Shown here: positions 1-64,000 of the stretch, piece after piece
How positions within the stretch are numbered: position 1 is the first letter of the stretch
Layout: each line of letters begins with the position of its first letter
NCBI GenBank assembly: GCA_002011125.2
Contig: MTMF02000009.1
Location: forward strand, 1,022,989 to 1,086,988
Reading direction: 5' to 3'
DNA from: Candidatus Hydrothermarchaeum profundi
GTDB lineage: Archaea > Hydrothermarchaeota > Hydrothermarchaeia > Hydrothermarchaeales > Hydrothermarchaeaceae
DNA: 64,000 nucleotides
The notes under the pieces: model-generated
What the model was told of the DNA's origin: nothing
What the model saw: only the letters and a program-made list of their open reading frames with translations
Databases searched by the model: none
Translations under genes and position numbers: made by a program

Positions 1-321
1 GAGCAAAATAAACCTATCTTTATTTATTTCTGGGCGATATGGTGCACATACTGCGAAAAATTACATACTGAAGTTTATCCAAACCCGGAAATCAATAGGA
101 TCTTAAAAGAAGACTATGTACTTGTAGCGGTGGATCTAGATACTAACAAAAAAGATGCAGCTAGATTTGGAGCAACGTATCCTCCAAAGCTTGTGTTCAT
201 TACGCCAGATGGTGAAATAATAACTGAAATTGGAGGTTATGTTCCAGCGGAATCTCTACTTCCTGTTCTACAAAATGTAAAAGCCTTCTATCAAAATAGA
301 ATTAGTTCCGGTGGTGGTTAA
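1..321 (+). CDS. Thioredoxin-like protein, C-terminal part (5' end outside window)
   Basis: Frame 1 is open from the first base to the TAA at 319-321 and gives 106 residues of a thioredoxin-fold protein. The redox motif WCTYC is at residues 14-18 of the visible part, and the cis-proline region is YPPKLVFITPDG. The beginning, probably a signal peptide or membrane anchor, lies outside the window. It closely resembles the thioredoxin at 8778-9230. Its stop directly abuts the GTG start of ccmF, so the two are likely co-transcribed. Likely role (inference): extracytoplasmic thiol reductant for apocytochrome c or Dsb-type proteins. Fold is clear; exact partner unknown. Confidence 0.88.
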   Translation, partial: EQNKPIFIYFWAIWCTYCEKLHTEVYPNPEINRILKEDYVLVAVDLDTNKKDAARFGATYPPKLVFITPDGEIITEIGGYVPAESLLPVLQNVKAFYQNRISSGGG

Positions 322-2667
322 GTGAATCTAGGTAATCTATTGCTATATAGTGCATTTTCCATCGGGTCTTTGATTATTTTATTATTATTGATAAATCTAA
401 TCAAGAACATTCAAGTTGAAAGATATGTTCAATGGCTAGTGAGAGCTTTTTTTATGATATTACTCGCGGATATGAGTCTGCTTACTTACTATTTCATCGT
501 GAGCGATATTTCAGTAAATTACGTATGGACATTTACGAGTAAGTATCTCCCACTTTTATACAAATTATCTGGCGTATTGGCTGGACAACAAGGAACACTA
601 TTATTCTGGGCATTTTTAATAAGTATAAGTGCTCTATGGATTAATGAGAGAAAAGAGTATAGCGATTTTATAAAAAAAGTCCAGATAATTGTATTGTTAC
701 TAGGATTATTCTTTATTGCTTTAACGATCAAAGAATCACCTTTTATCACGATATATGATCTCTATCCAGACTTACCGAGAGATTTCCTTCCAGAAGACGG
801 CGCTGGACTTAATCCCCTTCTAATCGACCCTTGGATGGCTGTTCATCCTCCGGTAATTTTTATAGCTTATGCAACTATGACTATTCCTTTTGCAGTCGCC
901 GTAGTTTACCTTATTAAGTCTATAAAAGAGGACACCTTAAAAGTGTATAGTGAATGGAGTCATATTGTGACCTTCTGGTGCAGGATTTCTTGGCTTTTTC
1001 TTACATGGGGGATCGCGGTCGGCGGTTTTTGGGCCTATAAAGTACTCGGTTGGGGCGGTTACTGGGCTTGGGATCCTGTGGAAACATCTTCTCTTATCCC
1101 GTGGATCCTTTTGACAGGAGCTCTCCACGCTCTATCCGAAAATAGGAAAAAAAAGGAGAGTTATAATATATTAGCTCCAGTGCTGGTTGCGTTGTCTTTT
1201 TCACTAGTGGTATACGCTACATTAGTTACTAGAAGTGGATTTTTTGAATCCGTGCATGCCTTCAGCACCGGGCAAACAGGATTTTATCTATTAATTTTGG
1301 TTGTAGTGAGCATACTGGTTTCTCTCATTTTAGGAAGTATAAAGTACGTTAAGAGAGTTGATAGGCACGTAGAAGATATTGATAATGGAGAGATTACTCT
1401 GGTGAATAGGACAAATATATTCTATCTTGCAATATTATTGTTTGTAATATTAACTTTTATATCCTTCTGGGGGATCACATTTCCGGCGTTGACAAAACTA
1501 GCTATGGGGAAAAAAATTGGTATGGGTATTTCGTTTTTTAATATTTGGAGTTATCCTTTTATAATATTGCTAATGCTTTTCGGCGGACTAGGGCTAAATT
1601 ACAAGCATTCTGAAAAAAAGAAGCAACTACGAGTATTCGGTTTATTTATCCTCATTACTTTGATAGCGGCTGTAATTAAGCCCTCAGAATCATGGAAAAT
1701 TGTAGAATATTCCGCCATCATCAATCCCGAAAAGCCATTTCTATATAGGCTGATTGGCGGTGCCTCCCCCTTAAGCATAATACCCCCTTCTATTTACCTG
1801 ACTTGGGGTGCGAGTGAAAGGCTTTTGCGAAGATTTAAGAGTAAGTCCATGGAGCTAAAAATAAAGGAAGTAGGGATTTTTATCATACATGTCGGAGTTG
1901 TTTTAATCATAGCTGGTTCTGTAGTTAGTACTCTTTTCGATAAAGAGTTCAGTACTAGAGTCACTATAGGAAATTCTGAGCTTGTACGGATTGAAGGGAC
2001 CCCTTATGCGGTTAAACTTCTTGGCTTTGACACAGAGGTAGTATATATAGAAGATTCTGCGAGTAATGATATACCGGGGGATAGTCTAGATGAATTTTAC
2101 ACGAAAATCGGGGAAGAGGATGTCTATTTAGTGCATGGTAAGGTAGAGGAAACTGTACAAACGGAACATAATACTTATATGAAACTTGTAGATAACGGCA
2201 GAGAGTTATGGGTCGCTACTAATAGGGTAGACATCCCTAAGGGTGCCCTAGTTGTACTATCTGGAAATGTGATGTTTGATTTTGCAAGTCCAACTTTAAA
2301 CAGAGTTTTCGATATAATACTTTTCGCTCCGCATGTAGAGGTATATAGTATGGAGCCTGAAAGATATTCGACAACAGAACTAGTTAAAGTAGCGGTATAC
2401 AATGGCCATAACAAAATAGGGGAGGGTACTGCTAAGTCGATTACCTATAAAAATGGAAATGTCAACAAGGTAATGATTGATAGATCATTGACTAAGGATG
2501 TTTATGTTATCTACACAGGAAAGAACGGCCAAGAAATACCTTTAACAATTAAGATTAAGCCGTACGTAAGCTGGACTTGGGTAGGTGTGGTGTTGTTTTC
2601 GGTGGGCATACTTTTTATATTATTTTTTGATCCGGTTGTTAAAGAGAGGAGGTATCAAGCTGAATAG
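322..2667 (+). CDS. ccmF: Cytochrome c haem lyase CcmF with an inserted OB-fold domain
   Basis: A 781-residue multi-spanning membrane protein. CcmF hands haem from holo-CcmE to the CXXCH cysteines of apocytochromes on the outer face of the membrane. The haem-handling tryptophan-rich motif GWGGYWAWDPVET is at residues 243-255, and flanking histidines (for example in WMAVHPPVIF) are present. A large external region before the last membrane span contains an extra module at about residues 598-670, with signatures HGKVEET, NGRELWVATNR and SPTLNRVFDIILF. These look like the NrfJ-type OB-fold domain of nitrite-reductase-associated proteins. The GTG start follows the previous stop codon with no gap. 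A second, 656-residue CcmF lies at 20692-22662. Confidence 0.93.
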   Translation: MNLGNLLLYSAFSIGSLIILLLLINLIKNIQVERYVQWLVRAFFMILLADMSLLTYYFIVSDISVNYVWTFTSKYLPLLYKLSGVLAGQQGTLLFWAFLISISALWINERKEYSDFIKKVQIIVLLLGLFFIALTIKESPFITIYDLYPDLPRDFLPEDGAGLNPLLIDPWMAVHPPVIFIAYATMTIPFAVAVVYLIKSIKEDTLKVYSEWSHIVTFWCRISWLFLTWGIAVGGFWAYKVLGWGGYWAWDPVETSSLIPWILLTGALHALSENRKKKESYNILAPVLVALSFSLVVYATLVTRSGFFESVHAFSTGQTGFYLLILVVVSILVSLILGSIKYVKRVDRHVEDIDNGEITLVNRTNIFYLAILLFVILTFISFWGITFPALTKLAMGKKIGMGISFFNIWSYPFIILLMLFGGLGLNYKHSEKKKQLRVFGLFILITLIAAVIKPSESWKIVEYSAIINPEKPFLYRLIGGASPLSIIPPSIYLTWGASERLLRRFKSKSMELKIKEVGIFIIHVGVVLIIAGSVVSTLFDKEFSTRVTIGNSELVRIEGTPYAVKLLGFDTEVVYIEDSASNDIPGDSLDEFYTKIGEEDVYLVHGKVEETVQTEHNTYMKLVDNGRELWVATNRVDIPKGALVVLSGNVMFDFASPTLNRVFDIILFAPHVEVYSMEPERYSTTELVKVAVYNGHNKIGEGTAKSITYKNGNVNKVMIDRSLTKDVYVIYTGKNGQEIPLTIKIKPYVSWTWVGVVLFSVGILFILFFDPVVKERRYQAE

Positions 2668-3382
2668 TGAGCCATCATTTGTCTTAGCATTCCTTGCTGG
2701 ACTCTTAACGGTTACTACCCCTTGTGTCATCCCAATCCTCCCCCCAATGTTAGCCGGATCTATCGGTCATAAGCTTAGACCTTTTTTTATTGTATTAGGA
2801 AGCTCCATAACGTTTACCTTAATGGGGGGAGCTTTCGCAGCAATAGGCCTCTTAGCGTCAGGGGTTACAGAATATATGAGACTATTTTTTATTTTCTTTA
2901 TCATAGCTTTTGGAGCAGTAATGGTGGATGAAGATATCAATAAAGTATATACGAAATACGCAACAGTTGTAGTCAATAGATTATTAAGTCGAAAAGGAAG
3001 TAATTCCTCAAGAAACTTTCACCCACTAGTAGGAGCTTTTGTGTTAGGGCTTTCTCTGGGTATAGTGTGGATTCCATGCGTCGGCCCTATATTGGGGGCT
3101 GTACTTGCATATGCTTCAACAACAGCTAACTTAGCTAAGGGGTCTCTTTTGTTGATGACGTATTCTTTTGGGCTTGGACTTCCGATGCTTGGGATAGCTT
3201 ACGGGGGCAAATATGCTTCTGTAAAAGTAGAATGGGTTAAGGTCCATTCTATTACGATAAGAAAGATTGCTGGATGGGTAATTATCCTCACAGGGATAGC
3301 TATGCTCTTTGGTCTTGATAGACTTGTACAAGCTGGTCTTACTCCGTATTTCCCGAGTTTTGAAGAGAGGTTGCTAAAATGA
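2660..3382 (+). CDS. ccdA: CcdA-type thiol-disulfide transporter (probable CTG start)
   Basis: A six-span CcdA/DsbD-family membrane protein of about 240 residues. It carries the paired cysteines TTPCVIP near the N-terminus and WIPCVGP in the middle. CcdA moves electrons from cytoplasmic thioredoxin to external thioredoxin-like proteins that keep apocytochrome haem-binding cysteines reduced. An in-frame ATG exists only at 2585, deep inside ccmF. A strong GGAGG at 2648-2652 sits 7 nt before an in-frame CTG at 2660, and a start there gives an N-terminus matching the CcdA at 8039-8737. I therefore place the start at this non-standard codon. The stop overlaps the next ATG by 4 nt. Confidence 0.85.
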   Translation: MNSEPSFVLAFLAGLLTVTTPCVIPILPPMLAGSIGHKLRPFFIVLGSSITFTLMGGAFAAIGLLASGVTEYMRLFFIFFIIAFGAVMVDEDINKVYTKYATVVVNRLLSRKGSNSSRNFHPLVGAFVLGLSLGIVWIPCVGPILGAVLAYASTTANLAKGSLLLMTYSFGLGLPMLGIAYGGKYASVKVEWVKVHSITIRKIAGWVIILTGIAMLFGLDRLVQAGLTPYFPSFEERLLK

Positions 3383-4392
3383 GTGAAAAGGGAGACCGCT
3401 TTAAGATAAATTGGGGGCATAGGTATCTTATAATTGTGGCAGGGCTTTTCTTTATTGCTGGATTCTCATCAGGGTATGTGTTCTTTAGTGATGGAGAAAA
3501 TGAGAAAATTTGTCCATTTAGTTTTAATATAACCCTGTCTAATGAACTCTTTGCTGATGTCATTGGTGAAAAGGCAGCGAGTTATGTAGATGAAAAATTT
3601 CTAAGGCCGCAAGGAGCTTCAGGGGAACTGGTAAAAGTTGAGAGCTATGGGGATAGTCTCTATAGAGTTATAATACGTGCTACTAAGGAGGGTGTTACTC
3701 AGACGATTTCGTTACTCGCTACAAGAGATGGTAAGTTAATACTACTAGGTGAGGGCGGAGGCGTGGTCGAGATTCCAGAATCCTATGAAGCAAACCTCAC
3801 TTTTAGGGAGGTAGCTAAAACTGATGCTATCTACATAACCTCAGGATTGGAAATAAGACCAGAGATGGCCGCATATATTCGGGGATCAAAAGATGCTCCT
3901 ATAACTTTTGTAGAATTCAATGATTTTCAGTGTCCATTTTGTAAAAGGTTCAGGGATCAGAGTTTAGATCTTATTCTAACAAAATATGAAGGAAAAATCC
4001 GTTATGTTCTTTTAGATTTCCCTATTACTTCAATTCATCCTCAAGCACCTCTGGCACATATTGCCGCTAGGTGTGCGGGTGAACAAGGAAAATACTTCGA
4101 ATATCATAACAAGCTCTTTGCTAAACAAGAAAGTTGGTCTAGGATGCCTCCAGATTCTGTAGAAGAGATAAATGAGTTTGAAAGCTACGCAGTTGAGCTT
4201 GGATTAGATGAGGTGAAGTTTTCTCAATGCCTAAACTCAAGAAAGTATGAGAACGCGGTATTATCAAACATGGAGATAGGAGCTAGAGCGGGTGTTACAG
4301 GAACTCCAACTTTCTTTATAAACGGTCAGAAAGTCGGTGGAGCGCAACCTTATCAAGTCTTCGAATCTGTCATAGAATCTCAACTAAGTTAG
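3379..4392 (+). CDS. Membrane-anchored DsbA-family thiol oxidoreductase
   Basis: A 337-residue protein with one N-terminal membrane span (about residues 15-36), a roughly 120-residue linker domain, then a DsbA-like thioredoxin domain. The active site CPFC is at residues 185-188 inside the phrase DFQCPFCKRF. The cis-proline loop is GVTGTPTFFING. The inserted helical region between them is typical of the DsbA/DsbG group (thioredoxin_4 family). It probably acts outside the membrane as disulfide oxidase or isomerase, with CcdA and CcmF as partners (inference from the 4-nt overlap with ccdA). The linker resembles nothing I recognise. Confidence 0.88.
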   Translation: MSEKGDRFKINWGHRYLIIVAGLFFIAGFSSGYVFFSDGENEKICPFSFNITLSNELFADVIGEKAASYVDEKFLRPQGASGELVKVESYGDSLYRVIIRATKEGVTQTISLLATRDGKLILLGEGGGVVEIPESYEANLTFREVAKTDAIYITSGLEIRPEMAAYIRGSKDAPITFVEFNDFQCPFCKRFRDQSLDLILTKYEGKIRYVLLDFPITSIHPQAPLAHIAARCAGEQGKYFEYHNKLFAKQESWSRMPPDSVEEINEFESYAVELGLDEVKFSQCLNSRKYENAVLSNMEIGARAGVTGTPTFFINGQKVGGAQPYQVFESVIESQLS

Positions 4393-4489
4393 GATATTTA
4401 GAAAAAAATCAAAATTTCATAAACATAAATCACCGGAAATTTGGGTAAAAGTTGGTGTAAATTCTGGAAAATGTTCTTAAATAATCATT

Positions 4490-5332
4490 TTGAGAGAAAA
4501 ACTAGTGGTCGGGACTGATTTGGCTTCAGAGTCGGAAAAAAAAGGAAGGAGAAGGTATATAATATTTCTTCTGGTATCCTTTTTGATAGGGAGTATAGGA
4601 GGATTAGTTCTATTCACTTATTTAAGTCCGGATACCCTTAAAACTTCCGCTTCTGGTAAAGTATATGCGGAATCTCAGCCTGTAGGAAGTATGGTAAGTT
4701 ATACCAATCCGGAGGAAATTTATAAGCTCTTTATCTGTCCTTGCTGTGGTAGTACAATAGACGCATTATGTTGTGAGTCAGCTATAGAACGAAAAGCCTA
4801 TGTTGACGGACTCTTAGATGCGGGATTAGATAAGACAGAGATAATGGTTAAGATGACTTCTCGCTATGGATTGGATTCTCTCGCAAGCGATTCATTGAAA
4901 ACCGAGGTTAGGGAGATTCTAATCGAAAGAGCCCCCGAAGATAGGCCACAGCTAGTAATTTACCCGAAAGCCTATGACTTGGGAAATGTGAGTGTTTCAG
5001 GCGGAGTTGTCACAACTCTTGTCCACTTAACAAACAAGGGAAAAACAAATCTGGTGATTGATGATATGGAGACTTCTTGTGGTTGTACTTCTGCTTCTAT
5101 TGTTTATGATGGTGTTGAGGGTCCTCTTTTTAATATGAGGGAGCATGGTAATAATCCTGTGGGGTGGAGTGTTAGTATTAGGCCGGGTGATACTGCTATC
5201 TTGAAGGTTATTTATGATCCGATGGTGCACCCTGATCTCAGAGGAACGGTAACTAGGCTCGTCACTATATATTCTAACGACCCAATTGACCCACAGACGA
5301 CTTTTAAATTGAGATTGAATCAGGTCGATTAA
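4490..5332 (+). CDS. CcmH-like CxxC domain fused to a DUF1573 domain
   Basis: A 280-residue membrane-anchored protein (hydrophobic segment about 23-45). Residues 73-130 contain CPCC (83-86), followed by a helical segment ending in GLDKTEIMVKMTSRYGLDSL. This follows the pattern of bacterial CcmH/CycL: a CxxC, then two helices ending in an RYG motif. Residues 155-280 are a DUF1573 (ASH/Ig-like) domain with the SCGCT motif at 196-200. CcmH reduces apocytochrome cysteines during haem attachment. The CcmH assignment is an inference from pattern, not identity. Residues about 187-256 are encoded by a 209-bp segment duplicated exactly in the next gene. The start is TTG at 4490; GTG at 4505 is an alternative. 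Confidence 0.8.
   Translation: MREKLVVGTDLASESEKKGRRRYIIFLLVSFLIGSIGGLVLFTYLSPDTLKTSASGKVYAESQPVGSMVSYTNPEEIYKLFICPCCGSTIDALCCESAIERKAYVDGLLDAGLDKTEIMVKMTSRYGLDSLASDSLKTEVREILIERAPEDRPQLVIYPKAYDLGNVSVSGGVVTTLVHLTNKGKTNLVIDDMETSCGCTSASIVYDGVEGPLFNMREHGNNPVGWSVSIRPGDTAILKVIYDPMVHPDLRGTVTRLVTIYSNDPIDPQTTFKLRLNQVD
5049..5257 (+). repeat. 209-bp perfect direct repeat, copy 1
   Basis: Identical at every position to 5629-5837 (copy 2), 580 bp downstream and in the same reading phase. It covers the SCGCT motif and the C-terminal half of the DUF1573 domain. Codons in the repeat favour T-ending forms (GGT, GAT, TCT, GTT), unlike the more mixed codons on both sides. Confidence 0.97.
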
Positions 5333-5333
5333 A

Positions 5334-5912
5334 GTGTCGAAATTAACAAAACACCAGGCTAAGGAACTCAAAAAGAAGAAGAAAAATAAAAAAATTGAGG
5401 CACAGCGGCGTAAAATTCAATCACAAAGAAAGATTAGGCGACTGACTAAATACATAGGCATTATCGTGATATTCTCTGTAGCTCTTCTGATAGTTAAGGG
5501 ATCAATGGGTGCTGTGGAAGGAGCGCCTTCGTTACAGGTATCGCCTGAGAGTATAAACTTGGGAGACGTAAGCGTATCCGGAGGCCCGGTAGTTGTTGGT
5601 TTTGAGATAAAAAATACTGGGGCTAGTGATCTGGTGATTGATGATATGGAGACTTCTTGTGGTTGTACTTCTGCTTCTATTGTTTATGATGGTGTTGAGG
5701 GTCCTCTTTTTAATATGAGGGAGCATGGTAATAATCCTGTGGGGTGGAGTGTTAGTATTAGGCCGGGTGATACTGCTATCTTGAAGGTTATTTATGATCC
5801 GATGGTGCACCCTGATCTCAGAGGAACGGTAACTAGGGTTGTTACCCTTTATACGAATGATCCCACATCGAAAGTTAAGGACGTATATATACGGATAAAT
5901 CAAGTGGACTGA
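5334..5912 (+). CDS. Membrane-anchored DUF1573 protein
   Basis: A 192-residue protein: a very basic cytoplasmic N-terminus rich in lysine and arginine (1-37), one membrane span (about 40-58), then an external DUF1573 domain with SCGCT. The GTG start is 1 nt after the preceding stop. A 209-bp stretch (5629-5837) is identical, base for base, to part of the upstream gene (5049-5257), while the rest of the two domains differs strongly. DUF1573 domains are Ig-like folds often found beside cytochrome or sulfur-handling genes; the biochemical function is unknown. Context suggests a role in cytochrome c maturation or thiol redox (inference). Confidence 0.82.
   Translation: MSKLTKHQAKELKKKKKNKKIEAQRRKIQSQRKIRRLTKYIGIIVIFSVALLIVKGSMGAVEGAPSLQVSPESINLGDVSVSGGPVVVGFEIKNTGASDLVIDDMETSCGCTSASIVYDGVEGPLFNMREHGNNPVGWSVSIRPGDTAILKVIYDPMVHPDLRGTVTRVVTLYTNDPTSKVKDVYIRINQVD
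5629..5837 (+). repeat. 209-bp perfect direct repeat, copy 2
   Basis: Second copy, in the gene at 5334-5912; identical to 5049-5257. Outside the borders the two genes diverge at once, at both nucleotide and protein level. That pattern fits gene conversion or copying of a DNA patch rather than whole-gene duplication. Confidence 0.97.
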
Positions 5913-5916
5913 GATA

Positions 5917-6339
5917 ATGACTAAGATGATAATTTTTCTAAGTTTGGTGTCTATGTCTATAATAGGCGGGGCAATATTTTATCAGTATTTTAAATTAGAG
6001 AGTCCAGTTTCACCGCCAGTAATTGAGATTATACCTGCCTCATATGATTTTGGTGATATCCCTTACAAGAAAGTCGAAACAACATTTAAAATTAAAAACC
6101 TGGGTGGAGAGAATCTAGAGATTCTTGGTGTAAGTACATCCTGTGGATGTACCAAAGCATATGCCAAGGAAAATATTATACCACCGGGTGGAGAAACTGA
6201 GTTGATTGTAACATTTGATCCAAATCTTATGGATTATAAAGTAGTAGGGAAGGTATTCAGAGCGGTTTTTGTTTCCAGTAATGATCCTCTTAATGAGGAA
6301 GTCAGAATAGACATCACAGCTAACGTTGTGGAGGGGTAA
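5917..6339 (+). CDS. Membrane-anchored DUF1573 protein, third member
   Basis: A 140-residue protein with one N-terminal membrane segment and a compact DUF1573 domain containing STSCGCT. It lacks the roughly 17-residue insertion after the SCGC motif seen in the two upstream paralogues and carries no part of their 209-bp repeat. It starts at ATG 4 nt after the previous stop. Co-transcription with the thiol-redox cluster is likely; the molecular role is unknown. Confidence 0.82.
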   Translation: MTKMIIFLSLVSMSIIGGAIFYQYFKLESPVSPPVIEIIPASYDFGDIPYKKVETTFKIKNLGGENLEILGVSTSCGCTKAYAKENIIPPGGETELIVTFDPNLMDYKVVGKVFRAVFVSSNDPLNEEVRIDITANVVEG

Positions 6340-6346
6340 TTTTATT

Positions 6347-7561
6347 ATGAAAAAACAGGGCCTTATCGTATTGCTATTTATTTTCTTAGTTTTCCCACTA
6401 GCATCTGCTTATAATTCATCTGGTAAGGCGGTTATCTATTACAACGAGGCGTGTAGCGATTGTACAATCTATATTAAAAAAAATTTAGTTGTAATTCTAA
6501 GAGACTATGGTATTACCGATATACAGCTTAAGGACTACATAAATAACGATAATTACCGGAAAGAATTGGTTGAATTTAATAAAAGAAATGGCATACCTAT
6601 GGAGCTCCAATCGCATCTTACAGCTGTAGTAAATGATAGAATCATACTCGAAGGACATGTTCCAGAAAGTATAATTAGAGACCTGCTTTCTCAGCAAGAG
6701 TTTGATAAGGTCTTGGTATACCAAGATGAGATGAAGAAAGAGGCAAGAACTTATAAAGTTTGGGCTTTCTCTGGAGAAATTAAAGAATATCCCATACGAA
6801 CACCAATAAGTGAGTATATAGACTGGTTTAAATCGGAAGGCTCAAATAGGCTTCAAAATTCGCCTGTTTTATCTAATTTTGTGTCTAGTTCTCTTCTTCC
6901 GTTGGTGATTGTTACCGGACTTTTAGATGGAATTAATCCTTGTGCGTTTGCAGTTTTATTGTTTTTCATAGCATATCTTTTTACTATTAAGAGAGCAAGG
7001 GTCAGTGTTATAAAAATGGGAGTAGTCTATATAGCGGCGATTTATCTTGCTTATTTTCTGATAGGTATCGGTATAATGAAGGCTTTGGTAATTACAGGGC
7101 AGCCTCATCTAATGGCTAAGATAGGAGCTATTCTTATTATTATTTTAGGATTTATAAATATCAAAGACTACTTCAAGCCAGAGCTATTCCCGATACATCT
7201 TAAAATCCCTCATCAAGCGGTACCCCACATAAAGGAATGGGCATACAAAGCTACCTTTCCTGCAGCCTCAATTATGGGCTTCCTTGTGGGTCTCTGTACT
7301 TTCCCCTGTTCGGGGGGAATCTATGTTGCCATTATCGGATTATTATCAGCAAAAGCCACATATTTCAATGGCATAGCATATCTACTACTCTATAATCTTA
7401 TGTTTGTTATGCCTCTTGTAGTGATATTATTAGTGACATCGAGTGCGTCTAGAACAGTTAAACTTAAAGAGTGGAGAGATCGTAATGCGAGGCTGATGAA
7501 GTTAGAATTTGGAGTTGCTATGATTCTGATAGGATTTGTGATACTAAAGTGGTTTGTATAG
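6347..7561 (+). CDS. Signal peptide, thioredoxin-like domain and CcdA-type membrane domain fusion
   Basis: A 404-residue protein. Residues 1-21 are a signal peptide (MKKQGLIV onward, ending at LASA). A small glutaredoxin/thioredoxin-like domain follows with CSDC at 36-39. From about residue 185 there is a CcdA/DsbD-like membrane domain with DGINPCAF and LCTFPCSGG. This joins the transporter and its external redox partner in one polypeptide, as in DsbD or ScsB. An in-frame upstream ATG exists at 6326, but GGAGGGG at 6330-6336 fits ATG 6347 and precedes a proper signal peptide. It is the last gene of the cluster and is convergent with 7591-8031. Confidence 0.88.
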   Translation: MKKQGLIVLLFIFLVFPLASAYNSSGKAVIYYNEACSDCTIYIKKNLVVILRDYGITDIQLKDYINNDNYRKELVEFNKRNGIPMELQSHLTAVVNDRIILEGHVPESIIRDLLSQQEFDKVLVYQDEMKKEARTYKVWAFSGEIKEYPIRTPISEYIDWFKSEGSNRLQNSPVLSNFVSSSLLPLVIVTGLLDGINPCAFAVLLFFIAYLFTIKRARVSVIKMGVVYIAAIYLAYFLIGIGIMKALVITGQPHLMAKIGAILIIILGFINIKDYFKPELFPIHLKIPHQAVPHIKEWAYKATFPAASIMGFLVGLCTFPCSGGIYVAIIGLLSAKATYFNGIAYLLLYNLMFVMPLVVILLVTSSASRTVKLKEWRDRNARLMKLEFGVAMILIGFVILKWFV

Positions 7562-7590
7562 ATTAACAAAATTTGATATGGCGGACCCTA

Positions 7591-8031
7591 TTACTTTTTT
7601 AGCCAATCACTAATATAGACTTTATATGTTCTTCCAAGACGTTCACGTGAGATTATCCCTTTCTTCTCTAGATTAAGTAAAAGAGCGCTGACTTTTGATT
7701 TCGAGAAGCCAGTTCTAAATCGCAGCGAGTCTTGAGTGACTCCTTCCGAGTTTCTAATTATATCAAGTAGAAGAATCTCATCTTCTGTTAAAGCTCTCTG
7801 CAATATATCTATACTACGGTCCATCCCAAACTCGCTTGGTCTTGCCCAGAGGTAAAATAGGAATCCAATACCCATCCCGATTACAAAGGAAAGAGTCATC
7901 CTATAATGCATTATTCTACTACTCTCTTCAAAAAACAGAGAAAAGATTGCATCTATACCAAAAAAGATGATGAATATTAAGAGCACTGTAGATAATATTC
8001 GCTCGTTCTCTGTAGAAGGTTTTCTCACCAT
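7591..8031 (-). CDS. Membrane-bound winged-helix transcriptional regulator
   Basis: 146 residues. Two hydrophobic segments (about 11-30 and 43-62) are followed by a winged-helix domain (about 78-146) with the pattern GVTQDSLRFRTGFSKSKVSA and a wing ending in a basic tail. The layout matches archaeal one-component regulators with an N-terminal membrane anchor. It starts 7 nt after the ccdA stop on the same strand, so it is the last gene of the 9820-7591 run. It may sense redox or membrane state and control this operon (inference). Confidence 0.82.
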   Translation of the reverse strand: MVRKPSTENERILSTVLLIFIIFFGIDAIFSLFFEESSRIMHYRMTLSFVIGMGIGFLFYLWARPSEFGMDRSIDILQRALTEDEILLLDIIRNSEGVTQDSLRFRTGFSKSKVSALLLNLEKKGIISRERLGRTYKVYISDWLKK

Positions 8032-8038
8032 TTTGTCA

Positions 8039-8737
8039 TCACACTACTATTTCTGGGAAATATGGGAGCAACCAGATTTGAATTTGTCTATCTAACCCTA
8101 GAAAAATAGAAATACCAGTCAAAATGAGCAGGACTCCAGCAATTTTTTTAATAGTCTCTCCATGTTTTGCAACACTACGCATCCTTGAAAAGGTGAGTTT
8201 CCCGGTATAAGCTACTATGAGCATAGGGATACCGATACCGAGAGAATAAGAGAATAGAGATAGACCGCCTGTTAGAACGTCTCCCTTAAGGGCTACAGCC
8301 GTTAAAACAGACCCCAGTATAGGGCCAACACAGGGAATCCAGACTATACCTAATGACAGACCCAATATAAATCCTCCGATTTTTCCCGTACCTACTCCTT
8401 CCTTTATCTCTATTGACCCAAGTTTGTTCATGATTACTCCTGCCGTTAAAACAAATTTTTCATTTAATTTTTCTGACACAAGAAGTAATCCTAAAAATAT
8501 TATGATGAATGTCGCAAGGTCTCTAAGAAAGCTTGTATATGTTGCCACGGTGCCCCCTATTTTAGAAGTCACGACACCCATTAGGGAGAATGTAATAGAC
8601 ATGCCCAGAACAATTGCTATAGGCCTAAGTCTGTCCCCTATTGAACCGGCCATTACGGCAGGAATTAACGGCAGTACGCAGGGGGTTAAAACTGATATAA
8701 TACCAGCTAAAAATGCGACAAGAATTAAATAAGCCAT
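8039..8737 (-). CDS. ccdA: CcdA-type thiol-disulfide transporter, second copy
   Basis: A 232-residue, six-span CcdA protein with the two conserved cysteine motifs LTPCVLP (near residue 20) and WIPCVGP. It resembles the CcdA at 2660-3382, including the MAGSIGDRLRP loop. It sits in a minus-strand group with a thioredoxin (8778-9230), the likely external acceptor of its electrons. Start is ATG at 8737. Confidence 0.92.
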   Translation of the reverse strand: MAYLILVAFLAGIISVLTPCVLPLIPAVMAGSIGDRLRPIAIVLGMSITFSLMGVVTSKIGGTVATYTSFLRDLATFIIIFLGLLLVSEKLNEKFVLTAGVIMNKLGSIEIKEGVGTGKIGGFILGLSLGIVWIPCVGPILGSVLTAVALKGDVLTGGLSLFSYSLGIGIPMLIVAYTGKLTFSRMRSVAKHGETIKKIAGVLLILTGISIFLGLDRQIQIWLLPYFPEIVV

Positions 8738-8777
8738 ATAAACCTATAAATCGGGTTAACGAGATGCAATTTAGAAT

Positions 8778-9230
8778 TTATGCTCTTGTAACTTGTTTTA
8801 ATACTTGTAGGAACTCACTTGCGCTCACATAGCCGGGTATTCTAGTTATCTCTTCGCCGTTAGGTGTTAAGAATATTTCTGCTGGAGGTGCTCCTACTCC
8901 AAATCTAGCTGCTAGGTCTCCTTGTTCATCTATATTGATCGCTACTAATACAAGATTATCCTTCATAATAGCGTTTACTTCAGGATTCACATAAGTGTCC
9001 TTTTCTAACTGTTCGCAATATTTACACCATGTAGCCCAGATGTAAACCATAATTGGTTTACCAGTGCTCGACGCTTGTTCTATTCCTGCCTCTAGCGAGT
9101 TGAGCCAAGTAAGTCCGCTTATATATGTTTGGCCTCCCTGGCTCACAACAGGCATATCTCTAGGAGAGAGTACTACAAACAAAAATATTAACGCTAATCC
9201 TCCAACCAATATATATTTTTCAGTTCGCAT
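8778..9230 (-). CDS. Secreted or membrane-anchored thioredoxin-like protein
   Basis: 150 residues: an N-terminal membrane or signal segment (about 6-22), then a thioredoxin fold with WCKYC at 68-72 and a cis-proline in GAPPAEIFLTPNG. It is very similar to the partial protein at 1-321. Its gene precedes ccdA on the same strand, so it is probably CcdA's external partner and may reduce apocytochrome thiols or DsbA-type proteins (inference). Confidence 0.9.
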   Translation of the reverse strand: MRTEKYILVGGLALIFLFVVLSPRDMPVVSQGGQTYISGLTWLNSLEAGIEQASSTGKPIMVYIWATWCKYCEQLEKDTYVNPEVNAIMKDNLVLVAINIDEQGDLAARFGVGAPPAEIFLTPNGEEITRIPGYVSASEFLQVLKQVTRA

Positions 9231-9244
9231 GGCTCTAGATTTTT

Positions 9245-9523
9245 TTATCTTGTGACAATATATGTTAAAATTATCAACGCAAAAAATTCAAATGTAGAGG
9301 CTAGCGCATGGTATGGCTCGTAAGCGCAAGTATGGGGCCCGACGGCTGCGAAAAATATGGGGCATGAGAATATCGCATTAAAAAGTAGAATACCTGCAAA
9401 CAGTACCAGTCCGAGAGTAAAAGTGGATGCGACCTTCCTATAATCTTGTACGAAAATGTAAAAGAGAAATAAAAGCAAAAAGATATTGCCAAGCGTAGTT
9501 AACAAATAGATTTCATATAACAT
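9245..9523 (-). CDS. Small three-span membrane protein
   Basis: 92 residues with three hydrophobic segments (about 8-26, 34-56, 74-90) and two cysteines in the external-looking loop SCPIFFAAVGPHTCAYEPY. I do not recognise a named family, although short proteins of this shape often lie next to archaeal ArsR-like regulators. It lies 14 nt from the thioredoxin and 9 nt from the regulator upstream, consistent with one operon. The conserved-looking cysteines would fit a redox role, which is speculation. Confidence 0.65.
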   Translation of the reverse strand: MLYEIYLLTTLGNIFLLLFLFYIFVQDYRKVASTFTLGLVLFAGILLFNAIFSCPIFFAAVGPHTCAYEPYHALASTFEFFALIILTYIVTR

Positions 9524-9532
9524 ATTTTCAAC

Positions 9533-9820
9533 CTATTTTTTCCTATTTTTTATTTTTTCCCATATACTCTCGAATTCCTCATAGGAGTCCTCCATATCTG
9601 GCGATAAAAAATACATTGCCCCGTATCTTTTACCTGTAGAAACCACTATCTTATTTTCAATGAGCAGATCAATATGATGGCGGATAGTCTTATAATCCAA
9701 ACCGAGTTCTTCTGCAAGTTGGTTTGCATTATATGGTCTCTCTTTTAAAGACCGAATTATCCTAGCTCGAGTTTCACCGCCCCTGGTGCCAGCTATTAGC
9801 CACCATAAGATGCGTTTCAT
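9533..9820 (-). CDS. ArsR-like winged-helix regulator
   Basis: 95 residues. Residues 15-70 form a winged helix: TRARIIRSLKERPYNANQLA then LGLDYKTIRHHIDLLIENKI, with a wing at GKRYGAMYFLS. It is close to archaeal small HTH proteins that start with the phrase GGETRARII. It is the first gene of the minus-strand redox operon, so it probably regulates that operon. No cysteines suggest metal sensing. Confidence 0.82.
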   Translation of the reverse strand: MKRILWWLIAGTRGGETRARIIRSLKERPYNANQLAEELGLDYKTIRHHIDLLIENKIVVSTGKRYGAMYFLSPDMEDSYEEFESIWEKIKNRKK

Positions 9821-9887
9821 GAAAAAAAGAGTAGACTCCGGTATATATTACTCTTTTCTATTTCAAAAAGTAAAAACAATTGTAGAA

Positions 9888-9898
9888 AATTATTTATT
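9888..9898 (+). promoter_or_regulatory. TATA box of tRNA-Cys
   Basis: The A/T-rich element AATTATTTATT ends 25 bases upstream of the mature tRNA 5' end, the distance expected for an archaeal TATA box. Confidence 0.5.
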
Positions 9899-9923
9899 CG
9901 TTACGGTTTTTATCCCACTTAAA

Positions 9924-9995
9924 GCCGGGGTAGTCTAGTGGTTAGGCAGCGGACTGCAGATCCGCGTTACGTGAGTTCGAATCTCACCCCCGGCT
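9924..9995 (+). tRNA. tRNA-Cys (GCA)
   Basis: A 72-nt cloverleaf. Acceptor GCCGGGG pairs with CCCCGGC (9988-9994) and the discriminator is T, as expected for Cys. Anticodon stem GCGGA/TCCGC encloses the loop CTGCAGA with anticodon GCA. T arm GTGAG-TTCGAAT-CTCAC. No intron and no encoded CCA. Confidence 0.97.
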
Positions 9996-10108
9996 CTATA
10001 TAAATTCCTAAATCTGTGTGATTATTGCTTTTTCCCTAAAAAATATAAGGAATTTAATTGGATTTTCTATCAATTCTTAGGTATTAGATCTTTTTTAAGA
10101 TAAAAAGG

Positions 10109-10459
10109 TTAGGATAAAAGAAGTTTTAGTGCTAGAATAAATAGTATTGCAACAAATAGTATTTTAAAAGCTTCGTCCGGGATCTTTTCTACTAATCTTG
10201 CCCCAATCTGTGCACCAATTATTCCTCCAACCCCTAATAGTACTCCTACCTTAAAATCGACGTGTAAGAGGCTTTTGTGAGCTAATAATGCTGAAAGCGA
10301 TATCAGCAAAATTACAACGAAGGAGGTTCCCACAGCTTTACTCGGAGAGTATCCTAAAATAATAAGAAAGGGTACTACTAAGAATCCTCCTCCCAAGCCT
10401 GTGAACGCTGCTCCAACTCCAACAAGCATCCCTAAAACTATTAAAGCAAGTGGGTTCAT
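10109..10459 (-). CDS. Half-size TauE/SafE-type membrane transporter
   Basis: About 116 residues with four hydrophobic segments. It has the TauE/SafE signature GVGAAFTGLGGGFLVVP near the N-terminus and a second conserved stretch around GVGGIIGAQIGARL. Full TauE proteins have two such halves (about 250 residues), so this single repeat must dimerise to form a transporter. The family exports or imports sulfonates and other anions; the substrate here is unknown. I chose the ATG at 10459. A start at 10507 would leave only 3 bp to the divergent tldD. Confidence 0.78.
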   Translation of the reverse strand: MNPLALIVLGMLVGVGAAFTGLGGGFLVVPFLIILGYSPSKAVGTSFVVILLISLSALLAHKSLLHVDFKVGVLLGVGGIIGAQIGARLVEKIPDEAFKILFVAILFILALKLLLS

Positions 10460-10510
10460 ACATATAAAATCTATTAGCGATATTTGAGTTTTTTGGCGGC
10501 GTGACATTAG

Positions 10511-11860
10511 ATGGACATAGATAAACTAAAAAAGATACTGGAAATCCCTGCTAAATTTGTAGATATCACTATCCAAGAGTCTCAGGAAAATCAGATAATA
10601 CTAAGAGACGGTATAGCTAAGGACTTGACTTCCGGAGATGCTTTTGGTATTGGTATAAGAGTATTAGATAACGGATGGGGATTTGCATCTACTAATTCTC
10701 CAGAAAATATAGACGAAATAACAGAGAAAGCAAGAAAAATGGCAGCAATCGGGGAGAAAATAAAGTATGATGAGAGAGATCCAATAACAGACAACGTAAG
10801 AGTCAAATCTAAAGTTGACCCAGTTAATGTAGATTTAGAGGAAAAAAGAGAGATTCTTCACAGATGTGAGGAAGCAGTAAGGGAATATAAAGAGGTAGTA
10901 AGTTCGACCCTTGCATATATCGATTCAAAAAGCATTTTTCACTATTTAAACTCTGAGGGAAGTGATATTAGATCAGAATATACTAGAGTAGGTATTTTTA
11001 CAACTGTTTATGCCAAAAAAAATGGAAAAATCCAAGTGGGCTCTGAGAGATTAGGTGCCACAGGTGGGTTAGAATACCTTAAAGGAGCTGAAGAAAAATC
11101 CAAAAAGGCGGCAGAGAAAGCCTTGCGTTTACTAGATGCTGAGGAAGCACCCAGTGGTGTTTTCAGGGTAGTTTTAGATCCGCTGCTGACAGGGGTCTTC
11201 ATACATGAAGCTTTAGGACATGCGATGGAAGCGGATCACGTTATAAATGGCGAGTCAATACTGGAAGGAAAACTCGGGAGCATTATAGCCAGCAGCCTCG
11301 TTACGGTCTATGATGACCCTACTATTGAAGGATCCTTTGGTTTTTATTTTTATGATTCTGAGGGAGTTAGAGGTGAAAGAAAAGCGGTATTAGAGAAAGG
11401 AATTTTTAAAAGGCTTTTGCAATCCCGAGAAACCGCAAGTAAGTTGGGAGATACACCTACGGGTAATGCTAGATCTCAAAATTATAGTCATTTCCCTATA
11501 CCAAGGATGAGCAACACTTACGTGGAGAAAGGCGATATGAGTTTTGAGGAAATGATAGAGGATATCAAATATGGAGTTTACCTTCGAGGCTCAAAAGGGG
11601 GGGAGGTAGACACGGTAAGAGGTGTATTCCAGTTTAGTGCTGAAGAGGGTTTCATAATCCGAAATGGAAAACTCGCTGAGCCTATACGAGATGTTGCTTT
11701 ATCTGGAGAAACTCTGAAAATTCTTAAGAATATAGACGCTGTAGGCAATGATGAGTTAGAGTTGCATATAGGGTTCTGCGGTAAAGCATCCCAATCGGTA
11801 CCAGTAGGTGATGGAGGTCCTCATATTAGGACAACTGCTACTGTTGGAGGGACAAAATGA
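10511..11860 (+). CDS. tldD: Metalloprotease TldD
   Basis: 449 residues of the TldD/PmbA family. The zinc motif HEALGH is at residues 232-237, followed by EADHVINGES. TldD is the catalytic half of the TldD-TldE protease, which degrades unfolded peptides and trims some ribosomally made peptides. The stop overlaps the start of the partner gene by 4 nt, as usual for this pair. Confidence 0.93.
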   Translation: MDIDKLKKILEIPAKFVDITIQESQENQIILRDGIAKDLTSGDAFGIGIRVLDNGWGFASTNSPENIDEITEKARKMAAIGEKIKYDERDPITDNVRVKSKVDPVNVDLEEKREILHRCEEAVREYKEVVSSTLAYIDSKSIFHYLNSEGSDIRSEYTRVGIFTTVYAKKNGKIQVGSERLGATGGLEYLKGAEEKSKKAAEKALRLLDAEEAPSGVFRVVLDPLLTGVFIHEALGHAMEADHVINGESILEGKLGSIIASSLVTVYDDPTIEGSFGFYFYDSEGVRGERKAVLEKGIFKRLLQSRETASKLGDTPTGNARSQNYSHFPIPRMSNTYVEKGDMSFEEMIEDIKYGVYLRGSKGGEVDTVRGVFQFSAEEGFIIRNGKLAEPIRDVALSGETLKILKNIDAVGNDELELHIGFCGKASQSVPVGDGGPHIRTTATVGGTK

Positions 11861-13116
11861 TTGAAGTTGATAATGCGTTAAACATTCTATCAAAGATCGC
11901 AGATGGAGGAGAGATTTATTTTACTGATACTAAAAGCAAAAAAATTGAGATAAAAAAAGGTAAGATAGAGACCTTAAAAGAGACCTATTCTTCAGGATAT
12001 AGCATAAGAGTAATAAAGAACAATAGAATGGGCTTCACTTTTTCGAATGAGCTAAAAGAAGGCATTATAGAAAAAGCTTTAAACGTAGCTAAAATTGCCG
12101 AGGAAGACAAATATCTCTCATTCCCGGAAAAGCAAGTATACCCAAATGTAAAAGGGCTATACGATAAAAGTATAAGGGATATTGATATAATCGAACTCAA
12201 AGATTTCGTAGAGCAGCTCATTGATCCATGCAAAAAAAATAAAGTTATGCCTACTAGTGGGAGCATCGCTTTTTATACCTCGGAAACTAGGATATGGAAT
12301 ACTAATGGAGTTAAGGGAGAAGAAAAGGGAACAGTTGTTACCTGCTTCCTTAGTACTGTGGCTAAAAATAAAGAATCGGCAAGTGGCTTTTATTACGATG
12401 CCTCTAGGTCTTTGGACTTAGATTTCCATAAAATAGGTGAAGAGGCAACACGTCTAGCAATTGATTCCCTACATGCGAAGAGGATGGGTACAAAAGATGT
12501 CAACTTAATCCTTAAACCTCAGGCGGTTAGTGAACTTTTAGAAAATGTTTTTATACCTTCATTTAGCGCTGATAATGTTCAAAGGAATCGGTCCTTTTTA
12601 CAAGGAAAGTTGGGTCATAGATTATTTTCACCTATAAATATAGTCGACGATGGTACACTCAAGTCTGGGCTAATGAGCGGCAAATTTGACTCTGAGGGTG
12701 TTAGAATGCAGAAGACACCTCTCGTAGAGAAGGGGATATTAAAAGGATACTTATATGATACATATACCGCAAATAAGGGTAATACACATAGTACTGGGAA
12801 TGCGGATAGGAACTCCTATTCTACTCCGGTTAAAATAGATTCCACAAATTTTATAATATCCGGTGAGGGAGGAATAGGAGAGGGCTTAGTAGTCCATGGG
12901 TTAATCGGTGCCCACACAGCTAACTCGGTTACAGGCGATTTCTCTACGGAAACTAGGAATGCTTTTCTAAATGGAGTGCCAATAAAAAAAGCTATAATCT
13001 CAGGAAATATCTTTGACCTTTTAAACAGGGTGGAGGGGGTAGGTAAGGATTACATGCAAGTGTCTTCTCTCGTTTCACCTTCCATTGAGTTCTCTAAAGT
13101 TAGAGTCGTAGGCTGA
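11857..13116 (+). CDS. pmbA: TldE/PmbA, non-catalytic partner of TldD
   Basis: 419 residues with PmbA-type features (DSEGVRMQKTPLVEKGILKG, TGNADRNSYSTP) and no HEXXXH zinc motif, as expected for the TldE subunit. It would form a heterodimer with TldD in the cytoplasm. It is translationally coupled to tldD through the ATGA overlap. A radical SAM gene follows 30 nt downstream. Confidence 0.92.
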   Translation: MIEVDNALNILSKIADGGEIYFTDTKSKKIEIKKGKIETLKETYSSGYSIRVIKNNRMGFTFSNELKEGIIEKALNVAKIAEEDKYLSFPEKQVYPNVKGLYDKSIRDIDIIELKDFVEQLIDPCKKNKVMPTSGSIAFYTSETRIWNTNGVKGEEKGTVVTCFLSTVAKNKESASGFYYDASRSLDLDFHKIGEEATRLAIDSLHAKRMGTKDVNLILKPQAVSELLENVFIPSFSADNVQRNRSFLQGKLGHRLFSPINIVDDGTLKSGLMSGKFDSEGVRMQKTPLVEKGILKGYLYDTYTANKGNTHSTGNADRNSYSTPVKIDSTNFIISGEGGIGEGLVVHGLIGAHTANSVTGDFSTETRNAFLNGVPIKKAIISGNIFDLLNRVEGVGKDYMQVSSLVSPSIEFSKVRVVG

Positions 13117-13146
13117 TTTTAAACGTTATCACTATATGAGAATTAT

Positions 13147-14232
13147 ATGCACTGGCTTATCCGCCCGGACTCGGTTCATGCATTAGAAGATGAAGGAGTA
13201 AAAAAAGCTCTAGGAAGGTATGTCGAGGTATCTAAAAATAAAAAACTAGCAAAGTTTATAATCACAAAAACCATACCGATTGATGTGGATCTTAGTTCTT
13301 CAGATGAAGAACTGTGGAAGGCGCATGAAACGATCATTAAAGATTTTAAAAAACTTGAAAAGGAACATGACAATAAAGACATTAAACAACTTAAATTCCC
13401 AACTAAATCTCTATTAGATCTTAAGATTGAACTTGCAAAAAGAATTCTCAATAAATGTAGGTTTTGCGAGAGGAAATGTGGGGTAAACAGATTTGAAAAG
13501 AAGAGGGGATTCTGCAATTTAGATATTCAGAGCCGTTTATCTTCAGAGTTCCTTCACATGGGTGAAGAAGCATGTTTAGTGCCTTCTCATACCTTGTTTT
13601 TTATCGGATGTTCTTTTTATTGTGTTTTCTGCCAGAATTGGACTATCTCCCGGCATGTTGAAAAGGGATTGCCTGTTACCGGTTCTGACTTAGCAAAGAT
13701 GGTGAAGAAAAGACGCTTAATGGAGGGAAGTAGGAACGTTAACTTAGTCGGGGGATCACCTACCCCTAATACTCATATTATCTTAGAGATGTTAAGGGAA
13801 CTCGATGTGAACATCCCAGTGGTATGGAATTCTAATATGTATATGACTATGGACACCATGAAATTACTAAATGGGTGCGTGGACGTATACTTAGCTGATT
13901 TTAAGTATGGAAATAATAATTGTGCTGAGCGACTCTCTAAAATAAAAAATTATTGGGAAGTTACTACTAGAAACCACTTAGTAGCAAAAAAACAAGCAGA
14001 ATTACTTATCCGTCATTTAGTACTTCCAAATCATATTGAATGCTGTACGAAACCTATTATTGAATGGATAGCCAAAAATTTTGATAATAAAGTTAGAGTT
14101 AATATTATGGCTCAGTATAGACCCGAGTTTGAGGCTTTTAAGATACCGGATATAAATAGAAGAGTTATGGCGGAGGAAATGGAGAGAGCTTTTAATATAG
14201 CCCGAGATAATGGCTTAACAAATCTAGATTAA
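13147..14232 (+). CDS. Radical SAM protein of the pyruvate-formate-lyase-activase-like group
   Basis: 361 residues. A cysteine cluster CRFCERKCGVNR (from residue 104) precedes the radical SAM motif GCSFYCVFCQNW (Cys 155, 159, 162). This arrangement is typical of the archaeal PflA-like family (COG1313), whose substrate is mostly unknown. The C-terminal half has a TIM-barrel pattern with NLVGGSPTPN and WNSNMYM. The relation to upstream tldD/tldE is unclear; peptide modification followed by trimming would be one idea, without direct support. Confidence 0.85.
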   Translation: MHWLIRPDSVHALEDEGVKKALGRYVEVSKNKKLAKFIITKTIPIDVDLSSSDEELWKAHETIIKDFKKLEKEHDNKDIKQLKFPTKSLLDLKIELAKRILNKCRFCERKCGVNRFEKKRGFCNLDIQSRLSSEFLHMGEEACLVPSHTLFFIGCSFYCVFCQNWTISRHVEKGLPVTGSDLAKMVKKRRLMEGSRNVNLVGGSPTPNTHIILEMLRELDVNIPVVWNSNMYMTMDTMKLLNGCVDVYLADFKYGNNNCAERLSKIKNYWEVTTRNHLVAKKQAELLIRHLVLPNHIECCTKPIIEWIAKNFDNKVRVNIMAQYRPEFEAFKIPDINRRVMAEEMERAFNIARDNGLTNLD

Positions 14233-14280
14233 AATTTAAATCAGAATAAGCTTTTCAGACTTTTCCCAAACCAAAAAAAT

Positions 14281-14290
14281 AATATTTAAA
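14281..14290 (+). promoter_or_regulatory. Likely TATA box of lysK
   Basis: An A/T-rich AATATTTAAA lies about 20-28 nt upstream of the ATG of lysyl-tRNA synthetase, suggesting a leaderless or near-leaderless transcript. Confidence 0.4.
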
Positions 14291-14308
14291 AGGGAACTTG
14301 ATGGTATC

Positions 14309-15928
14309 ATGGTAAAAGAAACTCTGTTTTGGGCTGACCAGAAGGCAGAGGAAATCATAAACAGAAAGAAGTTTCACTTTATAGACAAACAAATACCAGA
14401 ATTTAAAAAATATACTGTTAAAACATCTGCGTCAATATCAGGGGTCCTACATATAGGTAGATTAAGCGATACAATAAGGGGGGATTCTGTTGTAGTGGCT
14501 TTAAGAGATATAGGATTGCCTGCTGAGCTTATCTGGGTTGCTGAGGATATGGATCCTCTAAGAAAAATACCCAAAGAAGTTCCTAAGCATTTAGAAGATT
14601 ACATCGGAGTGCCGGTTATAGATGTCCCAGATCCATGGGGTTGCCATGCTTCCTATGCGGAACATCATATTGGCAAATACAGAGAAGTACTCCAAGAATT
14701 TTCATCTACCGAGATTATTAGCTATTCCATGAGCGAGGAGTATAAAAAAGGCAAATTTAGGCCTTATATTAGGAAGATGCTGGACAAGATTGATGAGGTT
14801 TTGGTTATTCAAAATAAGTATAGACAAAAACCTCTTCAAAGCGGTTGGAGTCCCTTTACTCCAGTTTGTAAGAACTGTGGAAAAATAATAACACCGAAAA
14901 TACTAGGGTTTAGGGAGGGAAAAATACTATATAGATGTGAGGATTACTCTTTCGAGAAAAAAATTGCTCGGGGATGCAATTATGAGGGCGTTTGCGACCC
15001 CTTAAAGGATAGGGGGAAGCTTATGTGGAAAGGGGAATGGGCAGCTCAATGGGCTAGATGGAAAATTGCGGCTGAAGGAGCAGGAAAAGAATATGTAGTA
15101 CCACAAAGTGCATGGTGGGTAAATGGCGAGCTTGTAGAAAAGATTTTAGATTTTCCTATGCCGGTACCCATTTTTTATGAGCATATAATGATAGATGGTC
15201 AGAAAATGAGTGCATCGTTAGGAAATGTTATATATCCCCATGAATGGCTTGAAGTTGCTCCGCCTGAATTACTGAGATTTTTTTATAACAAAAAATTGAT
15301 GAAGACTAGAAGTTTTTCATGGGACTATCTACCTAGGCTTTACGACGAATATGATTTTCATGCTAGGGCTTATTTCGGTTTGGAGAAAATAGGGAGTGAG
15401 AAAGAATCCAAGAACATTAGAAGACTTTATGAATTTTCCCAGTTAAGAGAAATTAAAAAGCCTGTGCCTCTACCTTTTTCGCATGCTGTCATAGTTTCAC
15501 AGATTTTTAAGAGCGAAGATGCGTTAATTGCTAGTCTAAAGCGTTCTGGTCATTATTCTGCGGAAGTTCATGATTTAATAATTGAGCGATTAAAGATGGC
15601 TAAAAAATGGGCTGAGAAATATGCTCCCGAGGAGATGAAAATCACGCTAGATTTCGACTCTACTGAAATTAGATCAAAACTCTCCGAAAAGCAAAAAAAT
15701 TTGATGAAAGAACTTTTAGAATGGCTAAAAGAGGGGGATAGGAGACGAGAAGAAATCCATCAACGGATTTATGAAATTGGTAAAAAAGTAGATCTTACTC
15801 CCGCAGAGTCTTTTCAAGCCGTTTATCTTTCCCTTCTAGGTAAAAATCGGGGGCCGCGGGCGGGTACACTAATAGCATCTCTAGACAGGGAGTGGGTGCT
15901 AAAAAAGATATCCGCAGTAGTCGAATAG
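14309..15928 (+). CDS. lysK: Lysyl-tRNA synthetase, class I
   Basis: 539 residues. The class I HIGH-type motif is SGVLHIGRL (about residue 45) and the KMSKS-type motif is GQKMSASLGN (about 295-304). A zinc-binding CKNCGKII lies in the middle. The class I LysRS is typical of many archaea, including methanogens, and charges tRNA-Lys in the cytoplasm. In some methanogens it coexists with the class II enzyme; none is visible here. Confidence 0.94.
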   Translation: MVKETLFWADQKAEEIINRKKFHFIDKQIPEFKKYTVKTSASISGVLHIGRLSDTIRGDSVVVALRDIGLPAELIWVAEDMDPLRKIPKEVPKHLEDYIGVPVIDVPDPWGCHASYAEHHIGKYREVLQEFSSTEIISYSMSEEYKKGKFRPYIRKMLDKIDEVLVIQNKYRQKPLQSGWSPFTPVCKNCGKIITPKILGFREGKILYRCEDYSFEKKIARGCNYEGVCDPLKDRGKLMWKGEWAAQWARWKIAAEGAGKEYVVPQSAWWVNGELVEKILDFPMPVPIFYEHIMIDGQKMSASLGNVIYPHEWLEVAPPELLRFFYNKKLMKTRSFSWDYLPRLYDEYDFHARAYFGLEKIGSEKESKNIRRLYEFSQLREIKKPVPLPFSHAVIVSQIFKSEDALIASLKRSGHYSAEVHDLIIERLKMAKKWAEKYAPEEMKITLDFDSTEIRSKLSEKQKNLMKELLEWLKEGDRRREEIHQRIYEIGKKVDLTPAESFQAVYLSLLGKNRGPRAGTLIASLDREWVLKKISAVVE

Positions 15929-15929
15929 C

Positions 15930-16118
15930 TTACCTTTTCCACTCCATATAAACGGGGCACAGGATACACTCACTAGGAGGATTATTTTTGTCCTCTATTA
16001 CAGGAGGGCATTCTGGATAGCTCCCAGGGCAGTTGGGGTATTTCCCCTTGATTTTTTGCCATGCTAATTCGGCCTCACTCTTACGTTTTGGGGGCTTTTT
16101 TCTCTGTTTTCTAGTCAT
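15930..16118 (-). CDS. Small cysteine-rich protein
   Basis: About 62 residues from the ATG at 16118 (an in-frame ATG at 16142 is the alternative). A lysine-rich N-terminus is followed by NCPGSYPECPP and SECILCPVY; the cysteine pairs could bind zinc or iron. It is convergent with lysK, 1 nt from its stop. I do not recognise a family. Confidence 0.6.
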   Translation of the reverse strand: MTRKQRKKPPKRKSEAELAWQKIKGKYPNCPGSYPECPPVIEDKNNPPSECILCPVYMEWKR

Positions 16119-16216
16119 TACATAAAAAAATGAAGAGGGCATATATAATAGTTTAGGTTTTTTGACACCTTTCTAAAAGCCTTTCATTTTGATGTTAAAA
16201 AATTTCTCAAGAAGAT

Positions 16217-16786
16217 GTGGATTTAACGTTATTTACATCTACATATATCCTGATTGCATTAGCTGAAATTGGCGATAAAACGCAATTATTGGGTATCGCA
16301 CTTGCATCTAGATATAGGGCTAAAACTGTACTATTAGGAATGGCTGTATCTACCTCTTTTCTTATGCTCTTGGCGGTCGCTGTCGGCCAACTTTTATATC
16401 GCTTTTTACCGATGAATTTTGTTTATCTATCCAGTGGAATATTCTTTATCTTTTTCGGGTTATTGATATTAAAAAGCGGTGGAGAAGAGAAAGTTAAAGG
16501 ACTAAGTATACGTTTATCCCCCGTGATAGCAGTTTTTCTAACTTTTTTATTAGCAGAACTCGGCGATAAGACGCAGCTTGCTGTAATACCATTGGCAGCC
16601 ACATCTTCGTCTGTATTCTCAATATGGTCTGGTGCGACGTTAGGCATGGTAACTGTTAATGGGGCAGGTATTTTTGTAGGTAATAAAATAAAGGAAATAA
16701 TTTCAGAAAGTTATGTAAAGAAAATTGCCGCTGCCTTATTCTTTATTTTCGGGGTGCTCTTTATTTATAAGTCACTTTTTTCCTAG
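16217..16786 (+). CDS. UPF0016/GDT1-family cation transporter
   Basis: 189 residues, six membrane spans in two repeats. Each repeat carries the family signature: AEIGDKTQLLG near the N-terminus and AELGDKTQLAV at about residues 113-123. Members (yeast Gdt1, bacterial MntP-like UPF0016 proteins) move Mn2+ or Ca2+ across membranes. The GTG start at 16217 is the first suitable start before repeat 1. Confidence 0.9.
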   Translation: MDLTLFTSTYILIALAEIGDKTQLLGIALASRYRAKTVLLGMAVSTSFLMLLAVAVGQLLYRFLPMNFVYLSSGIFFIFFGLLILKSGGEEKVKGLSIRLSPVIAVFLTFLLAELGDKTQLAVIPLAATSSSVFSIWSGATLGMVTVNGAGIFVGNKIKEIISESYVKKIAAALFFIFGVLFIYKSLFS

Positions 16787-16796
16787 CAAAATAATC

Positions 16797-17111
16797 TTAT
16801 TCGAATAATTCTTCTTTTATCCAATCCATATACTCCTTTTTTCCTCGGAGTATAGGTACAGCTATAACTTCAGGATTCTCGTATGAGTGTAGTTCACCAA
16901 CTCGTTTGAATATATCTTCTAATTTTCTTTCTGTTGTCTTCAATATTAGCATCGCTTCTGCGCTTTCCTCTATTTCCCCTTTCCACCAATAGTGGGACTT
17001 CACACTTTCAATAACATTTGCACATGCGGCTAGTCTCTCTTTAACTAATGTTTTTCCAATGTGCTCTGCTTCAGAGGAGTCTGATGCTGTTATAAAGACT
17101 AGAATAACCAT
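16797..17111 (-). CDS. cutA: CutA1 divalent-cation tolerance protein
   Basis: 104 residues, the usual CutA1 length. Recognisable family stretches are TLVKERLAACANV, SHYWWKGEIEE and SYENPEVIAVPI. CutA1 forms very stable trimers. It is linked to copper or other divalent-metal tolerance, though the mechanism is uncertain. It is convergent with the UPF0016 transporter. Confidence 0.94.
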   Translation of the reverse strand: MVILVFITASDSSEAEHIGKTLVKERLAACANVIESVKSHYWWKGEIEESAEAMLILKTTERKLEDIFKRVGELHSYENPEVIAVPILRGKKEYMDWIKEELFE

Positions 17112-17152
17112 ATGCTTTTAATTGATTATGATGTTATAAAAAATATTCTAAG

Positions 17153-18286
17153 ATGGTTGTAATGTCAAAATTGTATATACTAGCAGGTCTTATACTAATC
17201 TCGTGGGTCATTATAATACGACTGGAGAAAATGGGAAAGTTAAACGCAGAGAGACATTTCATTTTCCTTCTTTTAAGAACTGAACGTGGTAAGGAGTTTA
17301 TAGAACGTGTCTCTAGGTTTGGGTTCTGGCCTTTTATCTCCACATTAGGCGTAGTTATTTCCCTCCTAGGCATGGCGTTCGTAATATTCTCTCTCGGATA
17401 CGCTATTTATTCAACTTACTTTTTGAAAACAAAAATTGAGGGAGCAACTCTAGTGATACCAGGAGTAACCATACCCTTTTGGTATGGTATAATAGGATTA
17501 ATAACGGTATTAGTTGTTCATGAAGTTAGCCATGGAATTATTGCTAGGAGCGAGAATATCTCAATTAAAAATTTGGGGGCAGTTTTATTTGCAATTATAC
17601 CAATAGGGGCTTTCGTTGAACCTGATGAAGAGGAACTTAATAGAAAGCCAAGAATCTCAAAGCTGAGAGTCTACTCTGCTGGCTCCTTTGGGAATATAGT
17701 TCTAGCTATTATAGCTTTCTTTACGTTCGTAGCTTTCTCTAGTCAGGTATTCGACCCCAGTACTATACAAATAATAGATGTAGCTAAAGGGTCGCCAGCA
17801 GATGGAGTATTAGAAGAGGGAATGGTTATATTGAGAATAAATGGAGAAGAAATTTCCTCTACGAATGACTTTATGACGGTTGCTAGAGAAATTGAGCCTG
17901 GAGAAACCATTTCTATTGAGACTGATAAAGGAAACTTTTTGGTGAATGCAGGAAAACGAAAAGACCATCCCAGTAGAGGGTTTATAGGAATCAGGGTACA
18001 TAGCGCTGTAAAAGAAGGATTATCAAAGATAGTTGATATTGGCGTACTTTTATTTATTTCCGGGTCTCTCCAATGGATATTTTTCCTTAATCAAGGTATT
18101 GGACTTATTAATTTAGCACCGATTCACTTTGGCGTAGCAGCTACTGATGGCCATCATATCCTAAAAGAAATTATCTCGCACTTTGTAGGGGAAGCAAGGG
18201 CAGAAAAAGTTGCTATTTTTATATCAACCACTACTCTTCTTATACTTCTCTTTACAATAATAGGTCCTACTCCAACGGCAGCTTAA
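17153..18286 (+). CDS. Site-2-type membrane metalloprotease (M50) with PDZ domain
   Basis: 377 residues, several membrane spans. The zinc motif is VVHEVSHGIIAR (HEXXH, about residues 122-126). A PDZ-like domain lies at about residues 210-280 (GSPADGVLEEGMVILRINGE). The second active-site element is LAPIHFGVAATDGHHIL, where the family normally has NXXPXXXXDG. It cleaves transmembrane substrates within the bilayer; targets are unknown. ATG at 17153 or 17162 could start translation. Confidence 0.9.
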   Translation: MVVMSKLYILAGLILISWVIIIRLEKMGKLNAERHFIFLLLRTERGKEFIERVSRFGFWPFISTLGVVISLLGMAFVIFSLGYAIYSTYFLKTKIEGATLVIPGVTIPFWYGIIGLITVLVVHEVSHGIIARSENISIKNLGAVLFAIIPIGAFVEPDEEELNRKPRISKLRVYSAGSFGNIVLAIIAFFTFVAFSSQVFDPSTIQIIDVAKGSPADGVLEEGMVILRINGEEISSTNDFMTVAREIEPGETISIETDKGNFLVNAGKRKDHPSRGFIGIRVHSAVKEGLSKIVDIGVLLFISGSLQWIFFLNQGIGLINLAPIHFGVAATDGHHILKEIISHFVGEARAEKVAIFISTTTLLILLFTIIGPTPTAA

Positions 18287-18297
18287 GGTGGAGGAGT

Positions 18298-18867
18298 ATG
18301 GACCGAGAAATAAAGAGGCAATTAATACATGCATCTGGGGCTCTCCTGAGCGTATTTATAATAAGAGTCGATTGGTACTTTTCTGCTATTTTTTTAGGAT
18401 TTCTTCTGATATTCTCATATGCGATTGCTTTAGGATATACGAAGGGTATACGTGTACCCGTGCTTGCTCAACTTATTGATATGTCAGAAAGACCAGAAGT
18501 CATAAAAGTTAAGCCTGCTAAAGGGGCTCTTTGCTTCTTTCTTGGGATATTTCTCACAATTTTAATTTTTCAAAATAGAGAAATCGGAGCTAGTGCAGTG
18601 GTGATTTTAGCTATAGGAGATTCTTTTTCAACTCTAATAGGGAAGAAATTCGGTGCTCATAGGCTTCCCTATAATACTGAAAAGTCGGTGGAGGGAAGTT
18701 TGGCTTTTTTGATATCAGCTTATTTTGCTGCTTTACTAATTATGCCGCCTATTTTAGCTGCGGCTAGTGTGGCGGTCGGAGCACTTGCGGAGTCTATACC
18801 CTCAAGGGTCGATGATAACATTACGATACCTCTTTCTTCAGGGTTAGTGATGTATCTTGCGCAGTGA
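18298..18867 (+). CDS. Dolichol kinase / CTP-dependent lipid kinase-like membrane protein
   Basis: 189 residues with about six membrane spans. Conserved stretches are AIGDSFSTLIGKKFGAHR, EKSVEGSLAF and ESIPSRVDDNITIPL, typical of the SEC59/VTE5-like CTP-dependent lipid kinase family. In archaea these may phosphorylate dolichol or geranylgeraniol for glycosylation or lipid recycling. The 3' end overlaps the convergent GGGP synthase by 24 nt. It is 11 nt downstream of the protease gene. Confidence 0.85.
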   Translation: MDREIKRQLIHASGALLSVFIIRVDWYFSAIFLGFLLIFSYAIALGYTKGIRVPVLAQLIDMSERPEVIKVKPAKGALCFFLGIFLTILIFQNREIGASAVVILAIGDSFSTLIGKKFGAHRLPYNTEKSVEGSLAFLISAYFAALLIMPPILAAASVAVGALAESIPSRVDDNITIPLSSGLVMYLAQ

Positions 18868-19590
18868 GGAAGTGATTCTTTTTATGCATCCTTTGACATC
18901 GCTTGTTCTCTCAACTACAGTTCCGGTGACTACTATATCCGCTCCAGATTTAGCTACATTATAAGCATCTTCTTCGGTCTTTATACCGCCGCCTACGATG
19001 AGTGGTATATCTATCACTTTTTTCACTTCAGTGATCATTTTCTCTGGGACATGCTCATCAGCTCCAGATCCGGCCTCCAAATATACCAACTGCATACCAA
19101 AATACTGAGCTGCTAGAGCATATCCACAAGCACGCTCATGGTCACTTCTTGATATAAGGTCAGCGGCCCCTACTTTACCAACTGCACCTCCTGGCTCTAC
19201 TATTATGTAGCCCATTGGTATTGGTTCTATCCCTATTTTTCTTATTATGGGAGCACCCATTGCTTGGGCACCTGTAATGAAATAGGGGTTTCTAGAATTA
19301 AGCAAACTCATGAAAAAAATTGCATCCGCGTTAGGTGAAATGCCAGATATATCGCCTGGAAATAGTATTATTGGTAAGTCTGTTACCCCTTTTATTTCTC
19401 TAACTGTAGTATCTAAGTATTCCTCAGATATTCCCCTCGAACCACCTATCATAAATCCTTTAGTTCCCCCTTCGGCTGCTTCTTTAGCGATCTTTGAGGC
19501 TCTCTTAGACGTTTGCTTGTCGGGGTCTATCAATGTTAGATGTATAGGATTTCTTTTTATTTCTTTGCGAAGATATTCTAAAACTCTCAT
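18844..19590 (-). CDS. Geranylgeranylglyceryl phosphate synthase
   Basis: 248-residue TIM-barrel enzyme that joins sn-glycerol-1-phosphate to geranylgeranyl diphosphate, the first committed step of archaeal ether lipids. Key stretches: HLTLIDPDKQ, GGTKGFMIGGS, YLEAGSGADE, and the phosphate-binding IVGGGIKTEEDA. The start lies 1 nt downstream of the L40e stop, so the two are co-transcribed. Confidence 0.95.
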   Translation of the reverse strand: MRVLEYLRKEIKRNPIHLTLIDPDKQTSKRASKIAKEAAEGGTKGFMIGGSRGISEEYLDTTVREIKGVTDLPIILFPGDISGISPNADAIFFMSLLNSRNPYFITGAQAMGAPIIRKIGIEPIPMGYIIVEPGGAVGKVGAADLISRSDHERACGYALAAQYFGMQLVYLEAGSGADEHVPEKMITEVKKVIDIPLIVGGGIKTEEDAYNVAKSGADIVVTGTVVERTSDVKGCIKRITSSLRKIHH

Positions 19591-19591
19591 T

Positions 19592-19738
19592 TTATGCTTT
19601 TATCTCTTTTCTCTTTGGTCTGAGTGCTTTAGAACCGCATTTTCTGCATTTTTCTGCTTTCCAAGGGTTTTTTGCTTTACATTTTCTACAGATCTTTATG
19701 TGAAATAATCTTTTCTCTGCTTCTTGGAATCTTGCCAT
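19592..19738 (-). CDS. rpl40e: 50S ribosomal protein L40e
   Basis: A 48-residue protein starting [20 protein letters not shown]. It has the four-cysteine zinc ribbon CRKCKAKN and CRKCGSK and a basic tail, and matches archaeal L40e in length and motifs. It overlaps the 3' end of tsr3 by 43 nt and is followed 1 nt later by GGGP synthase. It is short enough to be missed by gene callers. Confidence 0.96.
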
Positions 19739-20241
19739 AACTTAATCCACTCCTTTTCTTTTTTTATAACTTCCTCTTCATTTTTGGCTTGTGCGTAATC
19801 CTCTAACAATTCTCGGTTTAATTCTAAGAAAGATGGGCCCCATTTAAATTTTTGAAGAATGTTTTCCCCATATTCTGGGTATCCCAAGATATATAAAGCT
19901 GAGGCTAGAGATTCTACCGTTGAGAGTTTTTTTATTTTTCCATAGTTTATAGGGTTACCTGCGATTAGCAAGGGCAATACTCTGTCGTTATAGGGCTTTT
20001 TTAGTGTTCCAAAAACGTTGTAAGCTCTTTTCCATGAGCAATCTAATGCAACTAATCCGTGTTTCATATATCTCTTATCCTCTTTTGAGAGAACTTTATC
20101 TGCATAAGGATTGAGAATTATGGAATTCCTAGGTATTTTTGAGGGAGTGTAGAATACCTCTGCCAGTCTAAATTTTTTAAGCTTATTGGATGTACAAGCT
20201 TTCGGGTTGCATTGTTTAGCGTGATATATTAGTAATTTCAT
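19696..20241 (-). CDS. tsr3: Tsr3-type rRNA aminocarboxypropyltransferase (DUF367)
   Basis: 181 residues. Family signatures are [26 protein letters not shown] and [14 protein letters not shown]. Tsr3 transfers the aminocarboxypropyl group of SAM to N1-methylpseudouridine in small-subunit rRNA, a late ribosome maturation step. Pairing with L40e fits a ribosome-related transcription unit. Confidence 0.93.
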
Positions 20242-20300
20242 TCAGTCCCTCGGCTATTCGTTTTTTAGATAGAAAGGGAACCTAAACGCCTCTCCCCAGT

Positions 20301-20654
20301 TCACCATTCATCAATAGCCTTTTCTATATTATTTGTCCACGTCTGTAGAGTTTCACGTAGATTTCTCTTTATTTCATCTTTTTCTACAGGGGCATACTCG
20401 AATGCCCGGCCTCTAGTTCTCATCACCGGCTTACGATAAGCCATTCCATAGCTTACTAAATTCTGAAGTGCCCTCTGTACTAGGCTCCTACTTTTCCCTA
20501 TTCTCTTACTTATTTCATCTGGAGTCCCTGCTTTTTCAAGTAGAGAAGAGTATACGTCGACTTCAAGCTTTCTCAGACCCAATAAGCATTGTAGTACTGA
20601 TTCTATCGTCACTTTCTTAGAACAAATAAGACTTCTTGCTTCAATCATATTCAT
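20301..20654 (-). CDS. TrmB-like winged-helix regulator
   Basis: 117 residues. The central winged helix has the pattern TPDEISKRIGKSRSLVQRAL followed by a wing with MRTRGRAFEY, and a helical tail of about 25 residues may mediate dimerisation. It resembles single-domain TrmB-like archaeal regulators. Flanks are tsr3 downstream and ccmF upstream, both on the same strand. Target unknown. Confidence 0.78.
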   Translation of the reverse strand: MNMIEARSLICSKKVTIESVLQCLLGLRKLEVDVYSSLLEKAGTPDEISKRIGKSRSLVQRALQNLVSYGMAYRKPVMRTRGRAFEYAPVEKDEIKRNLRETLQTWTNNIEKAIDEW

Positions 20655-20691
20655 AGATGTTGAACAGTAACGAAATAATATTATTATAGAA

Positions 20692-22662
20692 TTAATAGGA
20701 TTCGTCTATCCCCCATGCGTTTTTAACTATAGCGGGGATTAACTGAAGCGCAATTCCAGCACATAAAAGAATGCTTCCGATCCATATTAGTGATACCAGT
20801 GGAATTGTTTTTATAGAGATTAAAATCAGATTTGATTGATACCCATAAAAAACCACGTAAAAATCTACTATTCCCCTCAAGATCTTAACTTTTGGATATT
20901 GCCCATATCGAGCGTCATCGATGAATAAAGCTTTTTCCTCTCCTAGAGAGTTTTCACCAGCAATAATCTCAAATCTAACATATTGGTACCAGTTGCCTTT
21001 GACATTCTGAATGTCTAGACCATTTAATTTTATTTTGTGACCCCCAAAATCTTTCATGGTGCCGATTTCTTGAGGGTACTGAAAGACTAATCTATACTCC
21101 TTTTCAAAAACAGTACTTGTTACTACACCAATTATTATTAAAACCATGCCTAAGTGGATCAGTTGCGGTCCTATTCTTTTGATTATTCTTTTCATATTCC
21201 TTTGTTTAAGTATGGTAAAGACCCGATATCCAATTCCAAAAAGCGCGAATACTACGAAAAAAATAGAATAATTAAAATATTTTGTATGCACTGGGCCTAT
21301 TATACCTATCAAAAGGTTAATAATTACCGCTCCCCCAGCGAGTTTTAAAAGATGATCTTTCTTAATAGTGCCTAAAAGTAAACAGAAACCCGTTAAAAGT
21401 ACCGCAAAATCAATCAAGAGAAAGCACCACTTATTGAAGAATTCTTTAGTAGTAGGGATTTCAACTCCTTTAAGAATCTTCATTATAACAGGATAAGTTA
21501 AACCCCATAACAGGACAACTGATATCCCAATAAAGACTACAACTGCCAAATATTGGGCAGTCGATATGGAAATAGAAGGCTTCTTTTTTGATAGCTTTAT
21601 ATTCTTTCTAGAAAGTTCTCTAAGAACTAAAACAGAGGAAATTATTGTTGTGATAATTATAAAACTTGCTAAGTGGGGACCTACAGTAGTACTCGCATAT
21701 CCATGAACGGATTTAAGAATGCCACTACGGGTTATGAAAGTTGTATAAAACACAAATATTAATGTGAAAAGACCAAGAGCAGGCCCTAAAATCTCAAATT
21801 TTCTTCTTGTACGATACATATAGGAAGCATGCATAAACGCTGTTAAGCTTACCCATAATAGTAGAGAGGCAGTTTCTACAGGGTCCCACGTCCAGTAACC
21901 ACCATACGATAGTTCTTCGTATGCCCAGACCCCACCAATAGTGATACCTATCGTTAAAAAAAGCCATGAGAACCTAGCCCAGTATCTCGAGATTTCTTCC
22001 CAGTCGCCAGTTCTTTCTAGAAAGTATATTAGTGAGGCAGCAAAAGGTACGGTTAGTGTTGCATAAGCTATAAACACAATAGGAGGATGGAGAGCCATCC
22101 AAGGGCTCATTAAAAAGGGATTCAATCCATTACCATCTATGAATCCTCTTTTGGGATCGTATTTCCCAATTGACCGGTAGTAATTTAATATAGTATCAAG
22201 AGGGATATTATTTTTGATCGCATAATCTTCAAAGCTACTAATAGTAGTTTGGAATGGATTCAGCAAGTACACCATTGCTAAAAGGATTAATCCTATTGAT
22301 AATACGATAATACCTGTTTTTCTGCGAAATTTCTCCCTTTTTTTGATGAGTACTATAGATGATAATATAGTCGCCCATGCCCACAGCAGGAAAGTTCCTT
22401 CTTGGCCTGCCCAAACCGCAGATAACTTATATGGAAGCGGTGTATCAACGCTTGAGTGAGTAAAGACATAGTTGATGTTATAATTCGTAAAGAAATAATA
22501 GGTGAGAACTGATACCACTACGGTAATCAATATTCCCAAGAGATTAAACCCACTATAAATCAAAGGGTCATATTCTCGTTTCTTGGCTTCGCAATATATT
22601 GTTAAAAATAAAAGCCCAGAACCCAATATGAGGGAGAATATCAGTAGTACGTTGCCTATCAA
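20692..22662 (-). CDS. ccmF: Cytochrome c haem lyase CcmF, second copy
   Basis: 656-residue multi-spanning membrane protein with the haem-handling motif SYGGYWTWDPVET, LHPPIVFIAYA and HLGMVLIIIG. Its external C-terminal loop is shorter than in the 781-residue CcmF at 322-2667 and lacks the OB-fold insert, so this is the standard form. It overlaps the upstream UMP kinase gene by 4 nt, an unusual neighbour for a cytochrome maturation gene. Confidence 0.93.
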   Translation of the reverse strand: MIGNVLLIFSLILGSGLLFLTIYCEAKKREYDPLIYSGFNLLGILITVVVSVLTYYFFTNYNINYVFTHSSVDTPLPYKLSAVWAGQEGTFLLWAWATILSSIVLIKKREKFRRKTGIIVLSIGLILLAMVYLLNPFQTTISSFEDYAIKNNIPLDTILNYYRSIGKYDPKRGFIDGNGLNPFLMSPWMALHPPIVFIAYATLTVPFAASLIYFLERTGDWEEISRYWARFSWLFLTIGITIGGVWAYEELSYGGYWTWDPVETASLLLWVSLTAFMHASYMYRTRRKFEILGPALGLFTLIFVFYTTFITRSGILKSVHGYASTTVGPHLASFIIITTIISSVLVLRELSRKNIKLSKKKPSISISTAQYLAVVVFIGISVVLLWGLTYPVIMKILKGVEIPTTKEFFNKWCFLLIDFAVLLTGFCLLLGTIKKDHLLKLAGGAVIINLLIGIIGPVHTKYFNYSIFFVVFALFGIGYRVFTILKQRNMKRIIKRIGPQLIHLGMVLIIIGVVTSTVFEKEYRLVFQYPQEIGTMKDFGGHKIKLNGLDIQNVKGNWYQYVRFEIIAGENSLGEEKALFIDDARYGQYPKVKILRGIVDFYVVFYGYQSNLILISIKTIPLVSLIWIGSILLCAGIALQLIPAIVKNAWGIDESY

Positions 22663-23315
22663 CTTACCAACGTCCCGCCGTGATTTTCACCTTTTATTGC
22701 TTTCTCTATACTCTCTAAGTTCCTACCATCTAGTACAATTGTTCTGATTTTATTTCTATGGATTATTTTTGCGGCTACCGGGTCAATGATTGTACTTAGA
22801 CCAGCCTTGTGAACTTGCTCTACAAGCTCAATAAGTTTTTCTGATTTTATTTCTTTTAGTTTTATTGCCGAAGGATTTTTCCTAGGATCAGAATCATAGA
22901 TGCCATCAACGTTTGTTGCATTAATCAATAAATCAGCTTTACATTTTGCCGCTATTTCTGCGGAAACTGCGTCAGTAGTCTGCCCCGGTTTTATTCCGCC
23001 TATTATAAAAATATCTGAGCATTTGATATTCAGGTCCTCTGGTATGTCCTTATATACTCCAAATGCAGCTGAGATTAACATTGCATTTAATCTAGTAGCT
23101 AGTATTCCACTCTTGTCGCAGTAATCTTCAGATGCTCCAAGTTCTCTTAATGCTTGAATGTACTCTCTAGCTATTGCTCCTCCTCCTACTACTACTTTTA
23201 TATCGTGACCTTCCGTAGTCAGTTTTTTTATTAGTTGTGAAAAATTTTTTATGTAGTTCACGTTGGGTTTAGGAGATGCTATAACGGATCCTCCAATGCT
23301 AATAACTACTTTCAT
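22659..23315 (-). CDS. pyrH: Archaeal UMP kinase
   Basis: 218 residues of the amino-acid-kinase fold: VVISIGGSVIASPKP at the N-terminus, VVGGGAIAREYI, INATNVDGIYDSDPR and GIKPGQTTDAV. It phosphorylates UMP to UDP with ATP. Length and motifs match the short archaeal PyrH. It is translationally coupled to ccmF. Confidence 0.94.
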   Translation of the reverse strand: MKVVISIGGSVIASPKPNVNYIKNFSQLIKKLTTEGHDIKVVVGGGAIAREYIQALRELGASEDYCDKSGILATRLNAMLISAAFGVYKDIPEDLNIKCSDIFIIGGIKPGQTTDAVSAEIAAKCKADLLINATNVDGIYDSDPRKNPSAIKLKEIKSEKLIELVEQVHKAGLSTIIDPVAAKIIHRNKIRTIVLDGRNLESIEKAIKGENHGGTLVS

Positions 23316-23405
23316 AGATCCTATGGAGTAAGTGGAAGATATTAAATATTACTCCAAAAATGTATTAATTGGCTACCACTAAGCATTTTTTAGTTGGTTG
23401 AGAAT

Positions 23406-24641
23406 ATGAAGAAAGCATCATCAGTAGAACTTCATAAATTAAAGAAAGAGCTGGAAAGGCTTGAGAGTAAAGTTGGTAAGGGTACAGAACTAGTCAGTTT
23501 ACATATTCCCCCCGATAAAAATCTAAATGATGTAATGTCACATATGAGAGATGAATATTCCCAGGCTAATAATATCAAATCAGCTAGAACTAGGAAAAAC
23601 GTCCAAGCCGCTTTAGAGGTAATAATGCAAAGACTTAAAATGATAAAACAAGTGCCTGAGAACGGACTAGTATTGTTAGTTGGAACAATCCCTCGAGGCA
23701 CAAAAGATAAAATGGAGGTTTATTTGATTCATCCTCCTGAAAAATTGCAGACGTATGTTTATCATTGTGATTCGAAATTTTATCTTGATCCACTTAAAGA
23801 AATGCTTGAGGAAAAAGGGTCATATGGTCTACTCGTATTAGATAGAGGCGAAGCTACCGTAGGACTTCTTAAGGGGAAAAATATTGAGGTTGTTAAAAGA
23901 ATTAGTTCTACGGTTCCAGGGAAGCATGGTAGAGGCGGTCAAAGCCAAAGAAGGTTTGAAAGGCTTATTGAGATAGCGGCGCATGAGTATTTCAAGAGAG
24001 TGGGAGAACATGCTAGTGAAGTTTTCATGAATACCCCTGATCTCAGAGGAGTAATTTTAGGGGGGCCTGGACCGACTAAAGAATTTTTTTATAATGAAGG
24101 ATATCTCCATCCAAAAGTACAAGAGAAGATATTAGGTGTTGTTGATACATCCTATACTGATGAATTTGGTATTAAGGAGTTAGTGAATAAGTCATCTGAA
24201 ATTTTTAAAGATTTAGAGATTACAAAGGAGAAAAACCTCGTTCAAAAGTTTCTTCAAGAAGTTGTCAAGGATAGAGGATTAGCTGCATATGGCGAGGAGG
24301 AAGTACGAAACTTACTCAAAATGGGAGCGGTTGATACCATCCTTTATTCAGAAGATTTAGAGTCGTTTAGAGTCAAGGTTAAATGCTCTAATTGTGACTA
24401 CTCTAACTTAGTTACTACTAAAGATATTAAGAAATTAGAAGAAGAACTCGTACAAGAACCTTGTCCGAAATGTAATGAAAATTCTTTGGAGATAGAGGAG
24501 TATACTAGTACCCTAGACTTATTAATTGATATTGCAGAATCTACAGGGGCTAAAGTTGAGGTCATATCCACAGATACCGAGGAGGGACAGCAACTTAAAG
24601 CATTTGGCGGTATAGCCGCCATATTAAGGTTTCGTCCTTAA
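23406..24641 (+). CDS. prf1: Peptide chain release factor aRF1
   Basis: About 411 residues. The stop-codon recognition motif NIKS lies in NNIKSARTRKNV (about residues 58-61) and the peptidyl-hydrolysis GGQ in KHGRGGQSQRRFE. A zinc-ribbon-like C-terminal region has CSNCDY and CPKCNEN. It terminates translation at all three stop codons; no sign of altered UAG recognition is visible. I start at ATG 23406; an in-frame TTG at 23394 is the alternative. Confidence 0.95.
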   Translation: MKKASSVELHKLKKELERLESKVGKGTELVSLHIPPDKNLNDVMSHMRDEYSQANNIKSARTRKNVQAALEVIMQRLKMIKQVPENGLVLLVGTIPRGTKDKMEVYLIHPPEKLQTYVYHCDSKFYLDPLKEMLEEKGSYGLLVLDRGEATVGLLKGKNIEVVKRISSTVPGKHGRGGQSQRRFERLIEIAAHEYFKRVGEHASEVFMNTPDLRGVILGGPGPTKEFFYNEGYLHPKVQEKILGVVDTSYTDEFGIKELVNKSSEIFKDLEITKEKNLVQKFLQEVVKDRGLAAYGEEEVRNLLKMGAVDTILYSEDLESFRVKVKCSNCDYSNLVTTKDIKKLEEELVQEPCPKCNENSLEIEEYTSTLDLLIDIAESTGAKVEVISTDTEEGQQLKAFGGIAAILRFRP

Positions 24642-24659
24642 AAGAGGAGTGAGAATTAT

Positions 24660-26327
24660 TTGTTTGATAAATTTATAAATCAAGCTAAAGGCGAGGTAGA
24701 TAGAGTTCTAGAAGAGAAAGGCATATCCAAGGAGATAGTATTTGAAGAGCCTATTGAAGAATTTGGAGATCTCTCTACTCCTATATGTTTTGAATTAGCT
24801 CCATTAATGAAAAAGTCTCCTAAAGTACTTGCAGAAGAACTTGCTGGTGATATGGAGGCCGGGGGATTTATCCGGGAGATAAAGCCTGTCAATGGGTATG
24901 TAAACTTTTATTTAAATTACGAAAAACTAACCCCACTTTTGCTTGAAAAAATTAAGTCAGAGAAGGATAATTATGGACGGGGAAAAGGAAAAGAAAAGAT
25001 AATTTTAGAATGCACTTCAGCCAACCCGGATGGCCCTCTACACATTGGTCATGCACGAAATGGAATAATAGGTGATACTTTAGCGAGAGTGATGAGATTT
25101 GCGGGATATGATGTGGAAACACAATATTATGTGAATGATATGGGAAAACAGTTGGCAGTAGTGGTATGGGGTCTAAGGAGGTTTAAGATAGATAGCAAGA
25201 AAAAGAAAGACCACGCTATTTCTGAGATCTATGTAAAAGCTACTAAAGTTTTAAATGAGAATCCAGAGTATGAAAGTGAGATATCCGGGCTAATGAAGGA
25301 CTATGAGCAGGGGACTAAAGAAGTAAAAAGTGAATTTGAATATGCTGCCAATTATTGTCTAGATGGAATCCGTGAGACGCTAGAAAGAATTAAGATAAAT
25401 ATCGATACTTATATTTGGGAAAGTTCTTTCCTGAGGGATTCTTCTGTTAGTAAAGCGTTGGAAAGATTGGGAAAAACGAAGTATCTAAAAAAGAATGATG
25501 TCCTCTATTTAGACCTATCTGAATTTGGAGTTGAAAAGGAACTAATCTTAACTAGGAAAGATGGGACGTCTCTGTATGTAACTAGGGATATAGCTTATCA
25601 CCTTTGGAAATCATCTAGAGGTTTAGTTGTAGATATATTTGGTGCAGATCATAAGCTGGTTTCAACCCAGTTATCGCTAGCTCTCAGAATATTGGGCGTA
25701 AAGCAACCTGAATTCGTGATATATGAATTTATATCGCTCCCTGGGGGGAAAATGTCTACTCGCAGAGGGATTTTTATTTCTTTGGATGAACTTTTAGATG
25801 AGAGTGCTGAAAGAGCATTAAGAGAAGTTAATAAGAGAAGGCCAAAGCTCAATGAGAGTTTGAAAGCTAAAATAGCTGAAAGTGTGGGTGTTGGAGCCGT
25901 AAGATTTAATGTTATAAAAATATCTCCAGAGAAACCTATTATTTTTAGATGGGAGGAGGCTTTGGATTTTGAGAGGCAGGGGTCTCCTTTTATCCAGTAT
26001 GCACATGCTAGGGCGTGTAGGATTCTTGAAAAAGCAGAGATTAAAGACTCTTATGAAGTTCCTTCCCTCTCATCTAATGAAAAGAAGCTTGTAAAGGTAC
26101 TCTCTAAATTCCCGGTCAAGGTTAGCGAGGCCGCTGAAAGTAGGCGTCCTCATATAATAGCTAATTATGCCCTAGAACTTGCAGACAGTTTTCACCGGTT
26201 TTATATGTTTGAACCAGTTCTAAAATCTGATAAAAAAGATTTTAGAGTACATTTAGTTTTAGCGAGCAAAATTGTTTTAGCTAATACCCTGAGTCTTTTG
26301 GGAATAGATCCTCTGGAAGAGATGTAA
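24660..26327 (+). CDS. argS: Arginyl-tRNA synthetase
   Basis: 555 residues. An N-terminal Add-1 domain is followed by the class I HIGH motif in PDGPLHIGHARNG and a degenerate KMSKS region GGKMSTRRGIF. The C-terminal anticodon-binding helical domain is present (QYAHARACRIL, RPHIIANYALELA). The TTG start at 24660 is preceded by GAGGAGTGAG at good distance. It lies 18 nt after prf1. Confidence 0.95.
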   Translation: MFDKFINQAKGEVDRVLEEKGISKEIVFEEPIEEFGDLSTPICFELAPLMKKSPKVLAEELAGDMEAGGFIREIKPVNGYVNFYLNYEKLTPLLLEKIKSEKDNYGRGKGKEKIILECTSANPDGPLHIGHARNGIIGDTLARVMRFAGYDVETQYYVNDMGKQLAVVVWGLRRFKIDSKKKKDHAISEIYVKATKVLNENPEYESEISGLMKDYEQGTKEVKSEFEYAANYCLDGIRETLERIKINIDTYIWESSFLRDSSVSKALERLGKTKYLKKNDVLYLDLSEFGVEKELILTRKDGTSLYVTRDIAYHLWKSSRGLVVDIFGADHKLVSTQLSLALRILGVKQPEFVIYEFISLPGGKMSTRRGIFISLDELLDESAERALREVNKRRPKLNESLKAKIAESVGVGAVRFNVIKISPEKPIIFRWEEALDFERQGSPFIQYAHARACRILEKAEIKDSYEVPSLSSNEKKLVKVLSKFPVKVSEAAESRRPHIIANYALELADSFHRFYMFEPVLKSDKKDFRVHLVLASKIVLANTLSLLGIDPLEEM

Positions 26328-26459
26328 CCCAATTGCCCCGATATGTAGGGTTATACCGACTCCTAGGAGCGTTAAAATTGCTATGGGGAGTTTTAATAAT
26401 ACCGCTGTTATCGTTAGTGGATATACCACAAAGAGAGTGAATTCAATAATCTTACTCAT
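26277..26459 (-). CDS. Small two-span membrane protein (doubtful)
   Basis: 60 residues: two hydrophobic segments (about 7-24 and 26-48) and a short basic tail. It overlaps the end of argS by 51 nt on the other strand. It reads like a real membrane peptide (balanced leucine, isoleucine, valine; charged ends), but I recognise no family. ATG start at 26459. Confidence 0.4.
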   Translation of the reverse strand: MSKIIEFTLFVVYPLTITAVLLKLPIAILTLLGVGITLHIGAIGLHLFQRIYSQKTQGIS

Positions 26460-26644
26460 AAATATATAGAGTATAATTCATTTTTATAAATTATAGATCT
26501 TTTGAAATGGCGAAATCATTTAAGTTCTGAGATAAAAATTCTCTATAATAGTTTGCTTCACCATATTTTTGTTGGAGAGTTTGTGACATTATTCGCAAGA
26601 ATCCACGTAAGATATTTATCTTTTTTTGCCTTTAGTGTTATTCC

Positions 26645-27001
26645 ATGGAGGACTACGGTAAAAGTCTCATGGATATACGGAGAGAGGAAAGAGAAAAGCT
26701 TAGGAGAATATTCTCCTTAATCTTGAGTGTTACTTCTATTGTGCTCGGTGCGGCTCTCGCTTATGTGGGATACTCGGAAGAGAGTTTGTTGGGTTTATTC
26801 TTTTATTTTCTTTTTGGTCTGGGCTTAGTTTTTGTAGGCTTCCAAATTTTTCTCATGGAAACTAAAGAAAAAACTAAGAAAGTCGAAAATAATCCACCTC
26901 AAGAACAACAAGAGAAGCCTGATGTTGATAAGTGCCCTCATTGTGGAGCGGATATAACTACGGCTGGAAAGTTTTGCGGAAGCTGTGGAAGGATGTTATG
27001 A
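26645..27001 (+). CDS. Membrane protein with C-terminal zinc ribbon
   Basis: 118 residues: a charged N-terminal helix, two membrane spans (about 23-64), a polar linker and a C-terminal zinc ribbon CPHCGADITTAGKFCGSCGR (four cysteines). This layout is common among archaeal membrane proteins of unknown function. The last 6 nt overlap the convergent mtxX gene. Confidence 0.8.
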   Translation: MEDYGKSLMDIRREEREKLRRIFSLILSVTSIVLGAALAYVGYSEESLLGLFFYFLFGLGLVFVGFQIFLMETKEKTKKVENNPPQEQQEKPDVDKCPHCGADITTAGKFCGSCGRML

Positions 27002-27787
27002 GAGAGCCTTAGCCGTTTTAAAAGCTCTTAAATAGCCATCTACCGAATTAGCTCTTGAGGTATCGATTAGACACTTATCAACTCCGACTATGGGGGCTCC
27101 ATAGCCTTTACCATTTCCTATAAAAACCAAAGTTCTAAAAATCAAGTTTCCTGTAATGCCATTTGGGGCTATTATAAAATTTGCTCCATCTTTAATGGCA
27201 TCTTCAATTAATATCGAGTAATTTTTAACATTTCTTAAGGAACTAGAGATAAACTCGGCTTCGTCTAATGTCTTGTCTACTAGAGCATGCCTACCGTAAT
27301 CCTGCTTCCTACCACCACTTAATATACCAATTCTAGGTGTTAATCCAAGTTTCATTAGAATCTTGGTGCCCTCACTAATCAGAAAGGTCTTATCCTCAAT
27401 GCTCCATCCCTCGTCTATACCAACCGGAGCAAGCATAAAGGATTTCCCTTCGGGGGATTCTAATATTGCTATTCTACTTATTTTAGTATTGAAAGCATTT
27501 TTAATTGCTTGGATGAAACGCTTCGCATCTCCTGATCCCCTTATTGCAACATCTACCCTTCCTTTTTTTACTAATTCAACTAAATAGTTCTCTACATTTT
27601 TGGATTCTACTACCTCCGTATTTACATTGCTAGAAAATTTTAGTGGGGTAACTACGGTTACCTCTCCCTCTATTTCTGCAGCCTCTATGATCTTATTTAC
27701 ATACCCCTCTCTTTCGATTCCTGCACCAATAGCTATTTTTACTTTTTTTGCTTGTGCAACTTTCTCCAAAGCCTTTATAATGTCCAT
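26996..27787 (-). CDS. mtxX: MtxX homologue (methanogenesis marker protein 4)
   Basis: 263 residues. It has the phosphotransacetylase-like fold of MtxX, with family stretches VRIGILSGGRKQDYGRH-like (here PRIGILSGGRKQDYGRH), GANFIIAPNGITGNLIFRT and the N-terminal KIAIGAGIEREG. In methanogens MtxX occurs near methyltransferase genes, and the family is a conserved marker of methanogenesis; its reaction is unknown. Its presence supports a methanogen-type C1 metabolism in this organism. It is monocistronic here, divergent from uppS. Confidence 0.88.
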   Translation of the reverse strand: MDIIKALEKVAQAKKVKIAIGAGIEREGYVNKIIEAAEIEGEVTVVTPLKFSSNVNTEVVESKNVENYLVELVKKGRVDVAIRGSGDAKRFIQAIKNAFNTKISRIAILESPEGKSFMLAPVGIDEGWSIEDKTFLISEGTKILMKLGLTPRIGILSGGRKQDYGRHALVDKTLDEAEFISSSLRNVKNYSILIEDAIKDGANFIIAPNGITGNLIFRTLVFIGNGKGYGAPIVGVDKCLIDTSRANSVDGYLRAFKTAKALS

Positions 27788-27866
27788 AACATAAATTTGT
27801 GAGATAATACTTTAAAAATTACTTATAGGAAAAAATAAATATCTACGACTTATTAAAGGAGAGAGG

Positions 27867-28637
27867 ATGCTAAGTAAGCTACTAAAGCCGATTTATTTTG
27901 TATATGAGGCAAAGCTGGAAAGAGATGTTAAGAAGGGGAAACTACCTCGTCACATAGCCATTATTATGGATGGGAATAGGAGGTTAGCAGAAAAAGTAGG
28001 TATTATGCCATGGGAAGGACATAGACTTGGGGCTCAAAAGTTAGAAGAAGTATTAGATTGGTGCATCGATTTAGGAATAAAAACCGTCACGGCATACGCT
28101 TTTTCCAATGAAAACTTTTATAGACCAAAAATAGAGAGAGAACGTCTTTTTGATTTGTTTGAGGAGTATTTTAACAAGGTTGCGGTAGACAAAAAAATAC
28201 ATAAAAATAAGGCTAGGGTTAAGGCTATTGGCAGGAAGGAGAAATTTCCTCCGAGAGTAAGAGAGGCGATAAGAAGGGCAGAGGAGGCTACTAAGGATTA
28301 TAATAATTTTCACCTAAATTTAGCTGTGGCGTATGGAGGAAGACAGGAGATAGTGGACGCTGTAAAATCTGTTGCATCTGATGTCAAGACCGGTAAACTA
28401 GAGATAAAAGATATCGATGAGAAGATAATAAGTAAAAATCTGTATACAAATGGCTTGCCTGACCCTGATCTAGTGATAAGGACTTCAGGTGAAGAAAGAA
28501 TCTCGGGATTTCTTTTGTGGCAAAGTGCCTATTCCGAGTTATACTTCTGCGAGAGTTATTGGCCAGGGTTTAGAAAGATCGATTTTTTGAGGGCTATTAG
28601 GACATTCCAGCAGAGAAAGAGGAGATTTGGAAGATAG
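27867..28637 (+). CDS. uppS: cis-Prenyltransferase (undecaprenyl diphosphate synthase family)
   Basis: 256 residues. Signature stretches are IAIIMDGNRRLAEK, GHRLGAQKLEEV, TAYAFSNENFYRP and RTSGEERISGFLLWQ. In archaea this enzyme builds the long polyprenyl (dolichol) carrier for glycosylation, and may work with the dolichol-kinase-like protein at 18298-18867. A strong AAAGGAGAGAGG precedes the ATG. Confidence 0.94.
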   Translation: MLSKLLKPIYFVYEAKLERDVKKGKLPRHIAIIMDGNRRLAEKVGIMPWEGHRLGAQKLEEVLDWCIDLGIKTVTAYAFSNENFYRPKIERERLFDLFEEYFNKVAVDKKIHKNKARVKAIGRKEKFPPRVREAIRRAEEATKDYNNFHLNLAVAYGGRQEIVDAVKSVASDVKTGKLEIKDIDEKIISKNLYTNGLPDPDLVIRTSGEERISGFLLWQSAYSELYFCESYWPGFRKIDFLRAIRTFQQRKRRFGR

Positions 28638-28675
28638 GTTTATAAATATGCTTAATAAAGATATGATTGAAGGCC

Positions 28676-29122
28676 ATGAGGAAGGTAATTGCTCTAACAT
28701 TAATTGTTTGTTTTGTTTTAAATGTTAGCGGGTTATGGGGATATGAGAAGACATCTACAGTTTTAATGAAATTTGAGGACGGTACAGCTATTAATGCCGA
28801 GGTAGCTAGGGATAAAGCGAGAGGACTCATGTTTAGGGACTCTCTGAATGAGAATGAAGGAATGTTTTTTTCTTTCGATGAAATGGGGAAGTATGGTTTC
28901 TGGATGAAAAATATGAAGTTTCCTCTTGATATAATATGGCTTGATGAAAATTTCCGAGTCGTACATATAGAGGAAAATGTTCCCCCTTGTAATGACGAAT
29001 GTCCTACATATATTCCTGAGAGACCAGCAAAGTATGTACTTGAGGTTCAAGCAAATTTTGCAGTAGAACACTCAGTAGGACTAGGAGATAAAGTGTATGC
29101 AACCGAAGAAATTATTGCTTGA
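28676..29122 (+). CDS. Secreted DUF192 protein
   Basis: About 148 residues: a signal peptide (MRKVIALTLIVCFVLNVSG) and one DUF192 domain with RGLMFRDSL, GMFFSF, FWMKNMKFPLDIIWL and VPPCNDECPTY. The function of DUF192 is not established; it is found in exported proteins of archaea and bacteria. Two cysteines may form a disulfide. I prefer ATG 28676; a TTG at 28667 is possible. Confidence 0.88.
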   Translation: MRKVIALTLIVCFVLNVSGLWGYEKTSTVLMKFEDGTAINAEVARDKARGLMFRDSLNENEGMFFSFDEMGKYGFWMKNMKFPLDIIWLDENFRVVHIEENVPPCNDECPTYIPERPAKYVLEVQANFAVEHSVGLGDKVYATEEIIA

Positions 29123-29137
29123 ATGAGTATCTCGAAT

Positions 29138-29626
29138 TCATATCCTAACTATTCTTACATCCATCTCTTCGGTATCTAGCAAAGCCAAAGTTTTTTCTCC
29201 ACTTAGATAACCACAAAGCTCTCCGGGATTAGTCACTAGAGTACTTTCTACTCTTTTAACATCTGATTTATGTGTATGTCCAGTTATAACAACGTCATAA
29301 AGACCGCTCTTTATTAAGGCATTCGTAACTGCTTGAATAGTTCCGTGGTATACTACTATTTTTTTGCCATTATGTTTAATCTCTGCTAGTTCTTGTAGGG
29401 AAGCATTCATTTCAGAGAACTTCAGGGAGAGGAGTCTCTTTTCTCCGTCATTATTTCCATAAACTCCTATAAACTCTGCCTTCAGTTTACTAAATTCTGG
29501 CACAGTAAAGGGAGATATAATATCTCCGGCATGGATAACCAGATCCACTTTGTGCGAATTAAAATATTTTACTGCCTTCTTAATTGCATCTACATTATCA
29601 TGGCTGTCAGATAGAATCCCAATCAA
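29138..29626 (-). CDS. YfcE/MJ0936-type phosphodiesterase
   Basis: 162 residues of the calcineurin-like metallophosphoesterase fold, with all metal-binding blocks: ILSDSHDNVDA, VIHAGDI, GVYGNNDGE, VVYHGT and VITGHTHKSD. Family members hydrolyse model phosphodiesters with Mn2+ or Ni2+; natural substrates are unclear. Confidence 0.93.
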   Translation of the reverse strand: MIGILSDSHDNVDAIKKAVKYFNSHKVDLVIHAGDIISPFTVPEFSKLKAEFIGVYGNNDGEKRLLSLKFSEMNASLQELAEIKHNGKKIVVYHGTIQAVTNALIKSGLYDVVITGHTHKSDVKRVESTLVTNPGELCGYLSGEKTLALLDTEEMDVRIVRI

Positions 29627-29680
29627 CTATATCACCTTCTTTAATAGTGCATTATTTTTAAAAATAAGTTTTTGTAAGCC

Positions 29681-29690
29681 GTATATATTA
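29681..29690 (+). promoter_or_regulatory. Probable TATA box upstream of the aminotransferase gene
   Basis: GTATATATTA lies about 34-43 nt before the ATG at 29724, which fits an archaeal promoter with a short leader. Confidence 0.45.
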
Positions 29691-29723
29691 TACACTTGAG
29701 AATAGATGTAATTAGGTGTTAAA

Positions 29724-30854
29724 ATGTTTGCAAAACGCTTGGATTATATTGATATCTCAGGTATAAGAAAGATGTTTGAAATGGCTGGTGGGAGGGATAT
29801 TATTAATTTAGCTTTAGGGGAGCCGGATTTTCCTATACCTCCAGAGTCTAAAGAAGAAATCAAAAGAGCGATTGAAGAAGATTTTACTCATTACACTCCT
29901 AATAAAGGGATACTTGAGTTGCGTGAAGAACTAGCGAAGAAATTTGAAAATAGAGGTATTAAAACCGATCCTCAGCAAATTATAGTTACATCTGGAGCAT
30001 CCGAGGCTCTGTTCCTCGCTATTATGGCATTCGTAGATGTTAAAGATGAGGTCTTAATTCCAGACCCAGGTTTTGTATCTTTTAATCCAATGGTCAGATT
30101 GGCAGGGGGATTACCTATCTCTGTTCCTCTAAAGGAGGAAGACGGATTTGTAATAGATTTAGAGGAAGTAAAAAAAAGGATCAGTAAGAAAACGAAAATG
30201 CTCATAGTAAACTCGCCAAGTAATCCGACAGGGGCAGTATTTCCAAAAGAAACTATAAAAGGGTTAGCGGAAATATGCGAGGATTACAACATAATGGCGT
30301 TATCTGACGAAGTTTATGAAGATATTATTTATGAAGGAAAACACTATAGCGTTGGTCAATATACGGATAACTCGATAGTTGTAAGCGCTTTTTCTAAAAC
30401 TTATGCGATGACTGGACTGAGATTAGGCTATCTTAAAAGCACCAATGAAGCGGTAGAAGAAATGCTTAAAGTGCATCAGTATATTCAGGCAAGTACTTGT
30501 TCTCTATCCCAAGTGGCTGCGCTTGCTGCACTTAAGACTAAGGGTTTCGTAGAAGCGATGGTTAAGGTATTCAAGAAGCGTCGGGAGATCGCAGTGGATC
30601 TTCTAAATAAAATAGATGGAGTCACTTGTTCGCTTCCTAAGGGCGCATTTTATGTTTTCCCGAACTTTTCAAAATTCGGAAGATCCTCGGATTTATCGAT
30701 GGAGTTTCTTAAAGAAGCAAAGGTCATAACTACGCCGGGTACAGCATTTGGACAATACGGAGAAGGATTCATTAGATTTTCTTACGCGACTAGTGAAAAT
30801 AATATTTCAAAAGGGATTGAGAGGATCAGGAAATATTTATATTCTGTAAAATAA
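29724..30854 (+). CDS. Class I/II aminotransferase, aspartate aminotransferase-like
   Basis: 376 residues, fold type I PLP enzyme. The N-terminus shows INLALGEPDFPIPP, the substrate-binding NSPSNPTGAVFP, and the PLP lysine in SAFSKTYAMTGLRLGY. It is closest in pattern to archaeal AspC/AlaT-type enzymes; exact amino-acid specificity cannot be read from the sequence. An M42 peptidase gene follows 25 nt later on the same strand. Confidence 0.92.
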   Translation: MFAKRLDYIDISGIRKMFEMAGGRDIINLALGEPDFPIPPESKEEIKRAIEEDFTHYTPNKGILELREELAKKFENRGIKTDPQQIIVTSGASEALFLAIMAFVDVKDEVLIPDPGFVSFNPMVRLAGGLPISVPLKEEDGFVIDLEEVKKRISKKTKMLIVNSPSNPTGAVFPKETIKGLAEICEDYNIMALSDEVYEDIIYEGKHYSVGQYTDNSIVVSAFSKTYAMTGLRLGYLKSTNEAVEEMLKVHQYIQASTCSLSQVAALAALKTKGFVEAMVKVFKKRREIAVDLLNKIDGVTCSLPKGAFYVFPNFSKFGRSSDLSMEFLKEAKVITTPGTAFGQYGEGFIRFSYATSENNISKGIERIRKYLYSVK

Positions 30855-30879
30855 AAGTTGGCTGGAGGCTTGAATAATC

Positions 30880-31908
30880 ATGAAATTGTTACAAAAACTC
30901 TCAGAAGCTCATGGAGTTCCTGGAGCGGAGAGAGAAGTAAGAGAAATAATGGAAGAAGAGCTGTTGAAGTATTGCGATGAGGTTGAAGTAGATAATATGG
31001 GCAATCTTATAGCTAGGAAAGGGGATGGAGAAAAGAAAGTGATGTTGTCCGCACATATGGATGAGATTGGTCTAATTGTAAAGCATATAGACAAGGAGGG
31101 TTTTATCCGGTTCGCTTCCTTAGGCGGTATATTTGATCAAACACTACTCAATCAGAGGGTTATAATTCACAGTAAGAAGGGGAGGGTAACAGGTGTCATA
31201 GGCTCTAAGCCTCCGCATTTAATGGATGAAGAAGAAAGAAAAAAACCTGTTAAAGCAAAAGATATGTTTATAGACATAGGAGCGGCGGATAATAAAGATG
31301 CAGAGAAGATAGGAGTTTCTGTCGGGGATTATATAACACTTGAAAGAAGCTTTAAAAAACTTGGTAAAAAACTAGTCACAGGGAAAGCCTTTGATGATAG
31401 GATAGGATGTTATGCTCTCCTTGAGGTGATGAGAAGAGTAGATACGGATTGGTTAGTATATGCCGTAGGTACTACGCAGGAGGAGGTAGGATTAAAAGGT
31501 GCAAGGACCGCTGCTTATAAGATAACACCGGACTACGCTATAGTATTGGAAGTGACTACGACCGGGGATTACCCGGGTGTAAGGGAAGAGGAATCAGCTA
31601 ACAAAATAGGAAAAGGGCCGGCACTTACTCTTGTAGACGCAGGGGGGCGTGGTTTAATAACTCATCCTAAAGTCCGGGATTTGCTAATAACGACTGCTGA
31701 GGATAACAAAATCCCCTATCAATTGGAAGTTGGAGAGGGTGGAACTACTGATGCTAGTGTTATCCACCTTACAAAGGAGGGAATACCCTCCGGGGTTATA
31801 TCTGTACCAACGAGGTATATACATAGTCCTGTAGAAGTCGCTAGTGTGAAGGACATTGAGAATATGATCAAACTCGCAACCTTGAGCTTAAAAGTGGGAA
31901 TAAAATAA
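30880..31908 (+). CDS. M42-family aminopeptidase (TET-type)
   Basis: 342 residues. The di-zinc site residues are recognisable: [11 protein letters not shown], the bridging aspartate in [14 protein letters not shown], the catalytic [11 protein letters not shown], and the last histidine in [11 protein letters not shown]42 enzymes form large tetrahedral particles that finish peptide breakdown in the cytoplasm. Often misnamed endoglucanase or cellulase M. Confidence 0.94.
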
Positions 31909-31955
31909 CAAGGTTTTTATGTTCTGAAAATCTTTTTTGGCGTAAGGTGGGATTA

Positions 31956-32276
31956 ATGAAACTAGGGATAATTATCTACTCTAATGATTCTGAAACTGTT
32001 TGGAATGCTTTTAGAGTTGGAAATTACGCTTTGCAGCAAGGTGATAGTGTTAGGGTTTTTCTACTTGGAAAAGGCGTCGAATGTGAGTCTTTAGACACCG
32101 TAGAATTCAAAATTAAGGAGCAAATGCAATCTTTTGTCGATAACGGAGGGGAAATACTTGCTTGCGGTACTTGCCTAAAAATTAGGAAAAAAGAGGCATC
32201 AGAGATCTGTCCTTTATCTACGTTGAAAGATTTGTATACAATAGTTAGTGAAAGCGATAAAATATTAACATTCTAA
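31956..32276 (+). CDS. DsrE-like sulfur-relay protein
   Basis: 106 residues, DsrE/DsrF fold: KLGIIIYSNDSETVWNAFRV at the start and the cysteine motif ACGTCLKIRK, where cysteines could carry persulfide. It lies 14 nt upstream of the aldehyde ferredoxin oxidoreductase gene on the same strand, so it may deliver sulfur for the tungsten or molybdenum cofactor or interact with it (inference). ATG 31956 follows a GGTGG; an in-frame GTG at 31947 is less likely. Confidence 0.85.
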   Translation: MKLGIIIYSNDSETVWNAFRVGNYALQQGDSVRVFLLGKGVECESLDTVEFKIKEQMQSFVDNGGEILACGTCLKIRKKEASEICPLSTLKDLYTIVSESDKILTF

Positions 32277-32290
32277 TTTTGGGAGGTTAG

Positions 32291-33922
32291 ATGGGTCTAT
32301 TAAAGATATTGAGGGTTAATCTCTCAAAGGAAAGTATTAAGGAGGAAGAGATTGAACAGGGAGATTTCATTGGAGGCAGAGGCCTTGGAGTGTATATTGC
32401 ATCGCGGGAACTTGATCCTAAAGTCGAAGCGTTCTCTGAAGGCAATAAGATAATCATATCTAACGGCCCATTAGCGGGTACTTTAGTTCCCTTCAGTGGT
32501 AGATGTAATGTAACAAGTAAGTCGCCACTCACAGGTACCCTATTTAGTTCTAATGCGGGAGGGATGTTTAGTTATGAGCTCAGCAAGACAGGATATGATG
32601 TCATAATAATTGAAGGAAAATCTAATGACCCAGTATATTTGAAAGTAGGAGACGATTCACAGATAGTTAATGCCACAGAGATATGGGGGAAAACTGTTTT
32701 TGAAACTCTTGAGTTCTTTAAAAAAACAGGACTTGAAAAAGGGAAGGTAGCATGTATAGGGCCTGCTGGTGAAAATTTAGTGAGATTTGCGAATATAATG
32801 GTACAAGGCCACAGAGCATTCGGAAGGGGCGGTTTAGGTTCTGTTATGGGGTTCAAAAAGCTAAAGGCAGTTGTACTGGACGGTTCTCAACATAAGAAGA
32901 AGAAATTCGAGGAGTTAGCGAGAGAATTAAGAAAGAAAATCAAGAGAATCTCAAGTCCACTTAAAACGCAGGGGACATCGAACATATTAGCAATAATTCA
33001 AGAGATTAGGTCTCTTCCTACAAAGAACTTCCAGCATAAGGAGTTCGAAAATGCGGATATGATAAATGGGGATGCTCTCAGGAAATATACGCTCCGAAGT
33101 GATACATGTTATTCTTGTATTATAGCCTGCAAAAGGATTACTCGTAGCGAGAGATATGGTATAGTTACAGATGGTCCGGAGTATGAGACTCTTGCAGCTT
33201 TTGGGTCGTACATTTGCAACTATGATATCGAAAGCATAATCAAAGCTAATGATCTTTGCGATAATATGGGAATTGACACTATTTCTATGGGAAGCGCTAT
33301 CGCACATTTCATGGAGGCCTCTGGGAAGTGGGGCGATTATGAATTAGCCCACGAGCTGATAGTTAAAACTGCGTATAGAGATGGAATCGGAGATAAGCTC
33401 GCAGAGGGTTCAGCAAGATTTGCGAAAGATATGGGTATTGAGGCGATAGCAGTTAAAGGAATGGATCTTCCAGCATATCATCCTCAAGGTCTATATGGCC
33501 AGGGTTTAGCGTTTGTAACGAGTAATAGAGGGGCGGACCACCTATATTCCTCTTATTATCTAGAGGAATTAAAAAGGAAAGATAGAGAAGCTCTTTCTAA
33601 AGAGAAGATTCCTGAGATTATCGCTAATGAAAATAAAAATGCAATCCTTGATTCGCTCATATTATGCAAGTTTTCACGGAGGTTTTACTCTATTGAAGAT
33701 TTCTTAAAGCTATTATCCATTACAATGTCTAGAGATATCAGTGAAGAAGAATTTTATGAGATGGGAGGAAAAATTATCACAGAAGAGAGAAGGTTCAATT
33801 TTAAAGCTGGAATAACGAAGGAGGATGTCTTGCCAAGTAGGATTTCGATCCCGGGTTTAAAAGAGGCGTTAAGAGAATATTACCTCCTAAGAGGATGGGA
33901 CAAGGAGGGGGCCCCTAAGTGA
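32291..33922 (+). CDS. Aldehyde ferredoxin oxidoreductase family protein
   Basis: 543 residues. It has the N-terminal tungstopterin domain (FIGGRGLGVYIASREL, SNGPLAGTLVPFSGR, FSSNAGGMFSYELSKTGYD) and iron-sulfur cysteines in DTCYSCIIACKR. Family enzymes oxidise aldehydes to acids with ferredoxin using a tungsten bis-pterin. It is shorter than typical AORs (about 600), with a reduced C-terminal region, so the substrate may differ. It overlaps the convergent gene at 33915-34826 by 8 nt. Confidence 0.9.
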   Translation: MGLLKILRVNLSKESIKEEEIEQGDFIGGRGLGVYIASRELDPKVEAFSEGNKIIISNGPLAGTLVPFSGRCNVTSKSPLTGTLFSSNAGGMFSYELSKTGYDVIIIEGKSNDPVYLKVGDDSQIVNATEIWGKTVFETLEFFKKTGLEKGKVACIGPAGENLVRFANIMVQGHRAFGRGGLGSVMGFKKLKAVVLDGSQHKKKKFEELARELRKKIKRISSPLKTQGTSNILAIIQEIRSLPTKNFQHKEFENADMINGDALRKYTLRSDTCYSCIIACKRITRSERYGIVTDGPEYETLAAFGSYICNYDIESIIKANDLCDNMGIDTISMGSAIAHFMEASGKWGDYELAHELIVKTAYRDGIGDKLAEGSARFAKDMGIEAIAVKGMDLPAYHPQGLYGQGLAFVTSNRGADHLYSSYYLEELKRKDREALSKEKIPEIIANENKNAILDSLILCKFSRRFYSIEDFLKLLSITMSRDISEEEFYEMGGKIITEERRFNFKAGITKEDVLPSRISIPGLKEALREYYLLRGWDKEGAPK

Positions 33923-34826
33923 GCTTTTTTAAAATGTTATCTAAAGCTGTTAGAATTTCCTCATAGCCATCTCCCCAATGCACGGTATATCCTAGGTGGC
34001 CATTAATCATTAGGGGACCGGTTTTATTTTTCAAACAACATCTCGTTATAAAGTATCCATCCACTTTATGCTTTCTAGGGCAGATATTATAAAATATAAA
34101 TCTCTTGCCAGGGAAGTTCTCGCTGAATACTTCTTTGGATACTTTGCATCCTATTAGAACTATTTTATCATTCTTTACGTCAAATTTTTTATCTAGGAAA
34201 ACAACTTTTGAACCATTAAGTACTTCCGGTATTCCTGAAGCCGAGCAAGGGAGTACAAGAAGAGAAGGTCTAAATTTTTTAGTTAATTCTCTAGCAATTT
34301 TTAAAATATTTATTCTTTTAAATTTAAACGATACCGGTATATCAAGTTGTGTTTTTCGGATGGTCTTTAAACTTTCCAGTAGTCTTGAAGGGTAGGGAGG
34401 GACAACATCTATAACATTAATAGTAGGAACTTTTTCAGGGACTATAGCAAAGTTCACATGATCATATTTCCCGAAAAAAACGACCCCCTTTACTCTCTTT
34501 CTCCTAGCTATCTCATGGGCAACTGTAAGGATTTCTGAATTACTAAGCGGATTTATTTTACTGCGAATAATCGCAGTATCCTCTGCCTTTGAGAGAACTT
34601 CTATTCCTTCAACTTTTCTCATAAAGGAAAAATTATCATTCGTTTTATCCAAAGGCTCCTCTTTTCTAACTCTAATGATTGTTGCATTGTCCGTCTTTTT
34701 ATTATAAAGAACAAGATATTCTGAAGAGAAATATACTTTCTTGTTTCTTGCTATCTCTCGGATTTCACGTTCATCATTTAGGTCTTTTTCAACTTCAACT
34801 AGCCCTACCATTTTGCAATGGTGCAT
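33915..34826 (-). CDS. Uncharacterised protein in the marker-11 operon
   Basis: About 303 residues from the ATG at 34826, which is 2 nt after the radical SAM stop. Visible features: VIDVVPPYPSRLLE, LVLPCSASGIPEV, FYNICPRKHK, TRCCLKNKTGPLMINGHLGY and TVHWGDGYEEI near the C-terminus. Six or so cysteines could bind metal or an Fe-S cluster. I believe it matches a methanogen-associated family of unknown function (DUF7714), but cannot verify this. It is the last gene of the operon 38058-33915. Confidence 0.75.
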   Translation of the reverse strand: MHHCKMVGLVEVEKDLNDEREIREIARNKKVYFSSEYLVLYNKKTDNATIIRVRKEEPLDKTNDNFSFMRKVEGIEVLSKAEDTAIIRSKINPLSNSEILTVAHEIARRKRVKGVVFFGKYDHVNFAIVPEKVPTINVIDVVPPYPSRLLESLKTIRKTQLDIPVSFKFKRINILKIARELTKKFRPSLLVLPCSASGIPEVLNGSKVVFLDKKFDVKNDKIVLIGCKVSKEVFSENFPGKRFIFYNICPRKHKVDGYFITRCCLKNKTGPLMINGHLGYTVHWGDGYEEILTALDNILKKLT

Positions 34827-34828
34827 AA

Positions 34829-35794
34829 TTAAACCTCTGTTGGAGATAATTGACAGGCAGAACAGAGCCCGCACATAGTCTTTCCAGTATATATGAGCCC
34901 GTAATTATTGAGTATCTCCTTCTGACTTCTAGAAAGAAATAATATTCTAGCTGCATTTGGTCTTTCTGCTTTTCCCATTGTTGCTTCTATTAATGGAGCA
35001 CTATTTCTCGGCATTGTAAGAGGTCTTAGATGCGCTATAACCCCTATAGACGTCAGTTCTTCCAGCCCTCTTATTACGGTAGAATCACTTTCTCCTAACC
35101 CTATTATCACATTGGAGAATACTTTACCCTCACCGAACGTATTTACTGCTTCTTTGAGATGGTGAAGAATATACTCTAAGGACTTATTTGGGCAGACTTT
35201 TCTCAGGATTTTATGATCGAAACTCTCAATATTATATTTTATCTCATCTACCCCTGCTTGGAATAGTTTTTCTGAGGCACCTTCAGCAGGGTAAATTGAA
35301 ACTCCAATTGGACAATTGAATTCCTCTCTTAACTCTTTAACGATATTCACCATTTTTTCTAACTCTAGTGAGGGGGTTAGGGGTATTCCGGAGGTTAAGG
35401 AAATAGCCTTTAGCATGGGATCAACAGCAGCATTCCTAACAATTTTAATGACATCCCGATTATCTCTTTTTGCCTTTAACTCGCAGAATTTACAGCCATA
35501 GTTACAGGAAGTACTAACCATTATGTAGGCCTGTTCTGGGCAGTGAGATAACGGCTTCTCAAGCCTGCACTCCAAAGTTCTATCACCTAAGAAAATCCGA
35601 TTTTTTCCATTTTCGTTCTTGATTTTTAATTGTGAATCTTTAGATAGTATCAGTCTGATTCTCTGTTTGCCCACTCTCGCGAATAGGGATGGAGCACCAG
35701 CACCTGGGCCTCCTGAACTTATAGAAAGCATTTTTGATGGTATTCCCTCAGCATGTATTTCCCCAATAGCTAGGAGTTCTGCCTTAGATATCAT
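34829..35794 (-). CDS. Radical SAM enzyme, BioB/HmdB-like
   Basis: 321 residues. The radical SAM motif CNYGCKFC has Cys 97, 101 and 104 (CX3CX2C). A second cluster CGLCSAC (308, 311, 314) sits at the C-terminus and could hold an auxiliary Fe-S cluster. The barrel includes VIIGLGESD and HLRPLTMPRN, similar to the biotin-synthase/HmdB/PylB group. It overlaps marker protein 11 by 4 nt (ATGA). It is not the arginine methylase Mmp10, whose N-terminal cysteine pattern differs. Substrate unknown. Confidence 0.85.
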   Translation of the reverse strand: MISKAELLAIGEIHAEGIPSKMLSISSGGPGAGAPSLFARVGKQRIRLILSKDSQLKIKNENGKNRIFLGDRTLECRLEKPLSHCPEQAYIMVSTSCNYGCKFCELKAKRDNRDVIKIVRNAAVDPMLKAISLTSGIPLTPSLELEKMVNIVKELREEFNCPIGVSIYPAEGASEKLFQAGVDEIKYNIESFDHKILRKVCPNKSLEYILHHLKEAVNTFGEGKVFSNVIIGLGESDSTVIRGLEELTSIGVIAHLRPLTMPRNSAPLIEATMGKAERPNAARILFLSRSQKEILNNYGLIYTGKTMCGLCSACQLSPTEV

Positions 35795-36681
35795 AGTTCT
35801 ACTCCTTCATCTGGATCATTATAAAATGCTATTGCCGCAGCAGAACCTATAAGTCCCCTTTCTCCGGTTATAGGATATAATTTTATATTACATTTTTCTG
35901 AGATATCGTAAACAGAATTTAAATTTACTAATCTCCTTTTTACAAGCTTCCCGTAATCTCTTATTTCTTTTTTTAACTCAAAATCATTTAAAACAGCCAT
36001 CCCCGTGTTTTCTGAAAGAGTATTTTTTTCGAGCATAAGCTCAAACTTTTTAATTAAACCATCCACATCATTTGTAGCAAATTCAACAGCAGTACTAGCA
36101 CAGTTCTGTGTTTTATAGGGATTTTTGGAATAAAGTTGAACTATGGAGTGATAAAGATAGCTTCCAATACCCTCTTTCTCTATCATTGAAGCTATATTGT
36201 GTGTAAGAGACCATGTTGCACCTTTATTCTGATTGTCTGTGTCATCCACACCTACAACAACTCTCTCTTTTCTCGGTAAAACAAGTTTAGCTCTTACAAG
36301 GCTACTTCCTCCAGGTTCTCCAATCATCTCAGCACTAATGACTCCTTTAGCTTTCTCTCTCGCCGCTATACCAACGCTGCTTCCCCCTAATCCACAATAA
36401 CCTATTTCAACGATTTTATCTTCGATAGATACACTTTCTATGCCAAAGGGTGAAATGCTGGGTTGGAGATTAACCGGTTTTTCACCGACTCTTAGCCTGA
36501 ATCTGTTTTGGGTACCCTCCCTCCTAGCATCTATAATTAAAGGAGAAGTCCTTTTAAGATGATATACTATCCATGCTGAACCCCCCTGTGTTGGTGACTC
36601 TTCGATTAAGTCGACAAATTTTGCAGTTTTATCGACTATCGCATCTATTCTGCTATAGGATACCGACCATTTATGATCCAT
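35791..36681 (-). CDS. Methanogenesis marker protein 11
   Basis: 296 residues. The central motif VVVGVDDTDNQNKGATWSL (about 141-159) and the C-terminal GERGLIGSAAAIAF match marker protein 11 as I know it. The DDTD block also occurs in TiaS-type tRNA enzymes, suggesting a nucleotide-dependent reaction. The protein is conserved across methanogens but has no assigned reaction. It lies 15 nt after the MtmB-like gene and overlaps the radical SAM gene. Confidence 0.85.
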   Translation of the reverse strand: MDHKWSVSYSRIDAIVDKTAKFVDLIEESPTQGGSAWIVYHLKRTSPLIIDARREGTQNRFRLRVGEKPVNLQPSISPFGIESVSIEDKIVEIGYCGLGGSSVGIAAREKAKGVISAEMIGEPGGSSLVRAKLVLPRKERVVVGVDDTDNQNKGATWSLTHNIASMIEKEGIGSYLYHSIVQLYSKNPYKTQNCASTAVEFATNDVDGLIKKFELMLEKNTLSENTGMAVLNDFELKKEIRDYGKLVKRRLVNLNSVYDISEKCNIKLYPITGERGLIGSAAAIAFYNDPDEGVEL

Positions 36682-36696
36682 ATAAATTATCCAATA

Positions 36697-38058
36697 TTAT
36701 ATGTCCAATCCCATATTCGCGATATCTGATTTAACCTCGCTCCAGATCTGTAGATAGTCTGATGAAGGCGATATCTCTTTAGGCGAGTAGCATTCTGTAA
36801 AACTTTTTCCCTCAGGTATCCTACCTTCCAGAAGATTGTCTTCATAACGATTTATAAGTTCATTTAACACATCGTTAGCTTCTTTAATATCTATCTTTGC
36901 AGCAACTTCGCTCACTTCCTTAGCAACTCTAGCTTCCATTCCAGTATAATAATCTGTTTTTGCCCCTTTTGTTGCACCAGAGCTGAATATCATGTCTGCT
37001 CCGCATAACGTATCAACAATAGTTTGGGCAGCGATTTCATAACATAACATATCAGTACAAGGTTCTCCTCCGGCCCAGATCCAATTGTCAACAATAATAT
37101 CGAATCTTTTTTTAACAGCTAGTAGGCTAGAAGCTAGTACCCATAATGTGCCCTTCTCCGTACTTGTAGAGGTTCTTATGCTTGAGGGGGATGTGCCTGA
37201 TGTTGTAGCTCCTAACAGATAGTCAAGTATTATTTCCGCTGTGCTTACTATCGCAGTTTCCTCTGGTCCTCCTATATACCCCACCATGGGGCACTGGCTG
37301 GCTTCTAATATAAGTTTATTATGTTTTATGTAATATAGTCTGTTTAATAGATTTATATCTATTTTTAGCTCGTTTAGAGGCGCTAGATTGAACATGTCAG
37401 TTTCTCTCATCCCCCCCGGCGAGTAGCCCGAATTTAGAGATACTGCCGAAGTTCCAGACATAGGGCCTACGATACATAAACCCGGTTTCTGTGCTTTCTT
37501 TATAGCTTCTCTGATCAACCTAACTTCATGTAATACGGCTCCCACTTCTATAGGAGTCCCTTTCTTTATGCTAAGATTGTGGTAGGTTGTAAGGCATCCT
37601 CCTATAATCCCATCTATTTCTTCTTTTGCGTAGCTATATAGAACATCTCGATATATATTCTCTGAAACAGGGCAACCACATACTCCGCCAACAATTAGGG
37701 GAGCTTTTTTCTCTCCTATTTTTCTGGCAGTGATGTCTCTAAGCTCTTCCCCACTGCCGATCGATACAGTTGAAGATGCGTCTTTTAATGCAGTATGAAT
37801 CTCTTTTTCATTGAATGTTACTCGAGTAGAGGTTATCCCAGAATACTGTAAACCCACTTCGCATAGCAAGTCTACAGCAGCATCGAAAAGATTTTTAGTC
37901 AAGTTTTCATCTGTAGGTATTATCTCTGAAGGAGTATATTGAATCTCGTATTCATTTTTCAGTTCGGCTGCTTTTTTTAGTAAAATCATATCAAAGTCTG
38001 TCTCTGAAATTTGTTCTCCTCCTTCACATCTATTCCAGAGTTCAATAGCACTCTCCAT
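36697..38058 (-). CDS. MtmB-family methyltransferase homologue without pyrrolysine
   Basis: 453 residues, nearly the length of monomethylamine methyltransferase MtmB (458). Matching blocks include EIIPTDENLTKNLFDAA, KPGLCIVGPMSG, PLNELKID, GYIGGPEET, GGEPCTDM, TGMEARVAKEV and the C-terminal FTECYSPKEISPSSDYLQ. MtmB has pyrrolysine (a UAG codon) at residue 202; here the aligned residue is Val 197 (GTA, complement 37468-37470). Neighbouring acidic residues that I recall as contacting pyrrolysine also look replaced. It probably keeps the TIM-barrel fold but not monomethylamine chemistry. AGGAGGT lies 6 nt before the ATG. Confidence 0.88.
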   Translation of the reverse strand: MESAIELWNRCEGGEQISETDFDMILLKKAAELKNEYEIQYTPSEIIPTDENLTKNLFDAAVDLLCEVGLQYSGITSTRVTFNEKEIHTALKDASSTVSIGSGEELRDITARKIGEKKAPLIVGGVCGCPVSENIYRDVLYSYAKEEIDGIIGGCLTTYHNLSIKKGTPIEVGAVLHEVRLIREAIKKAQKPGLCIVGPMSGTSAVSLNSGYSPGGMRETDMFNLAPLNELKIDINLLNRLYYIKHNKLILEASQCPMVGYIGGPEETAIVSTAEIILDYLLGATTSGTSPSSIRTSTSTEKGTLWVLASSLLAVKKRFDIIVDNWIWAGGEPCTDMLCYEIAAQTIVDTLCGADMIFSSGATKGAKTDYYTGMEARVAKEVSEVAAKIDIKEANDVLNELINRYEDNLLEGRIPEGKSFTECYSPKEISPSSDYLQIWSEVKSDIANMGLDI

Positions 38059-38090
38059 GATCGTACCTCCTATTCTTTTTTATGTGTAGA

Positions 38091-38102
38091 AGATATATAG
38101 TT
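38091..38102 (-). promoter_or_regulatory. Probable TATA box of the MtmB-like/marker-11 operon
   Basis: On the minus strand AACTATATATCT lies about 33-44 nt before the MtmB-like ATG, with AGGAGGT between. Spacing fits an archaeal promoter with a 10-20 nt leader. Confidence 0.5.
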
Positions 38103-38179
38103 CTATTTATTTAGAAGTTACGAAAAGAAGGAGAGGGCATGTTTAAATCCTTAGAGAAATACTCAATGCTAGACTATTA

Positions 38180-38779
38180 TTAATGTGTTGCGTGGTCGAC
38201 ATCTTCAGGGGCTGCTGGGATGTAGATAGCTCCTTCCTTATCTCCTATAATCTGACATAGTCCTTTATCAGTTAGATAGGCGGTGTAGGCTGATATGACT
38301 GCGTCGAGTTCATGATGGTTAGATTTATCCAAAAACCCGTTTGGGTCACTTATAACTCTACTTATTTCTCGTATCAGTATCTTTCTTCCTCCAGAACTTT
38401 TCTTATTTATTTTAGTAGCTATACCTAACCTTCTTCTAGTTGCGTAGGGATATACCTCGATGCATTTTATACCTCGTTTTGTGAGTTCCTTTAAGATATA
38501 AATACCTGTTTTGGTGAGTTTAGAAAAATTTTTAGCTCCTGGAGGAAGACAGGGTATGCCCATCTTAAGAAGTAGCTTATCGCATTTTCTCCAAGGGCCA
38601 TTAATAGGTGATGTTAGTGGTGCATCAATCCCTACGAGAACACACGAATACTCAATTGTTTTTCTAATTACCTCTTTTAAACTTAAAATGTCCAAATATA
38701 ATAGTTCTTTTTCTTCATTTATAAGCGCGAATCCAGATTTTTTCGTAGAAAGATCGATTCCTCCGTAGTTCCTTATCAT
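38180..38779 (-). CDS. DUF429 protein, predicted RNase H-fold nuclease
   Basis: 199 residues. The N-terminal GIDLSTKKSGFAL and VGIDAPLTSP carry the acidic residues typical of DUF429, followed by EVYPYATRRRLG and HHELDAVISAYTA. The family is predicted to be an RNase H-like nuclease; substrate unknown. Not obviously linked to its neighbours. Confidence 0.87.
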   Translation of the reverse strand: MIRNYGGIDLSTKKSGFALINEEKELLYLDILSLKEVIRKTIEYSCVLVGIDAPLTSPINGPWRKCDKLLLKMGIPCLPPGAKNFSKLTKTGIYILKELTKRGIKCIEVYPYATRRRLGIATKINKKSSGGRKILIREISRVISDPNGFLDKSNHHELDAVISAYTAYLTDKGLCQIIGDKEGAIYIPAAPEDVDHATH

Positions 38780-38887
38780 ACACTTACTTTATACTTTATT
38801 AAATGAAATACATTGAGCTTCTAACTACCGCAAGGAACATCTAAAATATATCTGTGAGATATTTCATTAAGGAATTTTCACATTACT

Positions 38888-39523
38888 TTAACCTAATTGC
38901 TCAACAATACCTACGCTTATCAGAGCTTTAACAGGCTTATCTCCCACGGTTGTTATGCCCTTTTTGTCTATCATTATAACTGCGGCTAACGGGTTAGCAC
39001 CCTGTTCTTCTAAAAAATTTATAGTATCTTTTATTGTACTGCCGGTAGTAGCGATGTCGTCAACTATTATAACATTCTTTCCTTTTACGTCTGCGAAGTT
39101 TGATAGTAGAAATCCGGATTGGTTCTTCTCTTTTTCCCTTTCCGGCTCCCATAGATGTTTTTTTGGCCTAATTACGGCTAAGGATGCGCCCATTTGTTCA
39201 GCAATTGTAGTCGCAATAGGTACTCCGCTAACAGCTATACCTGCGATGACATCCGGATTAGGAAGATTATGTTCTTTTATAATACTCTTAATCAGCTCAA
39301 CTAAAGCACATGAAAGATTCTTTAAAATTAATGGATTAGAACCAACATTGCTCCAATCAATATAAATGTCCTTAGGAGCTTTCTTCTTTTCTTCGGCTTC
39401 ATGAGTAACTAGCCAAAGGGCAGTTTCTCTAGAGATATTTAGTTCATCTGCGATTTCTCCGGTAGTAAATCCCTTCTCTTTCAGTTCATGTGCTTTTTTC
39501 ATTAGGTCAGCGATATTTCTCAT
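38888..39523 (-). CDS. gfcR: GfcR-type regulator (HTH plus phosphoribosyltransferase fold)
   Basis: 211 residues. N-terminal helix-turn-helix FTTGEIADELNISRETALWL (about 19-38), then an orotate-phosphoribosyltransferase-like domain with the PRPP loop VIIVDDIATTGSTI. GfcR in haloarchaea regulates sugar catabolic genes through DNA binding; others of this family are annotated OPRT-like. It ends an operon with nob1, NAD kinase and FBPase/IMPase, which fits control of central carbon metabolism. Confidence 0.9.
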   Translation of the reverse strand: MRNIADLMKKAHELKEKGFTTGEIADELNISRETALWLVTHEAEEKKKAPKDIYIDWSNVGSNPLILKNLSCALVELIKSIIKEHNLPNPDVIAGIAVSGVPIATTIAEQMGASLAVIRPKKHLWEPEREKEKNQSGFLLSNFADVKGKNVIIVDDIATTGSTIKDTINFLEEQGANPLAAVIMIDKKGITTVGDKPVKALISVGIVEQLG

Positions 39524-39527
39524 AAGC

Positions 39528-40019
39528 TCACCCCCTTACAATCTTTAGCTCTGAACCACAAACATCGCATCTCCCTTTATAGCTTGCTGGGAATTTTTTG
39601 CCGCAGCCTTTACATATAGTTTTCCATCTAAAGACTTTTTTTATTCCCATCTCGGTTATTGGTTTGAACTCTATGTCCATAATAGATGCCATGTTCTGTA
39701 TGTCGTAATCGTCAGTAATTATAGTGACCTTCCTTCCTAGCCTCAGTAAATGCCGTGCTAATGCTAGTACTTTAATATCAGTTTTTGATAGAAGAGCGAT
39801 ATCCCCTGAGTTCAATGCTACTCTCTTAACTTCTTCACAACATTCTTTGGAGGGTTTTAATATCTTTAGACTTCCTTCTCGTATGCTTACATCCACTCTC
39901 AATTTAGTGTTCCTATTCTTAATTTCCTTTAAAACCTCTTTCACAGTAAAGCATTCTTCTTGATAAGGTCTGACTCCCCCAATCAAGGCAGAAGAATCAA
40001 GTATTAGAGCCTTCTTCAT
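39528..40019 (-). CDS. nob1: Nob1-type endonuclease (PIN domain plus zinc ribbon)
   Basis: 163 residues. The PIN domain shows ALILDSSALIGG at the start and VTIITDDYDIQNMA with conserved acidic residues; the C-terminal zinc ribbon is CKGCGKKFP...CDVCGSE. Nob1 makes the 3' end of small-subunit rRNA. It abuts the 40019-40210 gene (1-nt overlap) and gfcR (4 nt). Confidence 0.92.
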   Translation of the reverse strand: MKKALILDSSALIGGVRPYQEECFTVKEVLKEIKNRNTKLRVDVSIREGSLKILKPSKECCEEVKRVALNSGDIALLSKTDIKVLALARHLLRLGRKVTIITDDYDIQNMASIMDIEFKPITEMGIKKVFRWKTICKGCGKKFPASYKGRCDVCGSELKIVRG

Positions 40020-40210
40020 TATTCTTCCTTCTTAAATATTAAACCCGAATAGTAAAGTACTAAGAATGGAAAAAGGAGGAAAAATCCTACGATGCCAAAT
40101 ACTACTATTGGGGTACTCTCTGTCCTCCATCCTTGAATTATGAAGAAAAGAGGAACAACGCCTGTGATTATAATGATTATAATTTCATAACCTTTCTCTA
40201 ATCTTCTCAT
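40019..40210 (-). CDS. Small two-span membrane protein
   Basis: 63 residues with two hydrophobic segments (about 8-25 and 33-56) and a basic start. It overlaps the NAD kinase gene by 26 nt and the next gene by 1 nt, so it is embedded in a tight operon, which supports its being real. No family recognised. Confidence 0.6.
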   Translation of the reverse strand: MRRLEKGYEIIIIIITGVVPLFFIIQGWRTESTPIVVFGIVGFFLLFPFLVLYYSGLIFKKEE

Positions 40211-41009
40211 AGAAGTCTCCCCCTATTTTAACAAAATAGGCTTTACTTCCTGACAATGTTAATTTAGCTTCTCCTCCAGGAGGAAGTTTTCCAGCAAGTT
40301 CTCCATCAACAACTACCAGAGCCTCTTTTTTTGGCATAAGAGCCCTTACCTCTATTGTTGAATTCCTTGGAACTACCAACGAACGTATTCTAGATCTAAA
40401 AGGAGCAATAGGCGTAATCACGAAAGCACTGACTCTAGGATCTACGATAGGGCCGCCAGCAGACATAGAGTACGCAGTTGAACCGGTAGGCGTTGAGATG
40501 ATTACTCCATCCGACTTAATGTCATCTACTACCTGATCATTTACGGTTATTCTAAAATAAAGCATTTTAACTGGCAACGAAGTCATTATTACAACTTCGT
40601 TTAAGGCATCCCCCACCTTTTTATTGTTTACTTTAACACTTAATTTATCTTTTTTTTCTATAATAAAATTTCCTTCAAGGATTTTCTCCAGCGAACCTTT
40701 CCAATACTTGGGTGTTATTTCTGTTAAAAAACCCATAGTGCCGAAATTTATCCCAAATACAGGTATTTTCTTTCCCTTGATCAATGAAACAGTTTTTAGA
40801 ATGGTTCCATCCCCTCCAAGGGTGATAATAATATCAACATCCATGTCTTCAATCTTTCTAGATTCATGTTGTAGATCCATTTTCCCTGCGCTCCAGTCGT
40901 CAACGTATACCTCTATTCCCCTAGATGTCAGAAATTTGTATATTTCCCTGCCTAATGCTATCGAATCATTCAGGCTTTTCACTACTAATCCTATTTTTTT
41001 GATTATCAT
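40185..41009 (-). CDS. nadK: NAD kinase
   Basis: 274 residues. The diacylglycerol-kinase-type GGDGTILKT motif and the substrate-binding DGVIISTPTGSTAYSMSAGG are present. It phosphorylates NAD to NADP with ATP or polyphosphate. It overlaps the upstream FBPase/IMPase gene by 4 nt; in some archaea these two activities are even fused. Confidence 0.95.
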   Translation of the reverse strand: MIIKKIGLVVKSLNDSIALGREIYKFLTSRGIEVYVDDWSAGKMDLQHESRKIEDMDVDIIITLGGDGTILKTVSLIKGKKIPVFGINFGTMGFLTEITPKYWKGSLEKILEGNFIIEKKDKLSVKVNNKKVGDALNEVVIMTSLPVKMLYFRITVNDQVVDDIKSDGVIISTPTGSTAYSMSAGGPIVDPRVSAFVITPIAPFRSRIRSLVVPRNSTIEVRALMPKKEALVVVDGELAGKLPPGGEAKLTLSGSKAYFVKIGGDFYEKIRERL

Positions 41010-41797
41010 TTCTTCAATAACCCCATAGTCTGTTCATATATCCTATTATTTGCCGCAGCTATAATTGAAATCCACTCCATCTTTAATATAGTGGTATTCA
41101 AAGGTGAACCGGATTCATTGCCAGTTATTCCCCCTGCTTCTTCTACTATAAGTTTACCTGCCGCGATATCAGTTACTCTCAGCTTTTTTCTTAAATCGAT
41201 GAAGGCATGATAGCTCCCTTTAGCTAGGTAGCATAGTTCTAATGAAACACATCCGAGGTTTCTTATTCTTTTCGGCTTCTCTAGTAACTTGTCAATCCCT
41301 TTAATACCGTGCTCAACATATAATCCTATTGTACTATCTTCTAGGTATTCTATAGAGGATGTGTTTATCTTTTTTCCATTCAACTTTGCTCCTTTACCTT
41401 TTGTAGCCTCAAAAGTATCACCAGTGATAATATTCTTCACTAGACCATATTCAATATCGCTGAGAGTAGCGTTATTCTTATAAGGCGCTAATGCTATGGA
41501 GACAGAAGCGAGAGGAATGCCGCAGATAGCGTTAAATGACCCATCAATAGGGTCTAAAAGGCATATATATTCTGGCCGATCTCCTAGCCTTATTCTTCCA
41601 GCTTCTTCTGATAAAATCTCAACGGGTACTCCTTCATTTTTAAGGAAATTAATAGCTGTATCTTCAGCTACCTTGTCGATTTTCCTTGTATACTGTCCTC
41701 CAGCACCTTTTTTTATTATCTCATTGGCGTTTTGTGTCCCGATCAAATATTGGACAGAGCTGCTGACAATCTCAGCCATTTTATAAATATCAATCAT
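41006..41797 (-). CDS. suhB: Bifunctional fructose-1,6-bisphosphatase / inositol monophosphatase
   Basis: 263 residues with the lithium-sensitive phosphatase motifs: EILSEEAG, LLDPIDGSFNAICGIPLASV and VTDIAAGKLIVEEAGG. Archaeal members (MJ0109 type) dephosphorylate both inositol phosphate and fructose bisphosphate. First gene of the operon running to gfcR. Confidence 0.93.
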   Translation of the reverse strand: MIDIYKMAEIVSSSVQYLIGTQNANEIIKKGAGGQYTRKIDKVAEDTAINFLKNEGVPVEILSEEAGRIRLGDRPEYICLLDPIDGSFNAICGIPLASVSIALAPYKNNATLSDIEYGLVKNIITGDTFEATKGKGAKLNGKKINTSSIEYLEDSTIGLYVEHGIKGIDKLLEKPKRIRNLGCVSLELCYLAKGSYHAFIDLRKKLRVTDIAAGKLIVEEAGGITGNESGSPLNTTILKMEWISIIAAANNRIYEQTMGLLKK

Positions 41798-41834
41798 ACT
41801 ATTTCACTTCAAAGAACTTTAAATACTGACAAAC

Positions 41835-41844
41835 TATTTATATA
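41835..41844 (+). promoter_or_regulatory. TATA box of the aIF5A-agmatinase operon
   Basis: TATTTATATA lies 35-44 nt before the ATG, and GGAGGT (41868-41873) sits just in front of it. It is the clearest promoter of the window. A second TATA-like element (GTATAAATAG) follows at 41858-41867. Confidence 0.6.
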
Positions 41845-41878
41845 CCTCATCTTTTGGTATAAATAGTGGAGGTAAAAC

Positions 41879-42274
41879 ATGGCTACAAGAGTAATTGAAG
41901 TCAAGGAATGCAAAGTAGGAAAATATGTAATTATAGATGGAGAGCCATGCAAGATAATAAGCGTTCAAACAGCTAAGACTGGAAAACATGGGCATGCCAA
42001 GGCGAGAGTAGAGGGCATTGGCATTTTAGACAATGCAAAAAGAAGTTTCGTAGCTCCGGTAGAATCCAAAGTGGAAGCACCGGTGATAGAGAAAAAAGTT
42101 GGGCAGATCATCTCGATTGGGAAGGACGCAGTCCAACTTATGGATTTAGAATCCTATGAAACTTTTGAACTTCCGAAACCTAGAGAAGATGAATTAGAAG
42201 GCTCGCTTGTAGAAGGCGCTGAGGTGGAATATATACAAACTATGGGTAAGAGAAAAATAACGCGGGTTAGATAA
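41879..42274 (+). CDS. eif5A: Translation initiation factor aIF5A
   Basis: 131 residues. The loop that carries the hypusine-modified lysine is TAKTGKHGHAKARV, and the C-terminal OB fold follows. aIF5A helps translate difficult motifs. It sits just upstream of agmatinase, whose polyamine pathway supplies the substrate for its deoxyhypusine modification: a meaningful pairing. Confidence 0.96.
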   Translation: MATRVIEVKECKVGKYVIIDGEPCKIISVQTAKTGKHGHAKARVEGIGILDNAKRSFVAPVESKVEAPVIEKKVGQIISIGKDAVQLMDLESYETFELPKPREDELEGSLVEGAEVEYIQTMGKRKITRVR

Positions 42275-42285
42275 GGTGCGTTTTA

Positions 42286-43167
42286 TTGTTTACAGCTCCC
42301 TTTACTTTTGGTAGGAGGGAACTCAGCCTAAAGGAGGCTAGGTATGCTGTAATTGGTATACCCTACGATAGTAGCCAGTCGTATAGGTCAGGCTCGAGAC
42401 ATGCGCCAGCAGCTATTCGAGAGGCTTCAAGAGAAATAGAGGATTATGATATATTAAGTGATTTTAATTTGCATGACTTAAAAATATGTGACCTAGGAGA
42501 TATAGATGTCTCGTTTGGGTACTTTGAAGAGACTGCGAGAGTGATAGAGGATACCATTAGAGATATTCTGAAACACGATGTTATTCCAGTATCTCTAGGT
42601 GGCGAGCATACGATATCCTATGGGGTTATTCGAGCATTTGATAAAAAGCCTTTTTATGTCGTCTTAGATGCGCATTTAGATTTTAGAGATGAATATCTTA
42701 ATAATAGGTTTTCACATGCATGCGTACTTAGGAGAATAGGCGAGTTAGTGGGTTTTAAAAATATGCTTGCAATCGGGGTTAGGAGTGGCTCGTTAGAAGA
42801 GATAAATGGGGCTAAAGAAGCAGGTTTAAACTTCATAGATTTTAATGAATGCGAAAATTCCGATTCAGTTCTGGATAAGATTTCTGGCATAGTATCAGAT
42901 AAAAATGTATATCTATCAATTGATATGGATGTTCTTGACCCTGTGGAGGCTAGAGGGGTGGGTAATCCTGAGCCTCTTGGTTTCTCCTATCGTGAATTGT
43001 TGGGATACCTTAGAGCATTAAGTAGTAGTTCTAGGTTAATTGGCGTGGACCTAGTGGAGATTTGTCCGCAGTATGATAGTTATACCCCTATATTGGGAGC
43101 AAAGCTTATTTTTAAAGTCTTGGAGGCGTTTGAACGTCAAAGCCAGCTTTCTTTAGGGAAGAAATAA
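42286..43167 (+). CDS. speB: Agmatinase-type ureohydrolase
   Basis: 293 residues, arginase/agmatinase fold with the Mn-binding motifs GGEHTISYG, DAHLDFRDEY and SIDMDVLDPVEARG. It likely converts agmatine to putrescine (or acts on N1-aminopropylagmatine in thermophilic archaea). TTG start at 42286, 11 nt after the aIF5A stop. The 3' end overlaps the convergent threonine dehydratase by 56 nt. Confidence 0.93.
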   Translation: MFTAPFTFGRRELSLKEARYAVIGIPYDSSQSYRSGSRHAPAAIREASREIEDYDILSDFNLHDLKICDLGDIDVSFGYFEETARVIEDTIRDILKHDVIPVSLGGEHTISYGVIRAFDKKPFYVVLDAHLDFRDEYLNNRFSHACVLRRIGELVGFKNMLAIGVRSGSLEEINGAKEAGLNFIDFNECENSDSVLDKISGIVSDKNVYLSIDMDVLDPVEARGVGNPEPLGFSYRELLGYLRALSSSSRLIGVDLVEICPQYDSYTPILGAKLIFKVLEAFERQSQLSLGKK

Positions 43168-44323
43168 TTTTATCGGAATGTTCTTTCCCCCAAGTTTCAA
43201 CAAGTAACTCAATCCTTGCGTAGCCTACGGGTATGTCTAATCTAATTCTATCGTGATTCACAGTAACTACATTTGCCTTAAGTTTACTTATTAAGGATAA
43301 CATATTCTTTAGTTCTCCAGGTTCATCTTTCACAATAGTTCTTATGCTAAGGTACCTCCCCTCCTTTACGAGTCCCCTCTCTATTATCCTTGAAATCAGA
43401 TTAGTATCTATATTCCCTCCACTTAATATGATAGCTGTCTTTTTCCCACTACAGTTTATCTTTTGGTTTATGCACGCAGCTAATCCCGCTGCACCTGCAC
43501 CTTCTGCAATGAGTTTTGCTCGCTCTAATAATAGAAGAATTGCACCTGCGATCTCTTCTTCCGTGACCGTTACAATGCTGTCTACATATTTTTTAACGAA
43601 TTGAAAGGTTATCTTACCTGGAGTTTTAACTGCAATTCCGTCGGCTATTGTAGTTTCAGGCGGTATAGAACACATCTTACCCCTTTCTAGGCTCACTTTC
43701 ATTGATGGGGACTTCTCAGATTCCACTCCAATTATCTTGACCTCAGGATTTAGCTGTTTAATGGTGAAAGCAATCCCGGAAATCAAACCTCCTCCTCCGA
43801 CAGGTACCACTACTTGATGTACATCTGGAAGGGACTCTAATATTTCGAGACCTATTGTGCCGTGCCCTGCTATTATTTGCGGATCGTCAAATGCGTGTAT
43901 AAAAGTGTATCCTTTTTCTTTTTGTATCTCTGTAGCTCTATTATAAGCTTCTTCATATCCTCTACCATATAGTAGAACTTTAGCACCGTAATGCCTTGTA
44001 GCCAACACTTTTATTATCGGGGAAAACTCTGGCATTACTATAGTGGCTTTTACTCCCATAATTTTTGCAGCGTACGCTACTCCCTGTGCGTGGTTTCCTA
44101 AAGAGGCAGTAATCACTCCTACCTTCTTTGCATTTTCGGGTAGATTTGCTATTTTATTTAAAGCCCCTCGAATTTTGAAGGACCCGGTTTTTTGGAGGTT
44201 TTCTGTTTTAAGATAAATATCCCCACCGCATTTTTCAGTAAATGTTTTAGAGGGTTCTAATTTAGTTCGGTGTATCTTTCCTTCGAGTAACTTATTTGCT
44301 TCGTAGATATCCTCTAGTTTAAT
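43112..44323 (-). CDS. ilvA: Threonine dehydratase with ACT domain (probable ATT start)
   Basis: 403 residues if started at the ATT at 44323. Deaminates threonine to 2-oxobutyrate. The PLP lysine is in TGSFKIRGALN and the phosphate loop VGGGGLISG is visible; a C-terminal ACT-like regulatory domain starts at about residue 325 (SIRTIVKDEPGELKN). The first in-frame ATG/GTG/TTG is a GTG at 44116, after the PLP lysine, so it cannot be the real start. A TAG closes the frame upstream at 44338-44336. AAGGGG ends 6 nt before ATT 44323, which begins the family-like IKLEDIYEANKLL. Confidence 0.88.
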   Translation of the reverse strand: MKLEDIYEANKLLEGKIHRTKLEPSKTFTEKCGGDIYLKTENLQKTGSFKIRGALNKIANLPENAKKVGVITASLGNHAQGVAYAAKIMGVKATIVMPEFSPIIKVLATRHYGAKVLLYGRGYEEAYNRATEIQKEKGYTFIHAFDDPQIIAGHGTIGLEILESLPDVHQVVVPVGGGGLISGIAFTIKQLNPEVKIIGVESEKSPSMKVSLERGKMCSIPPETTIADGIAVKTPGKITFQFVKKYVDSIVTVTEEEIAGAILLLLERAKLIAEGAGAAGLAACINQKINCSGKKTAIILSGGNIDTNLISRIIERGLVKEGRYLSIRTIVKDEPGELKNMLSLISKLKANVVTVNHDRIRLDIPVGYARIELLVETWGKEHSDKIISSLKKAGFDVQTPPRL

Positions 44324-44385
44324 GCTAATCCCCTTCTAAAGTATTATAAAAAGGTATATAAAATAGTGTGGGAGAAGGAGTAAGA

Positions 44386-44649
44386 GTGACGGAAGTACTA
44401 GATGCATTGAAAATAGTAATAGGAATGGCGATACTCATATTAGGGCTATTGATTTTCTTTGAGTCAGGAGTTTTTTTAGACGCTACTCTAGCTATATTGG
44501 AGGCGGGTTACAATCCGAATGCCTTAGAAAATGCAATGCTGTTTGGTAAGGTGCATACTTATTCGGTAGTCCTAATATGCATTGGTATATTAATAACGGC
44601 TGACGGACTTCTGAGACCTCTTATAAGAGAGTTCTCAAGGAGACAATAA
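44386..44649 (+). CDS. Small membrane protein
   Basis: 87 residues with two long hydrophobic segments (about 10-30 and 60-78) and a basic C-terminus LIREFSRRQ. GAAGGAG lies 5 nt before the GTG at 44386. No family recognised. It precedes srp54 by 40 nt. Confidence 0.65.
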   Translation: MTEVLDALKIVIGMAILILGLLIFFESGVFLDATLAILEAGYNPNALENAMLFGKVHTYSVVLICIGILITADGLLRPLIREFSRRQ

Positions 44650-44689
44650 CCTTTTATTTTGGTAAATAGTACTTATCTTGAAGATTTAA

Positions 44690-46006
44690 ATGGTCTTAGA
44701 AAAATTAGGAGAAGCAATGACTGGGGTGGTTAGGAAGATATCCTTAGCCGCCTTAGTTGATGAAAGACTTGTAAAGGAGATAGTGAGAGATATACAAAGG
44801 GCTCTATTAAGCGCTGATGTTAATGTAAAGCTTGTAATGGAGCTTTCAAAGAAGATAGAAAGAAGAGCACTTAAAGAAAAACCCAAGCCTGGGCTTTCAA
44901 GAAAAGAACACACTCTAGCGATTCTCTATGAAGAGTTAGTTAACATTCTTGGACAGGGGCGGGAATGGAAGCCAGCACCGGGGAAGGTAATGCTTGTAGG
45001 ATTACAGGGCTCAGGAAAAACAACAACTACAGTAAAGCTTGCGCGATTTTATACGAAGTATGGTTTAAAGCCCTTTATTATCGCTGCAGATACTTATAGA
45101 CCTGCAGCATATGAGCAGATAATGCAGCTGGCTGAGCCACTGAATATAAAAGTATATGGAGACCCGAAAGCTAACGATCCCGTAGAAATCATAAAAAAAG
45201 GGCTAGAAAAACGAAAAGGTGACGTAGTAATAATTGATACGGCAGGGCGGCATAAGTCAGAAAAGGAACTTTTTGAAGAGATGAAGGCCATAGCAACCCT
45301 CGCAAAACCTGATGAGAAGCTCCTTGTGATAGACTCTACCATAGGGCAACAAGCTGGAGCACAGGCAAAGGCTTTTTCAGATGCTATAGGGATTACGGGG
45401 GTTATTTTAACAAAGTTAGATGGATCTGCGAAAGGAGGCGGAGCTCTCTCAGCCGTAGCTGAAACATCTTCTCCCGTAATGTTTGTTGGTACTGGAGAGA
45501 AAATCGAGGATTTTGAATTCTTCGATCCAAATAGGTTTATGTCTAGGCTTTTAGGTATGGGGGACTTAGCGAGTTTAATGGAAAAAGCGAGAGAGGTAGA
45601 AGAAGAGAAAGTCAGGGATATTTTGAAGGGAGAGTTCACACTAGTAGATCTTCAGTCTCAGATAGAGGCGATTAGAAAAATGGGTCCTCTTGGAAATCTC
45701 ATTAATATGATCCCCGGCATGGGTATGAGCATCCCTAAAGAAGCCCAGCGTGTGACTGAGGAAAAAATGAACAAGTTTTTAGTTATTATTAATTCTATGA
45801 CCAAAGAAGAGAAGTCTAAGCCAAAAATTATTGATTCTTCTAGAATAAGAAGAATAGCTAGAGGCTCAGGTACTAGACCAGAGGACGTTAAGGAATTGAT
45901 GAACTATTATAAGATGATGAAAAAAGCAATTAAGGGCTTCAAAAAAGGAGCTTTTGGAAGGAGGGTGCCAAGGGGTTTTGAAAAGATGTTAAAGACGTTA
46001 AGGTAG
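44690..46006 (+). CDS. srp54: Signal recognition particle GTPase SRP54
   Basis: 438 residues. NG domain with VGLQGSGKTTTTVKLA (G1), DTYRPAAYEQ, VIIDTAGRHKSE (G3) and TKLDGSAKGGGALS (G4); methionine-rich M domain from about residue 320 (MGPLGNLINMIPGMGMSIP). It targets nascent membrane and secreted proteins with 7S RNA. Confidence 0.96.
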   Translation: MVLEKLGEAMTGVVRKISLAALVDERLVKEIVRDIQRALLSADVNVKLVMELSKKIERRALKEKPKPGLSRKEHTLAILYEELVNILGQGREWKPAPGKVMLVGLQGSGKTTTTVKLARFYTKYGLKPFIIAADTYRPAAYEQIMQLAEPLNIKVYGDPKANDPVEIIKKGLEKRKGDVVIIDTAGRHKSEKELFEEMKAIATLAKPDEKLLVIDSTIGQQAGAQAKAFSDAIGITGVILTKLDGSAKGGGALSAVAETSSPVMFVGTGEKIEDFEFFDPNRFMSRLLGMGDLASLMEKAREVEEEKVRDILKGEFTLVDLQSQIEAIRKMGPLGNLINMIPGMGMSIPKEAQRVTEEKMNKFLVIINSMTKEEKSKPKIIDSSRIRRIARGSGTRPEDVKELMNYYKMMKKAIKGFKKGAFGRRVPRGFEKMLKTLR

Positions 46007-46017
46007 AAAAAGAAAAA

Positions 46018-46028
46018 TATATAAATAT
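46018..46028 (+). promoter_or_regulatory. Probable TATA box of the L21e operon
   Basis: ATATATAAATA lies about 50-60 nt upstream of the L21e ATG, with GGAGTAGG close to the start codon. Confidence 0.45.
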
Positions 46029-46078
46029 TGAAGAATAATCTTTTAAAAAATCGATTTCATTAGATTGGAGTAGGTCAC

Positions 46079-46378
46079 ATGGAAAGATCAAAAGGGTTTA
46101 GAAGTAAAACTAGGCATAAATTGAGGAAAAAACCTCGCGATAGAGGTAAGATACCTGTAACTAGGATGATTAGAGAATTTAACATCGGGGATAAAGTTCA
46201 TATAGTGATAGAGCCGAGTGTGCAAAAAGGGCAACCACATCCTAGGTTTCATGGAAAAACAGGAACTATAGTTGAAAAGAGAGGGAAATCTTACCTAGTT
46301 GAAGTATCTGATAACGATGCAAAAAAAATTGTTATTTCTGCTCCGGTACATCTCATCCCACAAGGTGGTAAAAAATGA
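46079..46378 (+). CDS. rpl21e: 50S ribosomal protein L21e
   Basis: 99 residues: basic N-terminus with GFRSKTRHKLRKKPRDRGK, followed by an SH3-like barrel with PHPRFHGKTGTIVEKRGKSY. Typical archaeal L21e length. Overlaps rpoF by 4 nt. Confidence 0.96.
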   Translation: MERSKGFRSKTRHKLRKKPRDRGKIPVTRMIREFNIGDKVHIVIEPSVQKGQPHPRFHGKTGTIVEKRGKSYLVEVSDNDAKKIVISAPVHLIPQGGKK

Positions 46379-46713
46379 TTGGGAAAAGGGTTGTAGAGGA
46401 GAGGCCTATTACGTTATCAGAAGCAAAGGCTCTCCTTGAAAAAAGAGCTGAAAGCGGTGGAGAGCTTAATTATGAACAGAAAACTAGTTTAGATTATCTG
46501 GCTAAGTTCTCTAAGCTCACTCCTGAACAATCAAGAAAAATAGTTGAGGATTTAGTGGCGAAGAGCGATAAAATTAAACCTGAAATTGCGGTAAAGATTG
46601 TAGACCTCCTGCCCAAAGATGAGGAAGACGTTAGAGCTATTTTTGCTAAGCAGAGATTTACTTTGACTAAGGAAGAGATTGAGGCTATCCTCGCTACTTT
46701 GCCAAAAGAGTAG
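46375..46713 (+). CDS. rpoF: RNA polymerase subunit Rpo4 (RpoF)
   Basis: 112 residues. An N-terminal strand region is followed by the helical HRDC-like part with LNYEQKTSLDYLAKFSKL and AVKIVDLLPKDEEDVRAIF. It forms the RpoE/RpoF stalk of the archaeal RNA polymerase. Its place between L21e and DUF655 is the conserved archaeal order. Confidence 0.94.
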   Translation: MIGKRVVEERPITLSEAKALLEKRAESGGELNYEQKTSLDYLAKFSKLTPEQSRKIVEDLVAKSDKIKPEIAVKIVDLLPKDEEDVRAIFAKQRFTLTKEEIEAILATLPKE

Positions 46714-46723
46714 GGCGAATTTT

Positions 46724-47314
46724 ATGGGCATGGAGGAATATGCTATCATTTTGGATTATAGGCCTCACGGTCATCCAGAAGACTCTAGGCCGATTTATAA
46801 GCGAGAGCCAATAGCGTATGCCATAGGGGAGGATTATCTCACTTTAATAGAGTTGGTTCCCAAGAGAGGAGTTGAGCTTAAACCCCATGAAAGGGTCTAT
46901 ATAGGAAAAGAGGGGAGGGATAAGATTGATTATATAAAAAGAAGGATTACTGCCGATGAACTCACTGCAGCCGCCAAAAGCGAGCTTCCTTATGCCGTTG
47001 AAACCATTGTAAGCAAGAAAGAGAAGAAATTTGTTGATTTTTTTAACTCAGCGGGCCCTATTTCAACAAGGCTTCATCGTCTGGAATTACTCCCAGGCAT
47101 TGGTAAGAAACTAATGTGGGAGATATTAGAAGAAAGAAAAAAGAAACCCTTTGAGTCGTTTGAAGATATATCTAGGAGGATAAAATCCCTTCCCGATCCG
47201 AAAAAGTTGATAGTTAAGAGAATAGTTACCGAACTTGAGGATGAGGGTGAGAAACTAGGTAAACGAAAATATAAGTTATTTGTCTCTCCGCCTCCGGCGA
47301 GGAGAGAAAGGTGA
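46724..47314 (+). CDS. DUF655 protein with helix-hairpin-helix
   Basis: About 196 residues. DUF655 signature EYAIILDYRPHGHPEDSRP at the start, and a helix-hairpin-helix RLELLPGIGKKLMWEIL that implies nucleic-acid binding. It is conserved in archaea between RpoF and KsgA; function unproven but probably RNA-related. I start at ATG 46724 (46730 is possible). Confidence 0.92.
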   Translation: MGMEEYAIILDYRPHGHPEDSRPIYKREPIAYAIGEDYLTLIELVPKRGVELKPHERVYIGKEGRDKIDYIKRRITADELTAAAKSELPYAVETIVSKKEKKFVDFFNSAGPISTRLHRLELLPGIGKKLMWEILEERKKKPFESFEDISRRIKSLPDPKKLIVKRIVTELEDEGEKLGKRKYKLFVSPPPARRER

Positions 47315-48141
47315 ACTTGCTAGATGAAACAAAGCTACTTTTAAAGAAATACCATGTGCATTTAAAAGAACGTCTCGGACAGAATTTCATAGTTGATGAA
47401 GGAGCTGTAGAGAGGCAGATTCAGTATGCTAAGTTATGTAGGGATGATACAGTAATAGAATTTGGGGCAGGATTAGGGACGCTCACTAAAGTGCTTATTG
47501 AGAATTCTGGCAAAGTTATTGCAGTTGAAAAGGACTCCTTACTAGCAAAGATATTGAGGGACAGATTTACTCAGAAAAACCTAGAGGTTATAGAAGGAGA
47601 TGCTCTTAAAATAACTTGGCCCTCCTTTAACAAAACGGTTTCTAACATACCTTATAGCATCTCTTCTCCTCTGACTTTCAGAATATTAAAGAGCGATTTT
47701 GAGGTCGCAATACTGACATATCAGAAAGAGTTCGCTGAGAGATTAGTAGCTAAGCCTGGTACTCCAGATTATTCTCGACTTTCGATTGCAACGTACTATT
47801 ATGCAGACGCCGAGATTCTAGAAGTACTCCCTCCAAAATCTTTTTATCCTCCTCCTAAAGTAGACTCTGCAGTTGTAAAGCTAACTCCTAAAATAAAAAA
47901 GCCTTTTTCAGTTGATGAGGATTTCTTTCTTAATACGTTAAGGGGGCTTTTCGTGCATAAGAAAAAGACGGTAAAGAATGCTCTTTATCATTCTCGAGAG
48001 ATTTTTGGATTTAAGGACGGTAAAGAATGGAAAAAAATATTGAATACCTTTATTCCAGCATATTTATTGGAAAAGAGAGTTTTTATGCTTGATCCAGAGG
48101 AAGTGGCTGAGGTATGCAATATTTTAAAAGAAATGGTGTAA
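47311..48141 (+). CDS. rsmA: 16S rRNA dimethyladenosine transferase KsgA/Dim1
   Basis: 276 residues. SAM site VIEFGAGLGTLTKVL, the catalytic motif SNIPYSISSPL and the family LGQNFIVDEGA. It dimethylates two adenosines near the 3' end of 16S rRNA. GTG start overlaps the DUF655 stop by 4 nt. Confidence 0.95.
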   Translation: MNLLDETKLLLKKYHVHLKERLGQNFIVDEGAVERQIQYAKLCRDDTVIEFGAGLGTLTKVLIENSGKVIAVEKDSLLAKILRDRFTQKNLEVIEGDALKITWPSFNKTVSNIPYSISSPLTFRILKSDFEVAILTYQKEFAERLVAKPGTPDYSRLSIATYYYADAEILEVLPPKSFYPPPKVDSAVVKLTPKIKKPFSVDEDFFLNTLRGLFVHKKKTVKNALYHSREIFGFKDGKEWKKILNTFIPAYLLEKRVFMLDPEEVAEVCNILKEMV

Positions 48142-48707
48142 CCTATAGGTTCAAGGTATTCCCGGAAGTTTATCCTCCAAGTGATGATTCCTTTTTACTG
48201 GCAGAGAATTTTGAAGTAAAAAGAAATATGTCAGTTCTAGATATGGGAACAGGATGCGGTATTCAGGGAATTGTGGCATCAAATGAAGGTGCGGCGGTTA
48301 CAGCTTGCGATTTGAATAAGAAGGCCCTCTACTGTGCAAAATATAATGCAGAGCTTAATGGGGTTGAAATAAAGCTTGTACTTAGCGATCTTTTTTCTTC
48401 GATTGAAGGGTTATTTGATGTCATACTTTTCAATCCTCCTTACTTAATATCCGATTCTCAGGAACCAACTGACTTACTTAAGAAGGCATGGGATGGAGGA
48501 GCTGGGGGCAGAGAAGTTATTGATAGGTTCTTATTTGAGGTAGAGGATTATTTGAGTAAAAATGGGAGAATTTTTTTAGTACAATCTTCTCTAAACGACC
48601 TTGCCAGAACTTTAAGTTTGATCAAAGAAAAGGGGTTTAATGCCACTGTAAAAGCTGAAAAAAAGCTTTTTTTCGAGAGACTTTACCTTTTAGACATCTT
48701 TAAATAG
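48114..48707 (+). CDS. prmC: HemK/PrmC-type methyltransferase
   Basis: 197 residues. The SAM motif VLDMGTGCGIQGIVA and the substrate-glutamine motif LFNPPYL mark a class I methyltransferase of the HemK/Mtq2 group, which methylates the GGQ glutamine of release factors. The gene overlaps ksgA by 28 nt, the usual archaeal pairing. Confidence 0.92.
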   Translation: MQYFKRNGVTYRFKVFPEVYPPSDDSFLLAENFEVKRNMSVLDMGTGCGIQGIVASNEGAAVTACDLNKKALYCAKYNAELNGVEIKLVLSDLFSSIEGLFDVILFNPPYLISDSQEPTDLLKKAWDGGAGGREVIDRFLFEVEDYLSKNGRIFLVQSSLNDLARTLSLIKEKGFNATVKAEKKLFFERLYLLDIFK

Positions 48708-48759
48708 ATACAACTTATTATCAACCTTTTTCTAAAGTGAAAAAATTGAGTAGTAAAAA

Positions 48760-49527
48760 ATGGATAAAGAAACCTTTGACTTGATATACATGGAACTTAA
48801 TGACTCAAATATAACCACGTTAGCTGAAAAATATGGAGTAACTGAAGAAACACTTCAAGCAGTATTAAATTTAAAACTTGTAAGACAGAATAAGAGGCTC
48901 TATAGAGATGTTAAGAAAAATCCCGGGCATATACTAAGGCGTTGGAAGGAGGGTGCATCCCTACTAACTATATCTTCTGAGACCGGAGTTTCACCGGCAC
49001 TTACGGCGTTATATTTAATGAGGGAGATAGGATTTACAAAGAAGGAATCTAGGATGTACTTAAGAGATCCTGCGAGAATAAGAAACAACAGTAGGCTGAG
49101 ACAAGAGGTGAGTGAAGCAGTTGAAAAAGACTTTCTCTATTCGCCGCAAGCACATAAGTTGCAGATGGAGAGGGCGAAGCTTGGAGAAGAGATATTGGGA
49201 GAATGGCTAGCTGGGAACGGAGTCGTTTTCATAGAAAAGAATAATACAAATAAAAATCCTGATTTTCTTTTTGAGAATCCCTTTGTGTATAAGGGTAGAG
49301 AAACGTATTGGGCAGATAGCAAAGCAATTTTTGCAGATGAAAAGGAACATAAGAGGTATATATCCAAACAGTTTTCGAGTTATATAGAGTTGTTTGGTCC
49401 GGGAATAGTAGTCTACTGGTATGGCTTTGTAGATTCTATTCTTTTTCTACAACCTGAGATAGTAGTGATGGATTGTAAGTCGATCTCAAATCCTAAGATA
49501 GAAAAGCTCTTTGAAAAAATAAGATGA
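48760..49527 (+). CDS. CDIN1 (C15orf41)-like predicted nuclease
   Basis: 255 residues. The N-terminal half has helix-turn-helix-like repeats (SNITTLAEKYGVTEETLQAV, SLLTISSETGVSPALTALYL). The C-terminal half has a restriction-endonuclease-like core: QMERAKLGEEILGEWLA, NKNPDFLFENP, TYWADSKAIFAD and FGPGIVVYWYGFVDSI. This matches CDIN1, the human protein mutated in congenital dyserythropoietic anaemia, which has a TPD motif; here it reads NPD. It overlaps the DUF488 gene by 4 nt. Confidence 0.85.
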   Translation: MDKETFDLIYMELNDSNITTLAEKYGVTEETLQAVLNLKLVRQNKRLYRDVKKNPGHILRRWKEGASLLTISSETGVSPALTALYLMREIGFTKKESRMYLRDPARIRNNSRLRQEVSEAVEKDFLYSPQAHKLQMERAKLGEEILGEWLAGNGVVFIEKNNTNKNPDFLFENPFVYKGRETYWADSKAIFADEKEHKRYISKQFSSYIELFGPGIVVYWYGFVDSILFLQPEIVVMDCKSISNPKIEKLFEKIR

Positions 49528-49913
49528 AAGTTTATACCATAGGTTACTCTGGAAAGAGTCTTGAGAATTTTATCAAGGAATTAAAGAGAGAAGGCATAGA
49601 CATGGTAGTAGATATCCGCGCTTTCCCTACGTCAAAATATGAATCATTCAAAAAGGAAAATCTTAAAGCTTTTTTACATAGTGAAAAAATAGGATACATA
49701 CATATTCCAGAATTAGGAGGATTTAGAAAACCCTCCTATGAAGAGTATACAAAGACTGAGGAATTCAAAGTAGGTTTAAGGAAATTAATGAAAATAGCAA
49801 GTTCTAGTAATGCTGTGATAATGTGTTTAGAGAAAAATCCAAAGTCATGTCACAGGCGTTTTATTTCTAGCAGTCTCGAGTCATTGGGAGTTGAAGTAGT
49901 TCACTTGGTTTGA
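49524..49913 (+). CDS. DUF488 protein
   Basis: 129 residues. Family signatures: YTIGYSGKSLENFI at the start, DMVVDIRAFPTSKY, YIHIPELGGFR, and the cysteine motif VIMCLEKNPKSCHRRFIS. DUF488 has no established function; it often lies next to DNA- or stress-related genes. It is coupled to the CDIN1-like gene upstream. Confidence 0.9.
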   Translation: MKVYTIGYSGKSLENFIKELKREGIDMVVDIRAFPTSKYESFKKENLKAFLHSEKIGYIHIPELGGFRKPSYEEYTKTEEFKVGLRKLMKIASSSNAVIMCLEKNPKSCHRRFISSSLESLGVEVVHLV

Positions 49914-49918
49914 GAATT

Positions 49919-51028
49919 ATGGATGAAGATATTTTTTATGATAGTCAGCTATTACTCAAAGCTATTGAGAGGGCAGATAGGATACACAGAGAGGTGCATG
50001 GTGACTATGTTACTCTAGAAAGAGCTCTTTTCCTCTCGTGGTGGTGCGATATAGGTGACTGCAGGTTTTGTTATATGTCAACTCAAAAACCAAGGCTGAA
50101 GGATCCTATTAAAGCAAGAAGAAAGCCTTGGAGTATTCTCGCAGAAGCAGAGCTTTGCAGTAGGATCGGGTGGAGAATAGAATTTTTATCAAGTGGTTAT
50201 GGCTCTTATGATGCCCCTGAAATTAAAGAGATAGCCGAAATGGTGGCTTTTGTTACTAGGAGGCCTGTCTGGCTTAATATAGGAGCCTTGAAAAAGGAAG
50301 AACTTGAAGTTTTTGGAGAAGAAATCTGCGGAGTTATAGGCTCAATTGAAACAATAAACGAGGAAATCCGCAGTAGAGTCTGCCCAAGTAAGCCTATACC
50401 GAGAATTATCGAAATGCTTGATGAGGCCAAGGATAAAGGATTAAAAACGGGTATAACGATCATCTTGGGGCTTGGAGAAACTATTGAGGATATTCCCCGG
50501 CTGATGGATTTCATATCTGATTTTAAGCTGGATAGAGTGACATATTACTCACTAAACCCTCATACAGGAACTATATTTGAGAATTCTCCATCTCCTGCTT
50601 CTCTTTATCAGGCAGGAGTCATTGCACTAACTAGAATAAATTTTCCGAAAATCGAGATCATTGGAGGCACTTGGGTAGACCAGCTTCCAAATATCGGCCC
50701 CATGCTTTTAGCTGGAGTCAATGGCCTGACTAAATATCCTTTATTTAATATATTTGGAAACAAATACGGTAAAAAGGTAGAGGAAGAAATAAAATTTGCT
50801 AACAGAAAAATAATCGGGACGTTTTCCGATATAGAGGTTTTAATGGGAAATAAAAAGCTTAATGAGAGTTCTGATCTATACCGGATGTTACCCGTTAAAG
50901 CTCCGAAAGTATCTAAGAGTGCCGTGGATAAAGTAAACTACTTTAGAGAGAGAATTGAGGATATGAAGGAAAACTATATAAAAGGAGTCCTCGGAAAGAC
51001 TTCAAGAAAGTCTACTAAAGTCTTTTAG
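49919..51028 (+). CDS. Radical SAM protein with unusual CX4CX2C motif
   Basis: 369 residues. The cluster-binding motif is [14 protein letters not shown] (CX4CX2C), not the usual CX3CX2C. The barrel continues with [36 protein letters not shown] and [10 protein letters not shown], as in BioB/HmdB-type enzymes. Substrate unknown. A TTG at 49910, overlapping the DUF488 stop, is an alternative start. It follows DUF488 directly. Confidence 0.85.
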
Positions 51029-51048
51029 ACAAATACGGAGGTGGTACT

Positions 51049-52707
51049 TTGATACCAGCGCAAATGAGTGGTCAACCAATTTTGATCCTTAGAGAAGGGT
51101 CAGAGAGAACAAGAGGCAGAGATGCCCAGAGAATGAACATAACTGCGGCCCGCATAATAGCCGAGAGCGTGAAAACCACCCTTGGCCCTCGCGGGATGGA
51201 CAAAATGTTGGTTGATAGTATAGGTGACGTAGTGGTTACAAACGATGGCGTGACCATACTAAAGGAAATGGATGTTGAGCATCCTGCAGCAAAAATGATG
51301 GTGGAGGTTGCTAAAACCCAAGATGATGAGGTAGGTGATGGAACAACCTCGGCAGTTGTAATAGCTGGAGAGCTTCTTAAAAGAGCTGAAGCTCTAATAG
51401 ATCAAGAGATTCATCCGACAGTAGTTGCGGGGGGATATCGTCTCGCAGCTAGTAAGGCAACTGATATAATTAAGAAAATGGGGATCGATGTTTCTATTGA
51501 AGATGATGAGATCCTTAGACAAGTTGCTATGACTGCTATGACGGGTAAAGGAGCTGAGAAGGCTAAAGAATACTTAGCGGATTTAGTTGTCAAGGCAGTT
51601 AAAGCTGTAGCTGAAATTGAGGACGGGGAAATTTCTATTGACACAGATCATATAAAGATAGAGAAAAAAGTGGGAGGAGGAATAAAAGATACTGAGATTA
51701 TTCAAGGGATAGTTATCGATAAAGAGAGGGTTCATTCTTCTATGCCTCGCGTTGTTAAAAATGCTAAGATTCTACTTTTAAACACATCCCTTGAAGTAAA
51801 AAAAACAGAGTTTGATGCAAAGATACAGATCGCAGATCCAGAAAAGATGAAGGCCTTCTTAGATGAAGAGGAGCACATGTTAAGTAGCATGGTAAAACAG
51901 ATCAAAGACTCGGGCGCAGATGTAGTATTCTGTCAAAAGGGTATAGATGATCTAGCTCAGCATTACCTTGCTAAAGAGGGGATCTTTGCCGTTAGACGAG
52001 TAAAGAAGAGTGATATAGAGAAGCTTTCCAGAGCTACAGGTGCAGATATTATAACAAACTTAGAAGACCTCGAAGAAGAAAATCTTGGTTACGCTGGCGT
52101 TGTGGAAGAAGTGAAAATTAGCGACGATGAGATGGTGTTTGTTAGAGAGTGTAAAGATCCAAAGTCAGTGAGTATACTGGTAAGAGGGGGAACAGAACAC
52201 ATAGTTGATGAGTTGGAAAGGACCATTGAAGACTGTCTTGGGGTTGTACCTGCAGCTATATTGGATGGGAAAGTTTTAGCAGGTGGTGGTGCTCCAGAAA
52301 TTGAAATCGCTAAAGAATTAAGAACATATGCGAGGGCGATTGGAGGAAGAGAACAGCTTGCTATTGAGTCCTTCGCAGATTCTTTGGAGGTTATCCCAAG
52401 GTCGCTGGCGGAAAACGCAGGGCTAGATCCTATTGACATGCTCGTTAGTCTCAGGTCTAAACATGAGAAGAATGGTGAGAGATATGGCTTGGATGTCTAT
52501 AAGGGAGAGGTCAAAGATATGTTTAAAGAAGGTGTAATAGAACCCGTTCGAGTTAAGAAGCAAGCGATTGAAAGTGCAAGCGAGGCCGCTGTGATGATAC
52601 TCAGGATAGATGATGTCATACTGGCTTCTTCCTCCGACAAAGGTATGCCTTCTGGAGGAGCTGGCATGGGTGGCATGCCAGGAATGGGCGGAATGCCTCC
52701 AATGTAA
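51049..52707 (+). CDS. thsA: Thermosome (group II chaperonin) subunit
   Basis: 552 residues. ATP-binding GDGTTSAVV, the [12 protein letters not shown] loop and a C-terminal GGM-rich tail ([12 protein letters not shown]) identify the archaeal CCT-type chaperonin. It folds proteins in a double-ring cage. TTG 51049 lies about 5 nt after a strong GGAGGTG; an ATG at 51064 is the alternative. Confidence 0.96.
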
Positions 52708-53358
52708 CTAAAGGTTAATAAGACCTTTATGCAATGCGGTGCCTATTAGGGCACCTTTTATCCCCTTTTTTTCTAGTATAGGCAAGTCGTTTTCTCTAAT
52801 TCCTCCACCATAATACGCTTCAATCTCGTTAAAAGGAATTCTACTAAACAGATCAAAGTTGACTTTGAGAGTTCCAACAGAGGAAATGTTAAGAAAGATA
52901 AATCGGCTGAAACCTTTTTTATGTAAAATCTTAAATGCTTTGTAAGGCTCTTCGGGGAGAATTTTAGACAATACTTTCCCATTCTTAATATCCAGACTAA
53001 ATATACCCTTAGTATAATCTTCTAAGTTTTCAGCATCTTCGAAAGTCTCAGATCCCAGCACTATTTCTACATTTAGCTGTGATATCTCTTTATAGTCTCT
53101 CTTATTCCTTATCCCGGCATCTAGTATTACTTTTTTCTTCTCTGCTATTTTTCTAATTAAGTTTAAATCAGGATTCTTTTTCTCAATGCCATCTAAATCT
53201 GCAATGTATATTCTCTTGAATGGAAGATTTCTCGCTATTTCTATAGGGTTTGAACTCTTGGAGAATATTGTTTTGAGGTCTGTATATTTTTCTCTCTTGC
53301 CAGATTTACCAGAAACGGCTTTTCCTCTACGTATGTCTAACACAGGAATTATCTCCAT
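52708..53358 (-). CDS. HisA-like TIM-barrel protein beside mfnB
   Basis: About 216 residues. HisA/HisF-type half-barrel features: MEIIPVLDIRRGKAV, IYIADLDGIEKK, VILDAGIRNKRDY and YGGGIREND. It is related to ProFAR isomerase, but belongs to the HisA-like group seen in methanogens and Archaeoglobus rather than true HisA. It is divergent from mfnB, 39 nt away, so a role in methanofuran synthesis is likely but unproven. ATG at 53358; a TTG at 53364 is possible. Confidence 0.85.
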   Translation of the reverse strand: MEIIPVLDIRRGKAVSGKSGKREKYTDLKTIFSKSSNPIEIARNLPFKRIYIADLDGIEKKNPDLNLIRKIAEKKKVILDAGIRNKRDYKEISQLNVEIVLGSETFEDAENLEDYTKGIFSLDIKNGKVLSKILPEEPYKAFKILHKKGFSRFIFLNISSVGTLKVNFDLFSRIPFNEIEAYYGGGIRENDLPILEKKGIKGALIGTALHKGLINL

Positions 53359-53397
53359 GCACAAAATTTTAATACCTAGGTATTTTAATTTGGCGTT

Positions 53398-54090
53398 ATG
53401 AGGCTACTCATTAGTCCTATTGATGTTGAGGAAGCAGTTATAGCGGCGAGTGCAGGGGCGGATATAATCGATGTAAAAAACCCTCGTGAGGGCTCGTTAG
53501 GAGCTAACTTTCCATGGGTGATTAAACAGATAAGGGAAGCTTTACCTCCGAGAATTGAGGTGAGTGCGACCCTTGGTGACTTAGATTTTAAGCCAGGGAC
53601 AGCTGCATTGGCAGCTTTTGGCTTATCTTCTCTTGGAGTGGACTACATAAAAGCCGGATTATATGGTATGAAGAGTAGAGAGCAAGTTATTGAGATCTCA
53701 GAGAAGATTGCAAGATCTATTGAATCCAAGGCCAATCTGGTCTTGGCGGCATATGCGGATTATAAGGAGATAAATTCGATCTCTCCTATGATGCTGCCGG
53801 AGATTGCAGCGAAGGTAGGGGCCTATGGAGTGATGATTGATACAGCTCAAAAGAATGGTAGAACATTACTTGACCACCTTGAACTAGAGAAATTGGAAGA
53901 GTTTGTTAAACTCTCTAAAGATCTTGATTTAATGGTTGCTCTAGCTGGTTCACTAGGCTTTAGGGAGATATTAGAACTAAAGAAGGTGAAGCCCGACATA
54001 ATAGGTGTTAGAGGCTTGGTGTGTGATGGAGACAGAGTACGTGGAAGAATTTCAGAAGAAAAAGTTAGGCAACTGGTATCTATCCTCTAG
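53398..54090 (+). CDS. mfnB: 4-(hydroxymethyl)-2-furancarboxaldehyde phosphate synthase MfnB
   Basis: 230 residues. The catalytic Schiff-base lysine is Lys27 in DIIDVKNPREGSLGAN, as in the Methanocaldococcus enzyme. Other family stretches are VSATLGDLDFKPG and YGVMIDTAQKNGRTLLDHL. It makes the furan ring of methanofuran from two glyceraldehyde-3-phosphates, so the organism makes a C1 carrier of methanogens and methanotrophs. Confidence 0.94.
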   Translation: MRLLISPIDVEEAVIAASAGADIIDVKNPREGSLGANFPWVIKQIREALPPRIEVSATLGDLDFKPGTAALAAFGLSSLGVDYIKAGLYGMKSREQVIEISEKIARSIESKANLVLAAYADYKEINSISPMMLPEIAAKVGAYGVMIDTAQKNGRTLLDHLELEKLEEFVKLSKDLDLMVALAGSLGFREILELKKVKPDIIGVRGLVCDGDRVRGRISEEKVRQLVSIL

Positions 54091-54835
54091 AATAACCTGC
54101 CATATCTAGTGTAGCGTATCCAAAACCTTGACTTTTAACAATTTTAGATATCTCATTTCTTCTTTCTAGGATTCTCCTCATATCTTCGTCTGGCACTTCT
54201 ATCCTCAGAAGGGCGCCATGCGCTCTGGCCCTTACTCGGGGGAATCCTAGTTTTCTGATTTCATTCTCTATTATACGAAGCTTTTCTACGGCTCTTTTTG
54301 TTATATCGGTATAAGTTGGAAACCTCGTGGCTAGGCAGCTTTCTTGTCCCTCACTTTTTAAATTAAATCTTTTTGCTATTTCTCTTATTTCCTTCTTTTC
54401 CAATCCTATATCAAATAATGGTGCTAACACACCTTCCTCTTTCAATGCTACTAATGCTGCTTGGTAGTCTTTTATCGCTGACTTAGTTGTAGCATCTATC
54501 ACGTAATTATAGTCCTCCCTCCGCCTTATATCTTCTAGTGCTCTAAGAATCTCTTTTTTACAAATGTAACATCTCTCCGGCGAGTTCTCTGTGAAGACTT
54601 TGTCATCTAGGAGGTCTATCTTTACTACTTCATGCTTAAGCCCTAGAGCCTTTGCACTCTCTTTTATCTCTTCTAGGTTTCGAAGCATCCCATTGTCGAC
54701 AGTTACTGCTATGAACTGCTTCCCCATGTTTTTCATAAAACAAGCCAAAAATGAGCTGTCTAGACCTCCTGAGAATGCTAATACGAATTTATCCAAAGGC
54801 TTGAGAAACTCTTCCAGCTCTTCAAGCTTATCCAT
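54080..54835 (-). CDS. larE: LarE-type ATP-dependent sulfurtransferase
   Basis: 251 residues. PP-loop FSGGLDSSFLAC at about 20-31, a CYICKK motif after it, and the sulfur-bearing cysteine region EGQESCLATRFPTY. LarE adds sulfur to the nickel-pincer cofactor; related enzymes act on other substrates. LarB and LarC are not in the window, so the product is open. It is convergent with mfnB (11-nt overlap). Confidence 0.9.
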   Translation of the reverse strand: MDKLEELEEFLKPLDKFVLAFSGGLDSSFLACFMKNMGKQFIAVTVDNGMLRNLEEIKESAKALGLKHEVVKIDLLDDKVFTENSPERCYICKKEILRALEDIRRREDYNYVIDATTKSAIKDYQAALVALKEEGVLAPLFDIGLEKKEIREIAKRFNLKSEGQESCLATRFPTYTDITKRAVEKLRIIENEIRKLGFPRVRARAHGALLRIEVPDEDMRRILERRNEISKIVKSQGFGYATLDMAGYSRG

Positions 54836-54925
54836 GCCATTAGAGCAGTTTTATAACTTTGGTAATTAAATTTAATAGGAAAGTTAAAATAGAGTAAACT
54901 GGTTTAATGCTATATCGGTGGTAAA

Positions 54926-55195
54926 ATGGAACTCCCCTTTAATCTGAAGGATATAAAGCCGGGAACATTCTCCTACTTAACTAGGAGAAAGCTGGAAAAC
55001 AAGGAAGGTGAAGAGACAGGCGAGATCTTCCTATGGAAAAAAATCGATGAGGAAGAGTCGAGCTACATAATGAGATGCCCATTCTGCGAGGAAGAGCAGC
55101 AGGGGAGAGTCCTATTAAAAAAACGCCCTTATAGAGTAAAATGCTCATCCTGCGGGAGGACAGTGAATCTGCCAAAGCTAAATCCAAAAAAATGA
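54926..55195 (+). CDS. Small zinc-ribbon protein
   Basis: 89 residues. Two CXXC pairs, MRCPFCEEE and VKCSSCGRT, form a zinc ribbon in the C-terminal half, after a basic N-terminus with FSYLTRRKLE. Small archaeal proteins of this type often bind nucleic acid or proteins. Overlaps the FKBP start by 4 nt. Confidence 0.82.
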   Translation: MELPFNLKDIKPGTFSYLTRRKLENKEGEETGEIFLWKKIDEEESSYIMRCPFCEEEQQGRVLLKKRPYRVKCSSCGRTVNLPKLNPKK

Positions 55196-56007
55196 GATTA
55201 AAAATCATAATAGTAATGTTGTTACTAGCCGGATGCTTATCCCAAGGCGGGCCTTCAGTGACTCCGCAGGCAACCGCTAAGGCAAGTATAGCTGGAGTAG
55301 AATATGGAGACAATGTGTCAGTGGACTTTATAGGTATCGTTAAAAGTACAGGAGAGGTTTTCGATACTACCGAAGAAGATATAGCGATGGACCCGAATAT
55401 TCCAAAGATAACCGGATTTGTGCCGAGGGAAAGCTATGAGCCACTTAGTTTTATAGTTGGTAGCGGAGAAATTATCCCAGAATTCGAGGAAGCTATTCTA
55501 GGCCTGAAAGAAGGTGAAGAAGCAACAATTGAACTGCCTCCGGAGAAGGCTTTTGGTGAAGTAGATCCAAATTTAATAGTCTCGTCTCCTAGGAATGCCG
55601 AGTTCAGCATAGTGGAAGAGGTCTCGCTCGAAAACTACGTTATGGCTATGAAGAAAGAGCCTATAGTAGGGGATATCGTTAATGTAACACCCTATTGGTC
55701 AACTGAAATAACTAATATCACAAATGGAACAGTCGTGCTTACTCATCTACCAGTTAATGATTCAATAGTTAAGACCGCCTATGGGCCCGCGAGAGTTACT
55801 ACTAATGGTACTACGATTTTTATGAGACTCTTACCGGAGATTAATACAACGGTATATAGTGTTTACGGGGGGATCGGAAAGATCATCGATTTTAATGAGA
55901 GCTTTGTCACGGTAGATTTCAACCACCCACTAGCTGGGGAGACTTTAATATTTAAAATAAAAGTGAGAAATATAATAAAGAAGTCGGAGACGATAGAAAC
56001 CTCATGA
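55192..56007 (+). CDS. Lipoprotein FKBP-type peptidyl-prolyl isomerase
   Basis: 271 residues. The start MRLKIIIVMLLLAGC carries a lipobox (LAGC), so the protein is likely anchored outside by lipid. The FKBP domain follows (DNVSVDFIGIV, GEVFDTT, GSGEIIPEFEEAILGLKEGE) with a long insert. It catalyses proline isomerisation in exported proteins. ATG 55192 is chosen because only this start gives the signal peptide. Confidence 0.9.
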   Translation: MRLKIIIVMLLLAGCLSQGGPSVTPQATAKASIAGVEYGDNVSVDFIGIVKSTGEVFDTTEEDIAMDPNIPKITGFVPRESYEPLSFIVGSGEIIPEFEEAILGLKEGEEATIELPPEKAFGEVDPNLIVSSPRNAEFSIVEEVSLENYVMAMKKEPIVGDIVNVTPYWSTEITNITNGTVVLTHLPVNDSIVKTAYGPARVTTNGTTIFMRLLPEINTTVYSVYGGIGKIIDFNESFVTVDFNHPLAGETLIFKIKVRNIIKKSETIETS

Positions 56008-56010
56008 ACA

Positions 56011-56096
56011 GCGGGGGTGGTCGAGCTTGGCTAAGGCGCGGGACTCAAGATCCCGTGGACGTAGGTCCATCAAGGGTTCAAATCCCTTCCCCCGCA
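56011..56096 (+). tRNA. tRNA-Leu (CAA)
   Basis: An 86-nt cloverleaf with the long variable arm expected for leucine. Acceptor GCGGGGG pairs with CCCCCGC (56089-56095); discriminator A. Anticodon loop CTCAAGA gives anticodon CAA. T arm AAGGG-TTCAAAT-CCCTT. No encoded CCA. The accessory region starts just after it. Confidence 0.96.
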
Positions 56097-56119
56097 TATC
56101 TTATTATCGCCCATCTGAG

Positions 56120-56184
56120 CATGATTCTTGCTTTTTTCTCGTAAATATCACCTAATTATCCCCATGCTTTAGACAAGAATCATG
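56120..56184. repeat. Inverted repeat, 11-bp arms
   Basis: CATGATTCTTG at 56120-56130 is the exact reverse complement of CAAGAATCATG at 56174-56184, with a 43-bp spacer. It lies just after tRNA-Leu, at the edge of the accessory region. It could be a terminator-like hairpin or a trace of an element end. Confidence 0.6.
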
Positions 56185-56370
56185 AAAAAACAATACTAAC
56201 CCGGATAAAAGTGCCATTCGAGGCGAGGGATTTTTCTGATAAAGCTAATGTTCCTATCGATCCAGGAGGCATCAATAAAACGATTTGGGGTATATGAAGT
56301 TGCTCAACAGGGCAGTTTGAGCGAAAATGCCACGTGGTCAGAGCGGCTGAAAAGAGCAGAGAAAGACTGA
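56145..56370 (+). pseudogene. Decayed gene fragment downstream of tRNA-Leu
   Basis: Two reading frames that look like parts of one protein: NHEKTILTRIKVPFEARD to INKTIWGI in one frame (stop at 56295-56297), then YEVAQQGSLSENATWSERL to RLKRAEKD in the next (to 56370). They join if a frameshift is assumed near 56293. No upstream start remains. I do not recognise the family. No intact gene lies between the tRNA and 56476. Confidence 0.45.
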
Positions 56371-56475
56371 TGTCAGTAATTTCCTCAACCACCCGCCCTT
56401 AAATAGACAAATCATATAATAGAAGGCGCGCTAATAAGAAAATTTAATAAAAAATCTAAAATATAATTTGTAATA

Positions 56476-57795
56476 ATGAAAATTCCAAAATTATCAATAA
56501 TTATAATTGTGGTTGTAGTAGTTGGAATTGCCATTATTTTCAGTTCTAAATTTTTATTTGACCTGCAAAGACTATCTGAAAAAAGGTTCCAACCTGAATT
56601 TGAAAACCCCTTTGTTACCGGCTCAGAAGAATTAAAGTCCTGTTTGCGTAAAACTATTGGGGACAAAGCTTTTGAAGAAATTGCTCAGAATAAACGTCAA
56701 ATAACAAACACTGAAAGAAAAGATGTGGAAACCTGTTTTGAATTAGAAAGAGCCAGAAATGAAAACACACCAGCTCCTACCAAAGAATTTTTTGAGAGTG
56801 ACCTAGTTGATACGAGTCAATTGAGTCGCAACTATCCAGAATTTATTATATGCGAATATGTTTCTGAAATGGATGTCATTCCCATGGTTTTTGAGCTTGA
56901 AAAGTTCAAAGAAGCTGGCTTAAACACAATCTGTATTTATCTCACACCACCAAGGTACAGTCCTACTATGTCGCCAAAAGATAAAGAAGCTGAATGGCGA
57001 ATTCTTAAAATCAAATGGGCGGTTGGCAAGATAAAAAAGGCTGGTTTTGCTGTTTTATTGGATCAAGATGTAGGAGCTGGTTCCAAAGAAGGCGAATTGT
57101 TAGTAACCAAGGGTACATCTGATGAGTTGCTCTCAGAAATGGAAGATGAAAATCTTATGTGGGCAAGAGTGGCTGAAGAGTATAAAATTGAATATCTTTC
57201 ACCTTTTGGTGAAATTGAAGATAAACTTGACTGGTTTTTGGAAAAGGAAGGTTTAACAAAAGAAAAAAGGATCGCCAAAACTAATGAATGGCTCTCCCAA
57301 CTCGCACCAAAGCTAAGAGAGGTATATAAGGGCAGGCTTATCGCTCATTATGGCAAGTTATATCCGGAACTTGATCCAACGGGCTATGATTACTTCGGCA
57401 GTACTGTAGATATTGGTCCCTTAACTGATCCTACGGAACTTAATGAATTCCGCCAGATGATAAGAGATACCTATCAAGTAGCGCTTGCTTTAGAAGAAAG
57501 AACTAAGTCCGAGTGGATAATTCCAGAAATCTTTTTTGCCTATGAGGAGCTAAATGTTGGACCAGATATTCAAAAGAAATATGAAGAATATGGAGAGCAA
57601 TTAAAAGAACTTCAGGATGATTATTTCAGGATAACCTTTGAGGAAATTTTAAATCTTCCTCCAGAAAAAAGACCTAGAGGGGTTGAAACTGGTGGATATG
57701 TGCTTGACTTTGGTGGATATGGGCCAGTAACATTTTCACCATTAACTGACGAAGCACGTAGTGAGATTAAAAAGTTTCTCAGTCAAATAGAATGA
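56476..57795 (+). CDS. Membrane-anchored TIM-barrel protein, glycosidase-like (uncertain)
   Basis: 439 residues: one N-terminal span (about 6-29), a polar region with two cysteines, then a domain of about 300 residues with alternating strands and helices: EFIICEYVSEM, GLNTICIYLTPPRYSP, GFAVLLDQDVG, YDYFGSTVDIGP, SEWIIPEIFFAYEE. This pattern suggests a TIM-barrel glycoside-hydrolase-like fold outside the cell; the family is not identified. Arginine codons of the CGN type occur more often than in neighbouring genes, which use mostly AGA/AGG. This suggests recent transfer. Confidence 0.7.
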   Translation: MKIPKLSIIIIVVVVVGIAIIFSSKFLFDLQRLSEKRFQPEFENPFVTGSEELKSCLRKTIGDKAFEEIAQNKRQITNTERKDVETCFELERARNENTPAPTKEFFESDLVDTSQLSRNYPEFIICEYVSEMDVIPMVFELEKFKEAGLNTICIYLTPPRYSPTMSPKDKEAEWRILKIKWAVGKIKKAGFAVLLDQDVGAGSKEGELLVTKGTSDELLSEMEDENLMWARVAEEYKIEYLSPFGEIEDKLDWFLEKEGLTKEKRIAKTNEWLSQLAPKLREVYKGRLIAHYGKLYPELDPTGYDYFGSTVDIGPLTDPTELNEFRQMIRDTYQVALALEERTKSEWIIPEIFFAYEELNVGPDIQKKYEEYGEQLKELQDDYFRITFEEILNLPPEKRPRGVETGGYVLDFGGYGPVTFSPLTDEARSEIKKFLSQIE

Positions 57796-57857
57796 GTGTT
57801 ATAAAAGATTCATAATAATCTATCTTAAACATCAACCAATCAGAGTATGGCTTTAGA

Positions 57858-58684
57858 ATGAAAAAAAATCACAATCTCAGCTGTTATCATAGCTGTTATC
57901 ATAGTTGGGGTTATTCTTTCTCAAATCTGGGGTTTTCCAAACTATCCAGAAGAGCCGACCCTCAAACGGGCATTGCCCATATCTCTATACGACCTTAAGC
58001 GGGTTGCGAAGCACGCGAAAAAGTATTTGATTGAAAACTGCCTTTTACTCGCAGATGATTGGAACAGCAATAGCTTCTGATGATGGGAATGTTCCAATCC
58101 CATGTCCAAAAGATGGCTTTAGCCTAGAGTGGTGGGAAAAACATATGGACGAACTGGAAAGGTGGAATGTCTACAATGCAAGAACAGCAGAAGCAACAGG
58201 CGTTGATTACCTTCTCGTGCAACCAGCAATATCTGCTTATCCTGTTGAAGAATACAACAATGAGCAATATCCAAACTACAACCAAAGAATGAATGAAATC
58301 ATCAAAAAAATGAGAAACTACTACAGCAACAAATTGGTTGCGGAGATGGTGGGGTTGCCAGGAGTTGACACTACTTATTCCATAGATTACTGCATGGATG
58401 CAGATATTGTTTCAGCACGGTTGCAGGAATCCTGGGACAGAGTAAGTGTTTCAACTTCACAAGAAGAAGCTAACAGAATAATGGCAGAGGATGTGGACAA
58501 ATACAGTAGGGCATCTGAATTATCTGGCAAGCGTTTTATTATGCAACAACTCAGCGTAGGGAGTCTTGATTACCCTAACAATCCCAGCAAGGAGCAGATA
58601 GAAAACCACTGGGAAAGGCAGAAGAAGGTGCTGAATGCCTTCTTTAATGCGGCTAATGATAGAGACTGGATTGAAGGGATATAG
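57858..58684 (+). pseudogene. Frameshifted paralogue of the upstream TIM-barrel protein
   Basis: Starts with ATG followed by eight A residues (57861-57868). Removing one A, or adding two, would restore a membrane anchor ITISAVIIAVIIVGVIL and continue to AKHAKKYLIE. A second shift near 58033 leads into 58031-58684, which gives TAFYSQMIGTAIASDDGNVP and about 210 further residues without stops. The intact parts have the same style as 56476-57795 (LERWNVYNARTAEATGVDYL, SYPV-like strands). It is probably inactive, or a sequencing error in the poly-A run. Confidence 0.65.
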
Positions 58685-58952
58685 CTGTTCCCATATAATT
58701 TTTTCGACTCAATAGAAAAAAATCGCCCCAGACTTCAGAGGAAAAACTGCAGATAAAATGGCCGCGGCCTGGACAAGGAAAATTTCACAAAAATTTTGAA
58801 TGTTTGCCTTAGGTGGCTCCTGATTGTACCTTAAAGCTACGTCACGTAAAAAAGACTTTTAACTTCTCTAGTTCAGACCCGAGTTTGTACCTATTTCCCC
58901 GCATCATTTATACTTTTTTGTAAAATAAGGCCAAATTCTATGTATAATCCAT

Positions 58953-59330
58953 TCATGGAATTGGAAATCTAGCTCTAAAAGTAATCCTCAAAGCCAACAT
59001 GATCAAAATAAACACAGCGAGGTATACCATTCTATAGAAAACTACTGTCCCTCTTTATCAAGAAAGATATAGCGTTCCAACAAAAGCGAGGAATCCTACA
59101 TAAAAAGAGAGCCTAATAAAAATGGCGGTTGATCTGCCACAAGGATCAAAGCTACTAAAAAAATTCCAGAGAGCCCAGCGACTATCAAAATAGAATAGCT
59201 AATATGCATAACTCCCTTTTCAGGATTGAGAACCGAGGAAGTAAGGAGATAAAGTATTATAAAGAACAAAAGTAAGACACAAACATTAAAAATAGATTCT
59301 CAAACAAGCCTTTAAATCAGGCATAAACTG
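58953..59330 (-). pseudogene. Decayed multi-span membrane protein
   Basis: On the minus strand, hydrophobic stretches in two frames join into one membrane protein: VLLLFFIILYLLTSSVLNPE, HISYSILIVAGLSGIFLVAL, then after a frameshift FIRLSFYVGFLAFVGTLYLS, and after in-frame stops MVYLAVFILIMLALRITF. The final stop is at 58955-58953. The 5' end also needs a frame change. No family recognised; clearly non-functional. Confidence 0.6.
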
Positions 59331-59667
59331 TGATTTAGTCATGATAATATATTATAGTGCTAAGCAATGGGAGAATCTCGTTAGGTTTTTACAAAAAAGT
59401 CTAATCATCTGATGAGGAGCTAAGTGCATTATCACTATACTAGGCTCTTTTGACGCAGGCTATTAAGATTTTAATCATATCCTTTTTATGCTAAAACTTA
59501 AAGATAACCCGAAATCTTATTTTGAGGGTTGTTTTTTTCGGAAAGAGATACTCCTATAAACCCCTACTTTTTGTTTAAGAATTGAAAGGTATTAGAAAAA
59601 GGTATTTTTTGGCTTAGATGAGAACCAAAAACTAGAATTGTCAGAGTTCCTTATGCTTGATGGTAAC

Positions 59668-59787
59668 TCATTGTGCCCATAATCTCGTTAGAAACTGTTC
59701 AACTTCGAGTTCGGTCGGCTCTCTTATATGATATTTTTCTAACAACTTTTTCCTATATTTTTGAAAGCTAATTTTATTACTTACCAT
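59668..59787 (-). CDS. Possible 39-residue protein
   Basis: A short frame from ATG 59787 to TGA 59668, starting MVSNKISFQKYRKKLLEKYH and ending TRLWAQ. The composition (lysine, glutamate, amphipathic helix) looks protein-like, but no ribosome-binding site is evident. It may be a fragment of a lost gene. Confidence 0.25.
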   Translation of the reverse strand: MVSNKISFQKYRKKLLEKYHIREPTELEVEQFLTRLWAQ

Positions 59788-59856
59788 AGGCTGTCCACAG
59801 TTAACTAATAGATTACTTTAATTCCCAAGTATTTTCGGTTTACGTGCGTGATTGTG

Positions 59857-59878
59857 GAGGTATACATATATGCACCTC
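59857..59878. repeat. Imperfect 22-bp palindrome
   Basis: GAGGTATACATATATGCACCTC is nearly its own reverse complement: the five outer bases pair exactly and the centre is A/T-rich with mismatches. It lies in the gene-poor interval, about 110 bp from the end of the HEAT-repeat gene. It may be an operator, or chance. Confidence 0.3.
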
Positions 59879-59986
59879 TAGATTTTCATATAGAGTTGGA
59901 TTAACTATGCGTAGCTCACTAATTCAAAAAAATACAATATTCTGTTTCTAAAAACTATTAAAATCGATTTTTCTCAAAAACCGAAC

Positions 59987-60925
59987 TTACTTCTTCTTTT
60001 TTTCTTTTACTAGTTCAGATATAGTAGTGGCAGTAAAAACCTTCCCCTCGGGATGATAAATGTTTACAAGAGAACAATCAGACAATAAGTCTTCAAGAGA
60101 TTTTAATGCTTCTGGATGGCATGTAGCCCCGAGAGCGCAGGCAGAGGTTGCTCTTAATTCTTCCCTTGGGCTTCTTATAAGCTCCTTTAATTTTGGTACT
60201 GCATCCTTAATAAGTTCAGGCTCTTTCGTACCGATTAAGGCAAGAGCTTGGGCAACGTTTTCTTCAACAGGGGGAGAGCTATCTAAAAGCCTAATCAAAG
60301 TGGGTACGGCTTTCTTAACTAGCTCTGGGTTCTGGCTGCCTATTAGCCCCACGATATAGGCAGCGTTAATACGAACTACCTCGTTGTCATCTTCTAATGC
60401 TTTTATAAATTTATTTGCGTAGTCCAAAACCAGCGTAGGGTTTCCTTTGGCGAGTAACGCTAAAGCGCAGGCCGAGTTTGCTCTATAAATGTCCTCTCCT
60501 TTCTCAAAGGTTTTCAGTAAAAGAGGCACAGCATCCTTAACTAGTTCAGGATCATCCTCGCCTATTAGAGCTAATGCATAAGCCGCGTATCTACGTATGC
60601 CTAAGTGCTTTTCCTTTAGAAGTTCAATAATTTTTTTTACCTTAGATTTTATAGCGTCTGGCATAATCTCTGAAATTTGAGCTACTGCGAATATAGCGCT
60701 ATGACGAATTTCCACTTCTTCATCTTCAAGCAATTCTAATACATTAGGGACAATTGCTTCTAGTAAGAGGGGGTTCTCTTCTGCTAACCTACTCGCTACG
60801 TGAAGGGCCTTGATCTTATGTTCTTTGCTAGTACTAGCTAGAAGTTTTTTTAACTCTTCTAGGCGGCTTTCATTTTCCATTATTAGATTCACTATTTCTT
60901 CCTCAGATTTTTCTGACAGTTCCAT
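59987..60925 (-). CDS. HEAT-repeat protein
   Basis: 312 residues made of about eight HEAT/armadillo-type helical repeats of 37-40 residues. The repeated pattern ends in phrases such as NPELVKKAVPTLIRLLDS, DPELVKDAVPLLLKTFE and EPELIKDAVPKLKELIR. Such solenoids bind other proteins; the partner is unknown. It is the first gene after the gene-poor interval and is divergent from the radical SAM gene at 60991. Confidence 0.85.
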   Translation of the reverse strand: MELSEKSEEEIVNLIMENESRLEELKKLLASTSKEHKIKALHVASRLAEENPLLLEAIVPNVLELLEDEEVEIRHSAIFAVAQISEIMPDAIKSKVKKIIELLKEKHLGIRRYAAYALALIGEDDPELVKDAVPLLLKTFEKGEDIYRANSACALALLAKGNPTLVLDYANKFIKALEDDNEVVRINAAYIVGLIGSQNPELVKKAVPTLIRLLDSSPPVEENVAQALALIGTKEPELIKDAVPKLKELIRSPREELRATSACALGATCHPEALKSLEDLLSDCSLVNIYHPEGKVFTATTISELVKEKKKK

Positions 60926-60990
60926 AGATGAATAGAAAAAAATTAGCGAATGAAAAACTTATCATTAGGTAAAAATAGAGGGCTATAATC

Positions 60991-62235
60991 ATGAGAGTAC
61001 TACTAGTTCATCCATCTTTTCCCTATAAGGGTAGAGACCTTTTCCCTATCGGTCTGGGTTATTTGGCGTCAGTAATTAAAGATAGGGCAGAGATTTTAGT
61101 GATAGATGACCCGGTAGAGCCTTTTGATGCTGAGAAGGTTAAAAAATTCAGGCCAGATATTATTGGTATCTCCTCTACTACGCCGTCTTTTTCAAGAGCA
61201 GCTGAGATAATAGGTAAAATTAGAGCTCTAGGCATCGAAACTACCCTAGTAGTTGGAGGAGTCCATGCTACCTTTAGACCAGAAGATGCATTAGCAGCCG
61301 GGGCAGATATTGTTGTTAGGGGGGAAGGAGAGATAGCTTTTTCCAAGATAGTTGGAGGACATGATTTGTCTACGATAAGAGGAGTATCTTACAGCGATAA
61401 TGGGATAAAGCACAATCCCGATGAGAAGCTAATCGAGGACCTTGATAAAATACCTTACCCCGCCTATGAATTTTTTCCTATACACAGCTACGGTATAATG
61501 TCGATAGTTACTAGCAGGGGGTGCCCTTACTCCTGCACGTATTGCTCTGCCACAAGATTTTGGAGACATAAAGTAAGATTTCGATCTCCAAAGAATGTTA
61601 TCGGAGAGCTCGAGAAGATAGTTGAGTTAAACCATAAGAGGATTAAATTTATGGACAGTACCTTTACTTTGGACAAGGAGAGGGCAATTAAAATATGTGA
61701 GGGTATTATAGAGAAGGGACTCGATATAATATGGAGCTGTGAAACTAGGGCAGATCATTTAGATGACGAGCTATTACAAGCTCTTTCAGAAGCCGGATGT
61801 AATCTATTATGCATAGGAGTCGACTCGGGCTCTCAAGAGATACTAGATAAAAGCAAAAGGCGGATGAAAGTCTCTACGATTGTAGACGCTTTTGATAAGG
61901 CAAGGAAATATGGCATTAAAACAAGGGCATATGTAACTTTCGGGTTACCTGGAGAAAACAAGCAGTCACCAGAGACAACTATTAGGCTTTTAGAAAGGAT
62001 TAAACCAGGTCAAACGTTGCTATCCTTAGCAACCTCTTATCCTGGCACAGAGCTTTATGACGGGAAACATATAGATGTTCATCCCAGTTGGGTATCAAAA
62101 TTTCATGGTCATGGTTTAGGAGCTAAATTATATTTACCGGAAACTCTTAGTAAAAGGGATTACATAAGGCTTGCAGACTATATGTACAGGGAAGTAAAGA
62201 GAATAAATAGGCTTTCAAGTACCCAAGGTATCTAA
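60991..62235 (+). CDS. B12-binding-domain radical SAM protein
   Basis: 414 residues. Residues 1-130 form a Rossmann-like cobalamin-type domain (VLLVHPSFPYKGRD, DIIGISSTTPSFSRA, VVGGVHATFRPEDAL). The radical SAM motif is RGCPYSCTYCSATRFW (Cys 178, 182, 185). The B12-binding histidine of the DXHXXG motif is not obvious, so cobalamin may be held differently or absent. Family members methylate unreactive carbons or modify lipids, tRNA or antibiotics; substrate here unknown. Confidence 0.88.
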   Translation: MRVLLVHPSFPYKGRDLFPIGLGYLASVIKDRAEILVIDDPVEPFDAEKVKKFRPDIIGISSTTPSFSRAAEIIGKIRALGIETTLVVGGVHATFRPEDALAAGADIVVRGEGEIAFSKIVGGHDLSTIRGVSYSDNGIKHNPDEKLIEDLDKIPYPAYEFFPIHSYGIMSIVTSRGCPYSCTYCSATRFWRHKVRFRSPKNVIGELEKIVELNHKRIKFMDSTFTLDKERAIKICEGIIEKGLDIIWSCETRADHLDDELLQALSEAGCNLLCIGVDSGSQEILDKSKRRMKVSTIVDAFDKARKYGIKTRAYVTFGLPGENKQSPETTIRLLERIKPGQTLLSLATSYPGTELYDGKHIDVHPSWVSKFHGHGLGAKLYLPETLSKRDYIRLADYMYREVKRINRLSSTQGI

Positions 62236-62298
62236 ATCTGCAGTGCACTTTGCATCAGAGATGTCGCAGTCTATTCTAAAATTTTAATGTCCTTATTC

Positions 62299-64000
62299 TT
62301 ATGAGAGTTCCTTTATCTTTTCCTCGATTTTTCGTAGCTTTTCCTGGTTTTTCTTTCTTAATTCAGTATAGGTCTTTCTTGATATCATGCCACTGCTATG
62401 TTGCTTCTTTAGGGTTTCTAACAGCTTCTTTATTCTCTCCTTTTCCCTTCTAAGTTCTATAAGCTCATCAGACATTTTTGGCGGGACATTCTGTGGTATA
62501 GTTGTAGAGGGCTTAGATTTTTTAGCAGGCTTCTGTTCAACTTTTCTAGGAGGACCTATCCGCATAGCAGTTTTCTCCGCAAAACTTTCAAATTTCTTGT
62601 ACCACTTCATGCCGAAGTATACAACGAGACCTATTGTGAGGATAAAGAAAAACGCAGTAATGCCAATCCACATGTATGGAGTCTCGGGAGTAGGAGTAGG
62701 CGTCTCTGTAGGAACAACTTTGACTACTTCTACAGGAGTAGCTTTATCGAGAATACTGTTAACCTGATCTATATATTTTAAGCATCTCTCTATAGATTCT
62801 AGTACTTTGGGATACTCGCCATTTTTCAGATACTCCTCCGCATTGAAAATTTCATTCGCAGCTTTATCTAGTAAATCTAAGGAGTTAGAAACATTTTTTC
62901 CCTCGCTTATTGCTTTGAATACTCTCCTCTCAACTGTTCTTAATCTTTCATTGGCAGCATCTATTTCAAATTCAAAAAGTTCCTGCTTTGAGTCAAAAAT
63001 ACGCAGAATAATATCCTTTTCATCTGTTGCTTCAGTTGAAACAACTTTAACGGTTAAAATTCTAGGACCTGGAGAAGCGTTTTGGGGAACCTTAATCTCT
63101 ATAAGGACATCAAATATATCTGCAGGAAGAAGTTCCGATGTTTGGTATTTTATCATCTCATACCAATCTTCAGGGATTCCGGTAAGACTAGCCTCAACCG
63201 AATGTAGGGTTTCAGTTCCAGAATTATTCACAGTGGCAACAAGATATACCCAGCCCCCTCTCTCTAATAAGATCTCTTCAGGATGAATATCTTCAATCTT
63301 GATTTCTGTTTTTTTGAGTATCTCCTCCTCTTCAGTAACTCCTCCACCACCGCCACCACCTATTATGGGTGGAGGCAATACTTCAGCAGCGCCTCCACTA
63401 ACAATCAAAGGGATCTCGGCAACGGCAGGTGGCTTCTCAGGGTCGTATATTACTGTTCCCCGTAGCGTATATTCCCCGGGATCTAACTCTACATTGGTGA
63501 AATTCCTCTCGAATCTAAGCTCTACTCCGGGTGGAGGATTTTTAACCGTCTCCGTATAACTATAAGACGTGCCTACGATTGTATAAGTAAGAGGCAGATC
63601 CTGGATATTCGGGTCTCCAAAATAAGTAAGCAAAATAGTGAAATCTGCATTATCTCCTTTATTTATTTCTATTTTACTCTCAGCAAACCTAATATCCGTT
63701 ACACCATATTTTATTCTGAATACTTCGATATCCCACGCCCTCATAGTACCTACCTTAACCTCAAGAAAAGCCAAATAAGAGTCGACTGCAGTATTACTCG
63801 GATTAAGGTCCTCGGTATACCTATATAAGCCGTCACTAACTTTTGTCATATTTCCGATCTCAAGCCTCCTCCACACATCATAGGTAGAATTCCTGATAAC
63901 TAAGGTTAAAGAATCAGGCTCAACTCCTAGACCCGTACCCGCGTCTAGTACTTGAACAGTTATTTCCATGGTTACATTTTCGGTTGTGCTTAGATAATAG
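62299..64000 (-). CDS. Large membrane-anchored extracellular protein (5' end outside window)
   Basis: The frame is open to the window edge, so the N-terminus is missing; the visible part is about 567 residues. It has several Ig/NEW3-like beta domains (VYLVATVNNSGTETLHSVEA, RILTVKVVSTEATDEKDIIL), a flexible linker with PPPIIGGGGGGGVTEEEE, a helical region, a C-terminal membrane span (PYMWIGITAFFFILTIGLVV) and a cytoplasmic coiled-coil tail (about the last 60 residues, rich in lysine and glutamate). It is probably a cell-surface protein. The ATG at 63969 is an internal candidate start only. Confidence 0.75.
   Translation of the reverse strand, partial: YYLSTTENVTMEITVQVLDAGTGLGVEPDSLTLVIRNSTYDVWRRLEIGNMTKVSDGLYRYTEDLNPSNTAVDSYLAFLEVKVGTMRAWDIEVFRIKYGVTDIRFAESKIEINKGDNADFTILLTYFGDPNIQDLPLTYTIVGTSYSYTETVKNPPPGVELRFERNFTNVELDPGEYTLRGTVIYDPEKPPAVAEIPLIVSGGAAEVLPPPIIGGGGGGGVTEEEEILKKTEIKIEDIHPEEILLERGGWVYLVATVNNSGTETLHSVEASLTGIPEDWYEMIKYQTSELLPADIFDVLIEIKVPQNASPGPRILTVKVVSTEATDEKDIILRIFDSKQELFEFEIDAANERLRTVERRVFKAISEGKNVSNSLDLLDKAANEIFNAEEYLKNGEYPKVLESIERCLKYIDQVNSILDKATPVEVVKVVPTETPTPTPETPYMWIGITAFFFILTIGLVVYFGMKWYKKFESFAEKTAMRIGPPRKVEQKPAKKSKPSTTIPQNVPPKMSDELIELRREKERIKKLLETLKKQHSSGMISRKTYTELRKKNQEKLRKIEEKIKELS

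Follow-up and report, generated by a model that had tools for sequence, protein, structure and literature searches.

A 64,000-nucleotide stretch of the genome of Candidatus Hydrothermarchaeum profundi (the window) contains a gene whose product resembles monomethylamine methyltransferase (MtmB) but has valine at the place of the pyrrolysine. The gene raises the question of whether its product is a working enzyme or the remnant of a pyrrolysine-containing MtmB and, if it works, which methyl donor it uses.

An intact MtmB-family protein without pyrrolysine

The reading frame of the gene (P0001, Table 1) runs on the minus strand for 453 codons to a TAA, with no internal stop and no in-frame TAG. 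Its product matches the Pfam MtmB profile (PF05369) with 355 bits (cut-off 25; E = 7.8e-106) over profile positions 4–450 of 450, and MtmB1 of M. barkeri (1L2Q/1NTH) with E = 3e-76 over chain residues 11–456, at 34% identity (152 of 442 aligned residues). The IPTD, NELKID, GGPEET and TGMEAR blocks on which the original prediction had relied are located at residues 47, 229, 263 and 372 respectively, and in the family alignment nearly all family-invariant positions are retained. An AlphaFold2 model calculated from an alignment of 26 family members (mean pLDDT 92.5, pTM 0.93) recovered the MtmB fold. Its best Foldseek matches were the three MtmB entries 1NTH, 1L2Q and 1TV2 (TM 0.96, rmsd 1.3–1.4 Å), whereas MttB and MtgB structures reached a TM of only about 0.5–0.6. 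The gene is intact and its product is a member of the MtmB TIM-barrel family along its whole length, as had been proposed.

Table 1. Positions, within the window, of the features discussed in the text.
Feature	Coordinates	Strand	Basis or remark
P0001, pyrrolysine-free MtmB-family methyltransferase of 453 aa	36697..38058	-	Pfam MtmB, 1L2Q/1NTH, AlphaFold
GTA codon of Val197, equivalent to pyrrolysine 202 of MtmB	37468..37470	-	alignment to 1L2Q chain (X202) and codon read
AGGAGG, putative ribosome-binding-like site	38066..38071	-	read from sequence; 7 bases 5' of the P0001 ATG
Methanogenesis marker protein 11 (Mmp11, TiaS-like)	35791..36681	-	TIGR03280, 322 bits (cut-off 255.8)
Radical SAM protein, variant_rSAM/MSMEG_0568-like	34829..35794	-	PF04055; NF045502 below cut-off
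DUF7714 protein, XcbA-like	33915..34874	-	PF24830, 194 bits; NF052538 (XcbA), 119.7 bits, below cut-off of 150
Mmp4/MtxX methanogenesis marker protein	26999-27787	-	TIGR03270, 222 bits
CcmF-like cytochrome c assembly genes (two)	322-2667; 20692-22662	+; -	with DsbD/DsbA-like genes in the window

Val197 aligns exactly with the pyrrolysine (X202) of 1L2Q. The original prediction had also suggested that the acidic residues near pyrrolysine are replaced. Indeed, P0001 has N224 for E229 and S254 for E259, and in addition W326 for Q333. Glu259 and Gln333, which we take to be contacts of pyrrolysine in MtmB, are kept in all 34 pyrrolysine-containing sequences. Trp326 and Trp328 of P0001 lie on the same strand and in register; the alignment and the strand register suggest that both are placed in the barrel lumen. 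In MtqB-type proteins (see below) the two positions are occupied by Tyr with mostly Phe, else Gly or another residue, so that position 326 is aromatic as it is in P0001; in a large pyrrolysine-free clade of the Methanosarcinaceae they are mostly Tyr/Trp. The pocket of P0001 is remodelled, and the protein probably does not use monomethylamine via the pyrrolysine mechanism.

Pyrrolysine in the host and the relatives of P0001

The host assembly (2.19 Mb, 97.65% complete) carries pylT, pylSn, pylSc, pylB, pylC and pylD. PylS is split into separate pylSn and pylSc, and the tRNA-Pyl has the anticodon CUA. At one locus (L078; G000:C9:1312000-1331000) the split pylSn/pylSc, pylB, pylC, pylD and tRNA-Pyl genes lie next to an MtaA/MtbA-type methylcobamide:CoM methyltransferase and to cobalt/corrinoid-looking genes. 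UAG-containing mtmB, mtbB and mttB are all present. The canonical mtmB has one in-frame TAG and adjoins the gene of an MtmC-type corrinoid protein; mtbB is accompanied by an MtbC-type protein and mttB by a third corrinoid protein (three MtxC-type proteins in the genome), and RamA is also encoded. The genes of the three corrinoid proteins lie at L003 3040-3687, L003 11514-12158 and L004 3288-3935. The host decodes UAG as pyrrolysine, and TAG is both stop and pyrrolysine codon. The original prediction had pointed to TAG as an ordinary stop, and TAG does end 16 of 71 frames called mechanically across the window. As a cue against pyrrolysine, however, the observation fails, since the full pyl set is present in the genome. 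The absence of pyrrolysine from the host, at which the TAG stops hinted, is ruled out by the tRNA-Pyl and the pyl genes. The prediction was to be overturned if the genome had pyl genes and a second mtmB with UAG and P0001 were a decayed duplicate; the first half of this holds, the second (see below) does not. McrA was not detected in the host genome or in 22 other genomes of its class.

A pyrrolysine-free branch of MtmB had been thought uncharacterised, but it has been characterised in part. MtmBs without pyrrolysine have long been recognised, and a tree of 1,061 pyrrolysine and non-pyrrolysine members includes many of the latter with a function that is not known (PMC13044021). One such homologue without pyrrolysine, MtqB of Methanococcoides methylutens Q3c, transfers methyl groups from tetramethylammonium and choline to cob(I)alamin (PMC13044021, March 2026), and a non-pyrrolysine MtmB is the protein most raised in strain DCMF on dichloromethane (PMC9768040). 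Among pyrrolysine-free MtmBs, function has been shown for only one. Members without pyrrolysine are common: in our collection of 78 distinct family members, the position is pyrrolysine in 34 and M, V, L, F, T, I or N in the other 44. P0001 is a further pyrrolysine-free MtmB of a kind already known, set apart by its isolated position, its unusual neighbourhood and the missing adjacent corrinoid gene.

MtqB is described as having an adjacent corrinoid gene, mtqC, and two pocket residues, a Met and a Cys, that are fully conserved (PMC13044021). A Methanococcoides/Methanosarcina group (L128–L132) appears to consist of MtqB relatives, because, as in that description, a corrinoid gene lies immediately upstream in the members examined and these share an invariant Cys-Met pair. 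The corrinoid-linked L052/L128 group fits the published account of MtqB better than does the largest pyrrolysine-free clade of the Methanosarcinaceae. In two Methanococcoides-type genomes (L109 and L110) the MtqB-type gene has an adjacent corrinoid gene and an MttB-family gene nearby (PF06253 for L109).

None of the relatives found exceeds 35% identity to P0001 over the length of the protein. Relatives were sought in about 970 whole genomes (in one of the searches with a Methanococcoides relative as query) and by a pattern scan of 84,980 genomes with two peptide patterns only, a scan that could miss relatives. Grouping of P0001 with the pyrrolysine MtmB of its own genome was rejected (AU p = 1e-5, delta lnL 76). 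Membership in the large Methanosarcinaceae clade, which is likewise pyrrolysine-free and mostly has Tyr/Trp where P0001 has Trp/Trp, was also rejected (AU p 0.003). In two trees P0001 was sister to a single MtqB-type sequence from Methanococcoides (95–97/93–96). With five MtqB-type sequences, which break up the long branch, the support fell to 57/71, and grouping with pyrrolysine MtmBs was equally allowed (AU p 0.46). The trees exclude two placements and leave the choice of sister group between MtqB and pyrrolysine MtmB. P0001 is deeply diverged from pyrrolysine MtmBs and from the known pyrrolysine-free clades and forms an isolated long branch close to where pyrrolysine MtmB and MtqB part.

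The neighbourhood of the gene

P0001 heads a tight, operon-like head-to-tail row of four genes. The Mmp11 gene follows after 15 bases and overlaps the radical SAM gene by 4 bases, which in turn overlaps the DUF7714 gene by 46 bases. BLAST of the host's MtbC- and MtmC-type corrinoid proteins against all frames in the window found no match. In this P0001 differs from MtmB and from the MtqB-type and several other non-pyrrolysine mtmB genes examined, which adjoin a corrinoid-protein gene. The pair of Mmp11 and radical SAM genes is also found in the order-mates L115 and L116 and in a more distant archaeon (L118), without an MtmB-like gene; of the loci compared, only the one in this genome places an MtmB-like gene next to Mmp11. 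A search of 121 genomes found DUF7714 in just 6 of them, where it adjoins different genes. Because of these two patterns, the link of the MtmB-like gene to its neighbours is suggestive only.

Inspection by eye of further DUF7714 loci (L122, L123 and L125) showed the gene flanked by leuD- and leuB-looking genes in two Methanosarcinaceae-type genomes; at L125 it precedes genes resembling nadA and aldehyde ferredoxin oxidoreductase. A literature search on methanogenesis marker 11 gave only papers on matrix metalloproteinases among the matches listed.

Proposed function and alternatives

We give roughly an even chance to the proposal, drawn from sequence and analogy, that P0001 is a corrinoid-dependent methyltransferase that works without pyrrolysine on a methyl donor activated beforehand, for example a quaternary amine. 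With valine at the barrel centre, the imine that would bind a plain amine and activate it is missing, from which we infer that the methyl group of the substrate has to be activated already. It would most likely be a small quaternary ammonium compound, the methyl of which would need no further activation, held by Trp326 and Trp328, which could form an aromatic cage; the space of the pyrrolysine–amine adduct may hold the quaternary amine itself, an argument already made for MtqB and MtgB. The acceptor of the methyl group would be cob(I)alamin bound to a corrinoid protein whose gene lies elsewhere in the genome; an MtbA/MtaA-type protein would demethylate this corrinoid protein, and RamA would reactivate it.

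The Pfam and PDB matches, the AlphaFold and Foldseek results, the pocket substitutions and the full methylamine machinery of the genome all argue for such a methyltransferase. So do the precedents of MtqB and of non-pyrrolysine members of the MttB family, the substrates of which are glycine betaine and other quaternary amines (PMC13044021). MtgB and other non-pyrrolysine members of the MttB family (2QNE, 9YCE) represent an analogous loss of pyrrolysine in a corrinoid methyltransferase TIM barrel, but belong to another family (TM only 0.56–0.58 to the P0001 model). The missing adjacent corrinoid gene and the absence of the MtqB-type Cys-Met pair speak against this proposal, as do the neighbours, which suggest a role in a cofactor or marker context and not in catabolism. 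Because P0001 branches alone close to the divergence of pyrrolysine MtmB and MtqB, and its host lineage has a split PylS (PylSn/PylSc) and no McrA that could be detected, its activity would bear on the substrate range of the MtmB family and on which form is the older, with or without pyrrolysine. Its interest lies in this deep isolated position, in the missing corrinoid partner and in the marker-11 neighbourhood in such an archaeon.

Decay of a duplicate of the host's pyrrolysine mtmB, which the original prediction had named as part of what would undo it, is extremely improbable. Although that gene is present in the same genome and the pocket residues are gone from P0001, the rejected grouping of the two, the full-length frame behind a good ribosome-binding-like site, the nearly complete set of family-invariant residues and the confident model are those of an intact, anciently diverged paralogue. 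P0001 could instead be a distant MtqB, a tetramethylammonium/choline methyltransferase as in Methanococcoides. Both proteins are free of pyrrolysine, of similar length and aromatic at the Gln333 position, both come from archaea that also have a pyrrolysine MtmB, and the two-tree sister placement is consistent with such kinship. However, support for this placement is lost when further sequences break up the long branch, and the identity to MtqB-type proteins is about 33%. The C254-M255 pair, invariant in five of five MtqB-type sequences, is S254-Q255 in P0001 (a correspondence with the logo positions of PMC13044021 that we infer). No MtqC-like gene adjoins P0001, and the host has no detectable McrA. 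We consider a distant MtqB rather unlikely.

It is likewise doubtful that P0001 and the products of its three neighbours (Mmp11, radical SAM and DUF7714/XcbA-like) act together in a biosynthetic step, for example in making or modifying a methanogenesis-type cofactor, rather than in energy metabolism. The close packing of the four genes, the recurrence of the Mmp11–radical SAM pair in other archaea and the missing corrinoid gene would fit this, but the MtmB-like gene joins the pair in this genome only among the loci compared, DUF7714 keeps other company elsewhere, and we know of no cofactor pathway that needs an MtmB-type enzyme. A more far-reaching version, in which a separate ancient pyrrolysine-free MtmB branch of an McrA-less archaeon works with these three proteins and acts on a substrate or cofactor new to the family, seems to us improbable. 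If the neighbours were partners, P0001 would provide a first handle on methanogenesis marker 11.

Two methanogenesis markers, Mmp4/MtxX and Mmp11, are encoded in the window although McrA was detected neither in the host genome nor in its class. Homologues of Mmp4 and UppS are contiguous with the Mmp11 and radical SAM genes in the order-mates L115 and L116, and the group is split in the host.
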